From the NCBI RefSeq assembly GCF_900446255.1, contig NZ_UIGI01000001.1, forward strand, positions 3,622,763-3,686,762: 64,000 nucleotides of DNA. The letters run 5' to 3'. Position numbers and translations under genes: made by a program. The notes below the pieces were generated by a model. It was not told the origin of the DNA. It saw only the letters and a list, made by a program, of their open reading frames with translations, and searched no databases. Each line of letters starts with the position of its first letter. Position 1 is the first letter of the stretch. This document shows positions 1 through 64,000 of the stretch, in pieces. Source of the DNA: Buttiauxella agrestis. GTDB taxonomy: Bacteria > Pseudomonadota > Gammaproteobacteria > Enterobacterales > Enterobacteriaceae.

Positions 1-405
1 ATAAGCGGGGCCAAATGCCGATGACGGGAATATTTTCAGGCACTGAGCGCCCGCGTCCAGCGCGCTAAACGCTTCACTTGCCGTGGCGCAACCAGCGCAC
101 ACCAGCATTCCGGTATCGACTGCCCGGCGTATCACCGTCGGGTTGGTATTCGGCGTAACCACCAGTTTGGCTCCCGCTTGCGCCAGGAAATCGACCTGCT
201 CCACATTCAGCACCGTTCCCGCGCCGATACAGGCTTGTTCGCCATAAAGGCTGACCATTTGCGGAATGCTCTGTTGCCAGTCGGGTGAGTTAAGTGGGAT
301 TTCGATATAGCAAAACCCTTCTTCAATCAGCGCGCCAACGTGGGCGCTGGCTTCATACGGGTGAATTCCCCGTAAAATGGCGACCAAAAGTTTAGCGTCT
401 TGCAT
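1..405 (-). CDS. dgoA: 2-dehydro-3-deoxy-6-phosphogalactonate aldolase, partial (C-terminus outside window)
   Basis: Class I KDPG/KDPGal aldolase that splits 2-keto-3-deoxy-6-phosphogalactonate into pyruvate and glyceraldehyde 3-phosphate in the cytoplasm. About 135 N-terminal residues are visible; the family is about 205 long, so roughly 70 are cut off by the window edge. The reading begins MQDAKLLVAILRGIHPYEA and contains the family blocks EIPLNSP, IGAGTVL, VVTPN and LKIFPSSAFGP; the lysine in LKIFP is the Schiff-base lysine of the family. The ATG at 405 has AAGGAG about 8 nt upstream and overlaps the end of dgoK by 14 bp, indicating translational coupling. Confidence 0.93.
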   Translation of the reverse strand, partial: MQDAKLLVAILRGIHPYEASAHVGALIEEGFCYIEIPLNSPDWQQSIPQMVSLYGEQACIGAGTVLNVEQVDFLAQAGAKLVVTPNTNPTVIRRAVDTGMLVCAGCATASEAFSALDAGAQCLKIFPSSAFGPAY

Positions 406-1255
406 CGATAATGCTCCTTATTCCTTGCTGGAAGGCGGCATCGCCCGCAATTTCCTGGCTGGCAATATTTGCTTTTGCCAGCGCCTGGCGATAACGGCGA
501 CACAGCGATTCGTTGCCGACCAACGTGACATGTTTAACGGCGAGTTCATGGCTCATCGCGGCGACTTCCGCGCCGATCAGCAAACCCGAAAGCCATTCAC
601 TCACGCACTCTGGCGGCAAATCGCCCAGGACGCGCGACGCGCGGGCCTCGAATAAACGACTCACCAGCGATGGCGAATCCAGCCCGCTTTGCAGGCCAGT
701 ATTAAACGCAGCGTCATTATCATGCTGTTCTGGCAGGCCTTTGCCGATAAGCGAATGATTCATCAGCAGATGATGTAATTCCCCGGTCATCGCCGTGGTA
801 AAACCGCTCACTGAACCTTCGTGAATCTGCACCCATTTGCTGTGCGTGCCAGGCATCACGTAACAATCAGCGGGAGCGAGTTGCATGGCTCCGATAAGCT
901 GCGTCTCCTCGCCGCGCATCACGCTGCGCGCCGTTTTCAGCCCCGGCACAATCCACACCTGCGGTGCGATTTCAAAGAGTTGAGCGCCAATCTCATGCAG
1001 CGTGACCGGGCAAGGCAGGTATGGCACGGTATGCCACCCCGCATCGCTGCCAATCATTCCCGCCATAATCACAGGAATATCCTGCGCATCGCGCCACGGC
1101 TGAATGTACTTTTCAAACACCTGGCGCGGCGTTTGCTCGGTTAACCGGCTCACACCAAGCGGCTGTTGCAGGCTGTCCACGCATTGCCCATCGCGATACA
1201 ACCAGGCGCGCAAATGCGTGGAGCCCCAATCAATAGCGATATAACCGGCATTCAT
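392..1255 (-). CDS. dgoK: 2-dehydro-3-deoxygalactonokinase
   Basis: Phosphorylates 2-keto-3-deoxygalactonate with ATP at C6, the step before DgoA. The 287-residue length matches E. coli DgoK (about 292). The N-terminus YIAIDWGSTHLRAWLY is the phosphate-binding start of this sugar-kinase fold, and MRGEETQLIGA, MPGTHSKWVQ, MTGELHHLL and LSGLLIGAEVA are family signatures. The start codon overlaps the stop of the symporter gene by 4 bp (ATGA), and the end overlaps dgoA, so the three genes form one operon. dgoR, dgoD and dgoT, usual partners in E. coli, are not seen; dgo genes here sit with an SSS symporter and amino-compound enzymes instead. Confidence 0.95.
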   Translation of the reverse strand: MNAGYIAIDWGSTHLRAWLYRDGQCVDSLQQPLGVSRLTEQTPRQVFEKYIQPWRDAQDIPVIMAGMIGSDAGWHTVPYLPCPVTLHEIGAQLFEIAPQVWIVPGLKTARSVMRGEETQLIGAMQLAPADCYVMPGTHSKWVQIHEGSVSGFTTAMTGELHHLLMNHSLIGKGLPEQHDNDAAFNTGLQSGLDSPSLVSRLFEARASRVLGDLPPECVSEWLSGLLIGAEVAAMSHELAVKHVTLVGNESLCRRYRQALAKANIASQEIAGDAAFQQGIRSIIDARR

Positions 1256-2742
1256 CGTGCGTTCCCCGTTGCACGTTTGCCCAACGGAACAGGTACGGCT
1301 TCCGGTTGGTTTTCGCGTTCACGCGTGATCATCTCCAGTGCTTCTTCGCGGCTCATTTTGCTGGCGGGAGTCAGCAGCGTCACCACTACGGAAAGCACCA
1401 GACTGGTCAACACTGACGGCACACAAGGGTTGCCCCAGTAGGCCATCCAGCTGTCATTGGTCAGCAGCACCATCGAGGTTCCCGCACCGCCTAGCAGCGC
1501 TGCCAGCGCACCTTGCCAGTTAAAGCGCGTCCAGAAGCGGCCCAGAATCGAGCAGATAAACATGCCGGACATGATCATGGAGATCATTTTGGTGATGTAG
1601 CTAATGATGTCGTTCGAGGTCAGTGCGAACAGCAGCGCCAGGCCAATCACCAGCACCAGGAAAATACGTGACATACGAATCGCTTTTTCAGGCGCAGGCA
1701 TATGGCCGGTAATTAAGGTGTACAAATCGCGCAGCACGATGGACACCGCAGCAATCGCATCCGAGCTGCCCGAGGACATGTTCGCCGACATCCCGGCAAT
1801 CAATACCAGCATCGCCAGCATGGGCGGCAGGACTTGCGTCGCAAACAAGAAAGCAAAACCGCTGTTCTCAAGCGCCGGGTTCATGGTGTACGCCGCCATG
1901 CCAATGATCGCGGGCAGGAAAGAGAAACCAAGATACAACAGGCCAGTAATGACAAACGATTTACGCACCGTGCCGACCGATTTAGCGGAGTAAATCCGCT
2001 GGCGATAAGAAGGCGTTGCCAGCACGCCGACACCAATCACCATCGCCAACGAGAACGCAGGTAATACACCTAATTTATCCACGGCAAACAGACTTTGCGC
2101 CGCCGGGTCTACAGCCTCCTGAATATGGCTCCAGCCCCCGACATGGTGAACCGCCAATACTGCCATCAGGATAAACCCGCCAAAAAGAATCAATGACTGA
2201 ACGGTATCAATCCACACCACAGCGGAATATCCACCGATGCCGACATAAACAATAAAGGCCGCAGCAATAATAATTTTCGCCGTATTAATATCTATGCCAC
2301 TGGCCCAGGCGAGATATAAACCGCCACCCAGAATATGCGCACCGAGCCAGCCGATAGAAGCGATGAATATTAATATCGCCACCACGTTCTTAATAATTTT
2401 ACTACCACCGGTATAATAAGATATTTCTTCGCTCATGGTCATAAAGCGCATTTTACGCACCGGCGCAAATAACCAGGCAACCAGCAAAATACCCACTGCG
2501 CCACCAAGGCCATATAGCATACCCGCCCAACCGTTGGTGTAGCCAAAACCCACCGCACCCACGCTTGAACCGGTGCCTACCATGGTGCCAACGGTTGAAC
2601 CCAGCGTTAAAATCAATGGCATTGAACGGCCACCTAATAAAAAGTCATCGCCATTTTTTTGGTGGCGGGAGACATACCAGCCGAGAACAATCATCGCGCA
2701 GGCATATATCGCAAACCAAATCAGAAAAGACATATTATTCAT
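1252..2742 (-). CDS. sodium:solute symporter (SSS family)
   Basis: A 496-residue integral membrane protein with about 13 hydrophobic segments, typical of the SSS/PanF-PutP superfamily, which imports solutes with Na+. The N-terminal GDDFLLGGRSMPLILTLGST with following TMVGTGSSVG is the characteristic TM1 region, and the fifth segment GIGGYSAVVWIDTVQS is the SSS signature region. The ATG at 2742 has TGGAAG upstream. It is coupled to dgoK (4 bp overlap), so its substrate is probably the sugar acid or amino-sugar acid feeding DgoK/DgoA; in E. coli that role belongs to the MFS protein DgoT. The substrate itself cannot be read from the sequence. Confidence 0.88.
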   Translation of the reverse strand: MNNMSFLIWFAIYACAMIVLGWYVSRHQKNGDDFLLGGRSMPLILTLGSTVGTMVGTGSSVGAVGFGYTNGWAGMLYGLGGAVGILLVAWLFAPVRKMRFMTMSEEISYYTGGSKIIKNVVAILIFIASIGWLGAHILGGGLYLAWASGIDINTAKIIIAAAFIVYVGIGGYSAVVWIDTVQSLILFGGFILMAVLAVHHVGGWSHIQEAVDPAAQSLFAVDKLGVLPAFSLAMVIGVGVLATPSYRQRIYSAKSVGTVRKSFVITGLLYLGFSFLPAIIGMAAYTMNPALENSGFAFLFATQVLPPMLAMLVLIAGMSANMSSGSSDAIAAVSIVLRDLYTLITGHMPAPEKAIRMSRIFLVLVIGLALLFALTSNDIISYITKMISMIMSGMFICSILGRFWTRFNWQGALAALLGGAGTSMVLLTNDSWMAYWGNPCVPSVLTSLVLSVVVTLLTPASKMSREEALEMITRERENQPEAVPVPLGKRATGNAR

Positions 2743-2867
2743 GGCTCACTTCCAGGTTAATTATAAAGATGAAATTAGCCGCCTGAAAAAAGATACAGGA
2801 AACCCGTTGGCACGTTCCTGAGAAGTGCCGCATTATTTTTAATTTAATTTTTGTCGAGGAATTATCG

Positions 2868-2917
2868 CCCTCACCCTAACCCTCTACCTGAAGGAGAGGG
2901 CCGGGTTGAGGGTTGTT
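2868..2917. repeat. CCCTCACCCTAACCC-type intergenic palindrome
   Basis: Imperfect hairpin made of nested complementary blocks (CCCTC/GAGGG, CCC/GGG, CCTCT/AGAGG) between the RidA-like gene and the symporter gene. A longer member of the same family lies at 51050-51133. It may act as a mRNA-stabilising or weak terminator hairpin within the operon. Confidence 0.75.
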
Positions 2918-3307
2918 TTAGCGATCCGCCCGATAACAGGTCAAATCCACTTCCACTTTGCAGTCCACCACCAAATCCGCCACGCAGCACACACGTGCTG
3001 GCGGATGGTCAGAAAAGAATTCAGCGAACACTTTGTTAAACGACTGGAAGTAACGCGCATCGGTGAGGAAAACTTTTACGTGCACCACATCAGCCAGGGT
3101 GTAACCCGCGTCCTGCATGATGTCCACACAGTTCTGAATCGCCAGACGCGACTGCTCGATAATCCCGCCTTCGACAACCTCGCCATCTTTCATCGGCGTC
3201 TGGCCGGAAACATACAGCCACCCGCCCGCCTCTACAGCCTTCGCGAAAGGCAGTTTCTGCCCGCCCGTCCCGGTGCTGCCGCCGACGCCATAACGTTTAA
3301 TGCTCAT
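2918..3307 (-). CDS. RidA family (YjgF/YER057c/UK114) protein
   Basis: A 129-residue cytoplasmic protein of the RidA family, whose founding members hydrolyse reactive enamine/imine intermediates released by PLP-dependent dehydratases. Visible family elements are the GGWLYVSGQTPM segment, the LADVVHVKVFLTD segment, and PPARVCCVADLVVDCKVEVDLTCY; the arginine in PARVCC corresponds to the conserved substrate-binding Arg. It lies 17 bp downstream of the deacylase gene on the same strand. A RidA partner makes most sense if a neighbouring PLP enzyme releases an enamine, which supports a dehydratase/deaminase role for the gene at 4958. Confidence 0.88.
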   Translation of the reverse strand: MSIKRYGVGGSTGTGGQKLPFAKAVEAGGWLYVSGQTPMKDGEVVEGGIIEQSRLAIQNCVDIMQDAGYTLADVVHVKVFLTDARYFQSFNKVFAEFFSDHPPARVCCVADLVVDCKVEVDLTCYRADR

Positions 3308-3324
3308 TGTTGCTCCTTAATTGT

Positions 3325-4755
3325 TTACCGACGTAAAAAACGCCCGGCACGCCCAATCACTTTCTTATCCCGACCATAGCTCATGACACCGTTAACCATC
3401 ACGGCTTCAATACCGGCTGCTGGCTGCTGCGGATGGCTAAAGCTCGCCACATCACGCACTGTTTCAGGGTCAAACATCACCAAATCAGCATAATAGCCGC
3501 ATTTTACCAGGCCGCGCTCGGCAAGCTGGAAACGTGCCGCCGACATGCCCGTCATCTTATGCACCGCCACCGTCAATGGGAATAATTTCTCGTCACGGCT
3601 GTAATGGCCGAGCACGCGAGGGAATGCACCCCACAAGCGCGGATGCGGCATCGGATCGTTTGGCAATCCGTCGGAGCCGACCATTGTCACCGGGTAACTC
3701 AACACGCGTCGCACGTCCTGCTCGTCCATGTTGTAGTAAATCGCCCCGGCGGGCATCAGCCGCTTTCCTGCCTCAACCAGCGTCATCGCCCAGCTTTCCG
3801 CAATTTGCTTAAGCGACTGTCCGGCGACTTCGGGATGCGGCTGCGACCAGGTAATGATGATGTCGAAATCTTCGGTAATTTGTTTCACATCCAGCGTCGA
3901 AGAGCTGGCGGAATACGGGTAACAATCGCAGGAAACATCCTGCTGCTGGCGAACTTTATCGAATAATTTCAGCGTTTCGACAGTCCGTCCCCAGTTCTTC
4001 GCCCCGGCACATTTATGGTGCGAAACCACCACTGGCACTTTCCCGTGGCGGCCAATGCGGAATGCCTCATCAAGCGCCTCGAGAATCGGTTCAAATTCAG
4101 AGCGCAAGTGAGTGGTGTAGATGCCGTTGCCCGCGGCCAGTTCTTCCGCCAGCGCCATCACTTCTTCGGTGGTGGAATGGAATGCGCTGGCGTAGGCAAG
4201 CCCGGTACTCAACCCAAGGCCGCCTTGTTGCAAGGCCAGACGGAGCTGTTCTCGCATCGCGCTAATTTCCTCACGCGTGGCTTCGCGGAACAAATCGTCC
4301 ATATGATTATTGCGCAGTGCGGTATGACCAATCAGCGTGCCGACGTTCACAGCGGGTTTCGCCTGCTCCACCGCCTCGGCGTAGGCGGCAACCGTGGGGT
4401 AAATAAACTGTTCCGCGTCACCGAGTAAGTTCATCGGGTCCGGCACGTTGCCTTTCATGGTCGCCGTCGCCGCGCTGATTCCGCAGTTGCCGACAATCAC
4501 CGTGGTGATGCCCTGGCTGATCTTCGGCAAATATTCCGGCATACGAATCACGTTAATGTCATCGTGGGTGTGCACGTCGATAAAACCCGGAGCCAGCACG
4601 CGGCCTGTACCGTCGATTTCATGATGTGCAGATTCGCTAATCGACGGTGCGATTTGCGCAATCCTTTCGCCCTGCACCGCCACATCAGCGCGATACTCCG
4701 CGCCCCCGCTTCCGTCGATGACCGTGACATTTTTAAACAAATAGTCGAACTGCAT
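3325..4755 (-). CDS. N-acyl-D-amino-acid deacylase / D-aminoacylase family amidohydrolase
   Basis: A 476-residue metal-dependent hydrolase of the D-aminoacylase group in the amidohydrolase superfamily, which removes acyl groups from N-acyl-D-amino acids. Visible are the N-terminal beta-sandwich strand (LFKNVTVIDGSG), the metal ligands H62 and H64 in FIDVHTHDD, the conserved cysteine in VIVGNCGIS, later histidines in TTHLRSE and VVVSHHKCAG, and the catalytic aspartate region MVGSDGLP. A longer frame reaches 4797, but the ATG at 4755 has AGGA 4 nt upstream and matches the family start, so it was chosen. Divergent from the PLP enzyme across 202 bp. The acyl substrate is unknown. Confidence 0.88.
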   Translation of the reverse strand: MQFDYLFKNVTVIDGSGGAEYRADVAVQGERIAQIAPSISESAHHEIDGTGRVLAPGFIDVHTHDDINVIRMPEYLPKISQGITTVIVGNCGISAATATMKGNVPDPMNLLGDAEQFIYPTVAAYAEAVEQAKPAVNVGTLIGHTALRNNHMDDLFREATREEISAMREQLRLALQQGGLGLSTGLAYASAFHSTTEEVMALAEELAAGNGIYTTHLRSEFEPILEALDEAFRIGRHGKVPVVVSHHKCAGAKNWGRTVETLKLFDKVRQQQDVSCDCYPYSASSSTLDVKQITEDFDIIITWSQPHPEVAGQSLKQIAESWAMTLVEAGKRLMPAGAIYYNMDEQDVRRVLSYPVTMVGSDGLPNDPMPHPRLWGAFPRVLGHYSRDEKLFPLTVAVHKMTGMSAARFQLAERGLVKCGYYADLVMFDPETVRDVASFSHPQQPAAGIEAVMVNGVMSYGRDKKVIGRAGRFLRR

Positions 4756-4957
4756 GGCTTCCTGACCCCCGTTATGTTCTGGGCTAAAGTTAACCATTTA
4801 CAAGCGTAAAAAACAGTGGAAGACTACGCAAAATACATATGAAATTATGATACTTTTATTCAAAACAAAGATTACACAAAGTAATTTCTCATAATTATCA
4901 ATAAATTAAAACTGATACCCAGTCTGAAAGAAAAGCCACCCCCAAAGGAATAATGTT
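4756..4957. promoter_or_regulatory. divergent promoter region, deacylase operon / PLP enzyme
   Basis: AT-rich 202-bp region between two divergent starts. GAAATTA at 4841-4847 and its complement TAATTTC at 4882-4888 form an inverted pair about 41 bp apart, roughly four helical turns, which could bind one regulator at two places. The nonamer TGAAATTAT at 4840-4848 equals the left half of a site in front of the RpiR gene (7404-7412). The regulator is not proven. Confidence 0.45.
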
Positions 4958-6178
4958 ATGAAATACCAGAAAAGTTACCTCGTCCCACACAAGTCCGCCA
5001 CGTTATTCACCCCGGCAAATATCCTGAATGAAGACGTTTGCCTGCCTGCGGCGATTGTCAAAAAAACGGCTCTTGAGAACAATATTCAGTGGATGCAGCG
5101 TTACGCTGATACCCGTGGTGTGTCGTTGGCCCCGCACGGAAAAACAACCATGACGCCGTGGATTTTCCAGCAGCAACAGCAAGCGGGAGCCTGGGCAATT
5201 GGCGTCGGTAGCGCCTGGCAAGCCAGCATCGCGATGGTCAGCGGTATCAAGCGCGTATTGATGGTCAACCAATTGGTTGGCAAGGCGAATATGCAGTTGG
5301 TTTCGCAGCTCAAAGCACACTATCCCGACGTCGATTATCTGTGTTGTGTCGATAGCATTGAGAACGCAAAAACGCTTTCCGCCTTCTTTGCCGCACAAAG
5401 CCAACAGCTCGATATTTTGCTGGAGCTGGGCGTGCCCGGTGGTCGCTGCGGTTGCCGCACTGCCGAGCAAGCGCTGGCGTTAGCCGAAGAAACATCATCA
5501 CTTCCGGCGCTGCGTTTACGCGGGCTGGAGCTTTATGAAGGCGTGCTGCATGGCGAAAACCCGCAGCCGAAAGTCGAAGCATTACTGCGTGATGCCGCAG
5601 CGCTCGCCTGCAAACTGGAGCGTTACGTCGACGGGGAATTTATCCTCACCGGCGCGGGTTCCGTCTGGTATGACGTGGTCTGCAATGTCTGGCTTGAAGC
5701 GAAGAAGCCAGCGAACTGCCGCGTGGTGATTCGCCCCGGTTGTTACATCACGCATGATGCGGGGATTTATCAGGAAGCGCAGGACGAATTAATGGCACGC
5801 GACAAAACGGCCTGTGATCTAGGGGGGGATTTAACCTCCGCGCTGGAACTGGTTGCGATGGTGCAATCGGTGCCGGAGAGCGACCGCGCGATTGTGAATT
5901 TCGGCAAGCGCGACAGCGCCTTTGATGCCGGATTACCGCAGCCCATCGCCCATTATCGTGCCGGTAAAGCGCTGGAAAATGCGGCTGACACTATCGAAAC
6001 CACCGGAATTATGGACCAGCACGCGATGCTGAAACTCAAACCAGGTGCCGATGTGCAGGTGGGGGATATTCTGGTCTTCAGCACCTCGCATCCGTGTCTG
6101 ACATTCGACAAATGGAAAGCGCTGTATCTGGTGGATGATGGCTATCAGGTTCTGGAAACCCTAGAAACCGCGTTCTAA
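4958..6178 (+). CDS. PLP-dependent D-serine dehydratase / D-threonine aldolase-like enzyme (amino acid deaminase)
   Basis: A 406-residue fold-type III PLP enzyme with an alanine-racemase-like N-terminal barrel and a D-serine-dehydratase-like C-terminal domain. The PLP lysine is K62 in LAPHGKTTM; the zinc ligand pair of eukaryotic-type D-serine dehydratases is seen as H378 and C380 in TSHPCLTFDKW. Family enzymes remove water and ammonia from D-serine, split D-threonine-like compounds, or deaminate D-configured hydroxy-amino acids. The ATG at 4958 follows an AAAGGA Shine-Dalgarno. Its divergent neighbours (deacylase, RidA, DgoK, DgoA) suggest it converts a 2-amino-2-deoxy sugar acid into 2-keto-3-deoxy acid plus ammonia, which is inference. 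Confidence 0.85.
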   Translation: MKYQKSYLVPHKSATLFTPANILNEDVCLPAAIVKKTALENNIQWMQRYADTRGVSLAPHGKTTMTPWIFQQQQQAGAWAIGVGSAWQASIAMVSGIKRVLMVNQLVGKANMQLVSQLKAHYPDVDYLCCVDSIENAKTLSAFFAAQSQQLDILLELGVPGGRCGCRTAEQALALAEETSSLPALRLRGLELYEGVLHGENPQPKVEALLRDAAALACKLERYVDGEFILTGAGSVWYDVVCNVWLEAKKPANCRVVIRPGCYITHDAGIYQEAQDELMARDKTACDLGGDLTSALELVAMVQSVPESDRAIVNFGKRDSAFDAGLPQPIAHYRAGKALENAADTIETTGIMDQHAMLKLKPGADVQVGDILVFSTSHPCLTFDKWKALYLVDDGYQVLETLETAF

Positions 6179-6190
6179 CCCATTAGAATA

Positions 6191-6252
6191 AATGTCGGAT
6201 GGCGCGAGCTAATCCGACCTACAATCCCATTGATTTTGTAGGTCGGATTAGC
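6191..6252. repeat. REP/BIME-type palindromic element
   Basis: Two inverted REP-like units: TGTCGGATGGCGCGAGCTAA followed by the GTCGGATTAGC-type unit read on both strands (TAATCCGACCTACAA at about 6210-6224 and TTGTAGGTCGGATTA at about 6236-6250). It sits between the convergent ends of the PLP enzyme and the RpiR gene and can fold as a bidirectional terminator-like hairpin. Confidence 0.8.
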
Positions 6253-6261
6253 ACCAATAAC

Positions 6262-7347
6262 TCAGCTATCAATCCCTTCGCACAGCAAATCAATCACTAA
6301 CAACGCGCCGTAACGCGTGTCTTTAAGTGGCAGATGAATATCTTCGCGATGGATAAACGCGCCCACTTCCTGGCCGATAATCACTAACTCAGCCCCCAGC
6401 CGACGCGCCTGATGCGACGCCGCAATCAGCGAGTTTTCTGGCGCACTTCCGGCGAAAATCACCAACACCTGCCCTTTCCCCAGCATCGAAGCAGTGATAC
6501 TCATCAGCGCTCCATCCTGGCAAATATTGGCCGGATAACCCTGAGTCAGCAGGCGATATTGCAACAGACTGGCAAAGGGCGTATCGGCCGCGCTGGCGCT
6601 AAAAATATGCACCGCCTTCGCCTGTTTTAACCGTGCAATCGCCTGGTTCATCGCGGAGGGCAGCAGTTCGCACAACTGGGAATTTAACGCATGTTGCACA
6701 TTGCCCAGTTTTTCGCGCCACGGAGCAGGCATATCGCCCGCAGAAACCGGCGTGCTGGCCTGCGCCAGCTTCATGCGTAAATCACGAATATCGTCGCAGC
6801 CAGCCGCGCGAGCAAAACGGGTGATGGTAGCCGGGCTGACGCCTGCCGCCGTCGCGAGTTGATCGATGGTTGCAGAAGCCGCAAAGGAGACATCTTCAAG
6901 AATGGTCTGCGCGACGCGCGATTCCTGCTGGCTGAAGTCATTCAGGCGGTTGCGGATCTGGCCGAGAATATCGCTGCTACTTTCGCGCCCGATGGAGTGC
7001 GAAAAGCGCTCGAGTATTTCGCTACCCACTCCGGCATTTTTAGCCAGTGCTTGCAGAGTGCCGGGGTCCATCCAGGCCGCATCACCCAGCATCGGCGCGG
7101 CTGGCGTTTGCTGGCTGCTCTCCTGCTGTTGGTGGCGCACCTGGCCGATAAAATCATTGATATCGTCACAACCAATGCTCCGGGCGAAGTGTTGTAATGT
7201 TGCCGGGCTGACACCCGCTTTGGCCGCCAGCTCTTCCATCGTCGCGTCTGGGATCTGCGCAAAATTGTCGAGGAAAAAGCGCGCAAGGCGTGATTCTTGC
7301 GCGGGCAGACCCGATAACCCATGCACCAGTTGGTAAACAATATCCAT
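6262..7347 (-). CDS. MurR/RpiR-type transcriptional regulator with three tandem HTH units and a SIS domain
   Basis: A 361-residue regulator; ordinary family members have about 280-300. Three tandem helix-turn-helix units are visible: residues 36-70 (TMEELAAKAGVSPATLQHFA), 97-131 (TLQALAKNAGVGSEILERFS) and 160-190 (TIDQLATAAGVSPATITRFA). Units one and three have the usual leading helices (LPAQESRLARFFLDN and FSQQESRVAQTILED); the middle one is degenerate and lacks them. A SIS sugar-phosphate-binding domain follows at about 220-355 (AKAVHIFSAS, GKGQVLVIFAG). It is divergent from the PTS/GH4 genes, and three TGAAA-N5-TTTCA palindromes lie between, so it probably controls them and itself in response to a phospho-sugar. 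Confidence 0.88.
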   Translation of the reverse strand: MDIVYQLVHGLSGLPAQESRLARFFLDNFAQIPDATMEELAAKAGVSPATLQHFARSIGCDDINDFIGQVRHQQQESSQQTPAAPMLGDAAWMDPGTLQALAKNAGVGSEILERFSHSIGRESSSDILGQIRNRLNDFSQQESRVAQTILEDVSFAASATIDQLATAAGVSPATITRFARAAGCDDIRDLRMKLAQASTPVSAGDMPAPWREKLGNVQHALNSQLCELLPSAMNQAIARLKQAKAVHIFSASAADTPFASLLQYRLLTQGYPANICQDGALMSITASMLGKGQVLVIFAGSAPENSLIAASHQARRLGAELVIIGQEVGAFIHREDIHLPLKDTRYGALLVIDLLCEGIDS

Positions 7348-7403
7348 AACAGGAGGTGTCCTAATGTCGGCATTTTCTGCTCGTTAAAGGCATCATAAAT
7401 TAT

Positions 7404-7418
7404 TGAAATTATTTTTCA
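7404..7418. promoter_or_regulatory. putative RpiR operator, copy 1
   Basis: TGAAATTATTTTTCA fits TGAAA-N5-TTTCA, the first of three such palindromes between the divergent RpiR regulator and the PTS IIB gene. It lies about 60 bp upstream of the regulator start, suitable for autoregulation. Confidence 0.55.
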
Positions 7419-7476
7419 ATCCATCCAGCCAGATGAGCTTCTTTTCATCGTTTTAATTATCAGTGAGTTCCATTTT

Positions 7477-7492
7477 TCTTATACAGATCACA
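7477..7492 (+). promoter_or_regulatory. possible weak CRP site
   Basis: TCTTA-TACAGA-TCACA has a perfect right half (TCACA) but only three of five matches in the left half of the CRP consensus. Catabolite control would be expected for a beta-glucoside PTS, but this is weak evidence. Confidence 0.25.
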
Positions 7493-7545
7493 CTTTCGCC
7501 TTGTTGTGCCTTGCCTGAGCAATTATCCAACTGCGATCACACTCA

Positions 7546-7560
7546 TGAAAATAATTTTCA
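7546..7560. promoter_or_regulatory. putative RpiR operator, copy 2
   Basis: TGAAAATAATTTTCA is a perfect palindrome of the TGAAA-N5-TTTCA type; one more A/T pair on each side extends it to 17 bp. Confidence 0.6.
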
Positions 7561-7587
7561 TACATGCTAATTAAAACGGCTAATGTA

Positions 7588-7602
7588 TGAAATATGTTTT
7601 CA
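7588..7602. promoter_or_regulatory. putative RpiR operator, copy 3
   Basis: TGAAATATGTTTTCA fits TGAAA-N5-TTTCA and is centred 42 bp (four turns) from copy 2. It ends 18 bp before the IIB start codon, a position where bound protein would block transcription. Confidence 0.6.
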
Positions 7603-7620
7603 AACGAGAGGATTGTTGTA

Positions 7621-7926
7621 ATGAAAAAAATCATGTTGTGTTGCGCTGCGGGAATGTCCACCAGCATGCTGGTACAGAAAATGCGTGCCGAAGCGGCAAA
7701 GCGTTCAATGGACGTAGAAATTGAAGCGTTCCCGGTGGCAGAAATTGAAAACCAACTTCACCACGCCGATGTGGTGCTGCTTGGCCCACAAGTGCAGTTT
7801 GAATTACAACGTCTGACCGAACTTTCCACTCCGCGAGGCTTGCCTGTCGCGGTGATAGACATGATGGATTACGGCACCATGCGCGGCGACCGCGTGCTGG
7901 ATAAAGCCATTCAACTGATGGCCTGA
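7621..7926 (+). CDS. PTS lactose/cellobiose-family EIIB component
   Basis: A 101-residue cytoplasmic phosphocarrier that passes phosphate from a IIA protein to the incoming beta-glucoside. The phosphocysteine is C8 in MLCCAAGMSTSMLV, aligned with the cysteine of E. coli ChbB (FCSAGMSTS); ADVVLLGPQVQFEL is the second family block. The ATG at 7621 was chosen over an in-frame ATG at 7594 because GAGAGGA lies 8-9 nt upstream and it matches the family N-terminus. First gene of a IIB-GH4-IIC operon. No IIA gene is present in the window. Confidence 0.9.
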   Translation: MKKIMLCCAAGMSTSMLVQKMRAEAAKRSMDVEIEAFPVAEIENQLHHADVVLLGPQVQFELQRLTELSTPRGLPVAVIDMMDYGTMRGDRVLDKAIQLMA

Positions 7927-7943
7927 GGCCCGCGGAGAACAGC

Positions 7944-9245
7944 ATGAAAATTACCGTTGTTGGTGGGGGAAGCAGTTACACCCCGGAATTGATTGAAGGT
8001 TTGATTGAGCGCCACGCTTCACTGCCAATGGCGGAACTGGCACTGGTGGATGTCGAAGCCGGTCGCCAGAAAGTTGATATTATCGCCGCCCTCGCCCGCC
8101 GCATGCTCGATCGCAATGGCCTGGAAGCGGTAAAAGTCTCGGTGCATTTTGATGCCGACGAGGCGATAAAAGGCTCCAGTTTTGTCTTAACGCAATTGCG
8201 CGTCGGGCAACTTCCCGCGCGCGCCGCCGATGAACGTCTCGGTTTAAGCCACAAGCTGCTCGGTCAGGAAACCACGGGTGTGGGCGGTTTTGCCAAAGCG
8301 CTGCGCACCATTCCGGTGATGATGGATATTGCGAAACGCGTGGAGCGCCTGGCTCCCGACGCATGGATTATCAACTTCACCAATCCGGCTGGCATTGTGA
8401 CTGAAGCGGTTTCGCGCTACAGCAAGGCCAAGATTATCGGCCTGTGTAATGTGCCCGTCACCATGCATCACATGATTGCCGATATGCTGAAACTGCCTCA
8501 TGACAAAGTTTCGCTACGTTTTGCGGGCCTGAATCATATGGTTTGGGTACATAAAGTGCTGGCCGACGGACGCGATGCCACCGACGAAGTGATCGAAATG
8601 CTGTGCGACGGCGAGCAGCTTTCCATGAACAACATTAAAGCGATTCCGTGGCCTGCGGATTTGCTGCGCGCCCTGCGTGCGATTCCCTGCCCCTATCACC
8701 GCTATTTCTGGCAAACCCGCACCATGCTCGAAGACGAACTGGCAGACGCAGACACCAAAGGCACGCGTGCTGAGCTGGTGATGAAGGTGGAAGAGTCGCT
8801 GTTTAAGCTGTACGCCGACCCGAATCTGGATAAAAAGCCAGCAGAACTCAGCCAGCGCGGCGGATCGTTCTATTCCGAAGTCGCGGTGCAATTGATCAAT
8901 GCGCTACACAACAATCTCGGCGTTGAAATGGTGGTCAACACCGCCAATAACGGGGCGATTCAGGGCTTGCCGGACGATGCAGTCATCGAAACCAATTGCC
9001 TGATTGATGCCCTGGGCGCGCATCCGCTGGCCTTTGGCAAATTGCCGCTGCTGATGAATGGCCTGACACAACAAGTGAAAGATTTTGAACGCCTGACCAT
9101 AGAAGCCGCGGTTCACGGCGATAAGCAAAAAGCGTTGCTGGCGTTGGTGGCAAACCCGCTGGTGGCTGATGTCAATCTGGCTCAAACGTTGGTCGAAGAA
9201 GTATTAAGCATTAACAAAGCGTGGTTACCGCAGTTCAATCAGTAA
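7944..9245 (+). CDS. 6-phospho-beta-glucosidase, glycoside hydrolase family 4
   Basis: A 433-residue NAD+- and Mn2+-dependent GH4 enzyme that cleaves phosphorylated beta-glucosides such as cellobiose-6-phosphate by a redox mechanism. The Rossmann motif is near the N-terminus ([13 protein letters not shown]). The metal ligands are C168 in [11 protein letters not shown] and H198 in [16 protein letters not shown] is the family's NAD/substrate block. It resembles ChbF/CelF/LicH proteins. It lies 17 bp after the IIB gene with GGAG before the ATG, so PTS uptake and intracellular hydrolysis are made together. Confidence 0.92.
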
Positions 9246-9303
9246 TGGCTTTTCACCAAATATAAAAACAATACCCGGCGCTAAATCCTGCGCCGGAAAG
9301 GGG

Positions 9304-10674
9304 GTGTCTGTGTCTGTGAGTAAATCTATTATCGAAAAATACGTGCTGCCAACCGCGCTTAAAATCGCCGGGCAAAAGCATGTTCTGTCGGTGCGTGACG
9401 GTATCATTCTGAATATGCCGTTTATGCTTATCGGCTCGTTTTTCCTGATTTTTGCCTATCTTCCGGTGCCTGGATACGGGCAGATGATGACCAACCTGTT
9501 CGGCCCTACGTGGCAGGAAAAGGTGCTCTACCCGGTTAAAGCGACCTACGACATCATGGCGCTTATCTCCGCCTTTGGTATCGCGTATCGCCTGGCAGAA
9601 AAATATCGCACTATCGACCCGCTAACGGCAGGCGCGGTGTCGCTGGTGGCGTTTGTGATGACCATTCCGCAGCATATTATGTTTACTCCGGCTGCGGGTG
9701 GCGCGGCGCAACTGGTGAAAGGCGTGATGCCTATGGGCCAGATTGGCAGCCAGGGGCTGTTCGTCGCGATTATTATCGCCCTGCTCTCCACCGAAATTTA
9801 TCGTTTTATTCACAACCGCAATCTGGTTATCCGTATGCCGGAAGGCGTGCCGCCTGCGGTGGCAAAATCATTCCTGGCACTGATTCCTGGCTTCTGCGTT
9901 TTGGCGGTGGTTCTGGCGCTGCGCCTGTTGGTTGAAGCCACCCCGTTTGGCGACATCAACACCATGATTACCGATCTGGTTGGCATTCCGATGAGCCATG
10001 TTGGCGGCTCCTTGCCAGGCATGATTATCTCGGTATTGCTGATTGGGATTTTGTGGATGCTGGGCCTGCACGGCGACACTATCGTGCTGGTGTTTATCCG
10101 TCCGGTCTGGTTGAGCAATATGTCTGAAAACCTGGAAGCGTTCCAGAATGGCCTGCCGATTCCGCACATTATCACCCAGCAATTTTACGACTTGTGGATT
10201 GCCCCTGGCGGCACCGGCGCGTTGTTAGGTCTGGTGATATTTATGCTTATCCGCAGCCGCAGTGCGCAGATGAAACAGCTCGGTAAAATCGCCGCTCCAG
10301 GCAGCCTGTTTAACATCAGCGAACCGATGGTGTTCGGTATTCCAATCGTCATGAACCCGTATCTGGTGGTGCCGTTTATTCTGACGCCAGTGGTATTGGT
10401 GATTGTTTCTTACATCGCGATGACCACTGGACTGGTGGCAAAACCTGCGGGGATCGCCCTGCCGTTTACCACGCCAATTGTGGTCAGCGGATACCTTGCA
10501 ACCGGCGGGCATATTTCAGGTTCGATACTGCAAATTGTGAACCTCGGGATTTCGCTGGTGATGTATTACCCGTTCTTCCGCATCTGGGATAACCTGAAAT
10601 ACCGCGAAGAGCAGGCGAGTAAATCACAGAAAGAAGCGGCGGTTACGCCGGTTACTGAGCAGATTACTTCTTAG
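9304..10674 (+). CDS. PTS lactose/cellobiose-family EIIC permease
   Basis: A 456-residue membrane component of the cellobiose/chitobiose/lichenan PTS family with about ten hydrophobic segments. The family blocks RDGIILNMPFMLIGSFF, LGLHGDTIVL and NISEPMVFGIPIVMNP are present; the last contains the conserved glutamate and asparagine of the sugar site. Three in-frame GTG codons (9304, 9310, 9316) follow the purine-rich stretch AAAGGGG; 9310 has the best spacing, while 9304 is the longest reading. It completes the IIB-GH4-IIC operon, which is followed by a strong hairpin. Confidence 0.9.
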   Translation: MSVSVSKSIIEKYVLPTALKIAGQKHVLSVRDGIILNMPFMLIGSFFLIFAYLPVPGYGQMMTNLFGPTWQEKVLYPVKATYDIMALISAFGIAYRLAEKYRTIDPLTAGAVSLVAFVMTIPQHIMFTPAAGGAAQLVKGVMPMGQIGSQGLFVAIIIALLSTEIYRFIHNRNLVIRMPEGVPPAVAKSFLALIPGFCVLAVVLALRLLVEATPFGDINTMITDLVGIPMSHVGGSLPGMIISVLLIGILWMLGLHGDTIVLVFIRPVWLSNMSENLEAFQNGLPIPHIITQQFYDLWIAPGGTGALLGLVIFMLIRSRSAQMKQLGKIAAPGSLFNISEPMVFGIPIVMNPYLVVPFILTPVVLVIVSYIAMTTGLVAKPAGIALPFTTPIVVSGYLATGGHISGSILQIVNLGISLVMYYPFFRIWDNLKYREEQASKSQKEAAVTPVTEQITS

Positions 10675-10687
10675 TAAATTGATCAAT

Positions 10688-10720
10688 CGCCGGATAAGAA
10701 ATCACAACTTTTATCCGGCG
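10688..10720 (+). terminator. hairpin after EIIC gene
   Basis: Perfect 10-bp stem CGCCGGATAA / TTATCCGGCG with a 13-nt loop, located just after the EIIC stop and before the convergent antitoxin gene. CGGATAA is also a REP-like core, so it may be a REP unit acting as terminator for both strands. Confidence 0.65.
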
Positions 10721-10726
10721 AGAGAT

Positions 10727-11086
10727 TTAAGCCACCGCGTCATCTGAATTAAATTCGATGTGGATCCGCTCATAGGGCAGCGAAATTTTCTCTCCACTTT
10801 TATAAATCACCCCACCACTCAGCAACGCCTGAACATCGTTATAAACGCCGCGAAAATCACGATTCACCACACGCGCTAACTCTCGAATCGAAACAGGTTC
10901 AGCCCCTTCCATGTTTTTAATTATTTGCCAACGATTTGGTGCGAGCATGGTTTTTGCGAGTTGTTCGACGGTAGGAAATATCAGTTCCGCACTGACAATG
11001 CTCCCGGACATTGCCCGCGCAGCCTCTATTTTTGCCAACTGAAAGGCCTCATTTATTGTCATCACCCGAACGGTTAACGTTCTCAT
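10727..11086 (-). CDS. putative DNA-binding antitoxin, HVO_A0114 family (winged helix)
   Basis: A 119-residue protein with a MarR-like winged helix at about residues 50-105: NRWQIIKNMEGAEPVSIRE, then LARVVNRDFRGVYNDVQALL as recognition region and GGVIYKSG as the wing. This matches the HVO_A0114 putative DNA-binding family, commonly found beside TumE/DUF6516-type proteins. It starts 2 nt after the stop of the upstream partner, with AGGAGG upstream of the ATG. As antitoxin it would neutralise the partner and repress the pair. The family assignment is from memory and the function is inferred from the pairing. Confidence 0.75.
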   Translation of the reverse strand: MRTLTVRVMTINEAFQLAKIEAARAMSGSIVSAELIFPTVEQLAKTMLAPNRWQIIKNMEGAEPVSIRELARVVNRDFRGVYNDVQALLSGGVIYKSGEKISLPYERIHIEFNSDDAVA

Positions 11087-11088
11087 TT

Positions 11089-11370
11089 TTACCTCCTCAG
11101 AAGGTTAATTTCAGCCTGAAAACTGTCGATAAGATTTTCAATGGTAGTAAAAGTCACCGGAAATTCTTGTCCGCTGAAATGCTTGTGGTCGCCTTTGCCC
11201 CGCTCGTTGTCGTAACGCAAAACGCACTCATCGTTAACGATGTAAGCCAAACTGTATTTGTACTGATGAGCGCTGCCTAATATCGAGGGGTCGACCAACA
11301 GTATCCGCAGCATGGCAAAAGCATTTTCAGCAATATGTATCCTTAAATGCAGCAATTCAGTTGCTGGCAT
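11089..11370 (-). CDS. TumE-like (DUF6516) putative toxin
   Basis: A 93-residue protein of the kind usually annotated toxin-antitoxin system TumE family. Visible is HQYKYSLAYIVNDECVLRYDNERGKGDHKH, with the YDN..GKGDHKH segment conserved in the family. The frame extends to an ATG at 11397, but the ATG at 11370 has AAGGA about 8 nt upstream and gives the usual length. The toxin gene comes first and the winged-helix partner second, the reverse of classical antitoxin-first operons. No biochemical activity can be read from the sequence. Confidence 0.7.
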   Translation of the reverse strand: MPATELLHLRIHIAENAFAMLRILLVDPSILGSAHQYKYSLAYIVNDECVLRYDNERGKGDHKHFSGQEFPVTFTTIENLIDSFQAEINLLRR

Positions 11371-11470
11371 ACTTCTGTCCTTAGCGATGTAAACCATAAC
11401 ATCAATCTTTGAGTGATGAAAAGGATTACATCATAGGGCAGGATTTATTTTGTACGACGCTGCTGTAGCA

Positions 11471-13066
11471 CTAATGCGAGGAGGGTTCCTGATTTTTGCT
11501 TAATATTGCCATCGCCATCGCCTCCCCCATTTCTGCGGATACCGTCAGCCCCTGAACGAAAGGCTTGTCGTGCATTAGATAAGGCAACGCGCCAAACGCT
11601 ATGCGCCCCCGCACACTGGCAGGTTCCAGTAACGTGTAGTCATCCCCGACCTCAGGAATATCATCGCCAGTGGTTTCGAGTTGCTTACGCAGCGAGGGAA
11701 ACGCCAGGTCTTTGGTTTTTAATGCTTTCTGCCCGCGCGCGTCGATAAAAACGTCAAACTCATACACATTTTCATCGGTCGAAATCACCGTCTGGCGCTC
11801 TTGAATGTCCAGCTTATAATCCTGCCCGAGGGCGAGAATGCTGATAATCCCGGCTTCGCGCAATGCCAGTAATCGGCGAATAGATTGCGAGGGGATCGCC
11901 GCATAATTATCGATAAACACGCGCGCCAGCCCGGCATTAAACCTTTCGCTGTCCTGCTCAGTAAGATGCGGCACAATTTCCTGAACGGCTTCGTGCAAAC
12001 GCAGGATGGCGTACCGCCAGGGCACGGTCTTGCGGTCGCGTTTGTTGCGTTCAACTTCTTGCAGGTTGGACTCCGCCCAGCGAAACGGGCCGTTCTCATG
12101 GCGATCGGCAAACCAGGCCTCGGTAAAACTATCCGCATCGAGCGTTTCCAGCGAAATATGCGCACTCCAGGCCGGGTCGGCGTGTTCAATTTCCTTCTTC
12201 ACCAACTCAAAAACCCGGTCGAGCAGGCCATTTTCGCCGTTGGCAATCTCTTGTTTAATCGCCTGTTCAGTCACAATAGTCAGCGGTTCATAAGGAATCG
12301 GGCAGTAGAAATCAGCCTCCGGCAGAATGCCCGAGCGCGACATCAATACAATCTTAAGCCCCTCGCATCCCTGGTCTGGCCTGAATTCAATCTGTTCGCC
12401 GTCGGTTTCGATGAAATCACCATGCTGAATCACCACCGCCATTGCCGCATCAATGCCGCTAAGGGAGGTACCCATAATGCCCACTTTGCACGCCGGGATT
12501 TTGGCTTCCATCAGCCCGGACCACGGACTGGGGAAGAAAGTACGCACCGTCGGGTCTTCTTCAGGCCAGACGTGGCCAGTGGCAATCACGGCATGTTCAA
12601 AGAGTGCTGATTCGGGGCTGTTTTGCGCCCAAATTCTGACGCCATCTGCCATCACTTTCAGATCTGTGACCTGGCAAGACTCATGCACCTGGATATCAAA
12701 ACCCTGCTTTCTGGCTTGCTCGACCAACTGCAAAAACTGGTCGCGGAAATATTCCCCCAGCAAAATACGCGGCAGAAATTGCCGGATATGCAGGGAGGAA
12801 TGCTCCACGCCATATCGAGCCAGATAGCTTTCACTTCGGCTTCTGAGCCAGTCAATGTAGGTCGAAAAAATGGGCGGGATTTCGATACTGGCGATATTAG
12901 CCAGCATCATTCGCGAGTTCTCTTCGTCGCTGTAAGGCATGCCCACACCTGCTTCGCGGGCCTGTTCGTAGACAGCAATAGACAGCGGTTCGTTATGTTT
13001 AAGAAGGGAGTAAAAGGTATAAATCCCCGTTGGCCCTGCACCGATAATGGCAACCTTTCTCATCAA
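11471..13066 (-). CDS. ydhS: FAD/NAD(P)-binding oxidoreductase YdhS
   Basis: A 531-residue flavoprotein closely resembling E. coli YdhS (534 residues), whose substrate is unknown. The FAD dinucleotide-binding motif is GAGPTG at residues 9-14; a second nucleotide-binding loop follows at VGIMGTSLSGIDAAM; an ATG-type motif is in HAVIATGHVW. GVGMPYSDEENSRMMLANIASIEIPP fits a YdhS/HcaD-like FAD-NAD(P) binding domain family. Met1 and Met2 are both possible starts. It appears to be a single-gene unit between the TA pair and an acetyltransferase gene on the same strand 37 bp upstream. Confidence 0.9.
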   Translation of the reverse strand: MMRKVAIIGAGPTGIYTFYSLLKHNEPLSIAVYEQAREAGVGMPYSDEENSRMMLANIASIEIPPIFSTYIDWLRSRSESYLARYGVEHSSLHIRQFLPRILLGEYFRDQFLQLVEQARKQGFDIQVHESCQVTDLKVMADGVRIWAQNSPESALFEHAVIATGHVWPEEDPTVRTFFPSPWSGLMEAKIPACKVGIMGTSLSGIDAAMAVVIQHGDFIETDGEQIEFRPDQGCEGLKIVLMSRSGILPEADFYCPIPYEPLTIVTEQAIKQEIANGENGLLDRVFELVKKEIEHADPAWSAHISLETLDADSFTEAWFADRHENGPFRWAESNLQEVERNKRDRKTVPWRYAILRLHEAVQEIVPHLTEQDSERFNAGLARVFIDNYAAIPSQSIRRLLALREAGIISILALGQDYKLDIQERQTVISTDENVYEFDVFIDARGQKALKTKDLAFPSLRKQLETTGDDIPEVGDDYTLLEPASVRGRIAFGALPYLMHDKPFVQGLTVSAEMGEAMAMAILSKNQEPSSH

Positions 13067-13103
13067 GCCTCACCCTTTTATCCCACAAATTCCTACTTTG
13101 AGA

Positions 13104-13694
13104 TTAGGTTGACTCGATGATTTCTGGCAACTTATCGGCGACACAAAGTCGTTTTACCTGGCATGGATTCCCTGCCGCGATGACGCCCGCGGGAACATCA
13201 TGCTTCACCACGCTGCCCGCACCAATCGTTGAGCCATCGCCAATGGTCACGCCGGGCAAAATAATGCAGCCCCCGCCAATCCAGACATCATTCCCAATCG
13301 TGACCGGTCGGGCGCTGCCGATATGTCGATTGCGGGTTTCAGGGTCAAGTGGATGCTGCGCGGTATAAACCTGAACATCCGGGCCAATAAAGACGTTATT
13401 ACCAATGCTGACGCGCGCGCAGTCGAGTAAGACAAAATTGAAATTGATAAACACGTTATTGCCGATATGCGTGTTGCATCCGTAATCAATGCGCATCCCT
13501 TTTTCGAAATGCACGTTTTCGCCGACACGGCCAAATATCGTGCGTACCAGGCGATCTTTTTCCGTTACGTCGCGAGCGCTCAATGCATTGAATTCATCCA
13601 CGTTATCGCGGGTGCGGTGGCGAATTTCAATTAATTCCGGGTCATTAATGTTATAGCTTTCACCGCTGACCATGTTGTTAAATGCGCGCATCAA
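13104..13694 (-). CDS. sugar O-acetyltransferase (maltose/galactoside acetyltransferase type)
   Basis: A 196-residue left-handed beta-helix acetyltransferase that uses acetyl-CoA to O-acetylate sugars. Hexapeptide repeats are visible (IGNNVFIGPDVQVY, VTIGNDVWIGGGCIILPGVTIGDGSTIGAGSVV). The catalytic histidine is H114 in TAQHPLDPETRN, as in LacA/Maa; ending in AGNPCQVKR is typical. Family proteins include Maa, LacA and NodL, and the acceptor sugar cannot be decided here. Tandem Met residues give starts at 13694 or 13691; GAGG lies upstream. Confidence 0.9.
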   Translation of the reverse strand: MMRAFNNMVSGESYNINDPELIEIRHRTRDNVDEFNALSARDVTEKDRLVRTIFGRVGENVHFEKGMRIDYGCNTHIGNNVFINFNFVLLDCARVSIGNNVFIGPDVQVYTAQHPLDPETRNRHIGSARPVTIGNDVWIGGGCIILPGVTIGDGSTIGAGSVVKHDVPAGVIAAGNPCQVKRLCVADKLPEIIEST

Positions 13695-13819
13695 AAATTC
13701 CTCACAGGTTAGTGAGGTTGTTAAATCACATTTAGAGAAATAATGAAATTACCGCGCCCGATAAATGACGTTGTCAGCACAAACGTCAATATATTCAGTT
13801 GGTTCGCACCGGGAAAATA

Positions 13820-14245
13820 TTAATTTATTTTGCCAACCTGTTTACGAATATGGTGCTGTAACACCGCCAGCATACTCGCCCCGGATAAACCAATCATCAG
13901 CGCACCGTTTACGGCTTCGAGCGGGCCAAGCAGTTTCCATTTCGCGCTCATCACGATATCGCCGTAACCCAGCGTGGCAAAGTTAACGCCCGAGTGATAA
14001 ACCGCCTCTTGCAGATTAGAAAATTCACCCAGCCACAGGAACAATATTCCCCAGAGCATGATTTGCAGCAGATTGCCCATCAACACGATAATGATAATTC
14101 CGAAGAGCGCCAATACCCCCACCAGCATGCCTTCGCGCTGGTGAAAGTGTTTGATATAAAAACGAATACACCAAACTGACACCAACGATTGCAGCAGCAT
14201 ATTGCACAGAATGACCGGCATTCCCGTGAGCAAAACCAGTAACAT
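13820..14245 (-). CDS. two-TM potassium-channel-like protein (Ion_trans_2)
   Basis: A 141-residue membrane protein with the potassium selectivity filter TLGYGD at residues 91-96 inside VYHSGVNFATLGYGDIVMS. Hydrophobic segments lie at about 1-25, 40-75 and 108-128, giving a minimal pore module. The frame opens back to 14416, but the ATG at 14245 has GGAGAA upstream and starts 1 nt after the DUF2955 stop, so that start was chosen. It is the last gene of a five-gene efflux operon, an unusual partner for HlyD/outer-membrane-factor genes; it may set membrane potential or be a passenger. Confidence 0.8.
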   Translation of the reverse strand: MLLVLLTGMPVILCNMLLQSLVSVWCIRFYIKHFHQREGMLVGVLALFGIIIIVLMGNLLQIMLWGILFLWLGEFSNLQEAVYHSGVNFATLGYGDIVMSAKWKLLGPLEAVNGALMIGLSGASMLAVLQHHIRKQVGKIN

Positions 14246-14246
14246 T

Positions 14247-15269
14247 TTATTCTCCAGACCAGGTTTCGACGGCTGGACGACCACTCCGGTGCCAGCGTTC
14301 AAGAACCACCACACACGCCCAACCGTAGAGGGCAACCGCAATGTATAAAGAGCAACGCATCGCCGACGCCAGCCAGACATCCTTGCCCGAAGCGCTATCC
14401 TGAATGGCGGGGCCAAACAGAATCAGGCAGGTAATCCAGGCGTTACTCCAGAAAGAAGGTGTAAATCGACTGATAACCAGTCGCACCAGGCGCCGCGCCA
14501 CCCACAGAGTCATCAGCGCCGTCAGTAATACCAGCATTAATAGCGAAGGCCAGATACTCAGCGCCAGCCAGAGCACCGCCGCGAGTAACGCGCCCATCAC
14601 CGTCGAAAATACTAATTCTCGCCCGACTTGTTTTGCCACCAGCGTGTTGGCCTGTTGAGCCAGCATCACGGTTTTCATCACCGCCGGGATATAAAACGCC
14701 GGGTTACTGAGTGCCAGCAGCCACACCGGCAGCACAATAACCACCGCGCGCAGGGCTAACCTGTGCGGCGACTCAGGCGCAAGAGCCACTTTCGCGCCCC
14801 CGGCAGGCGTGGCTTGCGGCGGGAATAACACCAGTGCCAGGCGATTAACGACGGAGCCGATAATAATTCCCAGCCCCATCATTTGGGCGATGCCTATCGC
14901 CAGCGACTGCTCGATAAGCCCGGCAATCGGAATAATGGTCACGGCGACAATCAAAAGCATGGCCTGAGTGGACTTCCCACGCAGCCCCATCAGCATCAGC
15001 CAATAGAGCAGCAGCGCCGTAAACAACATTGCGGGTAACGGGTAATGAGTCAGCAGCGGCACCATCAATACCCCGCCAATCATGGTCGCCATCAGCATTA
15101 AGCCGACGACCACCCCTTTTTTAATGGGTAACGGTTTGCCCTGGCAAAGCACAATCCACGCCATGATGCAGCCCAGATGAGGCATGGGCAGAGCGAGGCC
15201 GTAACACGCAAACGTGGTGACGCCGATGCCAAACCCAATTCTCAGTACCGCACGGTCTGCGTTATGCAT
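14247..15269 (-). CDS. DUF2955 / FUSC-like inner membrane protein
   Basis: A 340-residue protein with two sets of hydrophobic segments (about 10-150 and 170-320), typical of the DUF2955 branch of the FUSC/aromatic-acid-exporter-like superfamily (AaeB relatives). LRIGFGIGVTTFACYGLALPMPHLGCIMAW and AVMKTVMLAQQANTLVAKQVGRELVFSTVMG contain recognisable family patches. It follows the HlyD gene by 8 bp. It is probably the inner-membrane component working with that adaptor to export a small molecule across both membranes; the substrate is unknown. Confidence 0.82.
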   Translation of the reverse strand: MHNADRAVLRIGFGIGVTTFACYGLALPMPHLGCIMAWIVLCQGKPLPIKKGVVVGLMLMATMIGGVLMVPLLTHYPLPAMLFTALLLYWLMLMGLRGKSTQAMLLIVAVTIIPIAGLIEQSLAIGIAQMMGLGIIIGSVVNRLALVLFPPQATPAGGAKVALAPESPHRLALRAVVIVLPVWLLALSNPAFYIPAVMKTVMLAQQANTLVAKQVGRELVFSTVMGALLAAVLWLALSIWPSLLMLVLLTALMTLWVARRLVRLVISRFTPSFWSNAWITCLILFGPAIQDSASGKDVWLASAMRCSLYIAVALYGWACVVVLERWHRSGRPAVETWSGE

Positions 15270-15277
15270 GGCTCACC

Positions 15278-16372
15278 TCAGTAGATATACGAGAACCAGC
15301 TCATTAACCGTATGTAAATGCTACCGAAGAAGCTCATCAAACCGCCGCCGTTGGCGTAAACCAGCACATCAGCCTGTCCGCCGACGCGTAGATTTTTGAC
15401 CGGAGGGAAATCGTCTTTCACAAAGGCAATCTTGACCGGGAAACGCTGGGCCTGACGCAGCCAGTCGCGGTTATTATCCACCGTCGGCAAAACGCCTGCG
15501 GGCTGGCCGGGAGCCGTACTCACGCCATAGCCGATACTGCGCACCTGCCCTTTGAAAATGTGACCAGGCAGGCTGTCGAGCAAAATCGCCACTTCATCAC
15601 CGGCATTAATATTGCCGATGTTATTCTCCGTCATATCCGCGCTAATCCAGACATCGCTCATCGCAACCAGCGTCATCACTGGCGCTCCCGCCCCGAGGAA
15701 CTGGCCGATATCGGTGTTTAAATCCGTGACCAGGCCGCGGTTGGTCGCCACCACGAGGGTATTTTTGCGGTCGAGTTCCGCTTTATGTACCGCAGAACGC
15801 GCACTCAGCAACTGCGAGTTATTGTCCCCGGCAACGCCCGCCGCTTCGGTCGCCCGACGCACATCGGCCGCTGCCGCCGCCATTTGGCTGCGTGCGGTTT
15901 CGCGTGTCGCTTGCGCCACCTCGAGGCGACGAACGGAAATGGTGCCGGGATCTTCACGATACAAACGCTCCTGGCGTTCAGCATCTTTCGCGGCGTTTTG
16001 GTAGGCGGCAGTGGCGGCCTGTAACCCGGCTTTAGACGCAGTAATGGTTTCTTTATTCGCGTTGACGGAACTGAGCACCGTTTCATAATCCGACCGCGCT
16101 TTTGCCAGCGCGATGTCGTACGGCTCCGGGTCGAGTTCAAACAGCGGGTCGCCCGGGGCGACTTCCTGATTATCAACCACATAAACCTTCTGAATTTGCC
16201 CCGCCACTTCAGCAGAAATCGGGATGACAAACGCCTGGACTCTGGCCTGCGAAGTGTAGGGCGTGAGCCGGTCCGCCGCTAAATACCAGCAGAACAACAC
16301 CACAATCGCCACCAGCAGAGTGATCACGCCACGACGGCTCGCTTGCCCTGCCGGGGATGAGGATTCGGTCAT
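15278..16372 (-). CDS. HlyD/EmrA-family membrane fusion protein
   Basis: A 364-residue periplasmic adaptor. One N-terminal membrane segment (GVITLLVAIVVLFCWYLAA) is followed by a lipoyl half (VVDNQEVAPGDPLFELD), a coiled-coil hairpin at about 90-190 rich in Ala/Arg/Glu, the second lipoyl half (RGLVTDLNTDIGQFLGAGAP) and a beta-barrel (INAGDEVAILLDSLPGH). The order is that of EmrA/AaeA proteins. Its start overlaps the stop of the outer-membrane factor gene by 4 bp. It should bridge the DUF2955 permease to that outer-membrane channel. Confidence 0.9.
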   Translation of the reverse strand: MTESSSPAGQASRRGVITLLVAIVVLFCWYLAADRLTPYTSQARVQAFVIPISAEVAGQIQKVYVVDNQEVAPGDPLFELDPEPYDIALAKARSDYETVLSSVNANKETITASKAGLQAATAAYQNAAKDAERQERLYREDPGTISVRRLEVAQATRETARSQMAAAAADVRRATEAAGVAGDNNSQLLSARSAVHKAELDRKNTLVVATNRGLVTDLNTDIGQFLGAGAPVMTLVAMSDVWISADMTENNIGNINAGDEVAILLDSLPGHIFKGQVRSIGYGVSTAPGQPAGVLPTVDNNRDWLRQAQRFPVKIAFVKDDFPPVKNLRVGGQADVLVYANGGGLMSFFGSIYIRLMSWFSYIY

Positions 16373-17922
16373 TGCTGTTTACCTTCTGTAGGCATGGTTT
16401 TTGGGGGATACGTTTCTGGTGGACGCGGTGCGGGCGGCAAAGGTTCGTCCAGCAAAGGCACCCAGTCGTCTCGCTGGCGTAAATGAGCCTCGGTTTGCGG
16501 ATCAACCAGCGGGCGCTCGCGCCCTTTCTCCCAGCCGCCGCCGAGGGCTTTGTAGAGAGTGATCAAATCGCGCATCAACGCGCCCTGACTGTTAACCAGC
16601 CTTTCCTGTTGGTTAAACAAAGCCCTTTGTGAGTCCAGCACGCGCTGGAAATCGGCCATACCTTCGCGATATTGCGTGTTGGCAATCTCAAGTGAGCGGC
16701 TCGCGGCCTCGCCGGTTTGCGTCAGCAGTTCGATTTCCTGTTTATCATTGGCATAAGCGACGGCGGCGTCATCAACATCGCGAGCGGCCTGAAACACCGT
16801 ATCCCGATAGCGTTCATGCAGTTGCAGGAAACGCGCATCCTGCACTAACACCTGGTTCCCAAGACGCCCCTGGTCGAGCAAATTCCAGCTAAACGTTGGC
16901 CCTGCAACCCAGGACAACGTGCTGCTGTCACCGTTGCGCCCGCTGATACCAACGCTGCCAATAAGTGAGATCGAAGGATAAAGCTCACTTTCCGCCACGC
17001 CGATCAGCGCTGACTGAGCCGCCAGTTGCCGCTCGGCGACCCGCACATCAGGTCGACGGCGTAGCAAATCCGCGGGCAATTCAGACACCAGGGCGAGATT
17101 CGCTTTCGGCAACACGCCGGTATTGCCTGCCATTTCTGGCAATGGGCCTGGCTTTCGCGCCAGAATCACGCTAAGTGCGTTTTGGTTTTGCCGCAGCGTG
17201 GTTTCGAGCTGTGGAATACTGGAAAGGGTTGAAAGATATTGTGTTTTCGCCTGCTGCACATCCAGCTCCGCGCTGTTGCCACTCAGGAACAGGCGTTCCG
17301 TGATTTGCAGGCTCCGGCGCTGGATTTTGGCGTTGCTGTCGGTGATCGCCAGCCGGGCTTCCAGGGTGCGGATGTTCATATAAATTTGCGCGACCTGTGC
17401 CGCCATCAACACCTGGATATCGTCGTACTGGGCAAGCGTTGCGAAATAGCTCGCATCTGCCGACTCCACGCCGCGCTCGAATTTACCCCAGAAATCGATT
17501 TCCCAGCCCAGATTGAAACCCGCGCCATAAGTGGTGCTGGCGATATATTTGCCGTTGCGCTGCTGCCCGCCGGTGAGCACTTCGCCGTCCCCGATGGTGG
17601 CCTGCGGGCTGCGTAAACTCTCGGCAATGCCTAATTGCGCCCGTGACTCCAGCAGGCGCAATCCGGCAATTTTGACGTCGGGATTTTTGCGCAAGGCTTC
17701 ATTGATCAGCATCGTTAATGTCGGATCGTTAAGTTGCCTCCACCACTGGTCATAATTTTGCGCAGAAACCTGGGCAGACATGGTTTTCGTCGTCGGCTGC
17801 CATTGAGTGATTTCAGGAACTTGCGGTGTTTTATAGTCTGGCCCCAGAGTAGTACAAGCGGTTAAAACCAGACTGGCGCCTCCTGTTAACAGAAGACGCC
17901 TGATTCTCTCCTCACAGAGCAT
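16369..17922 (-). CDS. efflux outer membrane lipoprotein, NodT/OprM family
   Basis: A 517-residue TolC-like outer-membrane factor of the RND-type lipoprotein branch. The lipobox is LTAC with Cys23 after a short hydrophobic stretch, followed by TLGPDYKTPQVP, the typical mature start. Two repeats of the OEP domain follow, including LADLLRRRPDVRVAERQLAAQ (ELPADLLRRRPDV), a hallmark of the family. The gene overlaps the AI-2E gene by 11 bp and the HlyD gene by 4 bp. It completes the tripartite export path. Confidence 0.93.
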   Translation of the reverse strand: MLCEERIRRLLLTGGASLVLTACTTLGPDYKTPQVPEITQWQPTTKTMSAQVSAQNYDQWWRQLNDPTLTMLINEALRKNPDVKIAGLRLLESRAQLGIAESLRSPQATIGDGEVLTGGQQRNGKYIASTTYGAGFNLGWEIDFWGKFERGVESADASYFATLAQYDDIQVLMAAQVAQIYMNIRTLEARLAITDSNAKIQRRSLQITERLFLSGNSAELDVQQAKTQYLSTLSSIPQLETTLRQNQNALSVILARKPGPLPEMAGNTGVLPKANLALVSELPADLLRRRPDVRVAERQLAAQSALIGVAESELYPSISLIGSVGISGRNGDSSTLSWVAGPTFSWNLLDQGRLGNQVLVQDARFLQLHERYRDTVFQAARDVDDAAVAYANDKQEIELLTQTGEAASRSLEIANTQYREGMADFQRVLDSQRALFNQQERLVNSQGALMRDLITLYKALGGGWEKGRERPLVDPQTEAHLRQRDDWVPLLDEPLPPAPRPPETYPPKTMPTEGKQQ

Positions 17923-19024
17923 CTTGTCCGCTCAACGTTGGGCCGGATGGACCCTGATTGACCCAGGCCATGAAGATTCGATAACCGATCGAAAGCAGCG
18001 TCGCACCGATAAACATACCGAGAATGCCGTTGGTCGCCATACCGCCCAGCGCACCCAGCAGCACCACAGGCATGGGCACATCCACGCCGCGTCCGAGCAG
18101 CAGCGGCTTGAGCACGTTGTCCGCCATACCCGCGATAACCAGCAAAATGGTGAAGACGATGTTCATCGCCGTTCCGTGGTCGCCCGTCATCCACATAATA
18201 ACGATAGCTGGCCCCGTCACCAGAATGACCGGCACCTGGGCAATCCCCAGAATCAGCGCGAGGACGAAGAAAATCCCCACCGCAGGAATGCCGGCAATCG
18301 CCATCACGATACCCGCTAACAATGCCTGAATGAACGCAACACCGATTACGCCCATCGCCACCGCCCGAATCGTATTGGTGCACAGGCGAGTTAACGCCGG
18401 GCCTTTTCTTTCATCGGTAATACGCGTGGCGATATTGGTAGCACTCACCGCACCGGCAGCGCCCCAGGCCATCATGATTCCCGCCACAATGAACGAGAAC
18501 ACAAAGCCAATCAGGCCGCCGCTCATACTGGCGAGAATGGTCAGCACGTGGCGAGTGATTTCCCCTAATTGCGGGCCGTAGCTTTTCACCAGGCCCGGCA
18601 AATCCGTCGAGGCTTTCATCCACACGACGTATATTTTTTCACCGACAACGGGAATAACCATCACGCGATTTGAAGGCGGTGGAATCACCAGACTATCGCT
18701 GCTCACCCGGGTAATCAGCGCGCTCACGCTATCTCCCAGCGAGGTGATCATAGCGATGGTCGGGACTACGATAAGAAGCACGCCCAGCAGAACCAGCACG
18801 GTAGCCGCCCAGCCTTGTTTATTCCCCATGCGGGAAGCAAAACGTTGATGCAATGGATATAACGTTACCGCCAGAATAAGCGCCCACAACAGCATATTCA
18901 TAAAAGGTGAGATGACGGTAAAACAGAAAGATCCCAGGGCGAGGATTAATCCAAACTTGATGAACATGTCGAGAAATCGGGCAACCAACCTTTTCTCGGC
19001 ATTCGAGGTATCATTAATTTCCAT
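17912..19024 (-). CDS. AI-2E family transporter (YdiK-like permease)
   Basis: A 370-residue membrane protein with about eight hydrophobic segments in the 2-TM, soluble loop, 5-TM arrangement of the AI-2E/PerM family. VPVILVTGPAIVIMW, MADNVLKPLLLGRGVDVP and VVLLGALGGMATNGILGMFIGATLLSIGY are strongly conserved family blocks. Members include TqsA and Na+/H+-type exchangers, and the substrate cannot be deduced. It is the first gene of the efflux operon, overlapping the next gene by 11 bp, which suggests work in the same export process. Confidence 0.9.
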   Translation of the reverse strand: MEINDTSNAEKRLVARFLDMFIKFGLILALGSFCFTVISPFMNMLLWALILAVTLYPLHQRFASRMGNKQGWAATVLVLLGVLLIVVPTIAMITSLGDSVSALITRVSSDSLVIPPPSNRVMVIPVVGEKIYVVWMKASTDLPGLVKSYGPQLGEITRHVLTILASMSGGLIGFVFSFIVAGIMMAWGAAGAVSATNIATRITDERKGPALTRLCTNTIRAVAMGVIGVAFIQALLAGIVMAIAGIPAVGIFFVLALILGIAQVPVILVTGPAIVIMWMTGDHGTAMNIVFTILLVIAGMADNVLKPLLLGRGVDVPMPVVLLGALGGMATNGILGMFIGATLLSIGYRIFMAWVNQGPSGPTLSGQDAL

Positions 19025-19519
19025 GATGACGTTATTCCAGGTGATGGTGACAATCGCAAGTATTCGTGGGCAGCATAAATACTAAGCCCGCGAATTAACT
19101 CGTACTCCATTAGAATAAGTTTCAACAACTTCAGTAATATAAAAGCATGAGATGTTTATTGAATGCCATCCGTTATTTGAGGATAGAATAAACAAGAGTT
19201 ATTGCAATACACGCGACTTACGGCAACAACGATCAACAGTTAAATATTCACCATAAAGCTAAAAAACCGATCCAATAAAAGGATTCCAGCAGAAATCGCA
19301 GCGCATATTCCATGCGTAGCCTATATCAACGCAATTTATTTTTTATTTATTAAAAAACATAAATTTTATATACCCACGCCGCTTCGTTGTTTGTGACTGA
19401 TTAATGACAAAAAAAAGCACAAATGGTCCCTTCCCTAAAGTGGCAAGAAACAGTTCTTTGAACCATAGTCTATGGGTAAGGAAAACATTTATCTTCCATA
19501 ATCAAAGATGAGGTTCGTC
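19025..19519. other. 495-bp gene-free divergent intergenic region
   Basis: Lies between the efflux operon and the divergent DUF1471 gene. I see no credible reading frame. The middle (about 19310-19380) is AT-rich, and there is a short inverted repeat CGCAT-ATTCC-ATGCG at 19302-19316. It presumably contains both promoters and long leader sequences; no confident operator was recognised. Confidence 0.5.
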
Positions 19520-19798
19520 ATGAAGATAGTTAAGGGCATGTTGGTAGCATTAACGTTGGGTGCAGTATCGTTTGGTGCGTTCTCTGCTGAGCTGTTGACG
19601 AAGGAAGCTTACAACGACCACAAAGATGAATATGTGAAAGTCGGCACTATCACCACCAGTGGCGAAACGTCACCGAGTGATGCCAAAGAAGAACTCTCTA
19701 AGAAAGCCGATGAGCTTGGCGGCAAGTTTTACGTTGTCACCTCTGCTGATACCGAGAATAAAATTCACGGCACCGCAGATGTCTACAACAAGAAATAA
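19520..19798 (+). CDS. small periplasmic YdgH/BhsA/McbA-like protein (DUF1471)
   Basis: A 92-residue secreted protein. The signal peptide is MKIVKGMLVALTLGAVSFGA with cleavage after FSA, leaving a mature protein of about 70 residues. EYVKVGTITTSGETSPSDAKEEL and ELGGKFYVVTSADTENKIHGTADVY form the single DUF1471 domain of BhsA/McbA/YdgH relatives, which enterobacteria induce under stress and biofilm conditions. An in-frame ATG lies 12 nt upstream (19508), but GAGG 6 nt before 19520 favours the later start. Monocistronic, with a hairpin behind. Confidence 0.9.
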   Translation: MKIVKGMLVALTLGAVSFGAFSAELLTKEAYNDHKDEYVKVGTITTSGETSPSDAKEELSKKADELGGKFYVVTSADTENKIHGTADVYNKK

Positions 19799-19820
19799 GC
19801 GGCACATCAGTTAATCAAAA

Positions 19821-19844
19821 ATGGGCAACCTGTGCGTTGCCCAT
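19821..19844 (+). terminator. hairpin after DUF1471 gene
   Basis: Perfect 9-bp stem ATGGGCAAC / GTTGCCCAT with the loop CTGTGC, 22 nt after the stop codon. No long T run follows, so it is either a weak intrinsic terminator or a stabilising hairpin. Confidence 0.7.
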
Positions 19845-19952
19845 TCTGCCCTCTTCCCACCCTTCCCATGTTCTGATAGGCATAAATACCCTATACTTTG
19901 TCGTCCTGGGTGATTGATAACCCTGAATAACGCAGGTATCTGGGTACCTCTG

Positions 19953-21413
19953 ATGTATATATCAACACGATTCCGAATTGTTCTTCACCTTTGTTCGTTT
20001 CTGGTCGTTCTGTACAGTTTGACCATGATCCCGCCAATGTTGTTGGCTTTAGTCGAAAAAGAACGCAGCCTGTTTGGATTTCTTTATACCTTTATCATCA
20101 CTTTTACTCTCGGAAGCCTGTGCTGGGTTTTAACCGGGCGGTCGAATATTCAGCTCGAAACGCGCGATGGTTTTATCATCATCGTATTGTTTTGGTTGCT
20201 TTTTTCAGTGATCAGCGCCATGCCGCTGTGGCTTGATGACAGCTACAACGTCTCTTTAGCTGATGCGATATTTGAAGGCGTTTCAGGGATTACCACCACT
20301 GGAGCGACCGTTTTCAATGATGTTTCCCTTCTCCCCAAGTCGATACTTTATTACCGGGCGCAGCTAAATTTCGTCGGCGGTCTCGGTGTCATCGTGCTCG
20401 CGGTTGCCGTGCTCCCACTGCTCGGTATTGGGGGGATGAAACTTTATCAGTCCGAAATGCCTGGGCCTTTTAAAGAAGAGAGGCTCACCCCGCGCCTTGC
20501 GGATACCGCCAAAAGCCTGTGGTTAACTTATTTACTGCTGGGCGGCGCATGTACTCTTGCGTACAAGCTCGCAGGAATGCCATTTTTCGACGCGCTGTGC
20601 CACGGCCTTTCTACCGTGTCATTGGGTGGATTTTCGACGCGCACAGAAAGCATCGGCTTTTATGATAGCTACGCGATAGAGCTGGTTGCGGGGGCATTCT
20701 CCTTGCTCTCAGCCATTAACTTCACGCTCTATTTTGTCGCCCTCGCACGCCGCAGCCTTAAACCTTTCCTCAAAAGTGCCGAGCTGCGATTCTTCCTGCT
20801 GGTCGCAAGTGTAGTGATTTTAATCATCACTCTCGAAGTCTGGCGAGCCGGAATGTACGCCCTTCCGGCCTCGTTCGTGCATGCCTTTTTCCTGACCAGC
20901 TCAATGATTACCGACAACGGGCTTTCTCCCGGCGATTACGCCTCCTGGCCGGTTCACACCATCGTACTGCTGCTTTCAGCCAGCTTCTTTGGCGGCTGCG
21001 TAGGTTCAACCTGTGGTGGGATCAAAGCGCTGCGTTTCCTGGTGTTATTTAAGCAGACGCGTCATGAAGTACACCAGCTCGCCCACCCCCGCGCGGTGAT
21101 GAGTATTCGCGTCGGAAACTCGCCGATAAACGACAGAGTGCTGCGCTCGGTGTGGAGTTTCTTCTTTCTCTACGTGGTGTGCACCTGCTTCTTTATCTGG
21201 ATGCTCAACTTGCAGGGTTATGACTTATTAACCTCTTTCGCCACCGTTGCAGCCTGTATTAACAATATGGGATTAGGTTTTGGCGAGACTGCGGCAGGTT
21301 TTGGCACGTTAAATGATAGCGCTAAATATTTGATGTGCGCCGCGATGTTATTGGGGCGACTTGAGATATATCCGGTGCTGATTTTATTCTCGAGGACGTT
21401 CTGGAGGAGTTAA
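19953..21413 (+). CDS. TrkH-family potassium uptake protein (paralogue)
   Basis: A 486-residue K+ channel-like transporter of the TrkH/KtrB/HKT superfamily, close in length to E. coli TrkH (483). The four pore loops are visible: GVSGITTTGATVF, GLSTVSLGGFST, SSMITDNGLSPGDY and AACINNMGLGFG. Each keeps the filter glycine, but loop three differs from the usual TTAGF-type sequence of TrkH. EMPGPFKEERLTPRLADTAKSLW and SASFFGGCVGSTCGGIKALR are conserved. The frame opens with TTG at 19914, and the ATG at 19953 aligns with TrkH starts. It may be a second, accessory TrkH rather than the housekeeping one, since it is clearly divergent. Confidence 0.87.
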   Translation: MYISTRFRIVLHLCSFLVVLYSLTMIPPMLLALVEKERSLFGFLYTFIITFTLGSLCWVLTGRSNIQLETRDGFIIIVLFWLLFSVISAMPLWLDDSYNVSLADAIFEGVSGITTTGATVFNDVSLLPKSILYYRAQLNFVGGLGVIVLAVAVLPLLGIGGMKLYQSEMPGPFKEERLTPRLADTAKSLWLTYLLLGGACTLAYKLAGMPFFDALCHGLSTVSLGGFSTRTESIGFYDSYAIELVAGAFSLLSAINFTLYFVALARRSLKPFLKSAELRFFLLVASVVILIITLEVWRAGMYALPASFVHAFFLTSSMITDNGLSPGDYASWPVHTIVLLLSASFFGGCVGSTCGGIKALRFLVLFKQTRHEVHQLAHPRAVMSIRVGNSPINDRVLRSVWSFFFLYVVCTCFFIWMLNLQGYDLLTSFATVAACINNMGLGFGETAAGFGTLNDSAKYLMCAAMLLGRLEIYPVLILFSRTFWRS

Positions 21414-21427
21414 GGGGCGGCGCCTGT

Positions 21428-21455
21428 GAGGGTTTGTGGTTTTCCACAACCCCTC
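21428..21455 (+). terminator. hairpin after trkH-like gene
   Basis: A 12-bp stem (GAGGGTTTGTGG against CCACAACCCCTC, one mismatch) with a TTTT loop, 15 nt after the stop codon. A second pyrimidine-rich stretch follows but no clear T tract. Confidence 0.6.
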
Positions 21456-21613
21456 ATGAGGGTATAACTGCTCTCCCGTGACTCACCTCACACTTCCTCC
21501 TCAAACTCCGAAAACAACAAAAAACAGCAATTCACCAGACAAATAACGGAAAGTGATAAAAAAACGGCCAACGTATACTGGACTGACATTAGTCAATCAA
21601 GATGGTAATAATA

Positions 21614-22978
21614 ATGACAACTGTACCTACACCGCTTTCGGACAGTTACGTAAAAATAGGCGCTAAAGAAAAGATATGTTATGGCTTTGGCGACTTCGCC
21701 TCTAACTTATCCTTTGGATTTGTCTCGCTTTTCTTACTCTATTTTTATACCAACATCTATGGTATTTCCGCCGCACAAGCCAGTTTGATTTTTGTTATTG
21801 CACGCGTCACCGATGCTATTTTTAATATTTTCATCGGCTATGCGGTGGATAAAACTCGCAGCCGTTACGGGAAACTCAGACCTTATTTATTATACGGTTC
21901 CATTCCGCTGGGCCTGCTGACGGTATTGTGTTTCCTGACCGTCGAAGGCGATTTTAAATTCTTGTACGCCCTGCTCTCTTATACGCTTTATTGCCTGGCC
22001 TACACCGCCGTCAACACGCCTTACTCCGCGCTCACCAATCGCCTGACCCAACACGAAGGCTCGCGCGCGTCGCTGTCGGTTTATCGCTTCGTGCTGGCGA
22101 TTTTTGGTTATCTTCTGGTTTCGACCACCGCCGATAGTTTGATTTCACGCTTTACCGATAACCATATGGGATATGTCTTTGTGGTGTCGTGCTTTGCGCT
22201 GTTGGCGACTTTCTTCTTTTTGGCCTGTTTTGCCACCACCAAAGAGCGCGTAACAGACGACGATGATCAAGCCGCACCCACGCTGAAAGAAATGTTATCG
22301 GCGGTTGCCAGCAACACCCCGTTAATTAATTTATCGGCGTATACCGTATTTGTTTATATCGCCTACACCGTGTGGATGGCGATTGCGATTTATTTCATTA
22401 AATACATTATTCATGACGAAAACTTTACCGCGCAGTTCTTTGCTATTCAGTCTGCCGCTTATATTGCGGGCACCATCGTCACCGAAAAACTTATCGCCTG
22501 GATGGGCAAAAAGAGCACCACCATGCTGGCGATGATGGTGGGAATTGTCGGGTTGCTGCTGCAATACTTTGTCGCGGGAGACAATATCTGGCTCATTATG
22601 GGCGGCGTTAGCCTGTATAGCATCACGTTGGGTATGGGCTTTGTCACCATGTGGTCAATGATTGCCGACACCGTGGAATATGCCGAATGGAAACACGGTG
22701 TGCGCACCGAAGGGGCTATTTATGGCTTCTTCAATTTCATCACCAAAATAGCCATGGCCATTGGCGGAGGTTGCGCGGGGTGGGTGCTCGATTATTTCGA
22801 TTACAACGCCGCCAGTATTAGCCCAAGTGCGCTTAAAGGAATCAACATTATGATGACGTTATTCCCCGGAGCCATGTTCGCCATCGCCGCCGTGTTTATG
22901 GTTTTCTATTCTCTGGATGAAAAAACCTATCGCGACATCATTATTAAAATTTCGCAGCGCAAACAGCACGCCGTTTAA
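21614..22978 (+). CDS. MFS glycoside-pentoside-hexuronide:cation symporter
   Basis: A 454-residue, 12-segment transporter of the GPH family (MelB, YicJ, UidB). The signature regions are EKICYGFGDFASNLSFGF at the N-terminus, DKTRSRYGKLRPYLLYGSIPLG in the first cytoplasmic loop, and ADTVEYAEWKHGVRTEGAIYGFFNF in the second half. It probably imports an oligosaccharide or glycoside with H+ or Na+. An ATG at 21602 is also in frame. It is followed directly (TAATG junction) by a GH3 beta-glucosidase, indicating a beta-glucoside or xyloside as substrate that reaches the cytoplasm unphosphorylated. Confidence 0.9.
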   Translation: MTTVPTPLSDSYVKIGAKEKICYGFGDFASNLSFGFVSLFLLYFYTNIYGISAAQASLIFVIARVTDAIFNIFIGYAVDKTRSRYGKLRPYLLYGSIPLGLLTVLCFLTVEGDFKFLYALLSYTLYCLAYTAVNTPYSALTNRLTQHEGSRASLSVYRFVLAIFGYLLVSTTADSLISRFTDNHMGYVFVVSCFALLATFFFLACFATTKERVTDDDDQAAPTLKEMLSAVASNTPLINLSAYTVFVYIAYTVWMAIAIYFIKYIIHDENFTAQFFAIQSAAYIAGTIVTEKLIAWMGKKSTTMLAMMVGIVGLLLQYFVAGDNIWLIMGGVSLYSITLGMGFVTMWSMIADTVEYAEWKHGVRTEGAIYGFFNFITKIAMAIGGGCAGWVLDYFDYNAASISPSALKGINIMMTLFPGAMFAIAAVFMVFYSLDEKTYRDIIIKISQRKQHAV

Positions 22979-22995
22979 TGCCGAGGATGACGAAA

Positions 22996-25344
22996 ATGAC
23001 CACTCAATTTAATGCCCTTATTGCTGCCATGACCGCTGAAGAAAAAGTGGCTCTCCTGACCGGAAAAGGATTATGGCGCACAGCATCTTTGCCGCAACAC
23101 GGCATTGAAGATATCGTCATGACCGACGGCACATACGGCGTGCGTTACAGCACCAGCCAGATAGAACAGGGCGAAAAATGGAGCATGGATGACTTTATCT
23201 CCGTGATTTCCCAAAGCGCGGGTGATGCATCCAATAACGAAAACCAACCGCGCGGCGGCAGCGAATCGTTGTTCAGCCAGTCCAAACCCGCCACCTGCTT
23301 CCCGAATGGTTCGACACTCGCCTGTAGCTGGGACACCGATCTTATTTACCAGATGGGTCAGGCCCTGGGGCGCGAATGCCAGGAAATGGGCGTCGGGATT
23401 TTGCTCGGGCCGGGCATTAATATCCGCCGCACGCCCCTTGCCGGGCGCAGTTATGAATACTATTCCGAGGACCCGGTTGTCAGCGGCGATATCGCCGCCG
23501 CGCTGATTAACGGCTTGCAGGATGAAGGCGTCGGCGCAAGCCTGAAACACTTCGCCTGCAATAACTCCGAGTTCCGCCGCACCGAAATGGACTCGATAGT
23601 AGACGAACGGGCGCTGCGCGAAATCTACCTCGCAGGCTTCAAACGGGCGATTGATAAATCCCAGCCGTGGACGGTCATGTCCTCCTACAACCGTTTGAAC
23701 GGCGTGCAGACCTCGCAAGACTCATTCTTGTTAAGCCAGGTTTTGCGCGACGAATGGCAATACAACGGGCTGGTGATGTCCGACTGGTACGGGATTAAAG
23801 ACCGCCCCGCGTCTTTACTGGCAGGCAACGATCTGGCCATGCCAGAAACTCCGCGCGACAAACAGGAATTGCTGGCAGCCATTGAGCGCGATGAAATTCC
23901 CGCTGAAATCCTCGACCGCGCTTGTCTGCGTATGCTTGAGCTGCTCGATAAAGTGCAGCGCAACCGCCGTCCGGGTTATCGCGCCGACTTTAACCAGCAC
24001 CACCGTCTTGCCCAAAAACTGGCGGCGGAGTCCATCGTATTGCTGAAAAACGAACACGATTTGCTGCCTTTGACGCCTGGGTCGATGCGCAATATCGCCA
24101 TTCTGGGTAAACCTGCGCAAGAGCCAGTGATTCAGGGTTCAGGCTGCGCGACCACCGTTCCCTGGTTGCTCGACAGACCGCTCGATGAAATCTTTGAAGT
24201 CGCCGGGGATAATTTTAATATCCGTTACTCCGTTGGCACGCCGGACGATAACACCCTCGATCAGCAAGCCATGGAAAACGCCGTAGAAACCGCGCGTACC
24301 GCCGATGTCGCGATCATCTTCGTCAGCACCGCAATTGGTGAAGACGGCGAAAACGGCGATCGCCAGGATCTGAATATTTTGCCTTCTCACGAGGCGTTAA
24401 TTCTTGCCGTTGCGCAAGTGCAGCCCAATGTCGTCGTGGTTTTAGCCAATAGCGATGCGGTCGTCATGCCCTGGCTTTCAAGCTGTAGCGCCCTGCTGGA
24501 AACCTTTTTCGCCGGGCAAGGCATGGGTCGCGCCGTGGCCGATATTCTGTTTGGCAACACAAACCCTTGCGGCAAACTCACCACCACGCTGCCAAACTCG
24601 CTGGAGGAAACCCCCGCCTGGCTGAGTTATCCGGGTGAAAACCTGCGTCACCATTACAGCGAAGGGTTATTTGTCGGCTACCGTTATTACGATAAGCGCC
24701 GCATCACGCCACTCTTCCCGTTCGGGTTTGGTTTGAGCTACACCCGTTTTGATTACACCAACCTGCAAATTTCCGAGCCAGACTGGCAGTCAGAAAACCC
24801 GCTTCAAATTAACGTCGATATCACTAACAGCGGCAAACGGGCGGGCAAAGAGATTGTGCAGCTGTATCTGAGTGCGCCACAGGGCGAACTGCAACGTGAA
24901 ACCCAGGCGCTTAAAACCTTCGCCAAAGTGGCACTGGAAGCGGGAGAAACGCGAACCGTCACGCTGCCATTAAACCGCGAGGATTTGGCTTACTACAATC
25001 CGGCGATTAACCGCTGGGTGATTGATAGCGGGCTATATCAAATTAAAGTGGGGAAATCATCGCGGGATATCGCGCTGGAAATGGAAATTAACGTCACCAG
25101 CGAGCCGGTTTACTTACCGATTCGCAGCGACAACTCGGTGCTGTTACTTATCCAGAACCCGCCTGCTTTCGCCCGCGTCGCAAAATTGATTGCCAGCAAA
25201 AATGGGCAAACTCCAGAAGCGGTGCAGGAAAAACTGACTGTTATGGCACCCGATTTTATCTTCGGCCTGTTCGTCACACTGACAGACTTTTTGGGGCTGG
25301 ATATCAGCCGCCAGGAGCTGGACGCGGCATTGTCCGAAATCTGA
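22996..25344 (+). CDS. beta-glucosidase, glycoside hydrolase family 3
   Basis: A cytoplasmic GH3 enzyme of about 782 residues without signal peptide. The nucleophile is D263 in GLVMSDWYGIKD; GPGINIRRTPLAGRSYEYYSEDP and LKHFACNNSEFRRTEMDS belong to the N-terminal TIM barrel; the C-terminal alpha/beta sandwich (SIVLLKNEHDLLPL) and a fibronectin-III-like domain (NVDITNSGKRAGKEIVQLYLS) follow. About 90 extra residues form the tail. In-frame ATGs occur at 22978, 22987 and 22996; the last has AGGA 9 nt upstream. It hydrolyses the glycoside imported by the preceding transporter. Confidence 0.92.
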   Translation: MTTQFNALIAAMTAEEKVALLTGKGLWRTASLPQHGIEDIVMTDGTYGVRYSTSQIEQGEKWSMDDFISVISQSAGDASNNENQPRGGSESLFSQSKPATCFPNGSTLACSWDTDLIYQMGQALGRECQEMGVGILLGPGINIRRTPLAGRSYEYYSEDPVVSGDIAAALINGLQDEGVGASLKHFACNNSEFRRTEMDSIVDERALREIYLAGFKRAIDKSQPWTVMSSYNRLNGVQTSQDSFLLSQVLRDEWQYNGLVMSDWYGIKDRPASLLAGNDLAMPETPRDKQELLAAIERDEIPAEILDRACLRMLELLDKVQRNRRPGYRADFNQHHRLAQKLAAESIVLLKNEHDLLPLTPGSMRNIAILGKPAQEPVIQGSGCATTVPWLLDRPLDEIFEVAGDNFNIRYSVGTPDDNTLDQQAMENAVETARTADVAIIFVSTAIGEDGENGDRQDLNILPSHEALILAVAQVQPNVVVVLANSDAVVMPWLSSCSALLETFFAGQGMGRAVADILFGNTNPCGKLTTTLPNSLEETPAWLSYPGENLRHHYSEGLFVGYRYYDKRRITPLFPFGFGLSYTRFDYTNLQISEPDWQSENPLQINVDITNSGKRAGKEIVQLYLSAPQGELQRETQALKTFAKVALEAGETRTVTLPLNREDLAYYNPAINRWVIDSGLYQIKVGKSSRDIALEMEINVTSEPVYLPIRSDNSVLLLIQNPPAFARVAKLIASKNGQTPEAVQEKLTVMAPDFIFGLFVTLTDFLGLDISRQELDAALSEI

Positions 25345-25367
25345 TATTCTCAATTTGCCCATGGAAT

Positions 25368-25399
25368 GGGCTTTGCCATTTTAGCTCGGAGCAAAGCCC
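25368..25399 (+). terminator. hairpin between GH3 and AraC genes
   Basis: A 9-bp stem GGGCTTTGC / GCAAAGCCC with a 14-nt loop, about 25 nt after the GH3 stop and 20 nt before the AraC start. It may reduce read-through into the regulator gene. Confidence 0.55.
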
Positions 25400-25421
25400 A
25401 AATAAATCTGGAGCAAAACGT

Positions 25422-26411
25422 ATGTTTCCCTTCTCAGTCACACGCAAACTGGTCTCCTCCCCGCAGCCGCCGGCCTCCGGGCAATCGGGCTGCGAACTGA
25501 TTGCGTTCGATGCAGAACAGCTAAACGTTTTCTCCGCCGAAGTCCGTTATTGTGAACCGCACTGGCACCCGGCTCCCGAGTTGATTCTGGTGTTATCGGG
25601 TTCATTTTCGATGGCGGTAAGCGAAGAAACCCACCCGCTTGCGGCGGGTGAAATGTTGTATATCAACGCCGAAGAAGTCCATTCGCTCGAAGCTCGCGAA
25701 CCGGCGAGCAGCCTGCTGACCGTACAATTTTCGCCGCATCTTTTTGATAAAACGCACCGCACGCCACGGCTGGAATTTCGCACAACGCATGAAACGTTAA
25801 GCGAAAGCGACCGCCGAATTTACCGTGCACTGGCATCACTGATTGAAAACTTAATCCGTCAGGCGAGTGCCTTTAGCCGCATCGCCGCCGTTTATCTGCT
25901 GCTGGATGCGCTGGAAAAAGGCGCTTCACCGGCCCTGAAAAGCCAGATACACGCCCGCGATATTGTGCTTATCAAGGAGAGCATTGAGTTTATTAATCAG
26001 CATTTTGACGAGGATTTAACGTTGGGGCAGATTGCTGAACAGGCCGGAGTCAGTTATCACCATTTCTCCCGAACCTTCAAGAAAGTCAGCAATCACAACT
26101 TCAAAGAGTATTTGACGTTAATCAGAACCAACAAAGCGCGGCAGTTATTAAAAGACACCCAAATTCCGATTACTGAAATCAGCCAGATATGCGGTTTTCG
26201 TGAACATAAACATCTGATTTTCGCCTTTAACAAATACTGTTCTATGACGCCAACCGAATTCCGCAAACGCTATTTAAGCAGCCTGAATATTCCACAATCT
26301 GAGATTGAAATGGCAGAAGATTGCCGCTGTCTGCCGTTAAATGAACCCTTGCTTAATCAGCTTGTTGCGTTAGCGGAGCATCCTTGCCCGCAAACCGTCA
26401 CTACACGCTAA
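25422..26411 (+). CDS. AraC-family transcriptional regulator with cupin sensor domain
   Basis: A 329-residue regulator. The N-terminal cupin (about 30-110) shows EPHWHPAPELILVLSG and AGEMLYINAEEVHSL. The C-terminal AraC DNA-binding domain (about 185-285) has both helix-turn-helix motifs: LGQIAEQAGVSYHHFSRTFK and ITEISQICGFREHKHLIFAF, ending MTPTEFRKRY. GGAG lies upstream of the ATG. It is co-oriented with the transporter and GH3 genes and probably controls them in response to a glycoside. Its 3' end overlaps the convergent yahJ gene by 11 bp. Confidence 0.9.
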   Translation: MFPFSVTRKLVSSPQPPASGQSGCELIAFDAEQLNVFSAEVRYCEPHWHPAPELILVLSGSFSMAVSEETHPLAAGEMLYINAEEVHSLEAREPASSLLTVQFSPHLFDKTHRTPRLEFRTTHETLSESDRRIYRALASLIENLIRQASAFSRIAAVYLLLDALEKGASPALKSQIHARDIVLIKESIEFINQHFDEDLTLGQIAEQAGVSYHHFSRTFKKVSNHNFKEYLTLIRTNKARQLLKDTQIPITEISQICGFREHKHLIFAFNKYCSMTPTEFRKRYLSSLNIPQSEIEMAEDCRCLPLNEPLLNQLVALAEHPCPQTVTTR

Positions 26412-27789
26412 GCGCACCCCACACCAAATTGCCTTTATGGAACGTGGCGGTACGAGGCGAAATACGCGCCACCGCTTCGGCAGAACATGACGCATCCACC
26501 AGCACAAAGCTCGCGTCATCCTGCGCTTTTGGCCATACGCGCTCGCCTTTGTCGTTCAGCGGCAGCACGTTGCCGGTGGCAATCGCAAGGGATCGTGAAA
26601 GATTCAGCTCGCTCACCCGCATATAAAGTTGCGCATACAAGTTAGCTTTTTCCAGCATGTCGCCCAGGCCATATGGCGACCAGTGGTCGATCACGCTGTC
26701 GGTACCGGTCATCACAAACACACCCTTGTCTTGTAACTGCTTGAGCGGCATATGCAGGGTGCCAATCGGCACCGTGGAGGCGATGGTGATTTGCTGTGCC
26801 GCCATGCGCGTAGCGATGGCATCCACTTCTTGTTCGTTCATCATCGCCAGCGCAAACGCGTGGCTGATGGTGACTTTGCCTTTCAGTTCCGGGGTTTTCT
26901 CCACCGTTTCTACCATGTAGTTCACCGCCGCGATCCCGGCTGGGCTGGTTTCATGCAGATGAATATCAACGCCTTTTTTGTAGTCGATGGCTATCTGGAA
27001 CATGGTATCTAAGGATTTTTCCATCGCGCCATCGACGTTCGTCGGGTCAAGCCCGCCGACGTAGTGAGCGCCCGCTTGCATCGCATCGCGCATCAACGCA
27101 ACGGAGTTCGAGTGCAGCAAACCGTGCTGCGGAAACGCAACGATTTCACAGCTAAAACCAGACTTACGGCGTTCCAGAACTGCTTGCAGATTCTCGAGGT
27201 TTTTCAGGCCGGAAACCGGCTCCACGTTGCAATGGCTGCGGGCGATGGTCGAGCCTTTCGATTGAATCAAATCAATCAGCTTTTCGGCACGTTCCTGCGT
27301 GACCGGTTGCAGCTCAGGCAGCAGTTTTTGCTCCAGGGCAATCATATCCAGAATGGTGGTTCCCGCCGGGCGGTTGTGTACGCGCCATGGGCCGCCGTAG
27401 AAGGTTTTATCGAGGTGAATGTGCATATCGCGCATCGCTGGCAGCAACAGTTTTCCTGACGCATCGTAATGGGCGAGCGTGGCGTCCGGGTGTTGTTTAT
27501 TTGCGAGCAATGCCGCAATTTTGCCGTCTTTAATTTCCAGCGTTTTCAGCTCGGTTTGCGTACCGACAATCGTCTGCCCGTCGCGTGCAAAACCGGCTTC
27601 TAGCAACACGTTGTCGAGATAGTAATGGGATTCTTTGATGGCGCTCATACGATTGTCCGTTTCACAGGCGATGGAAGCTGGTTTAGCAGCATACGCCATC
27701 GAACCGGTCGCGCCAAAGAGCGCACAAGCCGCCGCCACTTTGCCACCGCCGCTCAGAAATTCACGGCGGCTTTTTTCTGCATTATTCAT
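26401..27789 (-). CDS. yahJ: Tat-exported amidohydrolase, YahJ (cytosine-deaminase-like)
   Basis: A 462-residue metal-dependent hydrolase almost colinear with E. coli YahJ. A twin-arginine signal is present (SRREFL at residues 7-12, then hydrophobic KVAAACALFGATGSMAYA), so the protein should be exported folded to the periplasm. Metal ligands are H123 and H125 in DMHIHLDKTF, with further histidines in IHLHETS and ISHAFAL and the catalytic aspartate in MTGTDSVIDHW. The fold matches cytosine-deaminase-type amidohydrolases, but the substrate is unknown. It is the last gene of the yah operon, 15 bp after yahI. Confidence 0.92.
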   Translation of the reverse strand: MNNAEKSRREFLSGGGKVAAACALFGATGSMAYAAKPASIACETDNRMSAIKESHYYLDNVLLEAGFARDGQTIVGTQTELKTLEIKDGKIAALLANKQHPDATLAHYDASGKLLLPAMRDMHIHLDKTFYGGPWRVHNRPAGTTILDMIALEQKLLPELQPVTQERAEKLIDLIQSKGSTIARSHCNVEPVSGLKNLENLQAVLERRKSGFSCEIVAFPQHGLLHSNSVALMRDAMQAGAHYVGGLDPTNVDGAMEKSLDTMFQIAIDYKKGVDIHLHETSPAGIAAVNYMVETVEKTPELKGKVTISHAFALAMMNEQEVDAIATRMAAQQITIASTVPIGTLHMPLKQLQDKGVFVMTGTDSVIDHWSPYGLGDMLEKANLYAQLYMRVSELNLSRSLAIATGNVLPLNDKGERVWPKAQDDASFVLVDASCSAEAVARISPRTATFHKGNLVWGALSV

Positions 27790-27804
27790 CGAGTTCTCCC
27801 ACTC

Positions 27805-28755
27805 TTAATCATTCACAATATGCGTGCCAGTTTCGCCGCGCAGTGCGGCAGGTAATTTTTCAGGGGTGGTGATAATCACGCGTTTGCCGCCGTTGCGCAG
27901 GAACGCCAGGCTGGCGGTGATTTTCGGCAGCATGCTTCCCGGCGGGAAATGCCCTTCTTCGCTAAAACGCGCCATTTGTTCGACGGTGACTTCATCGAGC
28001 GCACGTTGCTCAGGCTTGCCAAAGTGAATACACACTTTCTCCACACCAGTGCTAATCACCAGAATGTCAGCATTCACTTCGCGAGCCAGCAGCGCGGTGG
28101 AAAGATCTTTGTCGATAACCGCATCGACACTTTGGTAGTCGCCCTGCTCGCTGCGAACTACCGGAATCCCGCCGCCGCCCGCGCCAATCACCACAAAACC
28201 TTGTTTGATTAGCGCGCTGATGGCGTCCGCTTCGACAATACGTTTCGGTTCTGGCGAGGCCACAACCCGACGGTATCCACGCCCGGAATCTTCAACAAAT
28301 CGCCAGTCCGGATGGGCGAGTTTCAGCGCTTCGCACTGCTGCGTGCTAAAGAACGCGCCAATCGGTTTGGTCGGATGGGTAAAGTTAGGATCGTTTTTAC
28401 CCACTTCCACCTGAGTAATTACGGTCACGGCTTTTTTATCGCCGCATTTTCCGAGGCGGTTATTGAGCGCCTGCTGAATCAGATAGCCGATGCCGCCCTG
28501 GGTATCTGCCACGCAATTTGCCAGCGGCGTGAGCGGCAGGCCCTCTTTCTCATGGGCGATTTCCGCCCGGCGTAAATCAAGGCCGACCTGCGGGCCGTTA
28601 CCGTGAGTCAGCACGATGTCGTAGTCCGACGAGAGCATTTCCAGCACCGTTTCGGCGACTTCTTTTACCGCGATTTGCTGATGTTCAACTGACTGGCTGG
28701 CGTTATCTTTGATGATGCTGTTGCCGCCAATCGCCACAACCACGAGCTGTTTCAT
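27805..28755 (-). CDS. yahI: carbamate kinase YahI
   Basis: A 316-residue amino-acid-kinase-fold enzyme that makes ATP from carbamoyl phosphate and ADP. Visible are VVVAIGGNSI at the N-terminus, LTHGNGPQVG, GRGYRRVVASPEPKRIVE, FVVIGAGGGGIPVV, VDAVIDKDLSTALLA and FPPGSMLPKITA, all hallmark carbamate-kinase blocks. The frame extends to 28848, but that extension reads through a REP palindrome; the ATG at 28755 has AAGGA 8 nt upstream and is the family start. It provides the energy-yielding step of the cluster's proposed carbamoyl pathway. Confidence 0.95.
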   Translation of the reverse strand: MKQLVVVAIGGNSIIKDNASQSVEHQQIAVKEVAETVLEMLSSDYDIVLTHGNGPQVGLDLRRAEIAHEKEGLPLTPLANCVADTQGGIGYLIQQALNNRLGKCGDKKAVTVITQVEVGKNDPNFTHPTKPIGAFFSTQQCEALKLAHPDWRFVEDSGRGYRRVVASPEPKRIVEADAISALIKQGFVVIGAGGGGIPVVRSEQGDYQSVDAVIDKDLSTALLAREVNADILVISTGVEKVCIHFGKPEQRALDEVTVEQMARFSEEGHFPPGSMLPKITASLAFLRNGGKRVIITTPEKLPAALRGETGTHIVND

Positions 28756-28783
28756 TGTTTTTATCCTTGTAGGGCAAGGGCCG

Positions 28784-28846
28784 GTGGATGACGCGTACTT
28801 ATCCACCCTACAAAACCGTAGGGCGGATAAGTACGCGTCATCCGCC
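28784..28846. repeat. REP/BIME palindrome between yahI and permease gene
   Basis: Two 28-nt arms (28784-28811 and 28818-28845) are inverted copies with 26 of 28 positions complementary, around a 6-nt loop. The core GGATAAGTACGCGTCATCC is of REP type. Inside an operon it may stabilise upstream mRNA and lower expression of yahI and yahJ. Confidence 0.85.
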
Positions 28847-28851
28847 ATTTT

Positions 28852-30390
28852 TTATACCGAAGTCACAACCTCTGATGCCGCTTCACGACGGTCGAGCACA
28901 TGCTTCACCACAAACATCGCGCCCATCATCAAATAAGCGGTGACAAACATCAGCGAACTGCCCTGCGCAAAGCCGACCATCGGCGCGTGAATCACGCCAA
29001 ACAGCGCCAGCAATGCACCGACCACCGCCGCCACCGCGCCGCGTAACGGCTTGTTGATAATCGCGAAAATAGCCACGCAACCCCACAACATACTGGCGAG
29101 CGGTGCGCCGTTCCCCAGATGCACCAGGCCCTGATAAAACACGCCTTTATGCGCCAGCGCTTCCGGACCGATTTTCGCCGCCGTTGTGCCCGCTGCGGCC
29201 ATCACGCTGTTCACCATGGTCAGCGCCCAGTTGGCTATCCACGGGAACAGGCAGATGAAGATTACCGGCACCTCTATTTTCGGCGTTTCGCGCACCACCT
29301 GGTTTGCCGTCACCACGCCGATAAACACCAGAATCGGCACAATCGCGGTCATCGGAATAATGGCGAGCATGAACGCCCCAAGGCCAAACAACGGCACGAT
29401 AAACATGGTGACGCCAGACGCCAGCGTGTAACCGATACTCGCGCCCATCGCCTTCCAACCCGCATGACCGACGTACACCGTGACCGGGAACGGGTTCCCC
29501 ATCAGGCAACCGAGCGTGGAGGCCAGCCCGTTGGTCAGCATCACTTTACGCGTGTTGTATTCATCACCCGCTGCGTGGGCGCTTTCGATGTTTTCCAGGT
29601 CAAAAATGTAGTTCGCCAACCCCAACGGAACCGCCGATGCCAGGTACGGCAGCGCGTGCGGCAAGCCTTGCAGGAAGCTATCGACATGAATCGATGGCGG
29701 GTTAAAACCGAACGAGGACATCGATGCTTTGATGGCTTCCGGGCTTTGCAGGCCAGAAATCCACGCCAGCGCCGTACCCGCAACCAGCAGCAATAAGCCG
29801 GTTGGAATGCGCGCAAACATCGGTTTTTTACCAAACCAGTTAATGAAAATCAGCAGCAGAACGATGAAGGAAACCGTCGGCGCTTCAAATGCCTGAAGCA
29901 TCGGGTTCATCGCCAACAGCAACAAACCTAAGCCCGACAAACACGACAGCAGCACGGTACGCGGGATCATCTTGCGAATGGTTTCGCCGAGGAACGAACC
30001 GCCCACCAGAATCATCGCTTCAACAAAACACCACACCAGGCCAATCTGAATCGCAAACTCTGCGTCGCCGGTTTGCTGGTAGACCGGCATCAATACCAAA
30101 AACGTCACGGTAAAGATGGACGGCGCACTTGGCCCGGAAGGCAGCGCGGTCACATCTTTGCGCCCTGTCTCTTTTGCCAGTTGCAAGCCGAACCACGCGT
30201 AGCAAATGCTCGCCACCAGCACCGCCAGCCCGAAGGCTGGCGCAATGCGCCCGTAAACAATCTCAGTCGGAATACCCACCACAAAAATGAGTAACCCCAT
30301 CATGGTCAGCAAGTTAGTCAGGTTGTTGGTCATCAACCCGAAATATGCCGCCCAGTCACCGCGTTTCCACTCAAGCTTAACGTTTGTCAT
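28852..30390 (-). CDS. NCS2/AzgA-like nucleobase permease in the yah cluster
   Basis: A 512-residue membrane protein with 12-14 hydrophobic segments. The N-terminal GDWAAYFGLMTNNLTNLLTM, GPSAPSIFTVTFL and LGNPF-like MGNPFPVTVYVGHAGWKAMGA segments fit the xanthine/uracil permease superfamily (AzgA-like branch). It lies 11 bp after yahG and upstream of yahI, in the middle of the operon; from memory E. coli K-12 has no such transporter gene at that place. It probably imports the cluster's substrate, perhaps a nitrogen heterocycle or ureide. Substrate unproven. Confidence 0.8.
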   Translation of the reverse strand: MTNVKLEWKRGDWAAYFGLMTNNLTNLLTMMGLLIFVVGIPTEIVYGRIAPAFGLAVLVASICYAWFGLQLAKETGRKDVTALPSGPSAPSIFTVTFLVLMPVYQQTGDAEFAIQIGLVWCFVEAMILVGGSFLGETIRKMIPRTVLLSCLSGLGLLLLAMNPMLQAFEAPTVSFIVLLLIFINWFGKKPMFARIPTGLLLLVAGTALAWISGLQSPEAIKASMSSFGFNPPSIHVDSFLQGLPHALPYLASAVPLGLANYIFDLENIESAHAAGDEYNTRKVMLTNGLASTLGCLMGNPFPVTVYVGHAGWKAMGASIGYTLASGVTMFIVPLFGLGAFMLAIIPMTAIVPILVFIGVVTANQVVRETPKIEVPVIFICLFPWIANWALTMVNSVMAAAGTTAAKIGPEALAHKGVFYQGLVHLGNGAPLASMLWGCVAIFAIINKPLRGAVAAVVGALLALFGVIHAPMVGFAQGSSLMFVTAYLMMGAMFVVKHVLDRREAASEVVTSV

Positions 30391-30401
30391 CGGGGTATCC
30401 C

Positions 30402-31814
30402 TCAGAAAGAGTAACGCTCACCAAAGGCGAGCAGAGCCTTCTCAAAACATTCAAACGGCGGATGGACAATCCCGGCGCCAATCATGCCGATACCCGCGTC
30501 TTTGTGGGCAATGGCGGTATTGATCACCGGCAAAATGCCGCTATCGCCGACGCGCGTGATGTCGATGGCGGTCGGGATCCCCATAAACGACAGCAGCGGA
30601 ATGGTGACGTTCGGGTTTTCACCGAGCGTGATTTCGCGCATCTGGCGTGAGAAATCAATCGCTTCGTCCACGGTGCCGCCCACCAGCGCCACAATCGCCG
30701 GAGCCGTTGCCATCGCAAAACCACCGATGCCGTAGGTTTCCGTAATCGCGCTGTCGCCAATGTCGAGACCAGAATCAGCCGGTTTGTAACCCGCAAACAT
30801 CGGGCCGATGACCTGCTGTGCCGGGCCGGTGAACCAGTGTCCCGGCAGGCCGCTAACGCGCAGGCCAAACTCCACGCCGTTACGCGCCATGGTGGTGACG
30901 ACGGTGCTGTATTCGATGCCGTGCGCCGCATCCATTGCCGCTTTGCACATCGCCATCCACGTTGGGCCGGAGAAGTAGTCACTGCTGGCGACAAAATCGA
31001 ACACTTCTTTTTGCTGCGCAACGGTGAAGTGGGTCTGAATAATCCACGGCGTCAGCGCCTGAATCAGTAACGTGGTGCCTGCGTTGTTGCGGTTGTGGCA
31101 CTCGTCGCCCATATGCAGCGCCTGCGCCAGCATCAAACGTAAATCGATTTCGCCTGCGAGCTTCATCGCATCGCGCAGCATTGGGCCGAGCACGTCGCGC
31201 ATCCAGACAAGGCGGTCGATCACGCTCTGGTCGTTAGCGCCCATGCGCAAGATCTTCGCCATCTGCTCGCTGAGGTTGGTATAGGCGCGGTTGCCGTAGG
31301 TTTTGTTTTCGACGATATGCATAAACATCGAGGCCGATGTCACGCCCGCCATCGACCCTACACAGTCGTGTTCGTGGCATGGCGAGAAGATGATTTCGCC
31401 GGAAGCGGCAAGCTGCGCGGCCTCATCAATATTCGCCGCCAGCCCTTCAAACACCAGCGCCCCGGTGACGGCACCTTTCATCGCGCCGCACATATTTTCC
31501 CAGGCCACAGGCGGCCCGGCGTGCAAAATGGTGTTACGGGTCATGCCCGGAACCACGTTAATCGCCTGGTCGTAACCCACCAGAACAGGCTGTGACTGGA
31601 TGATGCGCTCAACGGCCAGTTTATTGGCGGCGGCGACTTTTTCGGCAAGCCCTGGGGCGGCAATCGCATCCAGTGCGTTCACCACGGCCAGATTGCCCTG
31701 CCCCGGTGGCGTCCAGTCCAGTTGCGTAACGGGAACGCTCTGCTTTTTCAAATCATCGCTAAACATCGCAATGCCGACGTTAATCACATTCAGCGGTTGG
31801 TTAAACAGACTCAT
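30402..31814 (-). CDS. yahG: DUF1116 protein YahG (oxamate carbamoyltransferase subunit-like)
   Basis: A 470-residue protein of the DUF1116 family, paralogous to YlbE. Conserved stretches are PGMTRNTILHAGPPVAWENM, GEIIFSPCHEHDCVGSMAGV, AQALHMGDECHNRNNAGTTL and GIGGFAMATAPAIVALVGG. From memory, the E. coli FdrA/YlbE/YlbF set has been linked to oxamate carbamoyltransferase, and YahG is its paralogue. It overlaps yahF by 4 bp (ATGA). The role here, transfer of a carbamoyl group to phosphate together with YahF and YahE, is inferred. Confidence 0.88.
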   Translation of the reverse strand: MSLFNQPLNVINVGIAMFSDDLKKQSVPVTQLDWTPPGQGNLAVVNALDAIAAPGLAEKVAAANKLAVERIIQSQPVLVGYDQAINVVPGMTRNTILHAGPPVAWENMCGAMKGAVTGALVFEGLAANIDEAAQLAASGEIIFSPCHEHDCVGSMAGVTSASMFMHIVENKTYGNRAYTNLSEQMAKILRMGANDQSVIDRLVWMRDVLGPMLRDAMKLAGEIDLRLMLAQALHMGDECHNRNNAGTTLLIQALTPWIIQTHFTVAQQKEVFDFVASSDYFSGPTWMAMCKAAMDAAHGIEYSTVVTTMARNGVEFGLRVSGLPGHWFTGPAQQVIGPMFAGYKPADSGLDIGDSAITETYGIGGFAMATAPAIVALVGGTVDEAIDFSRQMREITLGENPNVTIPLLSFMGIPTAIDITRVGDSGILPVINTAIAHKDAGIGMIGAGIVHPPFECFEKALLAFGERYSF

Positions 31815-33361
31815 TGTGCTTTCTCCTTGCAGACAAACTCACGCGCCAGCAGCCCGGTGTTGGTGCTGCTGCTTGCCCAAATCACCCCGGCATCGGTCAA
31901 CATCTGGCACTGCGCTTCAAGCGAGGGTGTGTCCAAATCGGTGCCGAGCACGTAGCCCAGAATTTCCAGGTTGCGCGAGTTGCGGGCGGCAATCGCTTTG
32001 GCTTCTTTGATGGCGTCGAGCATCACGCCAACCGGGTTTTCGTGCGAGCCGTAGCCGAGCACAAAATCCATCGCGATCACGCCGACTTCTGGGTCACGCG
32101 CTTCCTGCAACAGGCGGCTGATGCGGTTGGTCGGGTCAATCATTGGGTGCGGTTTGCCGTTGGTAAAATCGTCGTCGCCGAAATCGAGGAAGGTGTGTGC
32201 GATGCTGACATTCACGTCTTTGAGGCGGTATTCAGGATTCGGCTGGATATTGCTGTAGACGTCCGGGTACTTTTCCAGCGCTGCAAACATCGCTTCATCG
32301 CAAAGGGTGCCGCCACAGAACAGCGCACGAATGTACTTCTGCTCAGGCTTCAGGCGCGCACGCACTTCTTCAATCAGCGGCCAGTTGAGCGGATGTAAAT
32401 CCAGCGACTCTTTTTTGATGCCGGTCAGCAGCACGGCTTTCAGCGCCGCTTCTTTAGTGGCACGGGCAAACTGCAAACCCGGTTCGTCGGCATGTGTTTC
32501 GCCGTTACCGAGGAAGCAAACCACGACGGGTTTGCGGCACGCCTGCGCTCGTTCCAGCACTTTACGCGCCACGATGTCAGCAGGCGGTTTAGATACCAGC
32601 ACAATCACTTCGGTTTGTGCGTCATCTTCCAGCATCTGGATTGCATCGAGCATCATGATGCCGCCGATTTTCTCGCTTAAATCACGCCCGCCAGTCCCGA
32701 TAAGCTGGGAAATACCGCCGCCGAATTCGTGAATGCGCACGCTTAATTCCTGGCTGCCAGTGCCGGATGCGCCAACAATGCCGATGGAGCCACGGCGTAC
32801 TTCATTGGCAAAACACAACCCTGCACCGTTGATAATCGCGGTGCCGCAGTCCGGTCCCATCATCAGCAACCCTTTGCTGTGGGCGAGTTGCTTGAGCGCA
32901 AGTTCGTCATCAAGAGAAACGTTGTCGGAAAACAGCATCACGTTCAGGTCGTTTTCCAGCGCCTGACGCGCTTCACGGGCCGCAAAAGCGCCGTTGACGG
33001 AAATCACCGCAAGGTTAGTTTCCGGGACATTGTTATGTGCGCTGGCAAGGGTTGCGTAACGCGCTTCGTGGCGTGAATTGCCGCTGTCTTTGCGGGTGAA
33101 CAGACCTTCAATAGCTTCAAGCGTGGCGTCGTTCGCCGTATCGCTCGCGCCTTTGATAACAATCATCAGGTCGCCATTTTTCGCCTGTTCCAGTTCGTCA
33201 TTTAACAAGCCGAGGTTTTTTAACACCCCTTTGTTCATTTCGGTCGCCATCGCGACAAACGCCTGTTCAACGCCGTCAAGCTGGTTAGCTTTGGTTGAAA
33301 TGGACATCAGTGAGACCGAATCAAAATAGGTGTTCTTTTTAATTACAATCCTGGTCGACAT
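31811..33361 (-). CDS. yahF: FdrA-family acyl-CoA-synthetase-like protein YahF
   Basis: A 516-residue protein of the FdrA/YahF family with succinyl-CoA-ligase-like domains: a nucleotide/CoA-binding loop GIVGASGTGSQELSVRIHEFGGGISQLIGTGGRDL at about 195-230, and a ligase-like C-terminal half with VIAMDFVLGYGSHENPVG. The ATG at 33361 has GGAGG upstream. It overlaps yahE by 23 bp and yahG by 4 bp, indicating tight co-translation. Family members act with DUF1116 and DUF2877 proteins in carbamoyl transfer; no CoA ligase activity is proven. Confidence 0.9.
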   Translation of the reverse strand: MSTRIVIKKNTYFDSVSLMSISTKANQLDGVEQAFVAMATEMNKGVLKNLGLLNDELEQAKNGDLMIVIKGASDTANDATLEAIEGLFTRKDSGNSRHEARYATLASAHNNVPETNLAVISVNGAFAAREARQALENDLNVMLFSDNVSLDDELALKQLAHSKGLLMMGPDCGTAIINGAGLCFANEVRRGSIGIVGASGTGSQELSVRIHEFGGGISQLIGTGGRDLSEKIGGIMMLDAIQMLEDDAQTEVIVLVSKPPADIVARKVLERAQACRKPVVVCFLGNGETHADEPGLQFARATKEAALKAVLLTGIKKESLDLHPLNWPLIEEVRARLKPEQKYIRALFCGGTLCDEAMFAALEKYPDVYSNIQPNPEYRLKDVNVSIAHTFLDFGDDDFTNGKPHPMIDPTNRISRLLQEARDPEVGVIAMDFVLGYGSHENPVGVMLDAIKEAKAIAARNSRNLEILGYVLGTDLDTPSLEAQCQMLTDAGVIWASSSTNTGLLAREFVCKEKAQ

Positions 33362-34157
33362 AATTTCCTCCGTTAATTTTGGTCAAAGCGAAGGCGTCCG
33401 CCATGCCGCAAAGCATGTCGCAACCCGAACTTGACCCTATTTTTTTAATTTCATTTATAAATGGATGAATATTTTCTAAATCACCCATCAGTATCTGATG
33501 AATAAAATCATAAATACTTTCGCGATAACGCTGATCAATCGCTTCGCGCAGCGTAATTGCACTTAATAGTGTGGTTTTATGCTTACCCGCTTCCAGCGTA
33601 GATTTAAATATTTCGCGATACTTCCCTGCCGGATGCCCGGCTATAAATAAAACCGCACTTAACCCGGCGAGATAATCATCCCCGGTAGGGGTTAAGCCAA
33701 TGCCTAAACCCAATAAACCGTTAATTTCATTTTTAATCGCGCTGCCGTTCCCTGCGCGTAATGCTGAAATTAGCTCCCGGCGATGGTGTTGAAGCTGGCG
33801 ACTCATTTCCTGGTAAAAAATATTGTCACCGCAAAAATAAAATAATGACGAACTTTGCTCGACCGACGCCAGGATAATTCGGGCCAGGCTTTGCCAGTCA
33901 GTCTGGTTTATTTGTTGTTGCGTGATAAACAGCGCATCAGGTTGCCAGCGAATGCAACGCGAGAAATCAATACGTTTATCGGTGCCAATTTCGATGCCAC
34001 TGTGTTTAAAACTCACCTGTTCACCAGGCTTAAAAATAGTCAGGCAATGCTCAAGTGCTAGACGGCAGCTGTTGGGTGCGTTATCACAGTCAGCACTGAG
34101 CAGGGTTAAAATCTGTTCTTTTTCAGGGAGGTGAATATTCACCGCTCTGGAAAACAC
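33339..34157 (-). CDS. yahE: DUF2877 protein YahE-like; true N-terminus uncertain
   Basis: At least 272 residues of a DUF2877 protein (AllH/YahE type). The signature GLLGLGIGLTPTGDDYLAGLSAVLF lies mid-protein. The GTG at 34157 is the first ordinary start codon, yet the frame continues upstream for about 34 codons with protein-like sequence (GYQLRQCLLAKTADSAFY, VGYIEQVFSRAVNI) up to an AGGAG at 34267-34271. At that place the only ATG (34266) is out of frame, and the in-frame codon at proper spacing is ATC (34257-34259). Either an ATC start or a 1-nt frameshift is possible; with it the protein would have about 306 residues. Confidence 0.75.
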   Translation of the reverse strand: MFSRAVNIHLPEKEQILTLLSADCDNAPNSCRLALEHCLTIFKPGEQVSFKHSGIEIGTDKRIDFSRCIRWQPDALFITQQQINQTDWQSLARIILASVEQSSSLFYFCGDNIFYQEMSRQLQHHRRELISALRAGNGSAIKNEINGLLGLGIGLTPTGDDYLAGLSAVLFIAGHPAGKYREIFKSTLEAGKHKTTLLSAITLREAIDQRYRESIYDFIHQILMGDLENIHPFINEIKKIGSSSGCDMLCGMADAFALTKINGGNYVDQDCN

Positions 34158-34276
34158 CTGCTCGATATAACCGACTGTATCGACTTGTAATTCTGGCGCA
34201 TAAAACGCGCTGTCTGCCGTTTTTGCCAGGAGGCACTGCCGCAGCTGATATCCGGCGATAGTGCATCTCCTGTGTT

Positions 34277-34882
34277 TTAAGCTCCGGCTTTGACCAGCAG
34301 CTCGGCAATCTCGTGATACCCTTTTTCGCGGGCCAGCGTCAGCGGTGATTTACCGTATTTATCGGTCATGTGCGGGTTAGCACCGTGGTCGAGCAGCAGT
34401 TTGACAATCTCCTGCTGTTTCGCCCCGCCGTCGTTCAACACGATGGCTTCGAGTAGCGGCGTCCAGCCAACGAAATTGGTGTGGTTGACGTTAATATCGG
34501 TCTGCGTCACCAATTCGCGAACAATTTCGACATGGCCTTTTTCGCTCGCCGGAGTAATACCCACGCCACCAAAACGGGATAAACAATTTAGATCCGGATT
34601 GGCCGGTAATATCAGGCGTAATAATGTCAGGTCGTTATTCAGGCAACTGAGCAAGAAAGGGTTAAAACAGGTTTGATCTTGCTTATTAACGTCGGCTCCA
34701 GCCTTAATTAAATATTCCACGCAGTCATATTTTTTGTGCAGGCTGGCGAGTGTAATTGCCGTGCGACCCTGGCGATTGGTGGCGTTAATATCCGCGCCAT
34801 CACTGAGGCATTGTTTTAGATTTTCCAGATGCCCAAGTTCTGCTGCATTTAGAAATTCCGCAATGAGTTCTTTCTGAGACAT
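34277..34882 (-). CDS. yahD: ankyrin-repeat protein YahD
   Basis: A 201-residue cytoplasmic protein made of about five ankyrin repeats (for example GADINATNRQGRTAITLASL, GADVNKQDQTCFNPFLLSCL, GWTPLLEAIVLNDGG, HGANPHMTDKYGKSPLTLA) and very similar to E. coli YahD, which has the same length. The upstream in-frame ATG at 34888 is too close to GGGAG; the ATG at 34882 has 7-nt spacing. It is the first gene of the yah operon and is probably a protein-interaction scaffold, with partner unknown. Confidence 0.93.
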   Translation of the reverse strand: MSQKELIAEFLNAAELGHLENLKQCLSDGADINATNRQGRTAITLASLHKKYDCVEYLIKAGADVNKQDQTCFNPFLLSCLNNDLTLLRLILPANPDLNCLSRFGGVGITPASEKGHVEIVRELVTQTDINVNHTNFVGWTPLLEAIVLNDGGAKQQEIVKLLLDHGANPHMTDKYGKSPLTLAREKGYHEIAELLVKAGA

Positions 34883-35267
34883 ATCCATACTCCCATACTT
34901 TGCTATTTCCGATGAATTGAGAATAGCAACACTGTCGACGCTTTAACATCCGTTTAAAAATCATTCATCGTTAATGACAGCATTGTTGAATAGTATTCAA
35001 CAATGTGAGAAAAATGTGGGTCAGCGCAATATTTTGCCTATGATAGAACCGCTTTCAGCAGACTTTAGTACCCACTGGCGAGTATGCCACGAGGCCTTGC
35101 CGAACGCGGGGAAAATGGGATTCAAGAAGTGTGATACTCTTCAAATCACTTGTAACGGCAGTGTTAAATATGGTTCAAGACCAGAGCGTGGATCATAAGG
35201 AATACAAATACATTCAACAATGGCGTGGGATAGCGTCATCCAACGAAAGGACTGACGGGAGAGGCAC
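34883..35267. promoter_or_regulatory. yahD-yahB divergent promoter region
   Basis: 385 bp without a gene, between the divergent yahD operon and yahB. It holds the 25-bp palindrome at 34981-35005 and a repeat of its right half at 35212-35222. The short open frame at 34974-35198 has no family resemblance and is not a gene. Confidence 0.6.
34981..35005. promoter_or_regulatory. perfect 25-bp palindrome, putative YahB operator
   Basis: Arms CATTGTTGAATA and TATTCAACAATG are perfect reverse complements around a central G. The symmetric T-N11-A arrangement expected for LysR-type proteins can be placed inside it. The half-site ATTCAACAATG recurs at 35212-35222, 46 bp before yahB. Together they suggest a primary and an autoregulatory site. 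Confidence 0.65.
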
Positions 35268-36197
35268 ATGAATTCTATTTTTACCGAAGAGAACCTGCTG
35301 GCCTTCACCACCACGGCGCGGCTTTCAAGTTTTAGTAAGGCTGCTGTCGAACTGGGGATCACCACCTCTGCCATCAGCTACACCATTAAGAGAATCGAGA
35401 CGTACCTCGATGTGGTGCTGTTTGTGCGCAACACGCGCAGCATTGAATTGACCGAATCTGGCTACTACTTCTATCGCAAAGCGACCGAACTGCTGAACGA
35501 CTTCCATGCCATTAAACGCGGCGTGGATACCATCTCGCAAGGCATTGAAGTCAAGGTACGCATCTGTATCAATCAGCTGCTTTACACGCCGCGCCATACC
35601 GCAAAGCTCCTGCAAATCCTCAAAAAACAGTTCCCCACCTGCCTGATAACCGTCACCACCGAGGTGTATAACGGCGTGTGGGACGCCATTATTAATAACC
35701 AGGCCAATATCGCGATTGGTGCGCCGGATACGCTGCTCGACGGCGGCGGTATTGATTACACCGAAATTGGCGCGATTCGCTGGGAATTTGCCATCGCCCC
35801 GACGCACCCGCTGGCGTTTATGCCGGAGCCGATTTCCGAGAGCCAGCTGCGCCTGTATCCCAACATCATGGTGGAAGACACGGCGCTGACGCTGAATAAA
35901 AAAGTGGGATGGTTGCTGCACGGGCAGGAAGCGATTCTGGTGCCGGATTTCAACACCAAATGTCAGTGTCAGATTTTGGGTGAAGGCGTCGGTTTTTTGC
36001 CGGATTACATGGTGCGCGAGGCCCAGGAAAGCGGCCTGCTGGTGACGCGCCAGATTAACAACCCGCGCCAGGATTCGCGCATGCTGTTAGCAACCCAACA
36101 CGCCGCCACCGGGCAAGTCACGCAGTGGATTAAAAAACAGTTCGCCACGGGGGGATTGCTGGCTGAGATTTATGGGGATTTGCTGGTTCGGGATTAA
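35268..36197 (+). CDS. yahB: LysR-type regulator YahB
   Basis: A 309-residue LysR regulator nearly identical in layout to E. coli YahB. The winged HTH is N-terminal (NLLAFTTTARLSSFSKAAVELGITTSAISYTIKRIETYLDVVLF); the effector domain covers about 90-300 (VRICINQLLYTPRHTAKLL, IGAPDTLLDGGGIDYTEIG, GEGVGFLPDYMV). GGGAGAGG precedes the ATG. It is divergent from the yah operon and is the obvious candidate regulator. Its stop overlaps the convergent DsbA-family gene by 4 bp. Confidence 0.94.
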   Translation: MNSIFTEENLLAFTTTARLSSFSKAAVELGITTSAISYTIKRIETYLDVVLFVRNTRSIELTESGYYFYRKATELLNDFHAIKRGVDTISQGIEVKVRICINQLLYTPRHTAKLLQILKKQFPTCLITVTTEVYNGVWDAIINNQANIAIGAPDTLLDGGGIDYTEIGAIRWEFAIAPTHPLAFMPEPISESQLRLYPNIMVEDTALTLNKKVGWLLHGQEAILVPDFNTKCQCQILGEGVGFLPDYMVREAQESGLLVTRQINNPRQDSRMLLATQHAATGQVTQWIKKQFATGGLLAEIYGDLLVRD

Positions 36198-36844
36198 GCG
36201 CCCGCCACACTGCGCAGCAGCATCTCCTGCCAGGTTGGGACATCGCCCAGGTATCGCCCGGCATCCAGCACCTGTAACTGCCCGGCGTTATTGCGAAGCG
36301 CAAAAGTGGGGAAACCACGGCCACCAAGCTGAGCCAGTAGCGCCCGGCTTTCGGCAATATGCTGATTGAGAATTTCACCGTCGATGGCCTGCATTTCTGC
36401 GCTAAAAGCCGGGGCCGATAAGCCAAGTTCCTGGGCCAACGCTTCCAGAACCGGTAAATCTGCCACACGCTTGCCATGCTGGTAGTGCGCCACCTGAATA
36501 AGATGGAGCATATCCAGCCCGCGCCCGGCCAGCTTTTGCGCCGCAAGAATCGCGCAGGTGGGCGGGGCCGAGTCCATCACTGCCCTGGTATCCAACAACA
36601 AGCCATTGATATACGCATCACCGAACGGCTGCCCGGTCATGGCGGCAATCCGCGCATCATGCTCGATAACATGCCCGCGCCACTGCGCATCTATGGTGCG
36701 ACGGTGGTTGCCAACCATCATGCCGCCGCCATGCAGAGCAATGGAAAGTCCTTTGACCGCACGCGCCGCCTTCACAAGGGGTGCCGCACCGTAGCACCAG
36801 CCACATAGCGGGTCGAAAATGTAATACAGAGTGTGAGTTGTCAT
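36194..36844 (-). CDS. DsbA-family thioredoxin-fold protein (CGWC motif)
   Basis: A 216-residue protein with the thioredoxin-type motif C14-G-W-C17 in YYIFDPLCGWCYGAAP, a helical insert, and the cis-Pro loop RGFPTFAL. This is the DsbA-like/FrnE-like cytoplasmic group (no signal peptide), often annotated DsbA family or 2-hydroxychromene-isomerase-like. It follows the metallo-beta-lactamase-fold gene by 12 bp and probably shares its promoter. The substrate is unknown; a thiol-redox or glutathione-linked detoxification role is plausible. Confidence 0.85.
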   Translation of the reverse strand: MTTHTLYYIFDPLCGWCYGAAPLVKAARAVKGLSIALHGGGMMVGNHRRTIDAQWRGHVIEHDARIAAMTGQPFGDAYINGLLLDTRAVMDSAPPTCAILAAQKLAGRGLDMLHLIQVAHYQHGKRVADLPVLEALAQELGLSAPAFSAEMQAIDGEILNQHIAESRALLAQLGGRGFPTFALRNNAGQLQVLDAGRYLGDVPTWQEMLLRSVAGA

Positions 36845-36856
36845 TTTACCTCCTGG

Positions 36857-37723
36857 TTACTGCGGCCAGTTCATCTCACCTTTCAGCACTTTCGCACTGA
36901 GATCCAGGCTCGACTCATCTTTTAAGCCCGGATACTGCTTCTTCATCGCCGCAATCAGTTGAGCTGAATCTTTGGCTTTCGGCAACGCGTTTTCCAGCGT
37001 CGTCAGGTAGTTTTGCGTAAAGCTTACCGACTCAAGCGTTTGCGGTGCGCCCGGCAGGAAATGGCCTGGAACCACGACTTCTGGTTTCAGGGCTTTGATG
37101 CTTTCCAGCGTTTGCAGCCAGTCGGCACGCGATTGCGGCGTTTGAGTATCAGCCACCCACAGATGAATATTATTGCCCGCTACTGGCACCCCGCCCACCA
37201 CCGCTTTTAGCGCGGGGATCCACACGTAGGTGCTGTCTGGCGTTGGGCCTTTTACTTCGATTTTCTGGCCGTCAACCATGAAGCTGTTGCCCTGAAGCGG
37301 CTGCGGCACCACCACCGAGTGTGGCGCGTTCTCTTTAAGAATCGGTCCCCAGTAAGCCAGTTTACCGTCCTTTGAGGCATTAATCGCCGCAATGGTTTCC
37401 GGCGTGGCGACGATTTTTGCCTGGGGGAATGCGGCCTTAATTTTGTCCAGACCGAAGTAGAAGTCCGGGTCAGAATGGCTGATGTAAACGGTCGTCAGCG
37501 TTTTGCCGGTCGCTTTGATCTTCTGAATCAGCTGCTCGGCGTCGTTACCCTGAAACTGCGCGTCAATCAGCACCACTTCTTTCTCGCCACTGACTATCTC
37601 GGATGACACCGGGAACACGCTTTTCTCACCAGGATTGTAAACTTCCATCGTTAACGGGCTGGCGGCGTGTGCCAGAGTCGTAAAGCTGGCGAGAGTCAGA
37701 GTAAGTACAGATTTTTTAAACAT
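36857..37723 (-). CDS. secreted metallo-beta-lactamase-fold protein with altered metal motif
   Basis: A 288-residue exported protein. The signal peptide is MFKKSVLTLTLASFTTLAHA. The MBL fold is seen in VVLIDAQFQGNDAEQLIQKI, TVYISHSDPDFYFGLD and VVVPGHFLPGAP. The usual HxHxDH ligand motif is replaced by H-S-D-P-D-F, so the second and third histidines are missing while a later GH is kept. The metal site is therefore reduced or different. The frame extends to 37801, but the ATG at 37723 begins the signal peptide. It is divergent from a LysR gene that probably regulates it. Confidence 0.85.
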   Translation of the reverse strand: MFKKSVLTLTLASFTTLAHAASPLTMEVYNPGEKSVFPVSSEIVSGEKEVVLIDAQFQGNDAEQLIQKIKATGKTLTTVYISHSDPDFYFGLDKIKAAFPQAKIVATPETIAAINASKDGKLAYWGPILKENAPHSVVVPQPLQGNSFMVDGQKIEVKGPTPDSTYVWIPALKAVVGGVPVAGNNIHLWVADTQTPQSRADWLQTLESIKALKPEVVVPGHFLPGAPQTLESVSFTQNYLTTLENALPKAKDSAQLIAAMKKQYPGLKDESSLDLSAKVLKGEMNWPQ

Positions 37724-37765
37724 AGCAGATGCCCTAAATTGTCTTGATGTTGGGCACATCTTACG

Positions 37766-37818
37766 TTGCATAAATTGATACAAAAACCGGATAATGAGCA
37801 ACTATTCATTGCATAAAT
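37766..37818. promoter_or_regulatory. direct repeats TTGCATAAAT in LysR/MBL intergenic region
   Basis: TTGCATAAAT occurs at 37766-37775 and 37809-37818, 43 bp apart (about four helical turns) between divergent genes. This spacing fits a LysR-type tetramer contacting two sites on one DNA face. Confidence 0.5.
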
Positions 37819-37828
37819 CGGACGAATA

Positions 37829-38737
37829 ATGGATCGCATTACCGCCGCACGGGTGTTTGTCACCATTGTCGATCTGGGCAGTATGATTGCCGCCGCAGAC
37901 CATCTTGAGATGTCGCGAGCCATGGTGACACGTTATCTGGCGCAGATGGAAGAGTGGACGGGCGCACGCCTGCTGCACCGCACCACGCGCAAACTGAGCC
38001 TGACCGATGTGGGTGAAAGAACCCTGAGCCTGTCGCGCAAAATGCTCGCTGTCGCCGAAGCTATCGATCTGGTCGAGGATAATCAGACCGAGGAAATACG
38101 CGGCCTGCTGCGCATCACCTGCTCCCAGTCGCTGGGGCAAACCGCGCTGGCAGGCGCCGTAACGCAGTTTCTGAAACGCCACCCTCAGGTGAGCGTCGAT
38201 CTGCAAATGAACAACCGGACGGTAAATCTGGTGGTAGAACGGATCGATCTGGCACTGCGCATCACCAATGAACTGGACCCGAATTTGATTGCCCGCCCGC
38301 TTTCCACCTGCGCCTCGGTGGTGTGCGCCACTCCGACTTATCTGGCGGCAAACGGCACTCCGAATCATCCTGAAGATCTCGCCAGCCATAATTGCCTGAC
38401 TTACAACTGGTTCGGCAAAAGCCTGTGGCATTTTGACCGTGCAGGGGAAAAATCTGCCGTGGCGGTGAGCGGCAATCTCAGCGCCAATGAATCGGTGGTG
38501 CTGCTGGCCGGGACGCTGCAGGGCGCGGGGATTTCGCTCCAGCCGTACTATTCTGCCGCCCCGCTACTGGAAAAAGGTGAACTTGTAGAACTATTGCCAG
38601 GCTACCAACCGCAGGCGATGGGCATCTACGGCATTTACACCACCCGCAAACAGATGCCCGCTACGCTGCGCGCGATGCTGGATTATCTGGTGGAATGGTT
38701 TGCCACGAACGAACAGTGGCGAGCCACTCTGCGTTAA
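37829..38737 (+). CDS. LysR-type transcriptional regulator
   Basis: A 302-residue regulator with an N-terminal winged HTH (DRITAARVFVTIVDLGSMIAAADHLEMSRAMVTRYLAQMEEWTGARLLHRTTRKLSLT) and a substrate-binding-like effector domain from about residue 92. The RTTRKLSLTD segment fits the CrgA/AaeR-type LysR group that often regulates stress or aromatic-compound genes. It is divergent (105 bp) from the MBL and DsbA-family genes. Effector unknown. Confidence 0.9.
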   Translation: MDRITAARVFVTIVDLGSMIAAADHLEMSRAMVTRYLAQMEEWTGARLLHRTTRKLSLTDVGERTLSLSRKMLAVAEAIDLVEDNQTEEIRGLLRITCSQSLGQTALAGAVTQFLKRHPQVSVDLQMNNRTVNLVVERIDLALRITNELDPNLIARPLSTCASVVCATPTYLAANGTPNHPEDLASHNCLTYNWFGKSLWHFDRAGEKSAVAVSGNLSANESVVLLAGTLQGAGISLQPYYSAAPLLEKGELVELLPGYQPQAMGIYGIYTTRKQMPATLRAMLDYLVEWFATNEQWRATLR

Positions 38738-38779
38738 ATCTCGCCAATCATTATCTCGTTATGGTTAATCCCCCGCCAT

Positions 38780-38801
38780 TACCCCTACTCATGAAGGGGT
38801 A
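38780..38801. promoter_or_regulatory. putative NarL heptamer pair upstream of fdnG
   Basis: TACCCCT and its inverted copy AGGGGTA are separated by 8 nt. Both match the NarL heptamer consensus; E. coli fdnG is nitrate-induced through NarL. The spacing differs from the classical 7-2-7 arrangement, so the details are uncertain. Confidence 0.55.
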
Positions 38802-38825
38802 ACTGGCTACCCAATGCCTGGCGAC

Positions 38826-38866
38826 TTGATTTTGCTCAATAACCAACCGGTAAATGTGGGTATTTT
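38826..38866 (+). promoter_or_regulatory. FNR-dependent fdnG promoter
   Basis: TTGAT-TTTG-CTCAA at 38826-38839 is an FNR box with one mismatch. A TATTTT -10 element at 38861-38866 implies a start near 38873, putting FNR at about -41, the class II position. The start codon is about 29 nt further on. Confidence 0.65.
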
Positions 38867-38901
38867 CGCGACCATTCATACGTCATAACAATGAGGTTAC
38901 G

Positions 38902-41900
38902 ATGGACGTCAGTCGCAGAAAATTTTTCAAGATCTGTGCCGGCGGGATGGCAGGGACTACCGCCGCAGTTCTGGGATTTTCTCCCAAAGCGGCACTTGCC
39001 GAGGTACGCAACTTTAAGCTTTTGCGTGCCAAAGAAACCCGCAATACCTGTACATACTGCTCAGTAGGCTGTGGTTTGTTGATGTACAGCCTGGGCGATG
39101 GCTCGAAAAACGCGAAATCCAGTATTTTCCATATTGAAGGCGACCCGGATCACCCGGTAAACCGTGGGGCGCTATGCCCGAAAGGCGCGGGTCTGCTGGA
39201 TTATATCCACAGCGAAAGCCGCCTGCGTTACCCGGAATACCGCGCGCCAGGCTCCGATAAATGGCAGCGCATCAGTTGGGAAGATGCGTTCGCGCGTATT
39301 TCTCGCCTGATGAAAGATGACCGCGATGCCAATTTCGTTGAGAAGAATGAGCAAAACGTCACGGTAAACCGTTGGCTCTCCACCGGCATGTTATGTGCGT
39401 CGGCGGCCAGCAACGAAACCGGGATGCTGACACAGAAATTTGTCCGCTCGCTGGGCATGTTAGCGGTAGATAACCAGGCGCGCGTCTGACACGGACCAAC
39501 GGTAGCAAGTCTTGCTCCAACATTTGGTCGCGGTGCGATGACCAACCACTGGGTTGATATCAAAAACGCCAACGTTGTGATGGTGATGGGCGGCAACGCC
39601 GCTGAAGCGCATCCGGTGGGTTTCCGCTGGGCGATGGAAGCCAAAAACAACAACGACGCCACCCTGATTGTGGTCGATCCGCGCTTTACCCGCACCGCTT
39701 CGGTGGCGGATATTTATGCGCCAATCCGCTCCGGCACCGACATTACTTTCCTGTCGGGCGTTCTGCTGTACCTGATTTCCAATAACAAAATCAACGCCGA
39801 ATACGTAAAGCATTACACCAATGCCAGCCTTTTGGTGCGTGACGATTTTAGCTTCGATGATGGCCTGTTTAGCGGCTATGACGAAGCCAAACGCCAGTAC
39901 GACAAAACCAGCTGGAACTATCAGTTCGACGAAAACGGTTATGCGAAACGCGACGACACGCTCACCGACCCGCGCTGCGTGTGGAACCTGCTCAAAGAGC
40001 ACGTTTCCCGTTATACGCCGGAAATGGTCGAGCATATTTGCGGCACGCCGCAGGCCGATTTCCTGAAAGTGTGTGAAGTGCTGGCCTCAACCAGTGCTGC
40101 CGATCGCACTACTACCTTCCTGTACGCGCTGGGCTGGACGCAACACACCGTGGGCGCACAAAACATTCGCACCATGGCGATGATCCAGTTATTGCTCGGC
40201 AATATGGGCATGGCGGGTGGCGGCGTGAACGCCTTGCGCGGGCACTCCAATATTCAGGGTTTGACCGATCTCGGCCTGCTGTCCACCAGCCTGCCGGGTT
40301 ATCTGACGCTGCCTTCTGAAAAGCAAACCGACCTGCAAACTTATCTGACGGCAAACACGCCGAAAGCCACGCTGCCAGGCCAGGTGAACTATTGGGGCAA
40401 CTATCCGAAGTTCTTCGTTAGCCTGATGAAAGCATTCTATGGCGATGATGCGCGTAAAGATAACAACTGGGGCTTTGACTGGCTGCCGAAGTGGGACCAG
40501 GCGTACGACGTGCTGAAGTATTTCGACATGATGGACCGCAACAAAGTCACGGGTTACATCTGCCAGGGCTTTAACCCGGTGGCGTCGTTCCCGGATAAAA
40601 ACAAAATTGTCGCCAGCCTTAGCAAGCTGAAATATCTGGTGATTATCGACCCGCTCGTCACCGAAACATCTAACTTCTGGCAGAACCACGGCGAGATGAA
40701 TGACGTGAACCCGGCGGCGATTCAGACCGAAGTGTTCCGCCTGCCATCCACCTGTTTTGCCGAAGAAGACGGTTCGATTGCCAACTCCGGGCGCTGGTTG
40801 CAGTGGCACTGGAAAGGGGCTGACGCACCGGGAGAAGCGCGTAACGACGGAGAAATTCTGGCCGGGATTTACCATCAAATCCGCCAGCTTTATCGCTCAG
40901 AAGGCGGTAAAGGTGCAGAATCGTTGCTGAAAATGAGCTGGCATTACGAGCAGCCAGACAGCCCAGAGTCCGAAGAAGTCGCCAAAGAGAACAACGGCTA
41001 CGCGCTGGAAGATCTCTACGATCCGGCTGGGAATTTGCTGGCGAAGAAAGGCCAGCTTCTGGACTCGTTTGCGCTGTTACGTGACGACGGCACCACCGCG
41101 TCTGCCTGCTGGATTTATACCGGCAGCTGGACGGCGAAAGGCAACCAGATGGCGAACCGCGATAACGCCGATCCGTCCGGTCTGGGTAACACGCTCGGCT
41201 GGGCCTGGGCGTGGCCGCTCAACCGCCGCATTATCTACAACCGCGCGTCTGCCGATCCACAGGGCAAACCGTGGGACCCGAAACGCATGTTGATTCAATG
41301 GAACGGCGCGAAGTGGGTCGGGAACGATATCCCGGACTACAACACTGCCGCACCGGGCAGCGGCGTCGGGCCGTTTATCATGCAGCCGGAAGGTTTAGGC
41401 CGCCTGTTTGCCATCGACAAAATGGCGGAAGGCCCATTCCCTGAGCATTACGAGCCGTTTGAAACGCCGCTGGGCACCAACCCGCTGCATCCAAATGTGG
41501 TGTCGAACCCGGCGGCTCGCCTGTATGAAGCTGACGCTAAACGCATGGGCAAACGCCACGAGTTCCCGTATGTCGGCACCACGTATCGCCTGACCGAACA
41601 TTTCCATACCTGGACTAAACACTCGCGGCTTAACGCGATTGCGCAGCCCGAGCAGTTTGTGGAAATCAGCGAAAAGCTGGCGAAAGCCAAAGGCATTGCC
41701 AACGGCGACCACGTGAAAGTCAGCAGCAAACGCGGATTTATTCGCGCCGTTGCGGTCGTCACCCAGCGCCTGCAAACGCTGAACGCGGGCGGGCAGGAAG
41801 TGGAAACCGTGGGTATTCCGCTGCACTGGGGCTTTGAAGGCACGGCGCGTAAAGGCTATCTCGCCAACACGCTCACGCCGTCCGTCGGTGACGCTAACTC

Positions 41901-41949
41901 GCAAACGCCAGAGTACAAGGCGTTTCTGGTCAACATTGAGAAGGCGTAA
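38902..41949 (+). CDS. fdnG: formate dehydrogenase-N major subunit (selenoprotein, Mo-bis-MGD)
   Basis: A 1015-residue periplasmic catalytic subunit that oxidises formate to CO2 for anaerobic nitrate respiration. A Tat signal (SRRKFF, residues 5-10) starts the protein; the [4Fe-4S] cysteines are in [13 protein letters not shown] plus a later cysteine in ALCPKGAG. The UGA at 39487-39489 is residue 196, within [14 protein letters not shown], exactly the selenocysteine position of E. coli FdnG, so the reading continues through it to 41949. Total length and the C-terminus VNIEKA match FdnG. Three-gene operon with fdnH and fdnI. An ordinary gene-finder would split it in two. Confidence 0.97.
39487..39525 (+). 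promoter_or_regulatory. bacterial SECIS element with UGA selenocysteine codon
   Basis: Immediately after the UGA lies a hairpin whose apical part is AGCAA-GTC-TTGCT (39504-39516), at the distance used by SelB to insert selenocysteine. The flanking CCAAC and TTTGG segments may extend the stem. Confidence 0.8.
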
Positions 41950-41960
41950 GGAGCGAACTC

Positions 41961-42845
41961 ATGTCCATGCAATCTCAGGATATTATCAAGCGCTCGGCTA
42001 CTAACGCCATGACGCCACCGCCGCAGGCTCGTGACTTCAAAGAAGAAGTCGCCAAGCTGATTGACGTCTCAAGCTGTATTGGCTGCAAAGCCTGCCAGGT
42101 CGCCTGTTCGGAGTGGAACGACATCCGCGATGAAGTCGGTCATTGCGTCGGGGTTTACGATAACCCCGCCGATTTGAGCGCCAAATCCTGGACGTTAATG
42201 CGCTTTAGCGAAACCACGCAAAACGGCAAGCTGGAGTGGCTTATCCGCAAGGATGGCTGCATGCACTGTGAAGATCCGGGCTGCCTGAAGGCCTGCCCGT
42301 CTGCGGGTGCCATCATTCAGTACGCAAACGGGATCGTCGATTTTCAGTCGGAACATTGTATTGGCTGCGGGTATTGCATCGCCGGGTGCCCGTTCAATAT
42401 TCCGCGCCTGAATAAAGACGATAACCGCGTCTACAAATGCACGCTGTGTGTCGATCGCGTCAGCGTCGGCCAGGAGCCTGCCTGCGTGAAAACCTGCCCG
42501 ACGGGTGCCATTCATTTTGGCACCAAAAAGGAGATGTTAGACGTGGCCGACGAACGCGTGGCGAAACTGCAAAAACGCGGCTATCCGCACGCAGGGCTTT
42601 ACAATCCGCAGGCTGTGGGCGGCACGCACGTGATGTATGTGCTGCATCATGCCGATCAGCCGGAGCTGTATCACAATCTGCCGAAAGATCCGCAAATCGA
42701 CACGCCAATCAACCTGTGGAAAGGGATCCTCAAACCGCTGTCGGCGGCAGGTTTTATCGCCACCTTCGCCGGGCTGATTTTCCATTACATTGGCGTCGGG
42801 CCGAATGAAGAGGTGGATGAAGACGAGGAGGAACATCATGATTAA
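41961..42845 (+). CDS. fdnH: formate dehydrogenase-N iron-sulfur subunit
   Basis: A 294-residue electron-transfer subunit, same length as E. coli FdnH. Four cysteine clusters for [4Fe-4S] centres are visible ([51 protein letters not shown] with ACVKTCP). The C-terminal helix [24 protein letters not shown] anchors it in the membrane, with an acidic tail. It passes electrons from FdnG to the haems of FdnI. It lies 11 bp after fdnG and overlaps fdnI by 8 bp. Confidence 0.97.
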
Positions 42846-43494
42846 GCAGAGAAAATCGATTGTCAGGACGAAATTTATCGACCGCGCTTGCCACTGGACG
42901 GTAGTGATTTGCTTCTTCCTGGTGTCACTTTCCGGTATTGCGCTGTTCTTCCCGACGCTACAATGGCTGACGGAAACCTTCGGCACACCGCAAATGGGCC
43001 GTATTCTGCACCCGTTCTTTGGGGTGCTGATTTTCGTGGCGCTGATGTTTATGTTTGCGCGTTTCGTGCATCACAATATCCCGGAAAAGCAGGACTGGCC
43101 GTGGGTAAAAAATATTGTTGAAGTGCTGAAAGGCAACGAGCATAAAGTGGCGGATGTCGGCAAATATAACGCCGGGCAGAAGATGATGTTCTGGACCATT
43201 ATGAGCATGATTTTCGTGCTGCTGGTGACGGGCGTGATTATCTGGCGGCCTTATTTTGCCTCGTACTTTCCCATCAAACTGGTGCGCTACAGCCTGCTGA
43301 TTCATGCGACTGTCGCCATTATTTTGATCCACGCCATCCTGATTCATATGTATATGGCGTTCTGGGTGAAAGGTTCGATTAAAGGCATGATCGTCGGCAA
43401 AGTGAGCCGCCGCTGGGCGCAGAAGCACCATCCGCGTTGGTATCGGGCGATTCTGGCCAAAGAAGCGAAGAAAGAGAGTACTGAAGGGTTGTAG
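42838..43494 (+). CDS. fdnI: formate dehydrogenase-N cytochrome b556 subunit
   Basis: A 218-residue membrane cytochrome with four transmembrane helices that reduces menaquinone. Haem-ligand histidines are visible in [46 protein letters not shown]. The sequence [24 protein letters not shown] is the conserved central loop. The ATG at 42838 was chosen over the longer frame from 42790, because it gives the E. coli FdnI length and has GAGGAGGA upstream. A terminator hairpin follows. Confidence 0.96.
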
Positions 43495-43510
43495 TGATTG
43501 GCCCTGATTT

Positions 43511-43532
43511 CCCCGGCGAATGTTTGCCGGGG
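43511..43532 (+). terminator. hairpin after fdnGHI
   Basis: Seven-bp GC stem CCCCGGC / GCCGGGG with the loop GAATGTTT, followed by ATTTGTAT. It lies 17 nt after the fdnI stop and matches an intrinsic terminator. Confidence 0.75.
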
Positions 43533-43607
43533 ATTTGTATCAGCCGTAATTTTCCCGGACAATACCCTTTTTGGCTATTTTCACCTGACTTCCGGCGTAA
43601 CAATGAC

Positions 43608-43859
43608 ATGAAACACCCTCTCGAAACCCTGATGAGCGCTGGCGGAATTTTGCTGCTGGCCCTTTTCTCCTGCCTGCTGCTTCCCGCCCCGGCGCTGACG
43701 ATTGAACTGGCGCAAAAGCTCATCACGATGTTTCACCTGCTGGATATGAACCAGCTCTACACCATTATTTTCTGCCTGTGGTTCCTGGCGTTGGGTGCAA
43801 TTGAATACTTCGTGATTCGCTTTATCTGGAAGCGTTGGTTTTCGATTGACCGTTATTGA
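43608..43859 (+). CDS. ybdJ: small inner membrane protein YbdJ (DUF1158)
   Basis: An 83-residue protein close to E. coli YbdJ (MKHPLETLMSAGGILLLALF, NQLYTIIFCLWFLALGAIEY). Two hydrophobic helices are at about 9-28 and 48-70 and it ends RWFSIDRY. Function unknown. The frame opens upstream at 43494, but that part covers the fdn terminator; the ATG at 43608 gives the family length. It neighbours ybdG and ybdK as in E. coli, although nfsB is absent here. Confidence 0.9.
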   Translation: MKHPLETLMSAGGILLLALFSCLLLPAPALTIELAQKLITMFHLLDMNQLYTIIFCLWFLALGAIEYFVIRFIWKRWFSIDRY

Positions 43860-43870
43860 TAAGGTTATTG

Positions 43871-43904
43871 GTGTCGGTTGACGCAGTACTTAACCGACCT
43901 ACAA
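43871..43904. repeat. single REP-like palindrome
   Basis: GTCGGTT at 43873-43879 and AACCGAC at 43892-43898, followed by CTACAAAA, form a REP-type unit between the convergent ybdJ and ybdG genes. It probably ends or protects both transcripts. Confidence 0.7.
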
Positions 43905-45146
43905 AACCTTCTGCAACACAATCGAACGAATATCGTTCCCGGTTGGCGCCTGGTGAATACGCAAACCAAACTCGTCAACGACCGCGAAAATATGCTCGAA
44001 AATATCAGCCTGAATGGCTTCATATTCCAGCCATGCCACGGTATTGGTAAAGGCATAAATCTCTATCGGTAAACCTTCAGCACCTGGCGCTAGCTGGCGA
44101 ACCATTAAGGTCATGTCTTTGCGAATACGCGGATGGTTTTGCAGATATTCAGTCAGATAAACGCGGAACGTGCCAACATTCGTCATTCTGCGTCCGTTAA
44201 GCACTGAAGTCCCGTCGCTATTATGCGTGCGGTTATAGTCTTCAATTTCTTTACTGCGCGAATCTATATACGGTTTTAATAAACGCGCATGGGTTAAACG
44301 CTGTATTTCATCCTCTGAGAGAAAATGAATACTGGTGGTATCAATATTAATGCTGCGCTTAATACGACGGCCGCCAGATTGCGACATCCCGCTCCAGTTT
44401 TTAAAGGCATCTGAAACCAGCGCGTAGGTCGGGATAGTGGTGATAGTGTTGTCCCAGTTGCGGACTTTAACGGTGGTCAGGCCGATATCGGTAACGGCAC
44501 CATCTGCGCCGAACTTTGGCATTTCCAGCCAGTCGCCCAGCTTTAACATGCGGTTTGCCGAAAGCTGAATTCCCGCCACCAGCCCCAGAATAGGGTCTTT
44601 AAATACCAACATTAATACCGCCGCCATCGCGCCCAGGCCGCTGATAAGAATCGCTGGCGACTGGCCGATGACTCTCGAAATCATCATGATACCAATGATT
44701 ATCGAGCTGATTAATTTCACCCCCTGGAATATGCCTTTGAGCGGGATATTCGAGGCAACGGTAAATTTCTGTGAGAAGTTATAAATAACATCCAACAAGG
44801 AAAATAACGACAGCAAGGAATAGAGCATAATCCATAGCTGCGCGCAGATAATCAGAATCGTGCTGACATCCGTCCCCTTCTGCAACCACAGGACTGCCTG
44901 AACATTAACGATGATACCTTGCAGCGCTAACGCAACCCGATGAAATAACTTGTTTTCCGTAATAATTTGCAACCACAAATGCTGGCTGGAATTTGCACGC
45001 TTTTCAAAGGTACGCAGAACAACTTTGTGCAGAATAAAATGGACTATTAATGAAAATACAAAAATAATACACAGAACCACAAATATGGAAGTTGTCTGGT
45101 CAATGACAATTCCAAATTTGCTAAAAAGTGAAACCAAATCTTTCAT
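43899..45146 (-). CDS. ybdG: mechanosensitive channel YbdG (MscM, MscS family)
   Basis: A 415-residue inner-membrane protein, the same length as E. coli YbdG, which forms a miniconductance mechanosensitive channel. Five membrane helices are N-terminal; the pore helix [26 protein letters not shown] and the MscS beta domain ([36 protein letters not shown]) follow. The frame extends to 45200, but the ATG at 45146 has GGAAGGAG upstream and matches the family start. It is divergent from ybdK. Confidence 0.95.
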
Positions 45147-45372
45147 AACATCTCCTTCCGAATCAGCGCATATAATGATGGCTGATGAATTCATGTGCAA
45201 CTATTAAGGCACTTTTAATATCCTGAATATTCTTTACAATATTTTCATTGCAATAATAGGTATTGGATAATTCCTAACAAGAATAATGAGATAAAATCAG
45301 CTAATACCACAAACATTTCTCCTGACGCTGGCTATACTGAATTCACGTAGGGTTCAGTTGCGAGAAGACAGC

Positions 45373-46491
45373 ATGCCTTTAGGAGAATTTGTTCATTCCG
45401 ACCCATACACCCTCGGGGTGGAACTGGAATTGCAGATCATCAATCCGCCGGGAAACGATCTCAGCCAGGATTCTTCCTTGCTGATTAGTTCGCTCAAAAA
45501 GGCGGTGACTGAGGGTGAAGTCAAACATGACATCACGGAAAGCATGCTCGAAATTGCCACCGGAGTGTGCGGCGATATTACCGAGGCTTATTCCCAACTT
45601 TCCGAGTTACGCACGCAGGTTTTGCAGTCAGCAAGCCAACATCATCTGGCTATTTGCGGTGGTGGCACTCACCCCTTCCAGAAATGGCAGCGTCAGGAAG
45701 TTTGCCAGAGTGAACGATATAACCAGACTCTGGAGCTTTACGGTTATTTAATGAAGCAGGCGACCGTGTTTGGTCAGCATGTGCATATCGGCTGTGAAAA
45801 CGAAGAAGATGCCATTTATTTGCTGCACGGGTTGTCGCGGTTTGTGCCACACGTGATTGCGCTGTCCGCTTCATCGCCCTACATCCAGGGGGCAGACACC
45901 ACTTATGCTTCGTCACGCCTGAATATCTTCTCCGCTTTCCCGGATAACGGCCCCGCTCCATTTGTGAGTGACTGGAACGAATTCAAATGGATGTATCAAC
46001 GCCTTGAGTCCAGCAGCATTGTGCAATCTATGAAAGACCTGCACTGGGATATTCGCCCCAGCCCAAAATTTGGCACGGTTGAGGTACGCGTCATGGATAC
46101 GCCCCTGACCATCACTCGCGCGGTCAATATTGCCGGTTTTCTTCAGGCACTGGCTCACTGGTTGTTAACCGAACGTCCATTCGTGCCACGTTCAGAAGAT
46201 TACCTGCTCTACCGTTTCAATCGTTTTCAAGCCTGCCGTTTTGGGTTTGAAGGCGTGCTGACGGATGTGCGCACCGGTGAACAACGCACGATGGCGGAAG
46301 ATATTTTACCGCTGCTTGATACCCTTGCACCGTACGCCACGCAGCTTCAGGGTTTTTCGGCATTAGAGGCTATTGAGCGCTATGTGCGTAGTAACGAGAG
46401 TGATACCCGACGCATTCGGCAGTTTATCGCCGGGGGAGGACTTTTAACTGAGCTAATGCGGGAGCATTCTGAAATATGGGCGAATGAATAA
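45373..46491 (+). CDS. ybdK: carboxylate-amine ligase YbdK (weak glutamate-cysteine ligase)
   Basis: A 372-residue ATP-grasp-like enzyme of the GCS2 family; E. coli YbdK has the same length and weak gamma-glutamylcysteine synthetase activity. [43 protein letters not shown] and [17 protein letters not shown] are family signatures. A TTG at 45358 is in frame, but the ATG at 45373 matches the E. coli start. A -10-like TATACT occurs at about 45333. Confidence 0.94.
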
Positions 46492-46599
46492 ATTCAATTG
46501 TCCAGAATAAGAGTTTGAATATTCTTGCACTCGTCAAAGCCTCTGACTTATCAATATATTTAGTTTTGCTAAATATCTCATTAATTATAACTAACGAAG

Positions 46600-46660
46600 C
46601 CAGCCATTTATTAAAATTAAAAACATGATACAGTGGCTGGTAACATTTTATTTCAGCCAC
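46600..46660 (+). promoter_or_regulatory. alternative-hairpin leader upstream of luxR-type gene
   Basis: Three segments can pair in two exclusive ways: CCAGCCA (46600-46606) with TGGCTGG (46634-46640), or GTGGCTG (46633-46639) with CAGCCAC (46654-46660). No T run follows. If transcribed, the leader could switch between two shapes; this may also be coincidence. Confidence 0.3.
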
Positions 46661-46718
46661 AAGCAATACTCTCATCTAACTTTAACCATTAATACATCTT
46701 ATTAAAAGGATTTATATT

Positions 46719-47276
46719 GTGACTGTATTATCAAACAAGGTTATTTATATTCTTAGCGACAACCGCTTTTTGTTGCCGGGTGTCGAAAAAGTTCTTTCTA
46801 ATTTTCATGCCCCGAATGCTGTGCTCACGGTCAGGCACATCCCGAACAGCCAGCTTCTCGGCCTGTTAACCCAGCTTAACGATCAGAAAAACGACCCTCA
46901 CACGTTTAACTACTTTATTGCTGAACGGCATGTTTTTTATATTTTAAAATCACACAATCTTTCGCCGCGTGGAGTCCTCATTCCTCCTACCGTTTCCCTA
47001 AATGAGTTGCAGTCCATTTTATTAAAACCCAACCGAATCTCAAATGAACTCAACTCAGATTTTTATTATCGTAATACGCATTCTCATCGCGAAGTAGAAA
47101 TCGTTTCGTTGCTGCTCGAAGGAATGCCCCATAAAAGCATTGCCGATAAGTTAGGTATTTCGATTAAAACTGTCAGCCATCATAAGCAAGTCGCGATCAG
47201 AAAAAGCGGCTTTTCAAATTTTAACGAATATTACATGCGCAATCTTTCGATTCACCCGCTGATCCAAAGCCACTAA
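46719..47276 (+). CDS. LuxR-type response regulator-like transcription factor
   Basis: A 185-residue protein with a C-terminal LuxR HTH at about 122-175 (SHREVEIVSLLLEGMPHKSIADKLGISIKTVSHHKQVAIRKSGF). The N-terminal 110 residues (KVIYILSDNRFLLPGVEKVL, RHVFYILKSHNLSPRGVLIPP) resemble a receiver-like fold but show no phospho-acceptor aspartate pattern that I recognise, as in many orphan LuxR factors of enterobacteria. Start is GTG at 46719 with AAAGGA upstream. It is monocistronic, with AT-rich upstream DNA and a strong terminator behind. Confidence 0.85.
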   Translation: MTVLSNKVIYILSDNRFLLPGVEKVLSNFHAPNAVLTVRHIPNSQLLGLLTQLNDQKNDPHTFNYFIAERHVFYILKSHNLSPRGVLIPPTVSLNELQSILLKPNRISNELNSDFYYRNTHSHREVEIVSLLLEGMPHKSIADKLGISIKTVSHHKQVAIRKSGFSNFNEYYMRNLSIHPLIQSH

Positions 47277-47280
47277 CAAC

Positions 47281-47308
47281 TTGTTTCCTCTTGCAAAAGA
47301 GGAAACAA
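47281..47308 (+). terminator. strong hairpin after luxR-type gene
   Basis: Perfect 12-bp stem TTGTTTCCTCTT / AAGAGGAAACAA with a GCAA loop, four nt after the stop codon. The stem is A/T-flanked like an intrinsic terminator usable on both strands. Confidence 0.8.
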
Positions 47309-47503
47309 AACCCTCCTTTCGACTCAATTCCCATTCATGAATTCAGCTCATAGCCCCTGCCGTATCAGGTGATCTAATCCCCTCGCTGGCGCGGTGATAG
47401 AGTTTCATTTTCGGATAACACGGCAAGCCTAGGTGAGTTTCCTATACTTCAGAGTCACTGTTGTCCATCTAACTCCGACTATAAACGTCGAATCGAGGAA
47501 AAA

Positions 47504-47926
47504 ATGGAAGAAAAAATGAAAATTATCCAGGCGGGATCTCAGCCATCTCAATCGGGTCCGGAAAGTTACTTCACAGGTAGAGTCCGTATTGATGCACCTT
47601 TCCAGACCACGCCACCCGCCCGCACCGGCGGCGCCACCGTCACTTTTGAGCCTGGCGCACGCACCGCATGGCATACACATCCGTTAGGGCAAACGCTAAT
47701 TATCACTCATGGTCATGGCTGGTTGCAGGAATGGGGAGGTGCCATTCGTGAAATGAATCAAGGCGATATTGTCTGGATCCCCGAGGGCGTGAAGCATTGG
47801 CATGGTGCGACACCCGACAACGCGATGACACATATCGCCATTGCTGAATCACTCAACGGCAGCCCGGTCGAGTGGATGGAACACGTCAGCGACGATCAAT
47901 ACAAAAAAGATACCCTTCATTCTTGA
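47504..47926 (+). CDS. cupin-domain protein
   Basis: A 140-residue single-cupin protein. Both cupin motifs are visible: [29 protein letters not shown] (metal ligands H, H and later E/H) and [19 protein letters not shown]. The family includes hydroxynitrile-lyase-like and quercetinase-like cupins, often beside oxidoreductases. GAGGA precedes the ATG at 47504; an ATG at 47516 is an alternative. The last five codons and the stop (from about 47910) lie within an ERIC element. It is followed by a YahK-like alcohol dehydrogenase, probably in one unit. Confidence 0.88.
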
Positions 47927-48035
47927 AGTTGCTTCTGCGTTGGCTGCACTCACTCACCCCAGTCACTTACTTGAGTAAGCTCCCGGGGATTCTCGAGTTT
48001 GCCGCCTTGAAGCAAATTCAATTATTTTGGGTATA
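47910..48035. repeat. ERIC element (full length)
   Basis: 126 bp running from ATACCCTTCAT to TTTTGGGTATA, both ends as in ERIC. The centre, TCACTTACTTGAGTAAGCTC flanked by CCCCAG and GGGGATTC, is the known ERIC inverted repeat. It lies between the cupin and alcohol dehydrogenase genes and includes the cupin stop codon. Confidence 0.88.
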
Positions 48036-48058
48036 GCCTCTCAATCCGGAGAACAAAC

Positions 48059-49114
48059 ATGACGATGAAAGTGCTCGGTTATGCGGCTCAGTCCGCAGAA
48101 GTTCCACTTGCTCCCTTCGAGTTTATGCGACGCGAACCGCGTCCGGATGACGTAGTGATTGAAGTGATGTACTGCGGAGTTTGCCACTCAGACCTGCACC
48201 AGGCACGTAACGACTGGGGTTTCAGCCAGTATCCTGTGGTGCCAGGCCATGAAGTTGTGGGGCGCGTGGCCTCCGTGGGTAGCAACGTCACAAAATTCAA
48301 ACCGGGCGATTATGCAGGCATAGGATGCATGGTCGACTCGTGTCGCATCTGTCATCCGTGTCAAGAAGGGTTGGAACAGTATTGCGAAGAAGGCAACATC
48401 CAGACTTATAACGGTGTGGACCGCCACGATCACCAACCCACTTACGGTGGCTATTCCCAGGCTATTGTCGCCTCAGAAGATTTCGTGCTGAAAATGCCTG
48501 ATGGAATGGACTTGAAGGGTGCCGCACCACTGCTTTGCGCGGGTATCACAACCTGGTCTCCACTGCGCCACTGGAACGTGGGTAAAGGCAGTAAAGTGGC
48601 GGTTGTCGGCCTGGGAGGCCTGGGCCACATGGCGCTAAAACTGGCTAACGCGATGGGTGCCGAAGTCACGCTATTCACCCGTTCCGCCAGCAAAGAAGAA
48701 GATGCCCGCCGTTTAGGTGCGCATCACATCGTACTTTCAACCGATGAAGCGCAAATGGCGTCGGTCGCCAACCAGTTCGATTTAATTATCGACACCGTAC
48801 CTTATGACCATGACATTAACCCGTATATGCCAACCCTCACGTTGAATGGCACGCTGGTGTACGTGGGTTTATTGGGCAAAATTGAGCCGCCAGTCAGCAC
48901 GCTGCCATTGATTCTGGGTCGTCGTTCCGTTGCCGGTTCCTGCATTGGCGGTATCAAAGAGACCCAGGAAATGCTGGATTTCTGTGGTGAGCACGGAATT
49001 GTTTCCGATATCGAGATGATCAATATGCCGGATATCAACGAAGCCTACGAACGGATGCTGAAAAGCGATGTGAAGTACCGCTTCGTGATCGATATGGCGA
49101 CGCTGAAAGCCTGA
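48059..49114 (+). CDS. zinc-dependent alcohol/aldehyde dehydrogenase, YahK-like
   Basis: A 351-residue MDR-family enzyme reducing aldehydes with NAD(P)H. The catalytic zinc ligands are in YCGVCHSDLHQ, GHEVVGRV and AAPLLCAGITTWSPL; the structural zinc cysteines are in CMVDSCRICHPCQEGLEQYC; the nucleotide loop is VAVVGLGGLGHMALKLA. The C-terminus ETQEMLDFCGEHGIVSDIEMI, NEAYERMLKSDVKYRFVIDMATL closely follows E. coli YahK, but the middle differs, so it may be a paralogue. CGGAG precedes the ATG. Confidence 0.92.
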   Translation: MTMKVLGYAAQSAEVPLAPFEFMRREPRPDDVVIEVMYCGVCHSDLHQARNDWGFSQYPVVPGHEVVGRVASVGSNVTKFKPGDYAGIGCMVDSCRICHPCQEGLEQYCEEGNIQTYNGVDRHDHQPTYGGYSQAIVASEDFVLKMPDGMDLKGAAPLLCAGITTWSPLRHWNVGKGSKVAVVGLGGLGHMALKLANAMGAEVTLFTRSASKEEDARRLGAHHIVLSTDEAQMASVANQFDLIIDTVPYDHDINPYMPTLTLNGTLVYVGLLGKIEPPVSTLPLILGRRSVAGSCIGGIKETQEMLDFCGEHGIVSDIEMINMPDINEAYERMLKSDVKYRFVIDMATLKA

Positions 49115-49121
49115 TTCTTTT

Positions 49122-49150
49122 CCCCCTCTCTGCAAACTGGGAGGGTTTTA
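49122..49150 (+). terminator. terminator after alcohol dehydrogenase gene
   Basis: Stem CCCTCTC / GGGAGGG (one mismatch) with a loop TGCAAACT, followed directly by TTTTA, 10 nt after the stop codon. Typical intrinsic terminator. Confidence 0.75.
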
Positions 49151-49211
49151 ACATTCCCCATCAATCCGTGTACAATCGCGCAACAAAACGGTTGTACTAC
49201 GGATAGCCCGG

Positions 49212-49637
49212 TTGCCATCACTTTTCTCTTTATCTCGCCATAAACTGCCTACAGCACTCGCCATACTGGCGATGCTGATGCTTTTTATCGCCCCGGTGAT
49301 CTCAAAATCACTGGAGCACCGGCGCGTTGCGATGAATGGCGAGCATCATATGATGAGCCACTCAGGCGGCATGATGATGGAAATGGCTGGCGAGAAAATG
49401 CCCTCGCCTTCGCATCTGATGCCGGGCATCGGCGCATCATTGATGGATGATATCGCCTGCGGTTATTGCCAGTTGCTGCTGCATATTCCGTTGATTGTCT
49501 GGCTATTTATTCCGTTTATCTGGTTAATCTGGCGCATTTCTCGTATTCCTCCGCCACCCGTTATTGCCCCACTTCTTGCCCAACATGATGACGCCGAAGC
49601 GCTGCCACGCGCCCCTCCTGTCGCCCTGCTTCGTTAA
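49212..49637 (+). CDS. DUF2946-like Met/His-rich membrane-associated protein
   Basis: A 141-residue protein. It has an N-terminal hydrophobic signal/anchor (ALAILAMLMLFIAPVISKS), a Met/His-rich stretch at about 41-72 (GEHHMMSHSGGMMMEMAGEK, then PSHLMPG), the CGYCQLLLHIP motif typical of DUF2946, and one membrane helix (LIVWLFIPFIWLIW). No ATG fits the start; TTG at 49212 is the best candidate. It lies 31 bp before a PepSY protein with its own His/Met-rich loop. The motif suggests copper handling, which is inference. Confidence 0.75.
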   Translation: MPSLFSLSRHKLPTALAILAMLMLFIAPVISKSLEHRRVAMNGEHHMMSHSGGMMMEMAGEKMPSPSHLMPGIGASLMDDIACGYCQLLLHIPLIVWLFIPFIWLIWRISRIPPPPVIAPLLAQHDDAEALPRAPPVALLR

Positions 49638-49668
49638 TACACACTTCTTTTAACGACAGAGGATTATC

Positions 49669-51045
49669 ATGTCTGTGAATCAATCTCAGCTCGCCTGCCG
49701 TGGCGCGCTGCTGACGCTTTTGCGTCGCCTGCATTTCTATATTGGCCTGTTTGTCGGCCCGTTTATTTTCGTCGCGGCCCTGACCGGCACGTTATACGTT
49801 TTAACGCCGCAAATTGAGAACGCGCTTTATCATGACGCGCTCCACACTCAGGACTCAGATCAAAACCACCCGCTTTCGCAGCAAATAGCGGCAGCTCGTC
49901 ACTATATTGGCGAAGAAGCAACTATTTACGCGATACGCCCCGCACCTGAACCCGGAGACACCACCCGCGTGCAATTTGCCGATTCTGCTTTGGGAGAATC
50001 TGAGTCCAGAGCCATTTTTATCTCTCCTTCCACACTGGCCATTCAGGGCGATATGACGGTGTACGGCACCAGCGGCGTGCTGCCGTTGCGCACCTGGATT
50101 GACCAATTCCACCGTGGGTTATTGCTCGGAGACATTGGGCGAATTTACAGCGAACTGGCGGCATCCTGGCTGTGGGTTGCCGCCCTGGGTGGCGTGGTGC
50201 TGTGGCTGACCTCACGTCCGAAACGAAAGCTAAAAGTGCGACAAACCCCGCAGCGCAAAGCACGCCACTGGCACATCACCCTCGGCGCAACGCTACTGCT
50301 TGGCCTGTTATTTTTCTCAGCGACCGGGCTGACCTGGTCGCAGTGGGCAGGTGGCAATATCGACAAAATGCGCAGTTCGCTGGGCTGGATGACGCCGCAG
50401 GTGAATACGTCCCTGGCACCGCAAACCGGGCATCAACACCACGATCCCCATGCTGAACATCACGCCATGATGCCGGGAATGGTGATGCCCGCCGCCGATG
50501 ACAGCTGGGATCGCGTTCTGCTTGCCGCTCGCGCAGCCGGAATTGAGTCGCACAAAACAGAAATTCGCCCTCCTCGTGCCGCCGATAAAGCCTGGACGGT
50601 GACTGAAATTGACCGCGCCTGGCCAACGCATGTCGATACCGCAGCGGTCGATCCCAACAGTTTTAAAGTCATCGACCGAACGTTTTTCGCCGATTTCCCC
50701 CTGGTTGCAAAACTCACGCGCTGGGGAATTGATGCGCATATGGGCGTGCTGTTTGGCCTGGCAAACCAGCTAATACTCGCCGCCTTCGGCTTTGGCCTGT
50801 GCGCGATGATTCTTCTCGGATACCGGATGTGGTGGTTAAAACGTCCGGCGATTTCTGCGAGCAATCCCGCGCAAACGCTGAGCGAGTCGTGGCTGGCGCT
50901 GCCTGGCTTCTGGCGTGCCGCCTCGGTGTTGATCGCGGCGGTATTGGGCTATTGCTTGCCCGTCATGGGCGTGAGTCTGCTGCTGTTTATTGCTGCGGAT
51001 GTCGTGCGCTGGCGCAAGAGCACATTGAGATTGCAGGTTTCGTAG
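49669..51045 (+). CDS. PepSY-domain membrane protein (PiuB-like)
   Basis: A 458-residue protein of the PepSY-associated TM family (PiuB). Helices are at about 20-45, 165-185, 205-225, 370-395 and 420-450; the first has LHFYIGLFVGPFIFVAALTGTLYVL, with conserved HFYIG and LTG. PepSY segments lie in the periplasmic loops. A loop near 245-270 is His/Met-rich (TGHQHHDPHAEHHAMMPGMV). Such proteins act in siderophore-iron or copper processes. It is coupled to the DUF2946-like gene. Metal identity is unproven. Confidence 0.85.
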   Translation: MSVNQSQLACRGALLTLLRRLHFYIGLFVGPFIFVAALTGTLYVLTPQIENALYHDALHTQDSDQNHPLSQQIAAARHYIGEEATIYAIRPAPEPGDTTRVQFADSALGESESRAIFISPSTLAIQGDMTVYGTSGVLPLRTWIDQFHRGLLLGDIGRIYSELAASWLWVAALGGVVLWLTSRPKRKLKVRQTPQRKARHWHITLGATLLLGLLFFSATGLTWSQWAGGNIDKMRSSLGWMTPQVNTSLAPQTGHQHHDPHAEHHAMMPGMVMPAADDSWDRVLLAARAAGIESHKTEIRPPRAADKAWTVTEIDRAWPTHVDTAAVDPNSFKVIDRTFFADFPLVAKLTRWGIDAHMGVLFGLANQLILAAFGFGLCAMILLGYRMWWLKRPAISASNPAQTLSESWLALPGFWRAASVLIAAVLGYCLPVMGVSLLLFIAADVVRWRKSTLRLQVS

Positions 51046-51049
51046 TTTT

Positions 51050-51133
51050 CCCCCTCACCCTAACCCTCTCCCTAAGGGAGAGGGGATTGTCCGGTTTTCC
51101 CCCTCTCCCACAGGAGAGGGCCGGGGTGAGGGT
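51050..51133. repeat. compound CCCTCACCCTAACCC-type palindromic repeat
   Basis: Two hairpins in tandem (CCCTCTCCCTAAGGGAGAGG and CCCTCTCCCACAGGAGAGGG) enclosed by CCCTCACCC and GGGTGAGGG. Same family as the element at 2868-2917. It separates the PepSY gene from the lld operon and can act as a terminator. Confidence 0.8.
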
Positions 51134-51144
51134 TCCCTTCAAAT

Positions 51145-51159
51145 ATTGGTCCTACCAAT
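51145..51159. promoter_or_regulatory. LldR operator O1
   Basis: ATTGGTCCTACCAAT, an inverted repeat of the ATTGGT-N3-ACCAAT type used by LldR/PdhR-like GntR repressors. An identical copy lies 125 bp downstream; E. coli lldP also has two operators flanking its promoter at a similar distance. Confidence 0.85.
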
Positions 51160-51269
51160 CCCTTCCAAAACGTGACCCCCTCACGCTTACTAACAAAATG
51201 CACAACACAACCATTGCCAATGATTAACAAAAGATTAACCTTTACGCATTAACTACCCTACATTGCCGT

Positions 51270-51284
51270 ATTGGTCCTACCAAT
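51270..51284. promoter_or_regulatory. LldR operator O2
   Basis: Second identical ATTGGTCCTACCAAT, 44 nt before the lldP ATG. The two copies probably support a repression loop that lactate relieves. Confidence 0.85.
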
Positions 51285-51327
51285 CAGGCAAAAAATAATA
51301 AGCACATCACGTTCTGGAGAGTCCTGC

Positions 51328-52983
51328 ATGCAAGCCTGGCAACAAGTCTATGACCCCGCAGGTAACATTTGGCTATCAAGTCTCATCGCTGCAATTCCGA
51401 TTATTTTCTTCTTCTTCGCACTGATAAAACTGCGCATGAAGGGCTACACCGCCGCCACGATCACCGTGGGCCTGGCGTTACTCGTGGCACTCCTTTTCTA
51501 TCGCATGCCGGTTGACCGCGCATTGTCGTCAGTGGTGTACGGCTTCTTCTACGGCTTATGGCCGATTGCGTGGATTATTATCGCCGCGGTATTCGTCTAC
51601 AAAATTTCGGTGAAGACCGGGCAATTCGACATTATCCGCTCGTCGATTCTCTCCATTACGCCAGACCAGCGCCTGCAAATGCTGATTGTCGGTTTCTCGT
51701 TTGGCGCGTTTCTGGAAGGCGCTGCGGGATTTGGCGCTCCAGTCGCCATCACCGCCGCCTTGCTGGTTGGGCTGGGTTTTAACCCGCTGTACGCAGCCGG
51801 ATTATGCCTGATCGTCAACACCGCGCCCGTCGCATTTGGCGCGATGGGGATCCCGATTATTGTGGCAGGCCAGGTGACCGGGCTGGACAGTTTTGAAATC
51901 GGACAGATGGTTGGCCGTCAGCTCCCGTTCCTGACGATGATCGTGCTGTTCTGGATTATGGCTATCATGGATGGCTGGCGCGGCGTGAAAGAAACCTGGC
52001 CTGCGGTTATCGTGGCGGGCGGCTCGTTTGCCATCGCGCAATTTCTCAGCTCCAACTTCTTAGGCCCGGAACTGCCGGATATCATCTCTTCACTGGTTTC
52101 TTTGGTTTGCTTGACGGCTTTCTTGCGCGTCTGGAAGCCGGTTCGCATCTTCCGCTTTGGCGATGTCGGCGCGTCAGTTACAGACCAGACGCTGGCTCGC
52201 AAAAATTACACCGCAGGCCAGGTGGTTCGCGCCTGGATGCCGTTTATCTTCCTGACGGCGACCGTAACGCTGTGGAGCATTCCGCCGTTTAAAGCGCTGT
52301 TCGCACCGGGCGGTGCGATGGCCGATTGGGTATTTAACGTCTCGGTGCCCTTCCTCGACAAAATGGTCGCCAAAATGCCACCGGTTGTCGCCGAAAGCAT
52401 GGCCTACGCGGCGGTGTATAAATTTGACTGGTTCTCCGCAACCGGCACCGCGATTCTGGTTGCCGCCCTGATTTCCATCGTTTACCTGCGCATGAAACCG
52501 AAAGCGGCTATCGAAACCTTCGGTGAAACGCTCAAAGAATTAGCGCTGCCGATTTACTCCATCGGCATGGTGTTGGCCTTCGCCTTTATCTCGAACTATT
52601 CCGGGCTTTCGGCAACGCTTGCGCTGGCACTGGCGCACACCGGCCACGCATTCACCTTCTTCTCCCCCTTCCTGGGTTGGCTGGGCGTATTCCTGACCGG
52701 GTCCGATACCTCGTCAAACGCGTTATTCGCCGCCTTACAGGCCACAACGGCACAACAAATTGGCGTCTCAGATTTATTGCTGGTTGCCGCTAACACCACC
52801 GGGGGCGTAACCGGGAAGATGATTTCGCCGCAGTCGATTGCGATTGCCTGCGCGGCGGTAGGTTTAGTGGGTCGGGAATCGGACTTGTTCCGCTTTACCG
52901 TTAAACACAGCCTGATTTTCACCTGCATGGTCGGCGTGATCACCACGCTTCAGGCCTATGTCTTAACCTGGATGATCCCTTAA
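51328..52983 (+). CDS. lldP: L-lactate permease
   Basis: A 551-residue, 12-14 helix lactate:H+ symporter, the same length as E. coli LldP and conserved along its whole length ([86 protein letters not shown]). It takes up L-lactate, D-lactate and glycolate. The frame extends upstream to 51271 but crosses operator O2; the ATG at 51328 has GGAGAG upstream and matches LldP. First gene of lldPRD; its stop overlaps the lldR start by 1 nt. Confidence 0.96.
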
Positions 52984-53768
52984 TGACGACGCAACCGCGC
53001 CTGGCTGACCATTTAGTTGAGCGCGTAAAAGCCTTAATTAGCGAACGTAAACTGGAGGCGGGCATGCGGTTGCCCGCCGAACGCCAGCTTGCCAGCGAGA
53101 TGGGCGTTTCGCGCTCCTCTCTTCGCGAGGCGATTCAAAAACTGATCAGCGAAGGCATTCTGATTAGCCGTCGCGGCGGCGGGACTTTTGTACGTTACGA
53201 AGTTCAGGCCTGGTCCGAACAACGCATTGTTCAGCCGCTCAAAACGTTGGTTGAGAACGATCCGAACTATCGCTACGACATTTTGGAAGCCCGCCATGCG
53301 ATAGAAGCCAGCACCGCCTGGTACGCCGCTCAGCGTGCCACGCCCGCCGACAAAGAGAAGCTCATCGCCTGCTTTGACGCCACGGTGAAATTCAAAGAAA
53401 GCGACGACCCGGATCTGGCCGCGCAGGCGGATGTACGTTTTCACCTGGCGATTGCCGAGGCTTCGCACAACATCGTGCTGCTCCAGACAATGCGTGGCTT
53501 TTTTGACCTGCTGCAATCCTCCGTGATGCACAGCCGCCAACGCATGTACACCGTGCCGACTATTTTTGCCGGACTCACCGAACAACATAACGAACTGTTG
53601 CAGGCCATTCTGGCAGGCGACCCCGAGCGCGCACGCCTGGCGGCAAAAACGCACCTCGGGTTTGTCCATACCACGATAAAAACCCTGCATGAAGACGAAG
53701 CCCGACAGGCGCGAATCAGCCGCCTGCCTGATGAAGACACCGACGTAATAAGGGACGAAAATCCATGA
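52983..53768 (+). CDS. lldR: GntR-family lactate-responsive regulator
   Basis: A 261-residue FadR-type GntR regulator. The winged HTH is at about 10-75 ([46 protein letters not shown]); the all-helical FCD ligand domain follows, with the metal/ligand residues in [19 protein letters not shown] and [27 protein letters not shown]. In E. coli LldR both represses and activates the operon. The two operators upstream of lldP are its likely targets. Overlaps lldP and lldD by 1 and 4 bp. Confidence 0.94.
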
Positions 53769-54946
53769 TTATTTCTGCTGCAAGTGACTACCGTGCCGCT
53801 GCAAAGCGCATCCTGCCACCCTTCCTGTTCCATTATATCGACGGTGGGGCGTATGCCGAACACACGCTGCGACGTAACGTTGATGACCTGGCAGAAGTGG
53901 CGTTAAAGCAGCGCGTTTTAAAAAACATGTCGGCACTGAGCCTTGAAACCAAACTGTTTAACGAAACGTTGTCGATGCCGGTCGCACTGGCTCCAGTTGG
54001 GCTATGTGGAATGTACGCCCGTCGTGGTGAAGTCCAGGCGGCAAAAGCGGCGGCGGCAAAAGGCATTCCTTTTACGCTTTCCACCGTTTCCGTCTGCCCG
54101 ATTGAAGAAGTCGCTCCGGCTATTGACCGCCCAATGTGGTTCCAGCTTTATGTTTTAAAAGACCGTGGCTTTATGCGTAACGCGCTGGAAAGAGCCAAAG
54201 CCGCGGGCTGTTCGACACTGGTATTTACCGTCGACATGCCAACGCCCGGCGCTCGTTACCGCGACGCCCACTCCGGCATGAGCGGGCAACACGCCGCCCT
54301 GCGCCGCTACTGGCAAGCGGTGACGCACCCGCAGTGGGCGTGGGATGTAGGTCTGAATGGCCGCCCGCATGATTTAGGGAATATCTCGACTTACCTGGGC
54401 AAACCGACCGGGCTGGAAGATTACATTGGCTGGCTGGCGAATAACTTCGATCCGTCAATTTCCTGGAGCGATCTGGAGTGGATCCGTGAGTTCTGGGACG
54501 GCCCGATGATCATTAAAGGTATTCTCGACCCTGAAGACGCCAAAGATGCCGTGCGATTTGGTGCCGATGGCATTGTGGTTTCCAACCACGGAGGCCGCCA
54601 ACTCGATGGCGTACTCTCGTCTTGCCGCGCACTGCCTGCGATTGCCGACGCGGTAAAAGGCGATATCGCGATCCTCGCTGACAGCGGTATCCGCAGCGGT
54701 CTGGACGTGGTGCGCATGATTGCACTGGGTGCCGACACCTGCCTGCTGGGACGCGCCTATCTCTACGCGCTGGCGACTCACGGCCAGGCTGGCGTTACCA
54801 ATCTACTGAACTTGATCGAGAAAGAGATGCGCGTAGCCATGACGTTAACGGGTGCGAAATCCATCGCAGAAATCAGCCAGGAGATGCTGGTGCGTGAAGG
54901 TCTGAAAGATATCCTTTCGCCGCAAGGCATGGCGGTTGGTTTTTAG
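53765..54946 (+). CDS. lldD: L-lactate dehydrogenase (FMN-dependent, quinone-linked)
   Basis: A 393-residue FMN enzyme of the glycolate oxidase family, oxidising L-lactate to pyruvate at the membrane. The N-terminus [82 protein letters not shown] (catalytic histidine) and [22 protein letters not shown] are family blocks. The C-terminus is shorter and different from E. coli LldD (396). Start overlaps lldR by 4 bp. A hairpin terminator follows. Confidence 0.96.
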
Positions 54947-54957
54947 AGAAAGAAAAG

Positions 54958-54990
54958 TGCTCGCACCATTGCAGAATGTGGCGAGCATTT
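54958..54990. terminator. terminator between lldD and convergent antitoxin gene
   Basis: Stem TGCTCGC (54958-54964) / GCGAGCA (54981-54987), followed by TTTTG on the plus strand, 12 nt after the lldD stop. It also lies directly behind the antitoxin gene of the other strand. Confidence 0.75.
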
Positions 54991-54993
54991 TGT

Positions 54994-55296
54994 TTACCCC
55001 GTTAATTCGGCAAAGTGGATCCCAGCCGCATTAATGATTTTTTTGGTGGTGCTAATAGTCGGGTTGCCGCGTGCGGAAAGCGTTCTGTAGAGAGTTTCAC
55101 GGTTCAGTTTGGTTTCGGCTGCAATTTTGCTCACCCCACCTCGAGCTTCAACGAGACGACGTAAAGCCAGCAGGAATAACACTTCACCGTTCTCTTCATC
55201 CAGACCCGCAAATGCCCCTTTGATATATTCAACGGCAAAGGCGGGGTCTTCTTGAAGCATTTCAATCACTGTTTGGTCGAACTCGTTAAATTTCAT
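54994..55296 (-). CDS. HigA/HI1420-family antitoxin (Xre-type HTH)
   Basis: A 100-residue addiction-module antidote protein. The HTH is at about 58-95 (GGVSKIAAETKLNRETLYRTLSARGNPTISTTKKIINAAGIHF). The N-terminal AFAVEYIKGAFAGLDEENGEVLFLLALRRLVEARGG is typical of the HI1420 group. The open frame continues to 55542 inside the toxin gene in another frame, but the ATG at 55296 gives the right size. The toxin gene ends 11 bp inside it. It should repress the module and neutralise the toxin. Confidence 0.88.
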   Translation of the reverse strand: MKFNEFDQTVIEMLQEDPAFAVEYIKGAFAGLDEENGEVLFLLALRRLVEARGGVSKIAAETKLNRETLYRTLSARGNPTISTTKKIINAAGIHFAELTG

Positions 55297-55615
55297 TTTC
55301 TGACTCCAGATGTTCTTGCCACCATACCACTGCCTGATCGATATCCGCTTGCTGCCTGCGTTTATCGCCACCGAGCAATAACAGGTAAGTGTCCTTGCCC
55401 TCATGTGCGTAATAAATCCGATAACCAGGACCTTCATCAATTCGCATTTCCCATACACCTTGCCTGCAAGGCCTATGGTCGCCAGGGTTATTGAGCGCCA
55501 ACTGGTCGATACGCCGCACAATTTTAAATTTCGCCCGCGCATCCTTTAATGCTCTTAACCACTCATTAAAGGGCGTCTTACCGTTTTGCAGTTTGAAGTA
55601 CTTAATGATATTCAT
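55286..55615 (-). CDS. RelE/HigB-family toxin (HI1419 type)
   Basis: A 109-residue toxin predicted to act on mRNA or ribosomes, as RelE-fold proteins do. FNEWLRALKDARAKFKIVRRIDQLALNNPGDHRPCRQGVWEMRIDEGPGYRIYYAHEGKDTYLLLLGGDKRRQQADIDQAVVWWQEH has the conserved WELR-like (VWEMRI), GYRIYY and LLGGDK blocks. The frame opens at 55651 but the ATG at 55615 gives the family start. It precedes and overlaps the antitoxin gene, as in higBA modules. Confidence 0.9.
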   Translation of the reverse strand: MNIIKYFKLQNGKTPFNEWLRALKDARAKFKIVRRIDQLALNNPGDHRPCRQGVWEMRIDEGPGYRIYYAHEGKDTYLLLLGGDKRRQQADIDQAVVWWQEHLESENEI

Positions 55616-55828
55616 CCTTGAAACCTCTCGAGTGTAGCTTTTATACCACATCAGTCAATGATTTTATTTTGAGCAAAATAATCTCCTGGAGATGCAGGCT
55701 ATGGCATAGAAAGGAAAATTGGCAGGGATGTTCGAGAAGGAGTTTCAGCTTTGCGGCATGCCTTCCAGCATGGAGAAAAATGACAGAGTTTTGCCTCCAG
55801 ATTTACCGGAGGCATCACATATTGATTA

Positions 55829-56257
55829 TCAGTTAAGTTTGTAGTCCAACGTGATTTCAGCTTTCATCAGTTGTGATACCGGGCAACCGGCTTTGGCTTT
55901 TTGAATGATTTGGTCGAATTTGGCGCTATCGGCACCAGGCACTTTTACCGTGCTGGTTAGCGCAATTTTGGTGATAGCAAAACCGCCATCGGTTTTATCC
56001 AGTGAAACATCAGCGGTGGTATCAATGCTTTCTGCGGTGTAACCCTCTTCGCCCAACATCAAAGACAGCGCCATTGAGAAACATGCCGCGTGCGCTGCAC
56101 CGATTAGCTCTTCCGGATTGGTTCCGGGTGCACCCTCAAAACGGGTATTAAAGCCATAGGGTTGCTGTTTTAGCGCCCCACTTTCGGTGGATACGGTGCC
56201 CTTACCGCGTTTAATGTCGCCTTCCCAGTGTGCTTGCCCTTTCTTATGAATCGTCAT
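55829..56257 (-). CDS. osmC: peroxiredoxin OsmC
   Basis: A 142-residue organic-hydroperoxide reductase almost identical to E. coli OsmC (143). MTIHKKGQAHWEGDIKRGKG starts the protein; the redox cysteines are in AAHAACFSMALSLM and AGCPVSQLMKAEITLDY. It protects against organic peroxides in stationary phase or osmotic stress. Divergent from the TPR/sigma operon over 158 bp; in E. coli this promoter depends on RpoS and Rcs, but those sites were not resolved here. Confidence 0.96.
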   Translation of the reverse strand: MTIHKKGQAHWEGDIKRGKGTVSTESGALKQQPYGFNTRFEGAPGTNPEELIGAAHAACFSMALSLMLGEEGYTAESIDTTADVSLDKTDGGFAITKIALTSTVKVPGADSAKFDQIIQKAKAGCPVSQLMKAEITLDYKLN

Positions 56258-56415
56258 ATCTGCGCTCCTGTTTTATTGACACAAACCACAAGTATAGGAG
56301 TTGGATACGTCTTCGCCTGGTAACTAAGAGCAATCCTTTCGTAACGTAAAAATAAATCGAATAAATCATCGCTCTCGAATGTTCACTGCATACCGAACAC
56401 GATGAGGGTTTTGCC

Positions 56416-56949
56416 ATGAACCGTTTTACTCGCTTTTTATTACCCGCTGTTGTGAGCAGCGTATTTTTACTTTCAGGCTACGCCCAGGCCATGGGTGGCA
56501 GCAGCGATGAACCCACGCCACCAACCTGCCCCAAAGGGCAAATTTACGATCAAAAAACCAAAACTTGCATGGTAGATAAGGGCGGGATGATTGGTGACGA
56601 AGCCCGTACTGATTACGCTTACGCGCTGGCAAAAGCGGGTCGTTATCAAGAGGCGCTGGAGATGCTCAACACCCTGCAAGACCCGAATACAGCCGAAGCG
56701 CTGAATTACCGGGGATATGCCACCCGCAAGCTGGGCCGCACCGATGAGGGCATCAGCTATTATTTAAAATCTGTCGCGCTTGATCCCAAATATCCAAAAG
56801 TTCGTGAATACCTGGGTGAAGCGTACATGATCAAAAACCGTCCTGACCTGGCGCGTGAACAGCTGGCGACCATCAAAACCTTATGCGGTACAGGCTGCGA
56901 AGAATATCGTGACCTGGCAGCCGCCATCGACGGTCATCCGGAGTCCTGA
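56416..56949 (+). CDS. periplasmic TPR-repeat protein
   Basis: A 177-residue exported protein. The signal peptide RFTRFLLPAVVSSVFLLSGYAQA is cut before MGGSSDE. A short Cys-containing segment (TCPKGQIYDQKTKTCMVDK) follows; then about three tetratricopeptide repeats (YAYALAKAGRYQEALEMLNTL, ALNYRGYATRKLGRTDEGISYYLKSVALDP, VREYLGEAYMIKNRPDLAREQLA), ending with CGTGCEEYRDLAAAI. It precedes an ECF sigma and an anti-sigma gene in one operon and may be an envelope sensor or a target of that system. Confidence 0.85.
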   Translation: MNRFTRFLLPAVVSSVFLLSGYAQAMGGSSDEPTPPTCPKGQIYDQKTKTCMVDKGGMIGDEARTDYAYALAKAGRYQEALEMLNTLQDPNTAEALNYRGYATRKLGRTDEGISYYLKSVALDPKYPKVREYLGEAYMIKNRPDLAREQLATIKTLCGTGCEEYRDLAAAIDGHPES

Positions 56950-56958
56950 TATTCGCCT

Positions 56959-57486
56959 GTGGAGGCAAAAATCAGCAACGAAACGATACGCAAAGAAATT
57001 GCCCAATACCTTTCCCGCTTGTGGCGCTATGGCCTGGTGCTGTCCCACCGGCGGGATGTGGCGGATGATTTGGTGCAGGCTACCTGTGTGCGGGCGCTGG
57101 AACGCGCCCCGCAATTTATTGCTGGCAGTCGTATGGACCGCTGGCTGTTTTCGATTTTGCATTCGATTTGGATTAATGAAGTTAGGGCGCAGCAAATTCG
57201 CCGTGGGCAAGGCTTTGTCGATGTGGACGAGCTGGTTGGTGAAGAACACAGCGACGACCCCATCTGGTCTAATGATGTGATGAAACGGGTGAATCGCCTA
57301 CCCGAAGCCCAGCGCAATACTGTGTTTTTGGTCTACGTGGAAGAGTTGTCTTACCGGGAAGCCGCCGTCGTACTCAATGTTCCTGTCGGGACGGTGATGA
57401 GCCGTCTTGCCACCGCTCGCCTCACCCTCGCACAGGACATCGCGCTCCAGGCCCGTTCGCCGCAATTCAAAGGAGAGAAACAATGA
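56959..57486 (+). CDS. ECF-type RNA polymerase sigma factor
   Basis: A 175-residue group IV sigma factor. Region 2 is seen at about 15-85 (YLSRLWRYGLVLSHRRDVADDLVQATCVRALERAPQF, WLFSILHSIWINEVRAQ); region 4 at about 115-165 (LPEAQRNTVFLVYVEELSYREAAVVLNVPVGTVMSRLATARL). GTG at 56959 is the first in-frame canonical start but has no upstream Shine-Dalgarno; a GGAGG at 56961-56965 is spaced 5 nt from the in-frame ATC at 56971. The start is therefore uncertain. The 3' end overlaps the anti-sigma gene by 4 bp. Confidence 0.88.
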   Translation: MEAKISNETIRKEIAQYLSRLWRYGLVLSHRRDVADDLVQATCVRALERAPQFIAGSRMDRWLFSILHSIWINEVRAQQIRRGQGFVDVDELVGEEHSDDPIWSNDVMKRVNRLPEAQRNTVFLVYVEELSYREAAVVLNVPVGTVMSRLATARLTLAQDIALQARSPQFKGEKQ

Positions 57487-58232
57487 GTCTTCCCCTCGGC
57501 ACGGACGAAATGCTGGTGGCGTATCTGGATAATGAGCTGAGTGAAACACAGCGCAAAGATCTGGAAAACCAGCTCACCGCAGACGACGCCCTGGCGCAGC
57601 GCCTGGCGTTGCTCGAACGCAGCAATCTTCCATTCAAATCCGCTTTTGAGCCTTTGCTGGAGCAGGCTCCTGATGAACACTTACAACAGCAGTTTTCTCC
57701 TGATGCTCGCAAAAATCACAACGTCTCAAGACGCAATCTGATTGCCGCCGCCGTAAGTTTCCTGGCGTTAGGCGTGATTGGCGATCGGGCTTTTCTGCAC
57801 TTTTCGCAACCGGAGGAAAACTGGCGCGAATTAGTGGCGCAATATATGGCGCTTTACACCCCAGAAACACTGGCTGAAACGCCAACTCAGCAGGCACTCG
57901 ATGCGCAGTTGAAAGTGACCGAAACGCAACTCGGCGTTACGCTCGCCGCCGCAAACCTTGCTCTGCCCAATGCCACATTGAAAAACGCTCGGGTTCTGGC
58001 CTACGAAGATCGGCGCATCGCGCAAATTACCTGGCTTGAAAGTACTGGCCCGCTGGCACTGTGTATCACCCGGCAAACCGGAGAGCCCATGAGTACACAA
58101 AGCGAACAGCGTCTGGGAATGAATATTGTGTATTGGGCGAACCAATCACATCAATTTATGGTAATTGGCCACAGTTCAGCAGCGCAAATGAACGAAGTTG
58201 CCGAGCGGTTGCAGCGCGATATCGGCGCCTGA
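57483..58232 (+). CDS. anti-sigma factor (RskA-like, no zinc motif)
   Basis: A 249-residue single-pass membrane protein. The N-terminal cytoplasmic anti-sigma domain is at about 1-60 (DEMLVAYLDNELSETQRKDLENQLTADDALAQRL), lacking the HxxxCxxC zinc motif found in many anti-sigmas. One membrane helix lies at about 84-103 (RRNLIAAAVSFLALGVIGD). The periplasmic domain (about 105-249) has a KARVLAYED-like strand pattern. It overlaps the sigma gene, so the two are translationally coupled and probably bind each other. Confidence 0.85.
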   Translation: MSLPLGTDEMLVAYLDNELSETQRKDLENQLTADDALAQRLALLERSNLPFKSAFEPLLEQAPDEHLQQQFSPDARKNHNVSRRNLIAAAVSFLALGVIGDRAFLHFSQPEENWRELVAQYMALYTPETLAETPTQQALDAQLKVTETQLGVTLAAANLALPNATLKNARVLAYEDRRIAQITWLESTGPLALCITRQTGEPMSTQSEQRLGMNIVYWANQSHQFMVIGHSSAAQMNEVAERLQRDIGA

Positions 58233-58263
58233 TTATCGTGCTTTTTCGCCTGGAAAATTAACG

Positions 58264-58656
58264 TTAAATCGTCCAGTCTTCCACGCATAGCCCTGCCACA
58301 CTGTGGAACGCCTGGTCATTGGTCACAATTGTGTTTTTTTCACTCAATGCGTGCGCTGCAATCAACATATCCAGCGCCCCCATAACCTGGCCTTTTTTCT
58401 CCATGCTCGCCCTGAGTTTGGCGTAAGTTTCTGCCGCGGCTCGGTCCCATGGGCACACAGAAACGGCATCAAGGAAGCCCATGACGACAGCCTTCAGGGC
58501 TTTATTTTGCCGTTTTGCCACGCCAAAAAGCAGCTCCGCTTCTGTGATACTTGAAATCACAATACTGGAAGGCGGAACGTTAGAAATCCTGGCGATAACC
58601 TGCGGATGTTGGCGTAAAAAATAACTCACCGTATTGGTATCCAGCATCCAGATCAT
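58264..58656 (-). CDS. vapC: VapC-family PIN-domain toxin
   Basis: A 130-residue ribonuclease toxin. The PIN acidic residues are D6 (MIWMLDTNTVSYF), E41 (ITEAELLFG), D96 (GALDMLIAAHAL) and D114 (IVTNDQAFHSV). Family members cleave tRNA-fMet or rRNA. It follows vapB with an overlapping TAATG junction. Its end is 31 bp from the end of the convergent anti-sigma gene. Confidence 0.93.
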   Translation of the reverse strand: MIWMLDTNTVSYFLRQHPQVIARISNVPPSSIVISSITEAELLFGVAKRQNKALKAVVMGFLDAVSVCPWDRAAAETYAKLRASMEKKGQVMGALDMLIAAHALSEKNTIVTNDQAFHSVAGLCVEDWTI

Positions 58657-58919
58657 TACTTAATTCCCGCGAAAGGATCTCGGTCAGCAGGAGGCTGATT
58701 TCTTTCTTCTGCATCGAGGAAATTGTTGGGCACACGGGCTTTTTTAATCAGAGAGATAACACTATCCCAGTTATCTGGTTTTGCTGGCCTTTTTGAAAGA
58801 ATCACATTGCCTTCCTTGTCTTGTCGGATATAAACCCTGTCGGTATCGAACTCGAATTCCACTGGTAACCTCACCGCCTGGTTCCTGCCATTTTTAAAAA
58901 GCTTCGCAATACGTTCCAT
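58656..58919 (-). CDS. vapB: VapB-family antitoxin
   Basis: An 87-residue AbrB/SpoVT-fold antitoxin: MERIAKLFKNGRNQAVRLPVEFEFDTDRVYIRQDKEGNVILSKRP is the classical VapB/MazE DNA-binding domain (FKNGRNQAVRLP), and the C-terminal WDSVISLIKKARVPNNFLDAEERNQPPADRDPF is the toxin-binding tail. The ATG at 58919 follows GGGGGAAGGGA; the longer frame (to 58958) lacks support. Toxin and antitoxin share one promoter, antitoxin first. Confidence 0.92.
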   Translation of the reverse strand: MERIAKLFKNGRNQAVRLPVEFEFDTDRVYIRQDKEGNVILSKRPAKPDNWDSVISLIKKARVPNNFLDAEERNQPPADRDPFAGIK

Positions 58920-59156
58920 TCCCTTCCCCCTACCAAAATATGGCCTATGCCAAAGCATATGCCTTTAGCCGATTTTAGCCAACAATGATTCGTAAGAAGA
59001 AAGAATAAACGACCGGCAGAAAATATCGCGTTTCAGCGACGTTTGCCTGGTTTTTTCGAGAGTGGATTTTGATTGTGCGAGGAGGTTTGCGCAGGGAATG
59101 AAACACGGATATTTAAACCCAAATTAACTGAATGCATCTCGCAATTTAAGAATGTT

Positions 59157-59180
59157 GGCGGAGGGTAAAACCACTCCGCC
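59157..59180. terminator. hairpin behind ilvN
   Basis: Stem GGCGGAG (59157-59163) / CTCCGCC (59174-59180) with inner GG/CC pairs, about 10 nt behind the ilvN stop on the minus strand. The U tract is weak. The region 58920-59156 holds no other gene that I can see. Confidence 0.65.
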
Positions 59181-59189
59181 ATCGGCCGG

Positions 59190-59471
59190 TTACTGCACTA
59201 AAGCCGTCAGTTTGCCAAACACTTGTGCACCGTCGGCGTCACGTTTGATTTGCACCACATCTTCAAGTTTGTCGATTTGGCTGATCATTTGCTCAAGACG
59301 CTGGTCGTCTGCCACCTGTAGCCAGATACGGCTCTGGTCGCCCTGCGGGAGCGGAAGACAGAGGATCCCTTCAACGTTAAAAGCGCGGCGGGCAAACAAG
59401 CCGCAAATGTGAGACATGACGCCCGGATGGTTGCGCACAGTAAGTTCAAGAATAACAGTTAGTTGTTGCAT
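59190..59471 (-). CDS. ilvN: acetolactate synthase I small (regulatory) subunit
   Basis: A 93-residue ACT-domain subunit that gives AHAS I valine sensitivity and full activity. [74 protein letters not shown] is close to E. coli IlvN (96 residues). It lies 3 bp downstream of ilvB. Confidence 0.97.
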
Positions 59472-59474
59472 GGC

Positions 59475-61163
59475 TTACTCTCCAATCATCTCAATGTTGG
59501 CAGCGCCTGGCGGCACCATCGGGAATACTTTTTCGCTGGCATCAATGCGCACGTGAATCAGGCAGGGACCTGGGCGCGAGATGGCTTCTTGTAACGCAGC
59601 TTGTGGGTTTTCGGCGGCGTTCAAATCGCAGGTTTGCAGCCCAAATCCTTCGGCAATTTTCAGGAAGTTAGTCTGCCCGGAATAGGTCGCAGCAAAGACA
59701 TTTTGTTGATAGAACAGCGTTTGTTGTTGATGCACCAGACCCAGCGCCTGGTTGTTCAGCAGGATAATTTTCACATCCAGATTATGTTCAGCAGCCGTCG
59801 CCATTTCCTGAATATTCATCATGATGCTGCCATCACCGGTAAAACACAGCACTTTGCGATTGGGCTCCGCCAGTGCCGCGCCAACCGCCGCAGGCAGGCC
59901 AAAGCCCATCGTCCCTAAACCCCCGGAAGTCAGCCACTGGCGTGGACGGTTCAGCGGATAAGCCTGCGCCACCCACATTTGGTGCTGCCCAACGTCGGTT
60001 GTGATAATAGCTTCGTCATCCACACACGCCGCCGCCGCGTTGATCAGGCCGTATGGCGTCAACGGGTTGTCAGCGCCCGGCATGTTGAATGGAAATTCCT
60101 GCTGCAAACCAGCAACCTGTTGCAGCCACTGCTGGCGCGGTTGCGCGTTAACTTTTGGCAGTAATTGTTCCAGCACTTCGCCCACATCAGCGCGAATGGC
60201 CACATGCGCTTGTTTAATTTTGCCCAACTCGGCGCGGTCGATATCCACGTGAATAATTTTCGCATTCGGGCAGAATTCTTCGGTTTTACCAATTGCCCGG
60301 TCGTCAAAACGCGCGCCCAGAACAATCAGCAAGTCCGCTTCCTGCAAAATAAAATTGGTGCTGCGGGCGCCATGCATCCCCAACATGCCCAGAGATAATG
60401 GGTGTTTAGCCGGGATCGTGCCGAGCGCCATGAGCGTCATCGTGGTGGGCAGATTCGCTTTCTCAGCAAGCGCACGCGCATCCGCATGAGCATTAATCAC
60501 CCCACCACCGAGATACAGTACCGGGCGCTGTGCCTGGTTAATCATCGCGGCGGCATCAGAGATTTGTTGAGCATCAAATTGTGGCGCAGGGGTTGGCGCA
60601 CACACCGCTGGTAACTCGCTGATGTCGATTTCAGCGGTCTGTACGTCTTTAGGAATATCAATCCATACCGGCCCTGGTCGGCCTGATTCAGCAATGCGGA
60701 ACGCCTCGCAAATCACCTGCGGCAGTTCGGCGATATCGCGTACTAAATAGTTGTGTTTGGTAATAGGAATGGAGATGCCGTAGGTGTCGACTTCCTGGAA
60801 TGCGTCGGTGCCAATCATGGATTTCGGCACTTGCCCGGTGATGCAGACCAGCGGGATGGAATCGAGGCGCGCATCGGCGATGGCGGTAACCAGATTTGTC
60901 GCACCCGGCCCGCTGCACGCGATACACACCGCGGCTTTGCCCTGGGTTCGTGCCATGCCTTGCGCCATAAAGCCTGCGCCTTGTTCGTGACGCGCCAGAA
61001 TATGACGAATTTTTTGGCTTTGGCTCAGTGCGTTATAAAGCGGCAGGACTGTGCCACCGGGAATACCGCTGACGGTGGTAATGCCATGATGTTCAAGCAG
61101 TTGCACAATCAACTGTGCGCCCGTAATGCGGTTTGCTTGCGGTGGGTTTTCCGATATTGCCAT
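59475..61163 (-). CDS. ilvB: acetolactate synthase I large subunit
   Basis: A 562-residue ThDP/FAD enzyme, identical in length to E. coli IlvB, condensing two pyruvates to 2-acetolactate for valine and leucine, or pyruvate with 2-oxobutyrate for isoleucine. The catalytic glutamate is in ARHEQGAGFMAQGMAR; SGGLGTMGFGLPAAVGAALAEPNRKVLCFTGDGSIMMNIQEMATAAEHNLDVKIILLNN contains the GDGS ThDP-Mg motif. Expression is attenuated through ivbL. Confidence 0.97.
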   Translation of the reverse strand: MAISENPPQANRITGAQLIVQLLEHHGITTVSGIPGGTVLPLYNALSQSQKIRHILARHEQGAGFMAQGMARTQGKAAVCIACSGPGATNLVTAIADARLDSIPLVCITGQVPKSMIGTDAFQEVDTYGISIPITKHNYLVRDIAELPQVICEAFRIAESGRPGPVWIDIPKDVQTAEIDISELPAVCAPTPAPQFDAQQISDAAAMINQAQRPVLYLGGGVINAHADARALAEKANLPTTMTLMALGTIPAKHPLSLGMLGMHGARSTNFILQEADLLIVLGARFDDRAIGKTEEFCPNAKIIHVDIDRAELGKIKQAHVAIRADVGEVLEQLLPKVNAQPRQQWLQQVAGLQQEFPFNMPGADNPLTPYGLINAAAACVDDEAIITTDVGQHQMWVAQAYPLNRPRQWLTSGGLGTMGFGLPAAVGAALAEPNRKVLCFTGDGSIMMNIQEMATAAEHNLDVKIILLNNQALGLVHQQQTLFYQQNVFAATYSGQTNFLKIAEGFGLQTCDLNAAENPQAALQEAISRPGPCLIHVRIDASEKVFPMVPPGAANIEMIGE

Positions 61164-61220
61164 TGCTCCAGTCCTTCTTCTTATGCCGTTTCGCTTTTGG
61201 CCGGGGGGACTAAAACAAGA

Positions 61221-61250
61221 AACCCCGCCCGGTTTGCGCCGGCGGGGTTT
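61221..61250 (-). terminator. ilvBN attenuator terminator
   Basis: On the minus strand AACCCCGCC / GGCGGGGTT forms a 9-bp stem with an 11-nt loop (GGCGCAAACCG), followed by TTCTTGTTTT. It lies about 25 nt after the ivbL stop and about 58 nt before ilvB, as in E. coli. Confidence 0.9.
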
Positions 61251-61275
61251 TGGAATCGATGCGTTGATTCAGACC

Positions 61276-61374
61276 CTACGGCGCATTGCCGACGACCACC
61301 ACCACACGCACGACGACCACCGCGGCTGGTAGCGCGGTTAGTAGTAGGCCAGTGTTGCGAGTGAATGTAGTCAT
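61276..61374 (-). CDS. ivbL: ilvBN leader peptide
   Basis: A 32-residue leader, MTTFTRNTGLLLTALPAAVV followed by VVRVVVVVGNAP, matching E. coli IvbL in length and ending. The runs of valine (AVVVVRVVVVVG) and the leucines make ribosome stalling depend on charged tRNA-Val and tRNA-Leu, controlling formation of the terminator downstream. AGGA precedes the ATG at 61374. Confidence 0.95.
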   Translation of the reverse strand: MTTFTRNTGLLLTALPAAVVVVRVVVVVGNAP

Positions 61375-61472
61375 TAGGGTCCTGAATATGTGTTGTGCGT
61401 TTTTAACGTCGAAATTTATACAACCACACAGCCTCGTTTCACACAACAGCTTTATTTGTCTCAGCAAAAAAA

Positions 61473-61488
61473 CGTGCACGAGATCACA
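61473..61488 (-). promoter_or_regulatory. possible CRP site upstream of ivbL
   Basis: CGTGC-ACGAGA-TCACA has a full right half and a partial left half of the CRP consensus, about 100 bp upstream of the leader start. E. coli ilvB is CRP-activated, which supports it; it overlaps no other gene start. Confidence 0.4.
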
Positions 61489-61492
61489 TCAA

Positions 61493-62515
61493 TTAAATAG
61501 CCGTTGCAGCGAATTCACGTTTTAATTCGTCAATCGGCAGATAACGTCCGATGATGACCAGCCTTGAAACCCGCTGTTCAGTAGGGTACCAGACCGAACC
61601 ATAATCAAAACCCACGACTTTGTGGACGCCTTGCACAATCAGCCGTTGCGGGTTGCCGTCAATTGCAAGCACGCCTTTATAGCGCAACATGTCGTTGCCA
61701 AAACGTGCGATGCAGCTTTCCATAAATGCGCCTATTTTCTTCACATCCAACAATCCCGCATCAAAAACGTGAGCCTGAATGGCGTCGTCCCAGGAGCGTT
61801 TTGCCAACGCTTTACGAAATGGCTGGAAGCTCACGGGATGGTCGGCGTCGGCACGAATAACCCGAAATCCGGCGGTCGTTTCGATGCTGTCCGTAAGCTC
61901 AAACGCGTCGAGATCGAGCCATAAATCGGCCGGACATTCGCCGTTCACCATCTCAAAAAGATCCGCTTTGCTGTTGATCCGATGAATCCTTTCCAGCGCC
62001 TGGAGTTTGGTGTCTTCGTCAACACGATCCGCTTTGGTCAGTAAAATGCGATCGGCAAAACCGAGCTGCGAGGCCGCCACCGCATGTTCATCTAGCTGGC
62101 GCGAAATATGTTCCGCATCGGCCAACGCGATCACGGCATCAAGGCGCAACGCTTCACGCAGATATTCATCAACAAAGAAGGTCTGGACGATGGGCGCGGG
62201 GTCGGCAAGGCCGGTAGTTTCCACAATCAGGCGTTCAAAATTGAGTTGTCCCGCCGCGCGTTTTGCCAACATTTCTCGTAATGCGGCAGTGAATTCCCCG
62301 CGTACGCTACAACACACGCAGCCGTTACTTAACTCCACCACGTTAACGTTATCCCCGCCCTTGAGCAGCGCGCCGTCGATGTTTACCGCACCGAATTCAT
62401 TTTCCAGAATCGCAACAGGTTGGTTGTCGTTGTGGGCGAGAAAGTAGTTAAGAAGTGTGGTTTTCCCTGAGCCAAGAAAGCCCGTTAACAGAGTGACAGA
62501 TACCGCTTGATTCAT
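61493..62515 (-). CDS. G3E-family GTPase, CobW/YjiA-like metal chaperone
   Basis: A 340-residue GTP-binding protein. Walker A is G12-FLGSGKT-19; the metal-binding CxCC motif is C66-V-C-C69 in SNGCVCCS; the guanine motif is TKAD. The C-terminal CobW domain starts near 225. It is similar to E. coli YjiA (318 residues) but longer, so a paralogue is possible. It follows ybdD by 15 bp in the cstA operon; this combination resembles the E. coli btsT-yjiX-yjiA layout. It may deliver a metal. Confidence 0.88.
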   Translation of the reverse strand: MNQAVSVTLLTGFLGSGKTTLLNYFLAHNDNQPVAILENEFGAVNIDGALLKGGDNVNVVELSNGCVCCSVRGEFTAALREMLAKRAAGQLNFERLIVETTGLADPAPIVQTFFVDEYLREALRLDAVIALADAEHISRQLDEHAVAASQLGFADRILLTKADRVDEDTKLQALERIHRINSKADLFEMVNGECPADLWLDLDAFELTDSIETTAGFRVIRADADHPVSFQPFRKALAKRSWDDAIQAHVFDAGLLDVKKIGAFMESCIARFGNDMLRYKGVLAIDGNPQRLIVQGVHKVVGFDYGSVWYPTEQRVSRLVIIGRYLPIDELKREFAATAI

Positions 62516-62530
62516 GTCATATTCCTTAGA

Positions 62531-62728
62531 TTAACAGCAGCGAGCGCCGCCTTTGCCGCCATAGCGTGCATCCTGACGCTCGCGGAAAAACTCTTCGTAG
62601 GTCATCGGCGTCTGTTCAGGATGCGTCAGGCGCACGTGTTGCACATAGTTGTCGTAATCAGGCACGCCAACCATGAGCTTCGCGGCCTGGCCGAGATATT
62701 TGCCTGCTTTGGCGAGTGTGTCGAACAT
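62531..62728 (-). CDS. ybdD: YbdD/YjiX-family small protein
   Basis: A 65-residue protein. [48 protein letters not shown] ending GGARCC agree closely with E. coli YbdD, the partner of CstA, and less with YjiX (67). A terminal double cysteine is conserved. Family members are needed for pyruvate transport by CstA/BtsT-type carriers. It sits between cstA and the GTPase gene. Confidence 0.95.
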
Positions 62729-62745
62729 AGTCCCTCCAGAGAAAT

Positions 62746-62823
62746 GGTGGATGACGCTGGCGCTTATCCCCCCTACAAACCCAAGTGCAGTTGTAGGTCG
62801 GATAAGCGCAGTGCCATCCGGCA
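62746..62823. repeat. REP/BIME palindrome between cstA and ybdD
   Basis: Two inverted REP-type units (GGATGACGCTGGCGCTTATCC and its opposite, TTGTAGGTCGGATAAGCGCA) around a short spacer. It lies inside the operon and may reduce read-through into ybdD. Confidence 0.85.
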
Positions 62824-62837
62824 GATTTATTTAACTA

Positions 62838-64000
62838 TTAATGCGCGCTCTTCGCCTGCACCACAATTTGCTCAACGTCTTCCGGCATCTTCTCGTAAGG
62901 CGTTTCCTTCGCGGTTGGCGTGTCCGATTTCAGCGCCTGCATGGCGGTTTTAATCGCAAACAGACCAATCACCACCACAACCACCATAAAGAAGATGGTC
63001 AGCCCGGCATCCAGACGGTTGTTGAACACCAGTTGCGATAGCTGTGACTCGGTGTACTGCGCCGGGATTTTGCCGCTGTCGATCATGGCCTGGAATTTGT
63101 TAGCGATAGCCAGGAAGCCTACTTTTGCATCCGGGCTGAACGCTTTTTGCCAGCCCGCCGTCAAGGTACAGATCAGCAACCACGCGGTTGGCACCAGCGC
63201 CACCCAGGCGTATTTCTGCTTCTTCATCTTGAACAGCACAACAGCGCACAGCATCAGAGCCATACCCGCCAGCATCTGGTTGGCGATACCAAACAGCGGC
63301 CACAGGGTGTTAATCCCGCCGAGCGGATCAACCACGCCCTGGTGCAGGAAGTAACCCCACGCCATTACGCAAAGTGCCGTCGCCAGCAAGTTTGCAGGCA
63401 GCGAGTCAGTCCGTTTAAGCCCCGGCGAGATAACACCCAGCAAGTCTTGCAGCATAAAGCGCGCCGCACGCGTACCCGCATCGACCGCCGTCAGAATAAA
63501 CAGCGCTTCAAACAGAATGGCGAAGTGATACCAGAACGACACATCCATCAGGCCGCCCAGCGCCCCGTGCAGAATGTACGCCATCCCGACCGCAAGCGTT
63601 GGTGCGCCACCCGCACGTGAAATAATGCTCTGTTCTCCCACGTCGTTGGCAATGTTGGTTAAGGTTTCAGGGGTAATATGGAAGCCCCAACTGCTGACTA
63701 CGCCTGCCGCAGAAGCCACAACATCCACGGTACCCGCCGGAGCCAGAACCGCCAGTGGGCTGTTCATCGCGAAGTAAACGCCTGGGTCGATAACACAAGC
63801 CGCCACCAGCGCCATAATCGCCACAAACGATTCCATCAACATGCCGCCGTAACCGATGAAGCAAGCCTGGTTTTCATTAGCCAGCATCTTCGGCGTGGTG
63901 CCAGACGCGATCAGCGCGTGGAAGCCCGAAACCGCGCCGCACGCGATGGTGATAAATAGGAACGGGAACAAATCGCCGGTCCAGACCGGGCCGGTGCCAT
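62838..64000 (-). CDS. cstA: carbon starvation protein A, C-terminal part (partial)
   Basis: About 386 C-terminal residues of CstA, a pyruvate/peptide transporter of about 700 residues; the N-terminal half is outside the window. The visible part begins GTGPVWTGDLFPFLFITIACGAVSGFHALIASGTTPKMLANE, contains MAYILHGALGGLMDVSFWYHFAILFEALFILTAVDAGTRAARF, and ends AKETPYEKMPEDVEQIVVQAKSAH, which matches CstA and not the E. coli BtsT tail. Several membrane helices are evident. Three-gene operon with ybdD and a YjiA-like GTPase. Confidence 0.95.
   Translation of the reverse strand, partial: GTGPVWTGDLFPFLFITIACGAVSGFHALIASGTTPKMLANENQACFIGYGGMLMESFVAIMALVAACVIDPGVYFAMNSPLAVLAPAGTVDVVASAAGVVSSWGFHITPETLTNIANDVGEQSIISRAGGAPTLAVGMAYILHGALGGLMDVSFWYHFAILFEALFILTAVDAGTRAARFMLQDLLGVISPGLKRTDSLPANLLATALCVMAWGYFLHQGVVDPLGGINTLWPLFGIANQMLAGMALMLCAVVLFKMKKQKYAWVALVPTAWLLICTLTAGWQKAFSPDAKVGFLAIANKFQAMIDSGKIPAQYTESQLSQLVFNNRLDAGLTIFFMVVVVVIGLFAIKTAMQALKSDTPTAKETPYEKMPEDVEQIVVQAKSAH

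Follow-up and report, generated by a model that had tools for sequence, protein, structure and literature searches.

A 2-amino-2-deoxy-aldonate is deaminated to a 2-keto-3-deoxy acid both in the D-glucosaminate PTS route of Salmonella (dga), in which phosphorylation takes place during uptake, and in the non-PTS D-glucosaminate dehydratase route of Pseudomonas. To our knowledge, neither has a deacetylase or a DgoK/DgoA tail. DgoK and DgoA are the last two enzymes of the De Ley–Doudoroff pathway for D-galactonate, encoded by the dgo operon (dgoRKADT). The closest described system is the ong route for GlcNAc1A, the oxidised GlcNAc from chitin, demonstrated in 2022, in which deacetylation and deamination precede phosphorylation (PMC9537276). 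According to the available text of the reports on Pseudoalteromonas prydzensis ACAM 620, it comprises an SSS symporter (OngIT), the deacetylase OngB, the fold-III PLP deaminase OngC, the RidA protein OngD and a KDG kinase, with an RpiR regulator (OngR) nearby (PMC9537276, PMC12017989). In marine ong clusters the KDG kinase is of the PfkB type and is often accompanied by a KDPG-type aldolase. Two Aeromonas strains are described, in the available text, as having no close OngB or OngC (PMC11653859).

We analysed a 64 000-nucleotide stretch of Buttiauxella agrestis DNA (the window). The six genes that the original prediction had placed at positions 1–6178 were confirmed by the open reading frames and by Pfam domains (Aldolase, DGOK, SSF, Ribonuc_L-PSP, Amidohydro_3, and D-ser_dehydrat with Ala_racemase_N), as follows.

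1..405, minus strand: dgoA, 2-dehydro-3-deoxy-6-phosphogalactonate (KDPGal) aldolase, N-terminal 135 residues, the C-terminal third lying beyond the window edge (Pfam Aldolase, 8.8e-20)
392..1255, minus strand: dgoK, 2-keto-3-deoxygalactonate kinase of the DGOK family (Pfam DGOK, 1e-92)
1252..2742, minus strand: SSS-family sodium:solute symporter, OngIT-like, predicted N-acetyl-aldosaminate uptake (Pfam SSF, 3.2e-43)
2918..3307, minus strand: RidA family, OngD-like putative enamine/imine hydrolase (Pfam Ribonuc_L-PSP, 5.4e-25)
3325..4797, minus strand: OngB-type putative N-acetyl-aldosaminate deacetylase, subtype V amidohydrolase (51% identity to PpOngB, 472 aa)
3730..3732, minus strand: Asn356 codon (PpOngB position 348), a cavity residue that splits DgoK-linked from PfkB-linked enzymes in the locus comparison
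4798..4957, no strand: divergent promoter region between the ongB-type and ongC-type genes, with a conserved TGATACTTTTATTCA stretch
4958..6178, plus strand: OngC-type fold-III PLP enzyme, putative aldosaminate dehydratase/deaminase (Pfam D-ser_dehydrat, 3e-17)

The cluster very probably takes up an oxidised amino sugar and degrades it along the route known for the oxidised chitin sugar in marine bacteria. Because the chain ends in two galactose-type enzymes, the substrate is probably the galactosamine version, and we consider it reasonably likely that the locus encodes a galacto-epimer version of the ong pathway acting on N-acetyl-D-galactosaminate (2-acetamido-2-deoxy-D-galactonate). The symporter would import this compound, the OngB-type zinc enzyme would take off acetate, and the OngC-type PLP enzyme would eliminate the C3 hydroxyl. 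RidA would then clear the enamine/imine with release of ammonia, yielding 2-keto-3-deoxy-D-galactonate, which DgoK would phosphorylate and DgoA would subsequently cleave to pyruvate and glyceraldehyde 3-phosphate. As in ong, no phosphorylation is predicted ahead of deamination. The C4 configuration of the substrate, its N-acetyl group and every activity in this scheme are predictions from sequence. The C3 epimer D-gulosaminate is a formal possibility as substrate; talosaminate was set aside because its C2 would be L-configured. The original prediction had proposed such a non-PTS chain for an N-acyl-aminosugar acid and had regarded the arrangement as new. The chain, from uptake through deacetylation and dehydrative deamination to KDGal kinase and KDPGal aldolase, is supported, with a galacto substrate as the best reading; the claim that the chemistry is new is not supported, because the same chemistry up to the keto-deoxy acid is already known from ong (PMC9537276, PMC12017989), from which the galacto-type tail differs.

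The deacetylase had been taken for a D-aminoacylase type. It shares with the D-aminoacylases AfDam and BbDam the fold family, the subtype V Cys/His/His metal site and the catalytic Asp, but these enzymes have Thr at OngB position 292 and Leu or Arg at 298 (PMC12017989), whereas Ser300 and Gln306 of the window enzyme are the equivalents of Ser292 and Gln298, which set the specificity of OngB, and the assignment was revised accordingly. Residues C105, H230 and H260 correspond to C97, H222 and H252 of PpOngB, D376 to D368, E234 to E226, and S298–S300 and Q306 to S290–S292 and Q298; the metal site, catalytic Asp, and carboxylate and acetamido contacts of OngB are thus all present and identical (residues as given in the available text of PMC12017989). 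The solved structure 9g5m is that of the Klebsiella pneumoniae orthologue; we found no open-access paper naming 9g5m or 9gv8. The PLP enzyme was correctly recognized beforehand as a fold-III protein with an H/C pair: Lys62 and the zinc pair His378/Cys380 are present, and it matches 3gwq, named 'D-serine deaminase' (phmmer, 7.2e-118). The RidA protein is 78–82% identical to its counterparts in Vibrionaceae clusters, and symporters 61–64% identical to that of the window occupy the same position in loci L049–L052, L058 and L059.

Conservation of the gene set was likewise borne out. All six genes occur together in 37 of the 62 distinct Enterobacterales loci with an OngB-type deacetylase (the 62 include L079, cut by a contig end), which rules out chance juxtaposition; one further locus, L063, lacks the PLP gene only. 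dgoKA accompanies the deacetylase gene in 38/62 loci. All 38 belong to the 48 loci in which the symporter is retained, and none to the 14 without it (one of them cut); the 24 loci (one cut) in which dgoKA is not visible count against the galacto-epimer reading. The deacetylase therefore does not usually occur without dgoKA in relatives, an outcome that had been named as adverse to the proposal. Megablast against E. coli and plasmid collections gave 0 matches.

Instead of the ong-type tail (a KDG kinase and, in clusters that have an aldolase, one of the KDPG type), the cluster has a DGOK-family kinase and a KDPGal-type aldolase. In 135 distinct loci, pairing of the two cassettes was strict: DgoK with DgoA in 39, PfkB with an Eda-type aldolase in 17, PfkB alone in 8, neither in 71 and mixed in 0, 4 of the 25 PfkB calls (L115, L117, L119, L131) resting on matches of 29–32% identity. 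NCBIfam NF006600 is the best match of the window DgoA, with 195 bits (cut-off 207) for a protein truncated at the window edge. Over 129 aa, this DgoA shares 72% identity with the DgoA encoded next to dgoD in the nearest relative genome compared; with the Eda-type aldolase of Photobacterium (L049) it shares 38% over 107 aa. The KDPGal-aldolase β1 signature A-I (A11–I12) is directly visible in it; the β7 residue V154 lies beyond its last residue, 135, and is Val in the cluster DgoA of 39/39 distinct DgoK loci. Both A-I and V154 are found in 41/41 rows of cluster DgoA (39 distinct loci), and P-V with T161 in 18/18 rows of cluster Eda-type aldolases (17 distinct loci). These sites influence KDPG/KDPGal stereoselectivity, as described in the available text of PMC4915726. 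A DgoK relative in L046, 76% identical, matches the solved DgoK 3r1x (2.5e-89). The cluster DgoK clade is distinct from the DgoK of dgo operons, and cluster kinases belong to three unlike lineages, namely a main clade, one type from Serratia and a very distant one with another gene order; a galacto kinase family thus recurs beside one OngB clade.

Position 348 is one of four side-chain-pocket positions named for OngB (PMC12017989). It is Gly in PpOngB and Asn356 in the window, in place of the small residue (Gly/Cys) of the ong type. Asn or Gln occupies it in 39/39 distinct DgoK loci, and Gly or Cys in 24/24 PfkB loci whose deacetylase has OngB-type residues; Met is found in the one remaining PfkB locus, where the enzyme is of the D-aminoacylase type. 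Eight of 476 deacetylase columns separate DgoK from PfkB loci perfectly, 348 being the only one among the four pocket positions. It counts against the galacto-epimer reading that the Enterobacterales deacetylases with an amide at 348 and DgoK form a single clade, so there are few independent contrasts: two independent pairs for the cassette, both in the expected direction, and for genome-wide DGOK one on starred branches and three on all, too few for any sign test to reach 0.05. Thirteen OngC and 12 symporter columns also separate the DgoK from the PfkB type. None of the OngC columns tracks position 348 completely in the two other lineages with an amide there, and these columns are probably markers of lineage rather than specificity.

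The main competitor, which we regard as unlikely although it deserves to be weighed, is an ordinary GlcNAc1A (ong) cluster in which DgoK and DgoA take the place of KdgK and Eda, acting on KDG and KDPG. The C3/C4/C5 contact residues of the deacetylase are the published GlcNAc1A ones, the Klebsiella and Serratia clusters were filed in 2022 as ong with an added kdgA (PMC9537276, available text), loci without dgoKA lie within the same clade, and an AA10 LPMO, the source of GlcNAc1A, is encoded in 17/50 Enterobacterales carriers, including 9 of the 28 that have dgoKA. Nevertheless, every cluster DgoA retains the KDPGal-aldolase stereo-residues, position 348 of the deacetylase differs, and DgoK of unlike lineages was found, whereas the 62 Enterobacterales loci contain no PfkB kinase. 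Eda scored above the family cut-off in 5/5 Buttiauxella and one Klebsiella genome (6/7 genomes in all, Tatumella being the exception), so a KDG product would not require DgoKA. LPMO genes were found in 0/5 Buttiauxella as against 15/15 Vibrionaceae carriers, and in 1/8 carriers of families f7 and f25; they are thus not universal on the other side of the comparison either. No hexosaminidase or TonB receptor, a further difference from ong, is encoded among the nine genes of positions 1–9245 (Pfam scan).

Still less probable is a dual-epimer pathway, in which the OngB and OngC types would take both N-acetyl-glucosaminate and N-acetyl-galactosaminate, KDG being handled by housekeeping KdgK/Eda and KDGal by the DgoK/DgoA of the cluster. 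Published OngC is broad, accepting GlcN1A, D-Ser and D-Thr, and Glu226, the published C4-hydroxyl contact of OngB, is invariant in DgoK- and PfkB-linked enzymes, which counts against the galacto-epimer reading, and could suit both C4 epimers; the presence of Eda in 6/7 carriers would also fit, and clusters without dgoKA could still function. Against this, the published OngB enzymes were very specific among the substrates tested, C4-epimeric aldonates not being among those noted in the available text (PMC12017989). Catabolism of N-acyl-D-amino acids, e.g. N-acetyl-D-serine/threonine, with dgoKA an unrelated neighbour, is suggested by the family names (D-aminoacylase, D-serine dehydratase, RidA) but is very improbable and was rejected on the OngB residues of the deacetylase, and the overlaps of dgoK with the symporter gene (4 bp; dgoK and dgoA overlap by 14 bp) and the presence of dgoKA in symporter-bearing loci and in none of those without a symporter also speak against it.

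In favour of the galacto-epimer reading, symporter and DGOK tend to occur together: DGOK was found in 36/37 genomes with the cluster symporter and in 7/13 without it (7/12 leaving out L079). Against it, 7/50 Enterobacterales carriers have no DGOK, among them a Tatumella with symporter and LPMO but neither DGOK nor Eda. Two amide-348 lineages outside Enterobacterales were picked by residue 348, so only their DGOK status counts as a test; its presence in 7/7 genomes looked strong until base rates were measured (55/71 and 41/90 in the families concerned), and we count this association as weak and have dropped it as an independent test.

Taken together, residue and cassette patterns make it rather likely that Enterobacterales (Buttiauxella, Klebsiella, Raoultella, Rahnella, Cedecea, part of Serratia and others) possess a pathway dedicated to N-acetyl-D-galactosaminate, branching from ong by the C4 epimer and hitherto counted as GlcNAc1A/chitin metabolism, the switch being marked by the OngB amide at 348 and recurring recruitment of DgoK/DgoA. 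If so, oxidised GalNAc feeds a common bacterial group that includes Klebsiella; among the open-access matches listed we found no description of galactosaminate or N-acetyl-galactosaminate catabolism, most subscription journals lying outside the scope of that search. C1-oxidised GalNAc must then have a natural supply; we know of no natural source of N-acetyl-D-galactosaminate. The published view that the clusters of Klebsiella and Serratia serve chitin oxidation would then need correcting (PMC9537276, available text). A single cavity residue would offer a handle on specificity in an enzyme family for which structures are available (9kb1, 9kb3, 9g5m), and DgoK with V154 versus PfkB with T161 would provide a sequence rule by which a gene cluster could be assigned its sugar.

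As had been anticipated, dgoD and dgoT are not adjacent: in relatives L001 and L046 an RpiR regulator gene lies directly past dgoA on the opposite strand, at a position beyond the window's left end, and dgoR is not adjacent either. A dgoR-K-A-D-T operon (gene names by similarity) is located elsewhere in the nearest relative genome compared, and a dgo operon fragment was rejected on these grounds. The RpiR gene at 6262–7347 was rejected as regulator of this cluster because it travels with PTS IIB and GH4 genes (L001, L003, L010, L011, L016, L045, L046, L079). The RpiR repressor beyond the window probably controls the cluster. An operator search in OngC–OngB intergenic regions gave no convincing palindrome; nevertheless, 9-mers of the TGATACTTTTATTCA stretch recur in 39–45 of 70 such regions, including that of the window, where the stretch is a possible regulator site.

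ORF calls and Pfam matches bear out the six genes that the original prediction placed at 1-6178 of the window:

window left end, cut by the edge, minus strand: dgoA
392-1255, minus strand: dgoK
within 1-6178, minus strand: SSS symporter
within 1-6178, minus strand: RidA
within 1-6178, minus strand: amidohydrolase (deacetylase)
within 1-6178, plus strand, divergent from the other five: fold-III PLP enzyme

Among named relatives, the deacetylase comes closest to those of Buttiauxella agrestis (L046), at 99%, and B. izardii (L001), at 96%; at both loci dgoA is followed not by dgoD but by an opposite-strand RpiR regulator gene. The nearest genome examined carries elsewhere a separate dgoR-dgoK-dgoA-dgoD-dgoT operon (names by similarity; DgoK, DgoA and DgoD checked by comparison, dgoR and dgoT assigned by sequence reading), and also a third DgoK/aldolase pair. 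The DgoK of the window shares 95% identity with its L001 counterpart and only 76% with the one in L046, yet the symporter and DgoA on either side match B. agrestis at 97%; dgoK alone seems to have been swapped in one of these lineages. Between the RidA and symporter genes (2868-2916) lies an inverted-repeat-like element, CCCTCACCC...GGGTTGAGGG, which we take to resemble enterobacterial interspersed repeats.

The amidohydrolase matches PpOngB, the GlcNAc1A deacetylase of Pseudoalteromonas prydzensis, and a Klebsiella pneumoniae protein of solved structure. Compared with the published OngB description, it keeps the metal site, catalytic Asp, the acetamido, carboxylate and C3-C6 hydroxyl contacts, and the equivalents of Ser292 and Gln298 that set OngB apart from D-aminoacylases; PpOngB activity on the N-acetyl-D-amino acids tested there was undetectable (PMC12017989). 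According to the pathway study, P. prydzensis converts GlcNAc1A to KDG-6-phosphate, without prior phosphorylation, via OngIT (SSS), OngB, OngC (fold-III PLP), OngD (RidA) and KdgK, and growth on GlcNAc1A is lost on deleting ongB, ongC, ongD or kdgK (PMC9537276). The predicted enzyme chain is therefore right in kind, but its chemistry is already known.

The substrate of the cluster is probably 2-acetamido-2-deoxy-D-galactonate, because the deacetylase family points to a D configuration at C2, the C3 hydroxyl would be lost in the PLP step and the DgoK/DgoA tail suggests a galacto C4. Searches of an open-access literature library turned up no description of N-acetyl-galactosaminate catabolism. 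Among 135 distinct loci (140 annotated: the best 80 of 291 plus 60 from further searches), 39 pair DgoK with DgoA, 17 pair PfkB with an Eda-type aldolase, eight have PfkB alone and none has a mixed pair; the other 71 have neither within 9 kb of fetched sequence, five of them being short of downstream sequence. Four of the 25 PfkB assignments are based on 29-32% identity. In the alignment, all cluster DgoA proteins have the KDPGal-aldolase residues A-I and V154, the latter site lying beyond the window edge in the window's own DgoA, which shows A-I; all cluster Eda-type aldolases have P-V and T161. These sites affect KDPG/KDPGal stereoselectivity, although single exchanges did not invert it (PMC4915726).

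Eight of 476 columns in the deacetylase alignment perfectly separate 41 DgoK-linked from 26 PfkB-linked OngB-type rows, counts that take in the window, PpOngB and three repeat records. Among the eight is position 348 (N or Q versus C or G), which, with 193, 256 and 298, lines the side-chain pocket of OngB (PMC12017989); that one of eight columns should hit one of four pocket positions among 476 is suggestive, not strong. Of the other seven, only 449 tracks 348 in either of the two additional amide-348 lineages, and it does so in one of them. In a tree built without column 348, the DgoK-linked deacetylases of Enterobacterales, whether they have N or Q there, fall in a single clade of 29 rows (SH-aLRT 99) that includes loci without a kinase; hence there are only few independent pairs. 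For cassette type there are two, both as expected, and for genome-wide DGOK between one, counting starred branches, and three, counting all. The row-level comparison (DGOK in 62/69 amide-348 rows versus 8/30 others) overstates the evidence. The base rate of DGOK is 19/34 genomes surveyed in the window's family, and 41/90 and 55/71 in the two other families where amide-348 enzymes occur.

One alternative, a GlcNAc1A cluster whose DgoK and DgoA have been repurposed, is unlikely. A 2022 paper assigns the clusters of Klebsiella and Serratia to GlcNAc1A and names a 'kdgA' in them (PMC9537276), a reading that would need re-examining if the galactonate one is true. Eda scored above the family cut-off in six of seven genomes tested, including all five Buttiauxella, so a KDG product would not require DgoKA. 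DGOK occurs in 43 of 50 Enterobacterales carriers of this deacetylase type, 36/37 with a symporter in the cluster and 7/13 without (7/12 omitting the cut locus L079). The one symporter-bearing exception, Tatumella, cannot discriminate KDG from KDGal because recognisable Eda is missing too. AA10 LPMO, which generates GlcNAc1A, occurs in 17/50 Enterobacterales carriers, 0/5 Buttiauxella, 9/28 dgoKA carriers and 26/46 further carriers; among these last it is in 15/15 Vibrionaceae (f21; G280 being the named Vibrio record L055), 6/6 in f12 and f13, 1/8 in f7 and f25, and 0/7 amide-348 genomes of the two other families. This patchiness makes it a weak guide. A dual-epimer pathway is less probable still; Glu226, the C4-hydroxyl contact published for OngB, is unchanged across the deacetylases aligned and votes clearly neither for nor against a C4 epimer.

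The cluster DgoK proteins split over separate lineages. The main clade (23 rows) neighbours the enzymes of dgo operons. The type seen in Serratia (L042, L043, L078) comes from clusters whose DgoK and DgoA are 40-45% and 51-54% identical to the window's, by sequence another galacto cassette in the same place. A very remote type (L048, L054, L077, L081, L082, L085-L088) belongs to clusters whose genes are arranged differently; upstream there is a gene that, from its first residues, looks like an IclR-type regulator. At L133, a D-aminoacylase-like relative (46%) with Thr/Tyr at 292/298 accompanies RpiR, PLP enzyme, DgoK and DgoA genes; ABC-transporter-like genes are close by and no symporter was found. 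At ten loci (L003, L010-L012, L014, L017-L020, L045) the cluster has shrunk to the PLP enzyme, deacetylase, RidA and RpiR genes, with symporter, dgoK and dgoA absent together.

Beyond the cluster, a MurR/RpiR-type regulator (6262-7347), in which HTH_6 matches two stretches, indicating a duplicated N-terminal HTH region, was considered as the cluster's regulator and rejected; it travels instead with the neighbouring PTS IIB and GH4 genes. These two, encoding a lactose/cellobiose-type PTS IIB and a GH4 glycosidase, probably form a glycoside PTS operon at 7594-10674 together with a gene for a membrane protein resembling EIIC (by sequence reading). At 38854-41949, two adjoining ORFs look like the halves of a formate dehydrogenase alpha subunit divided by an in-frame stop, as a selenocysteine TGA codon would produce.
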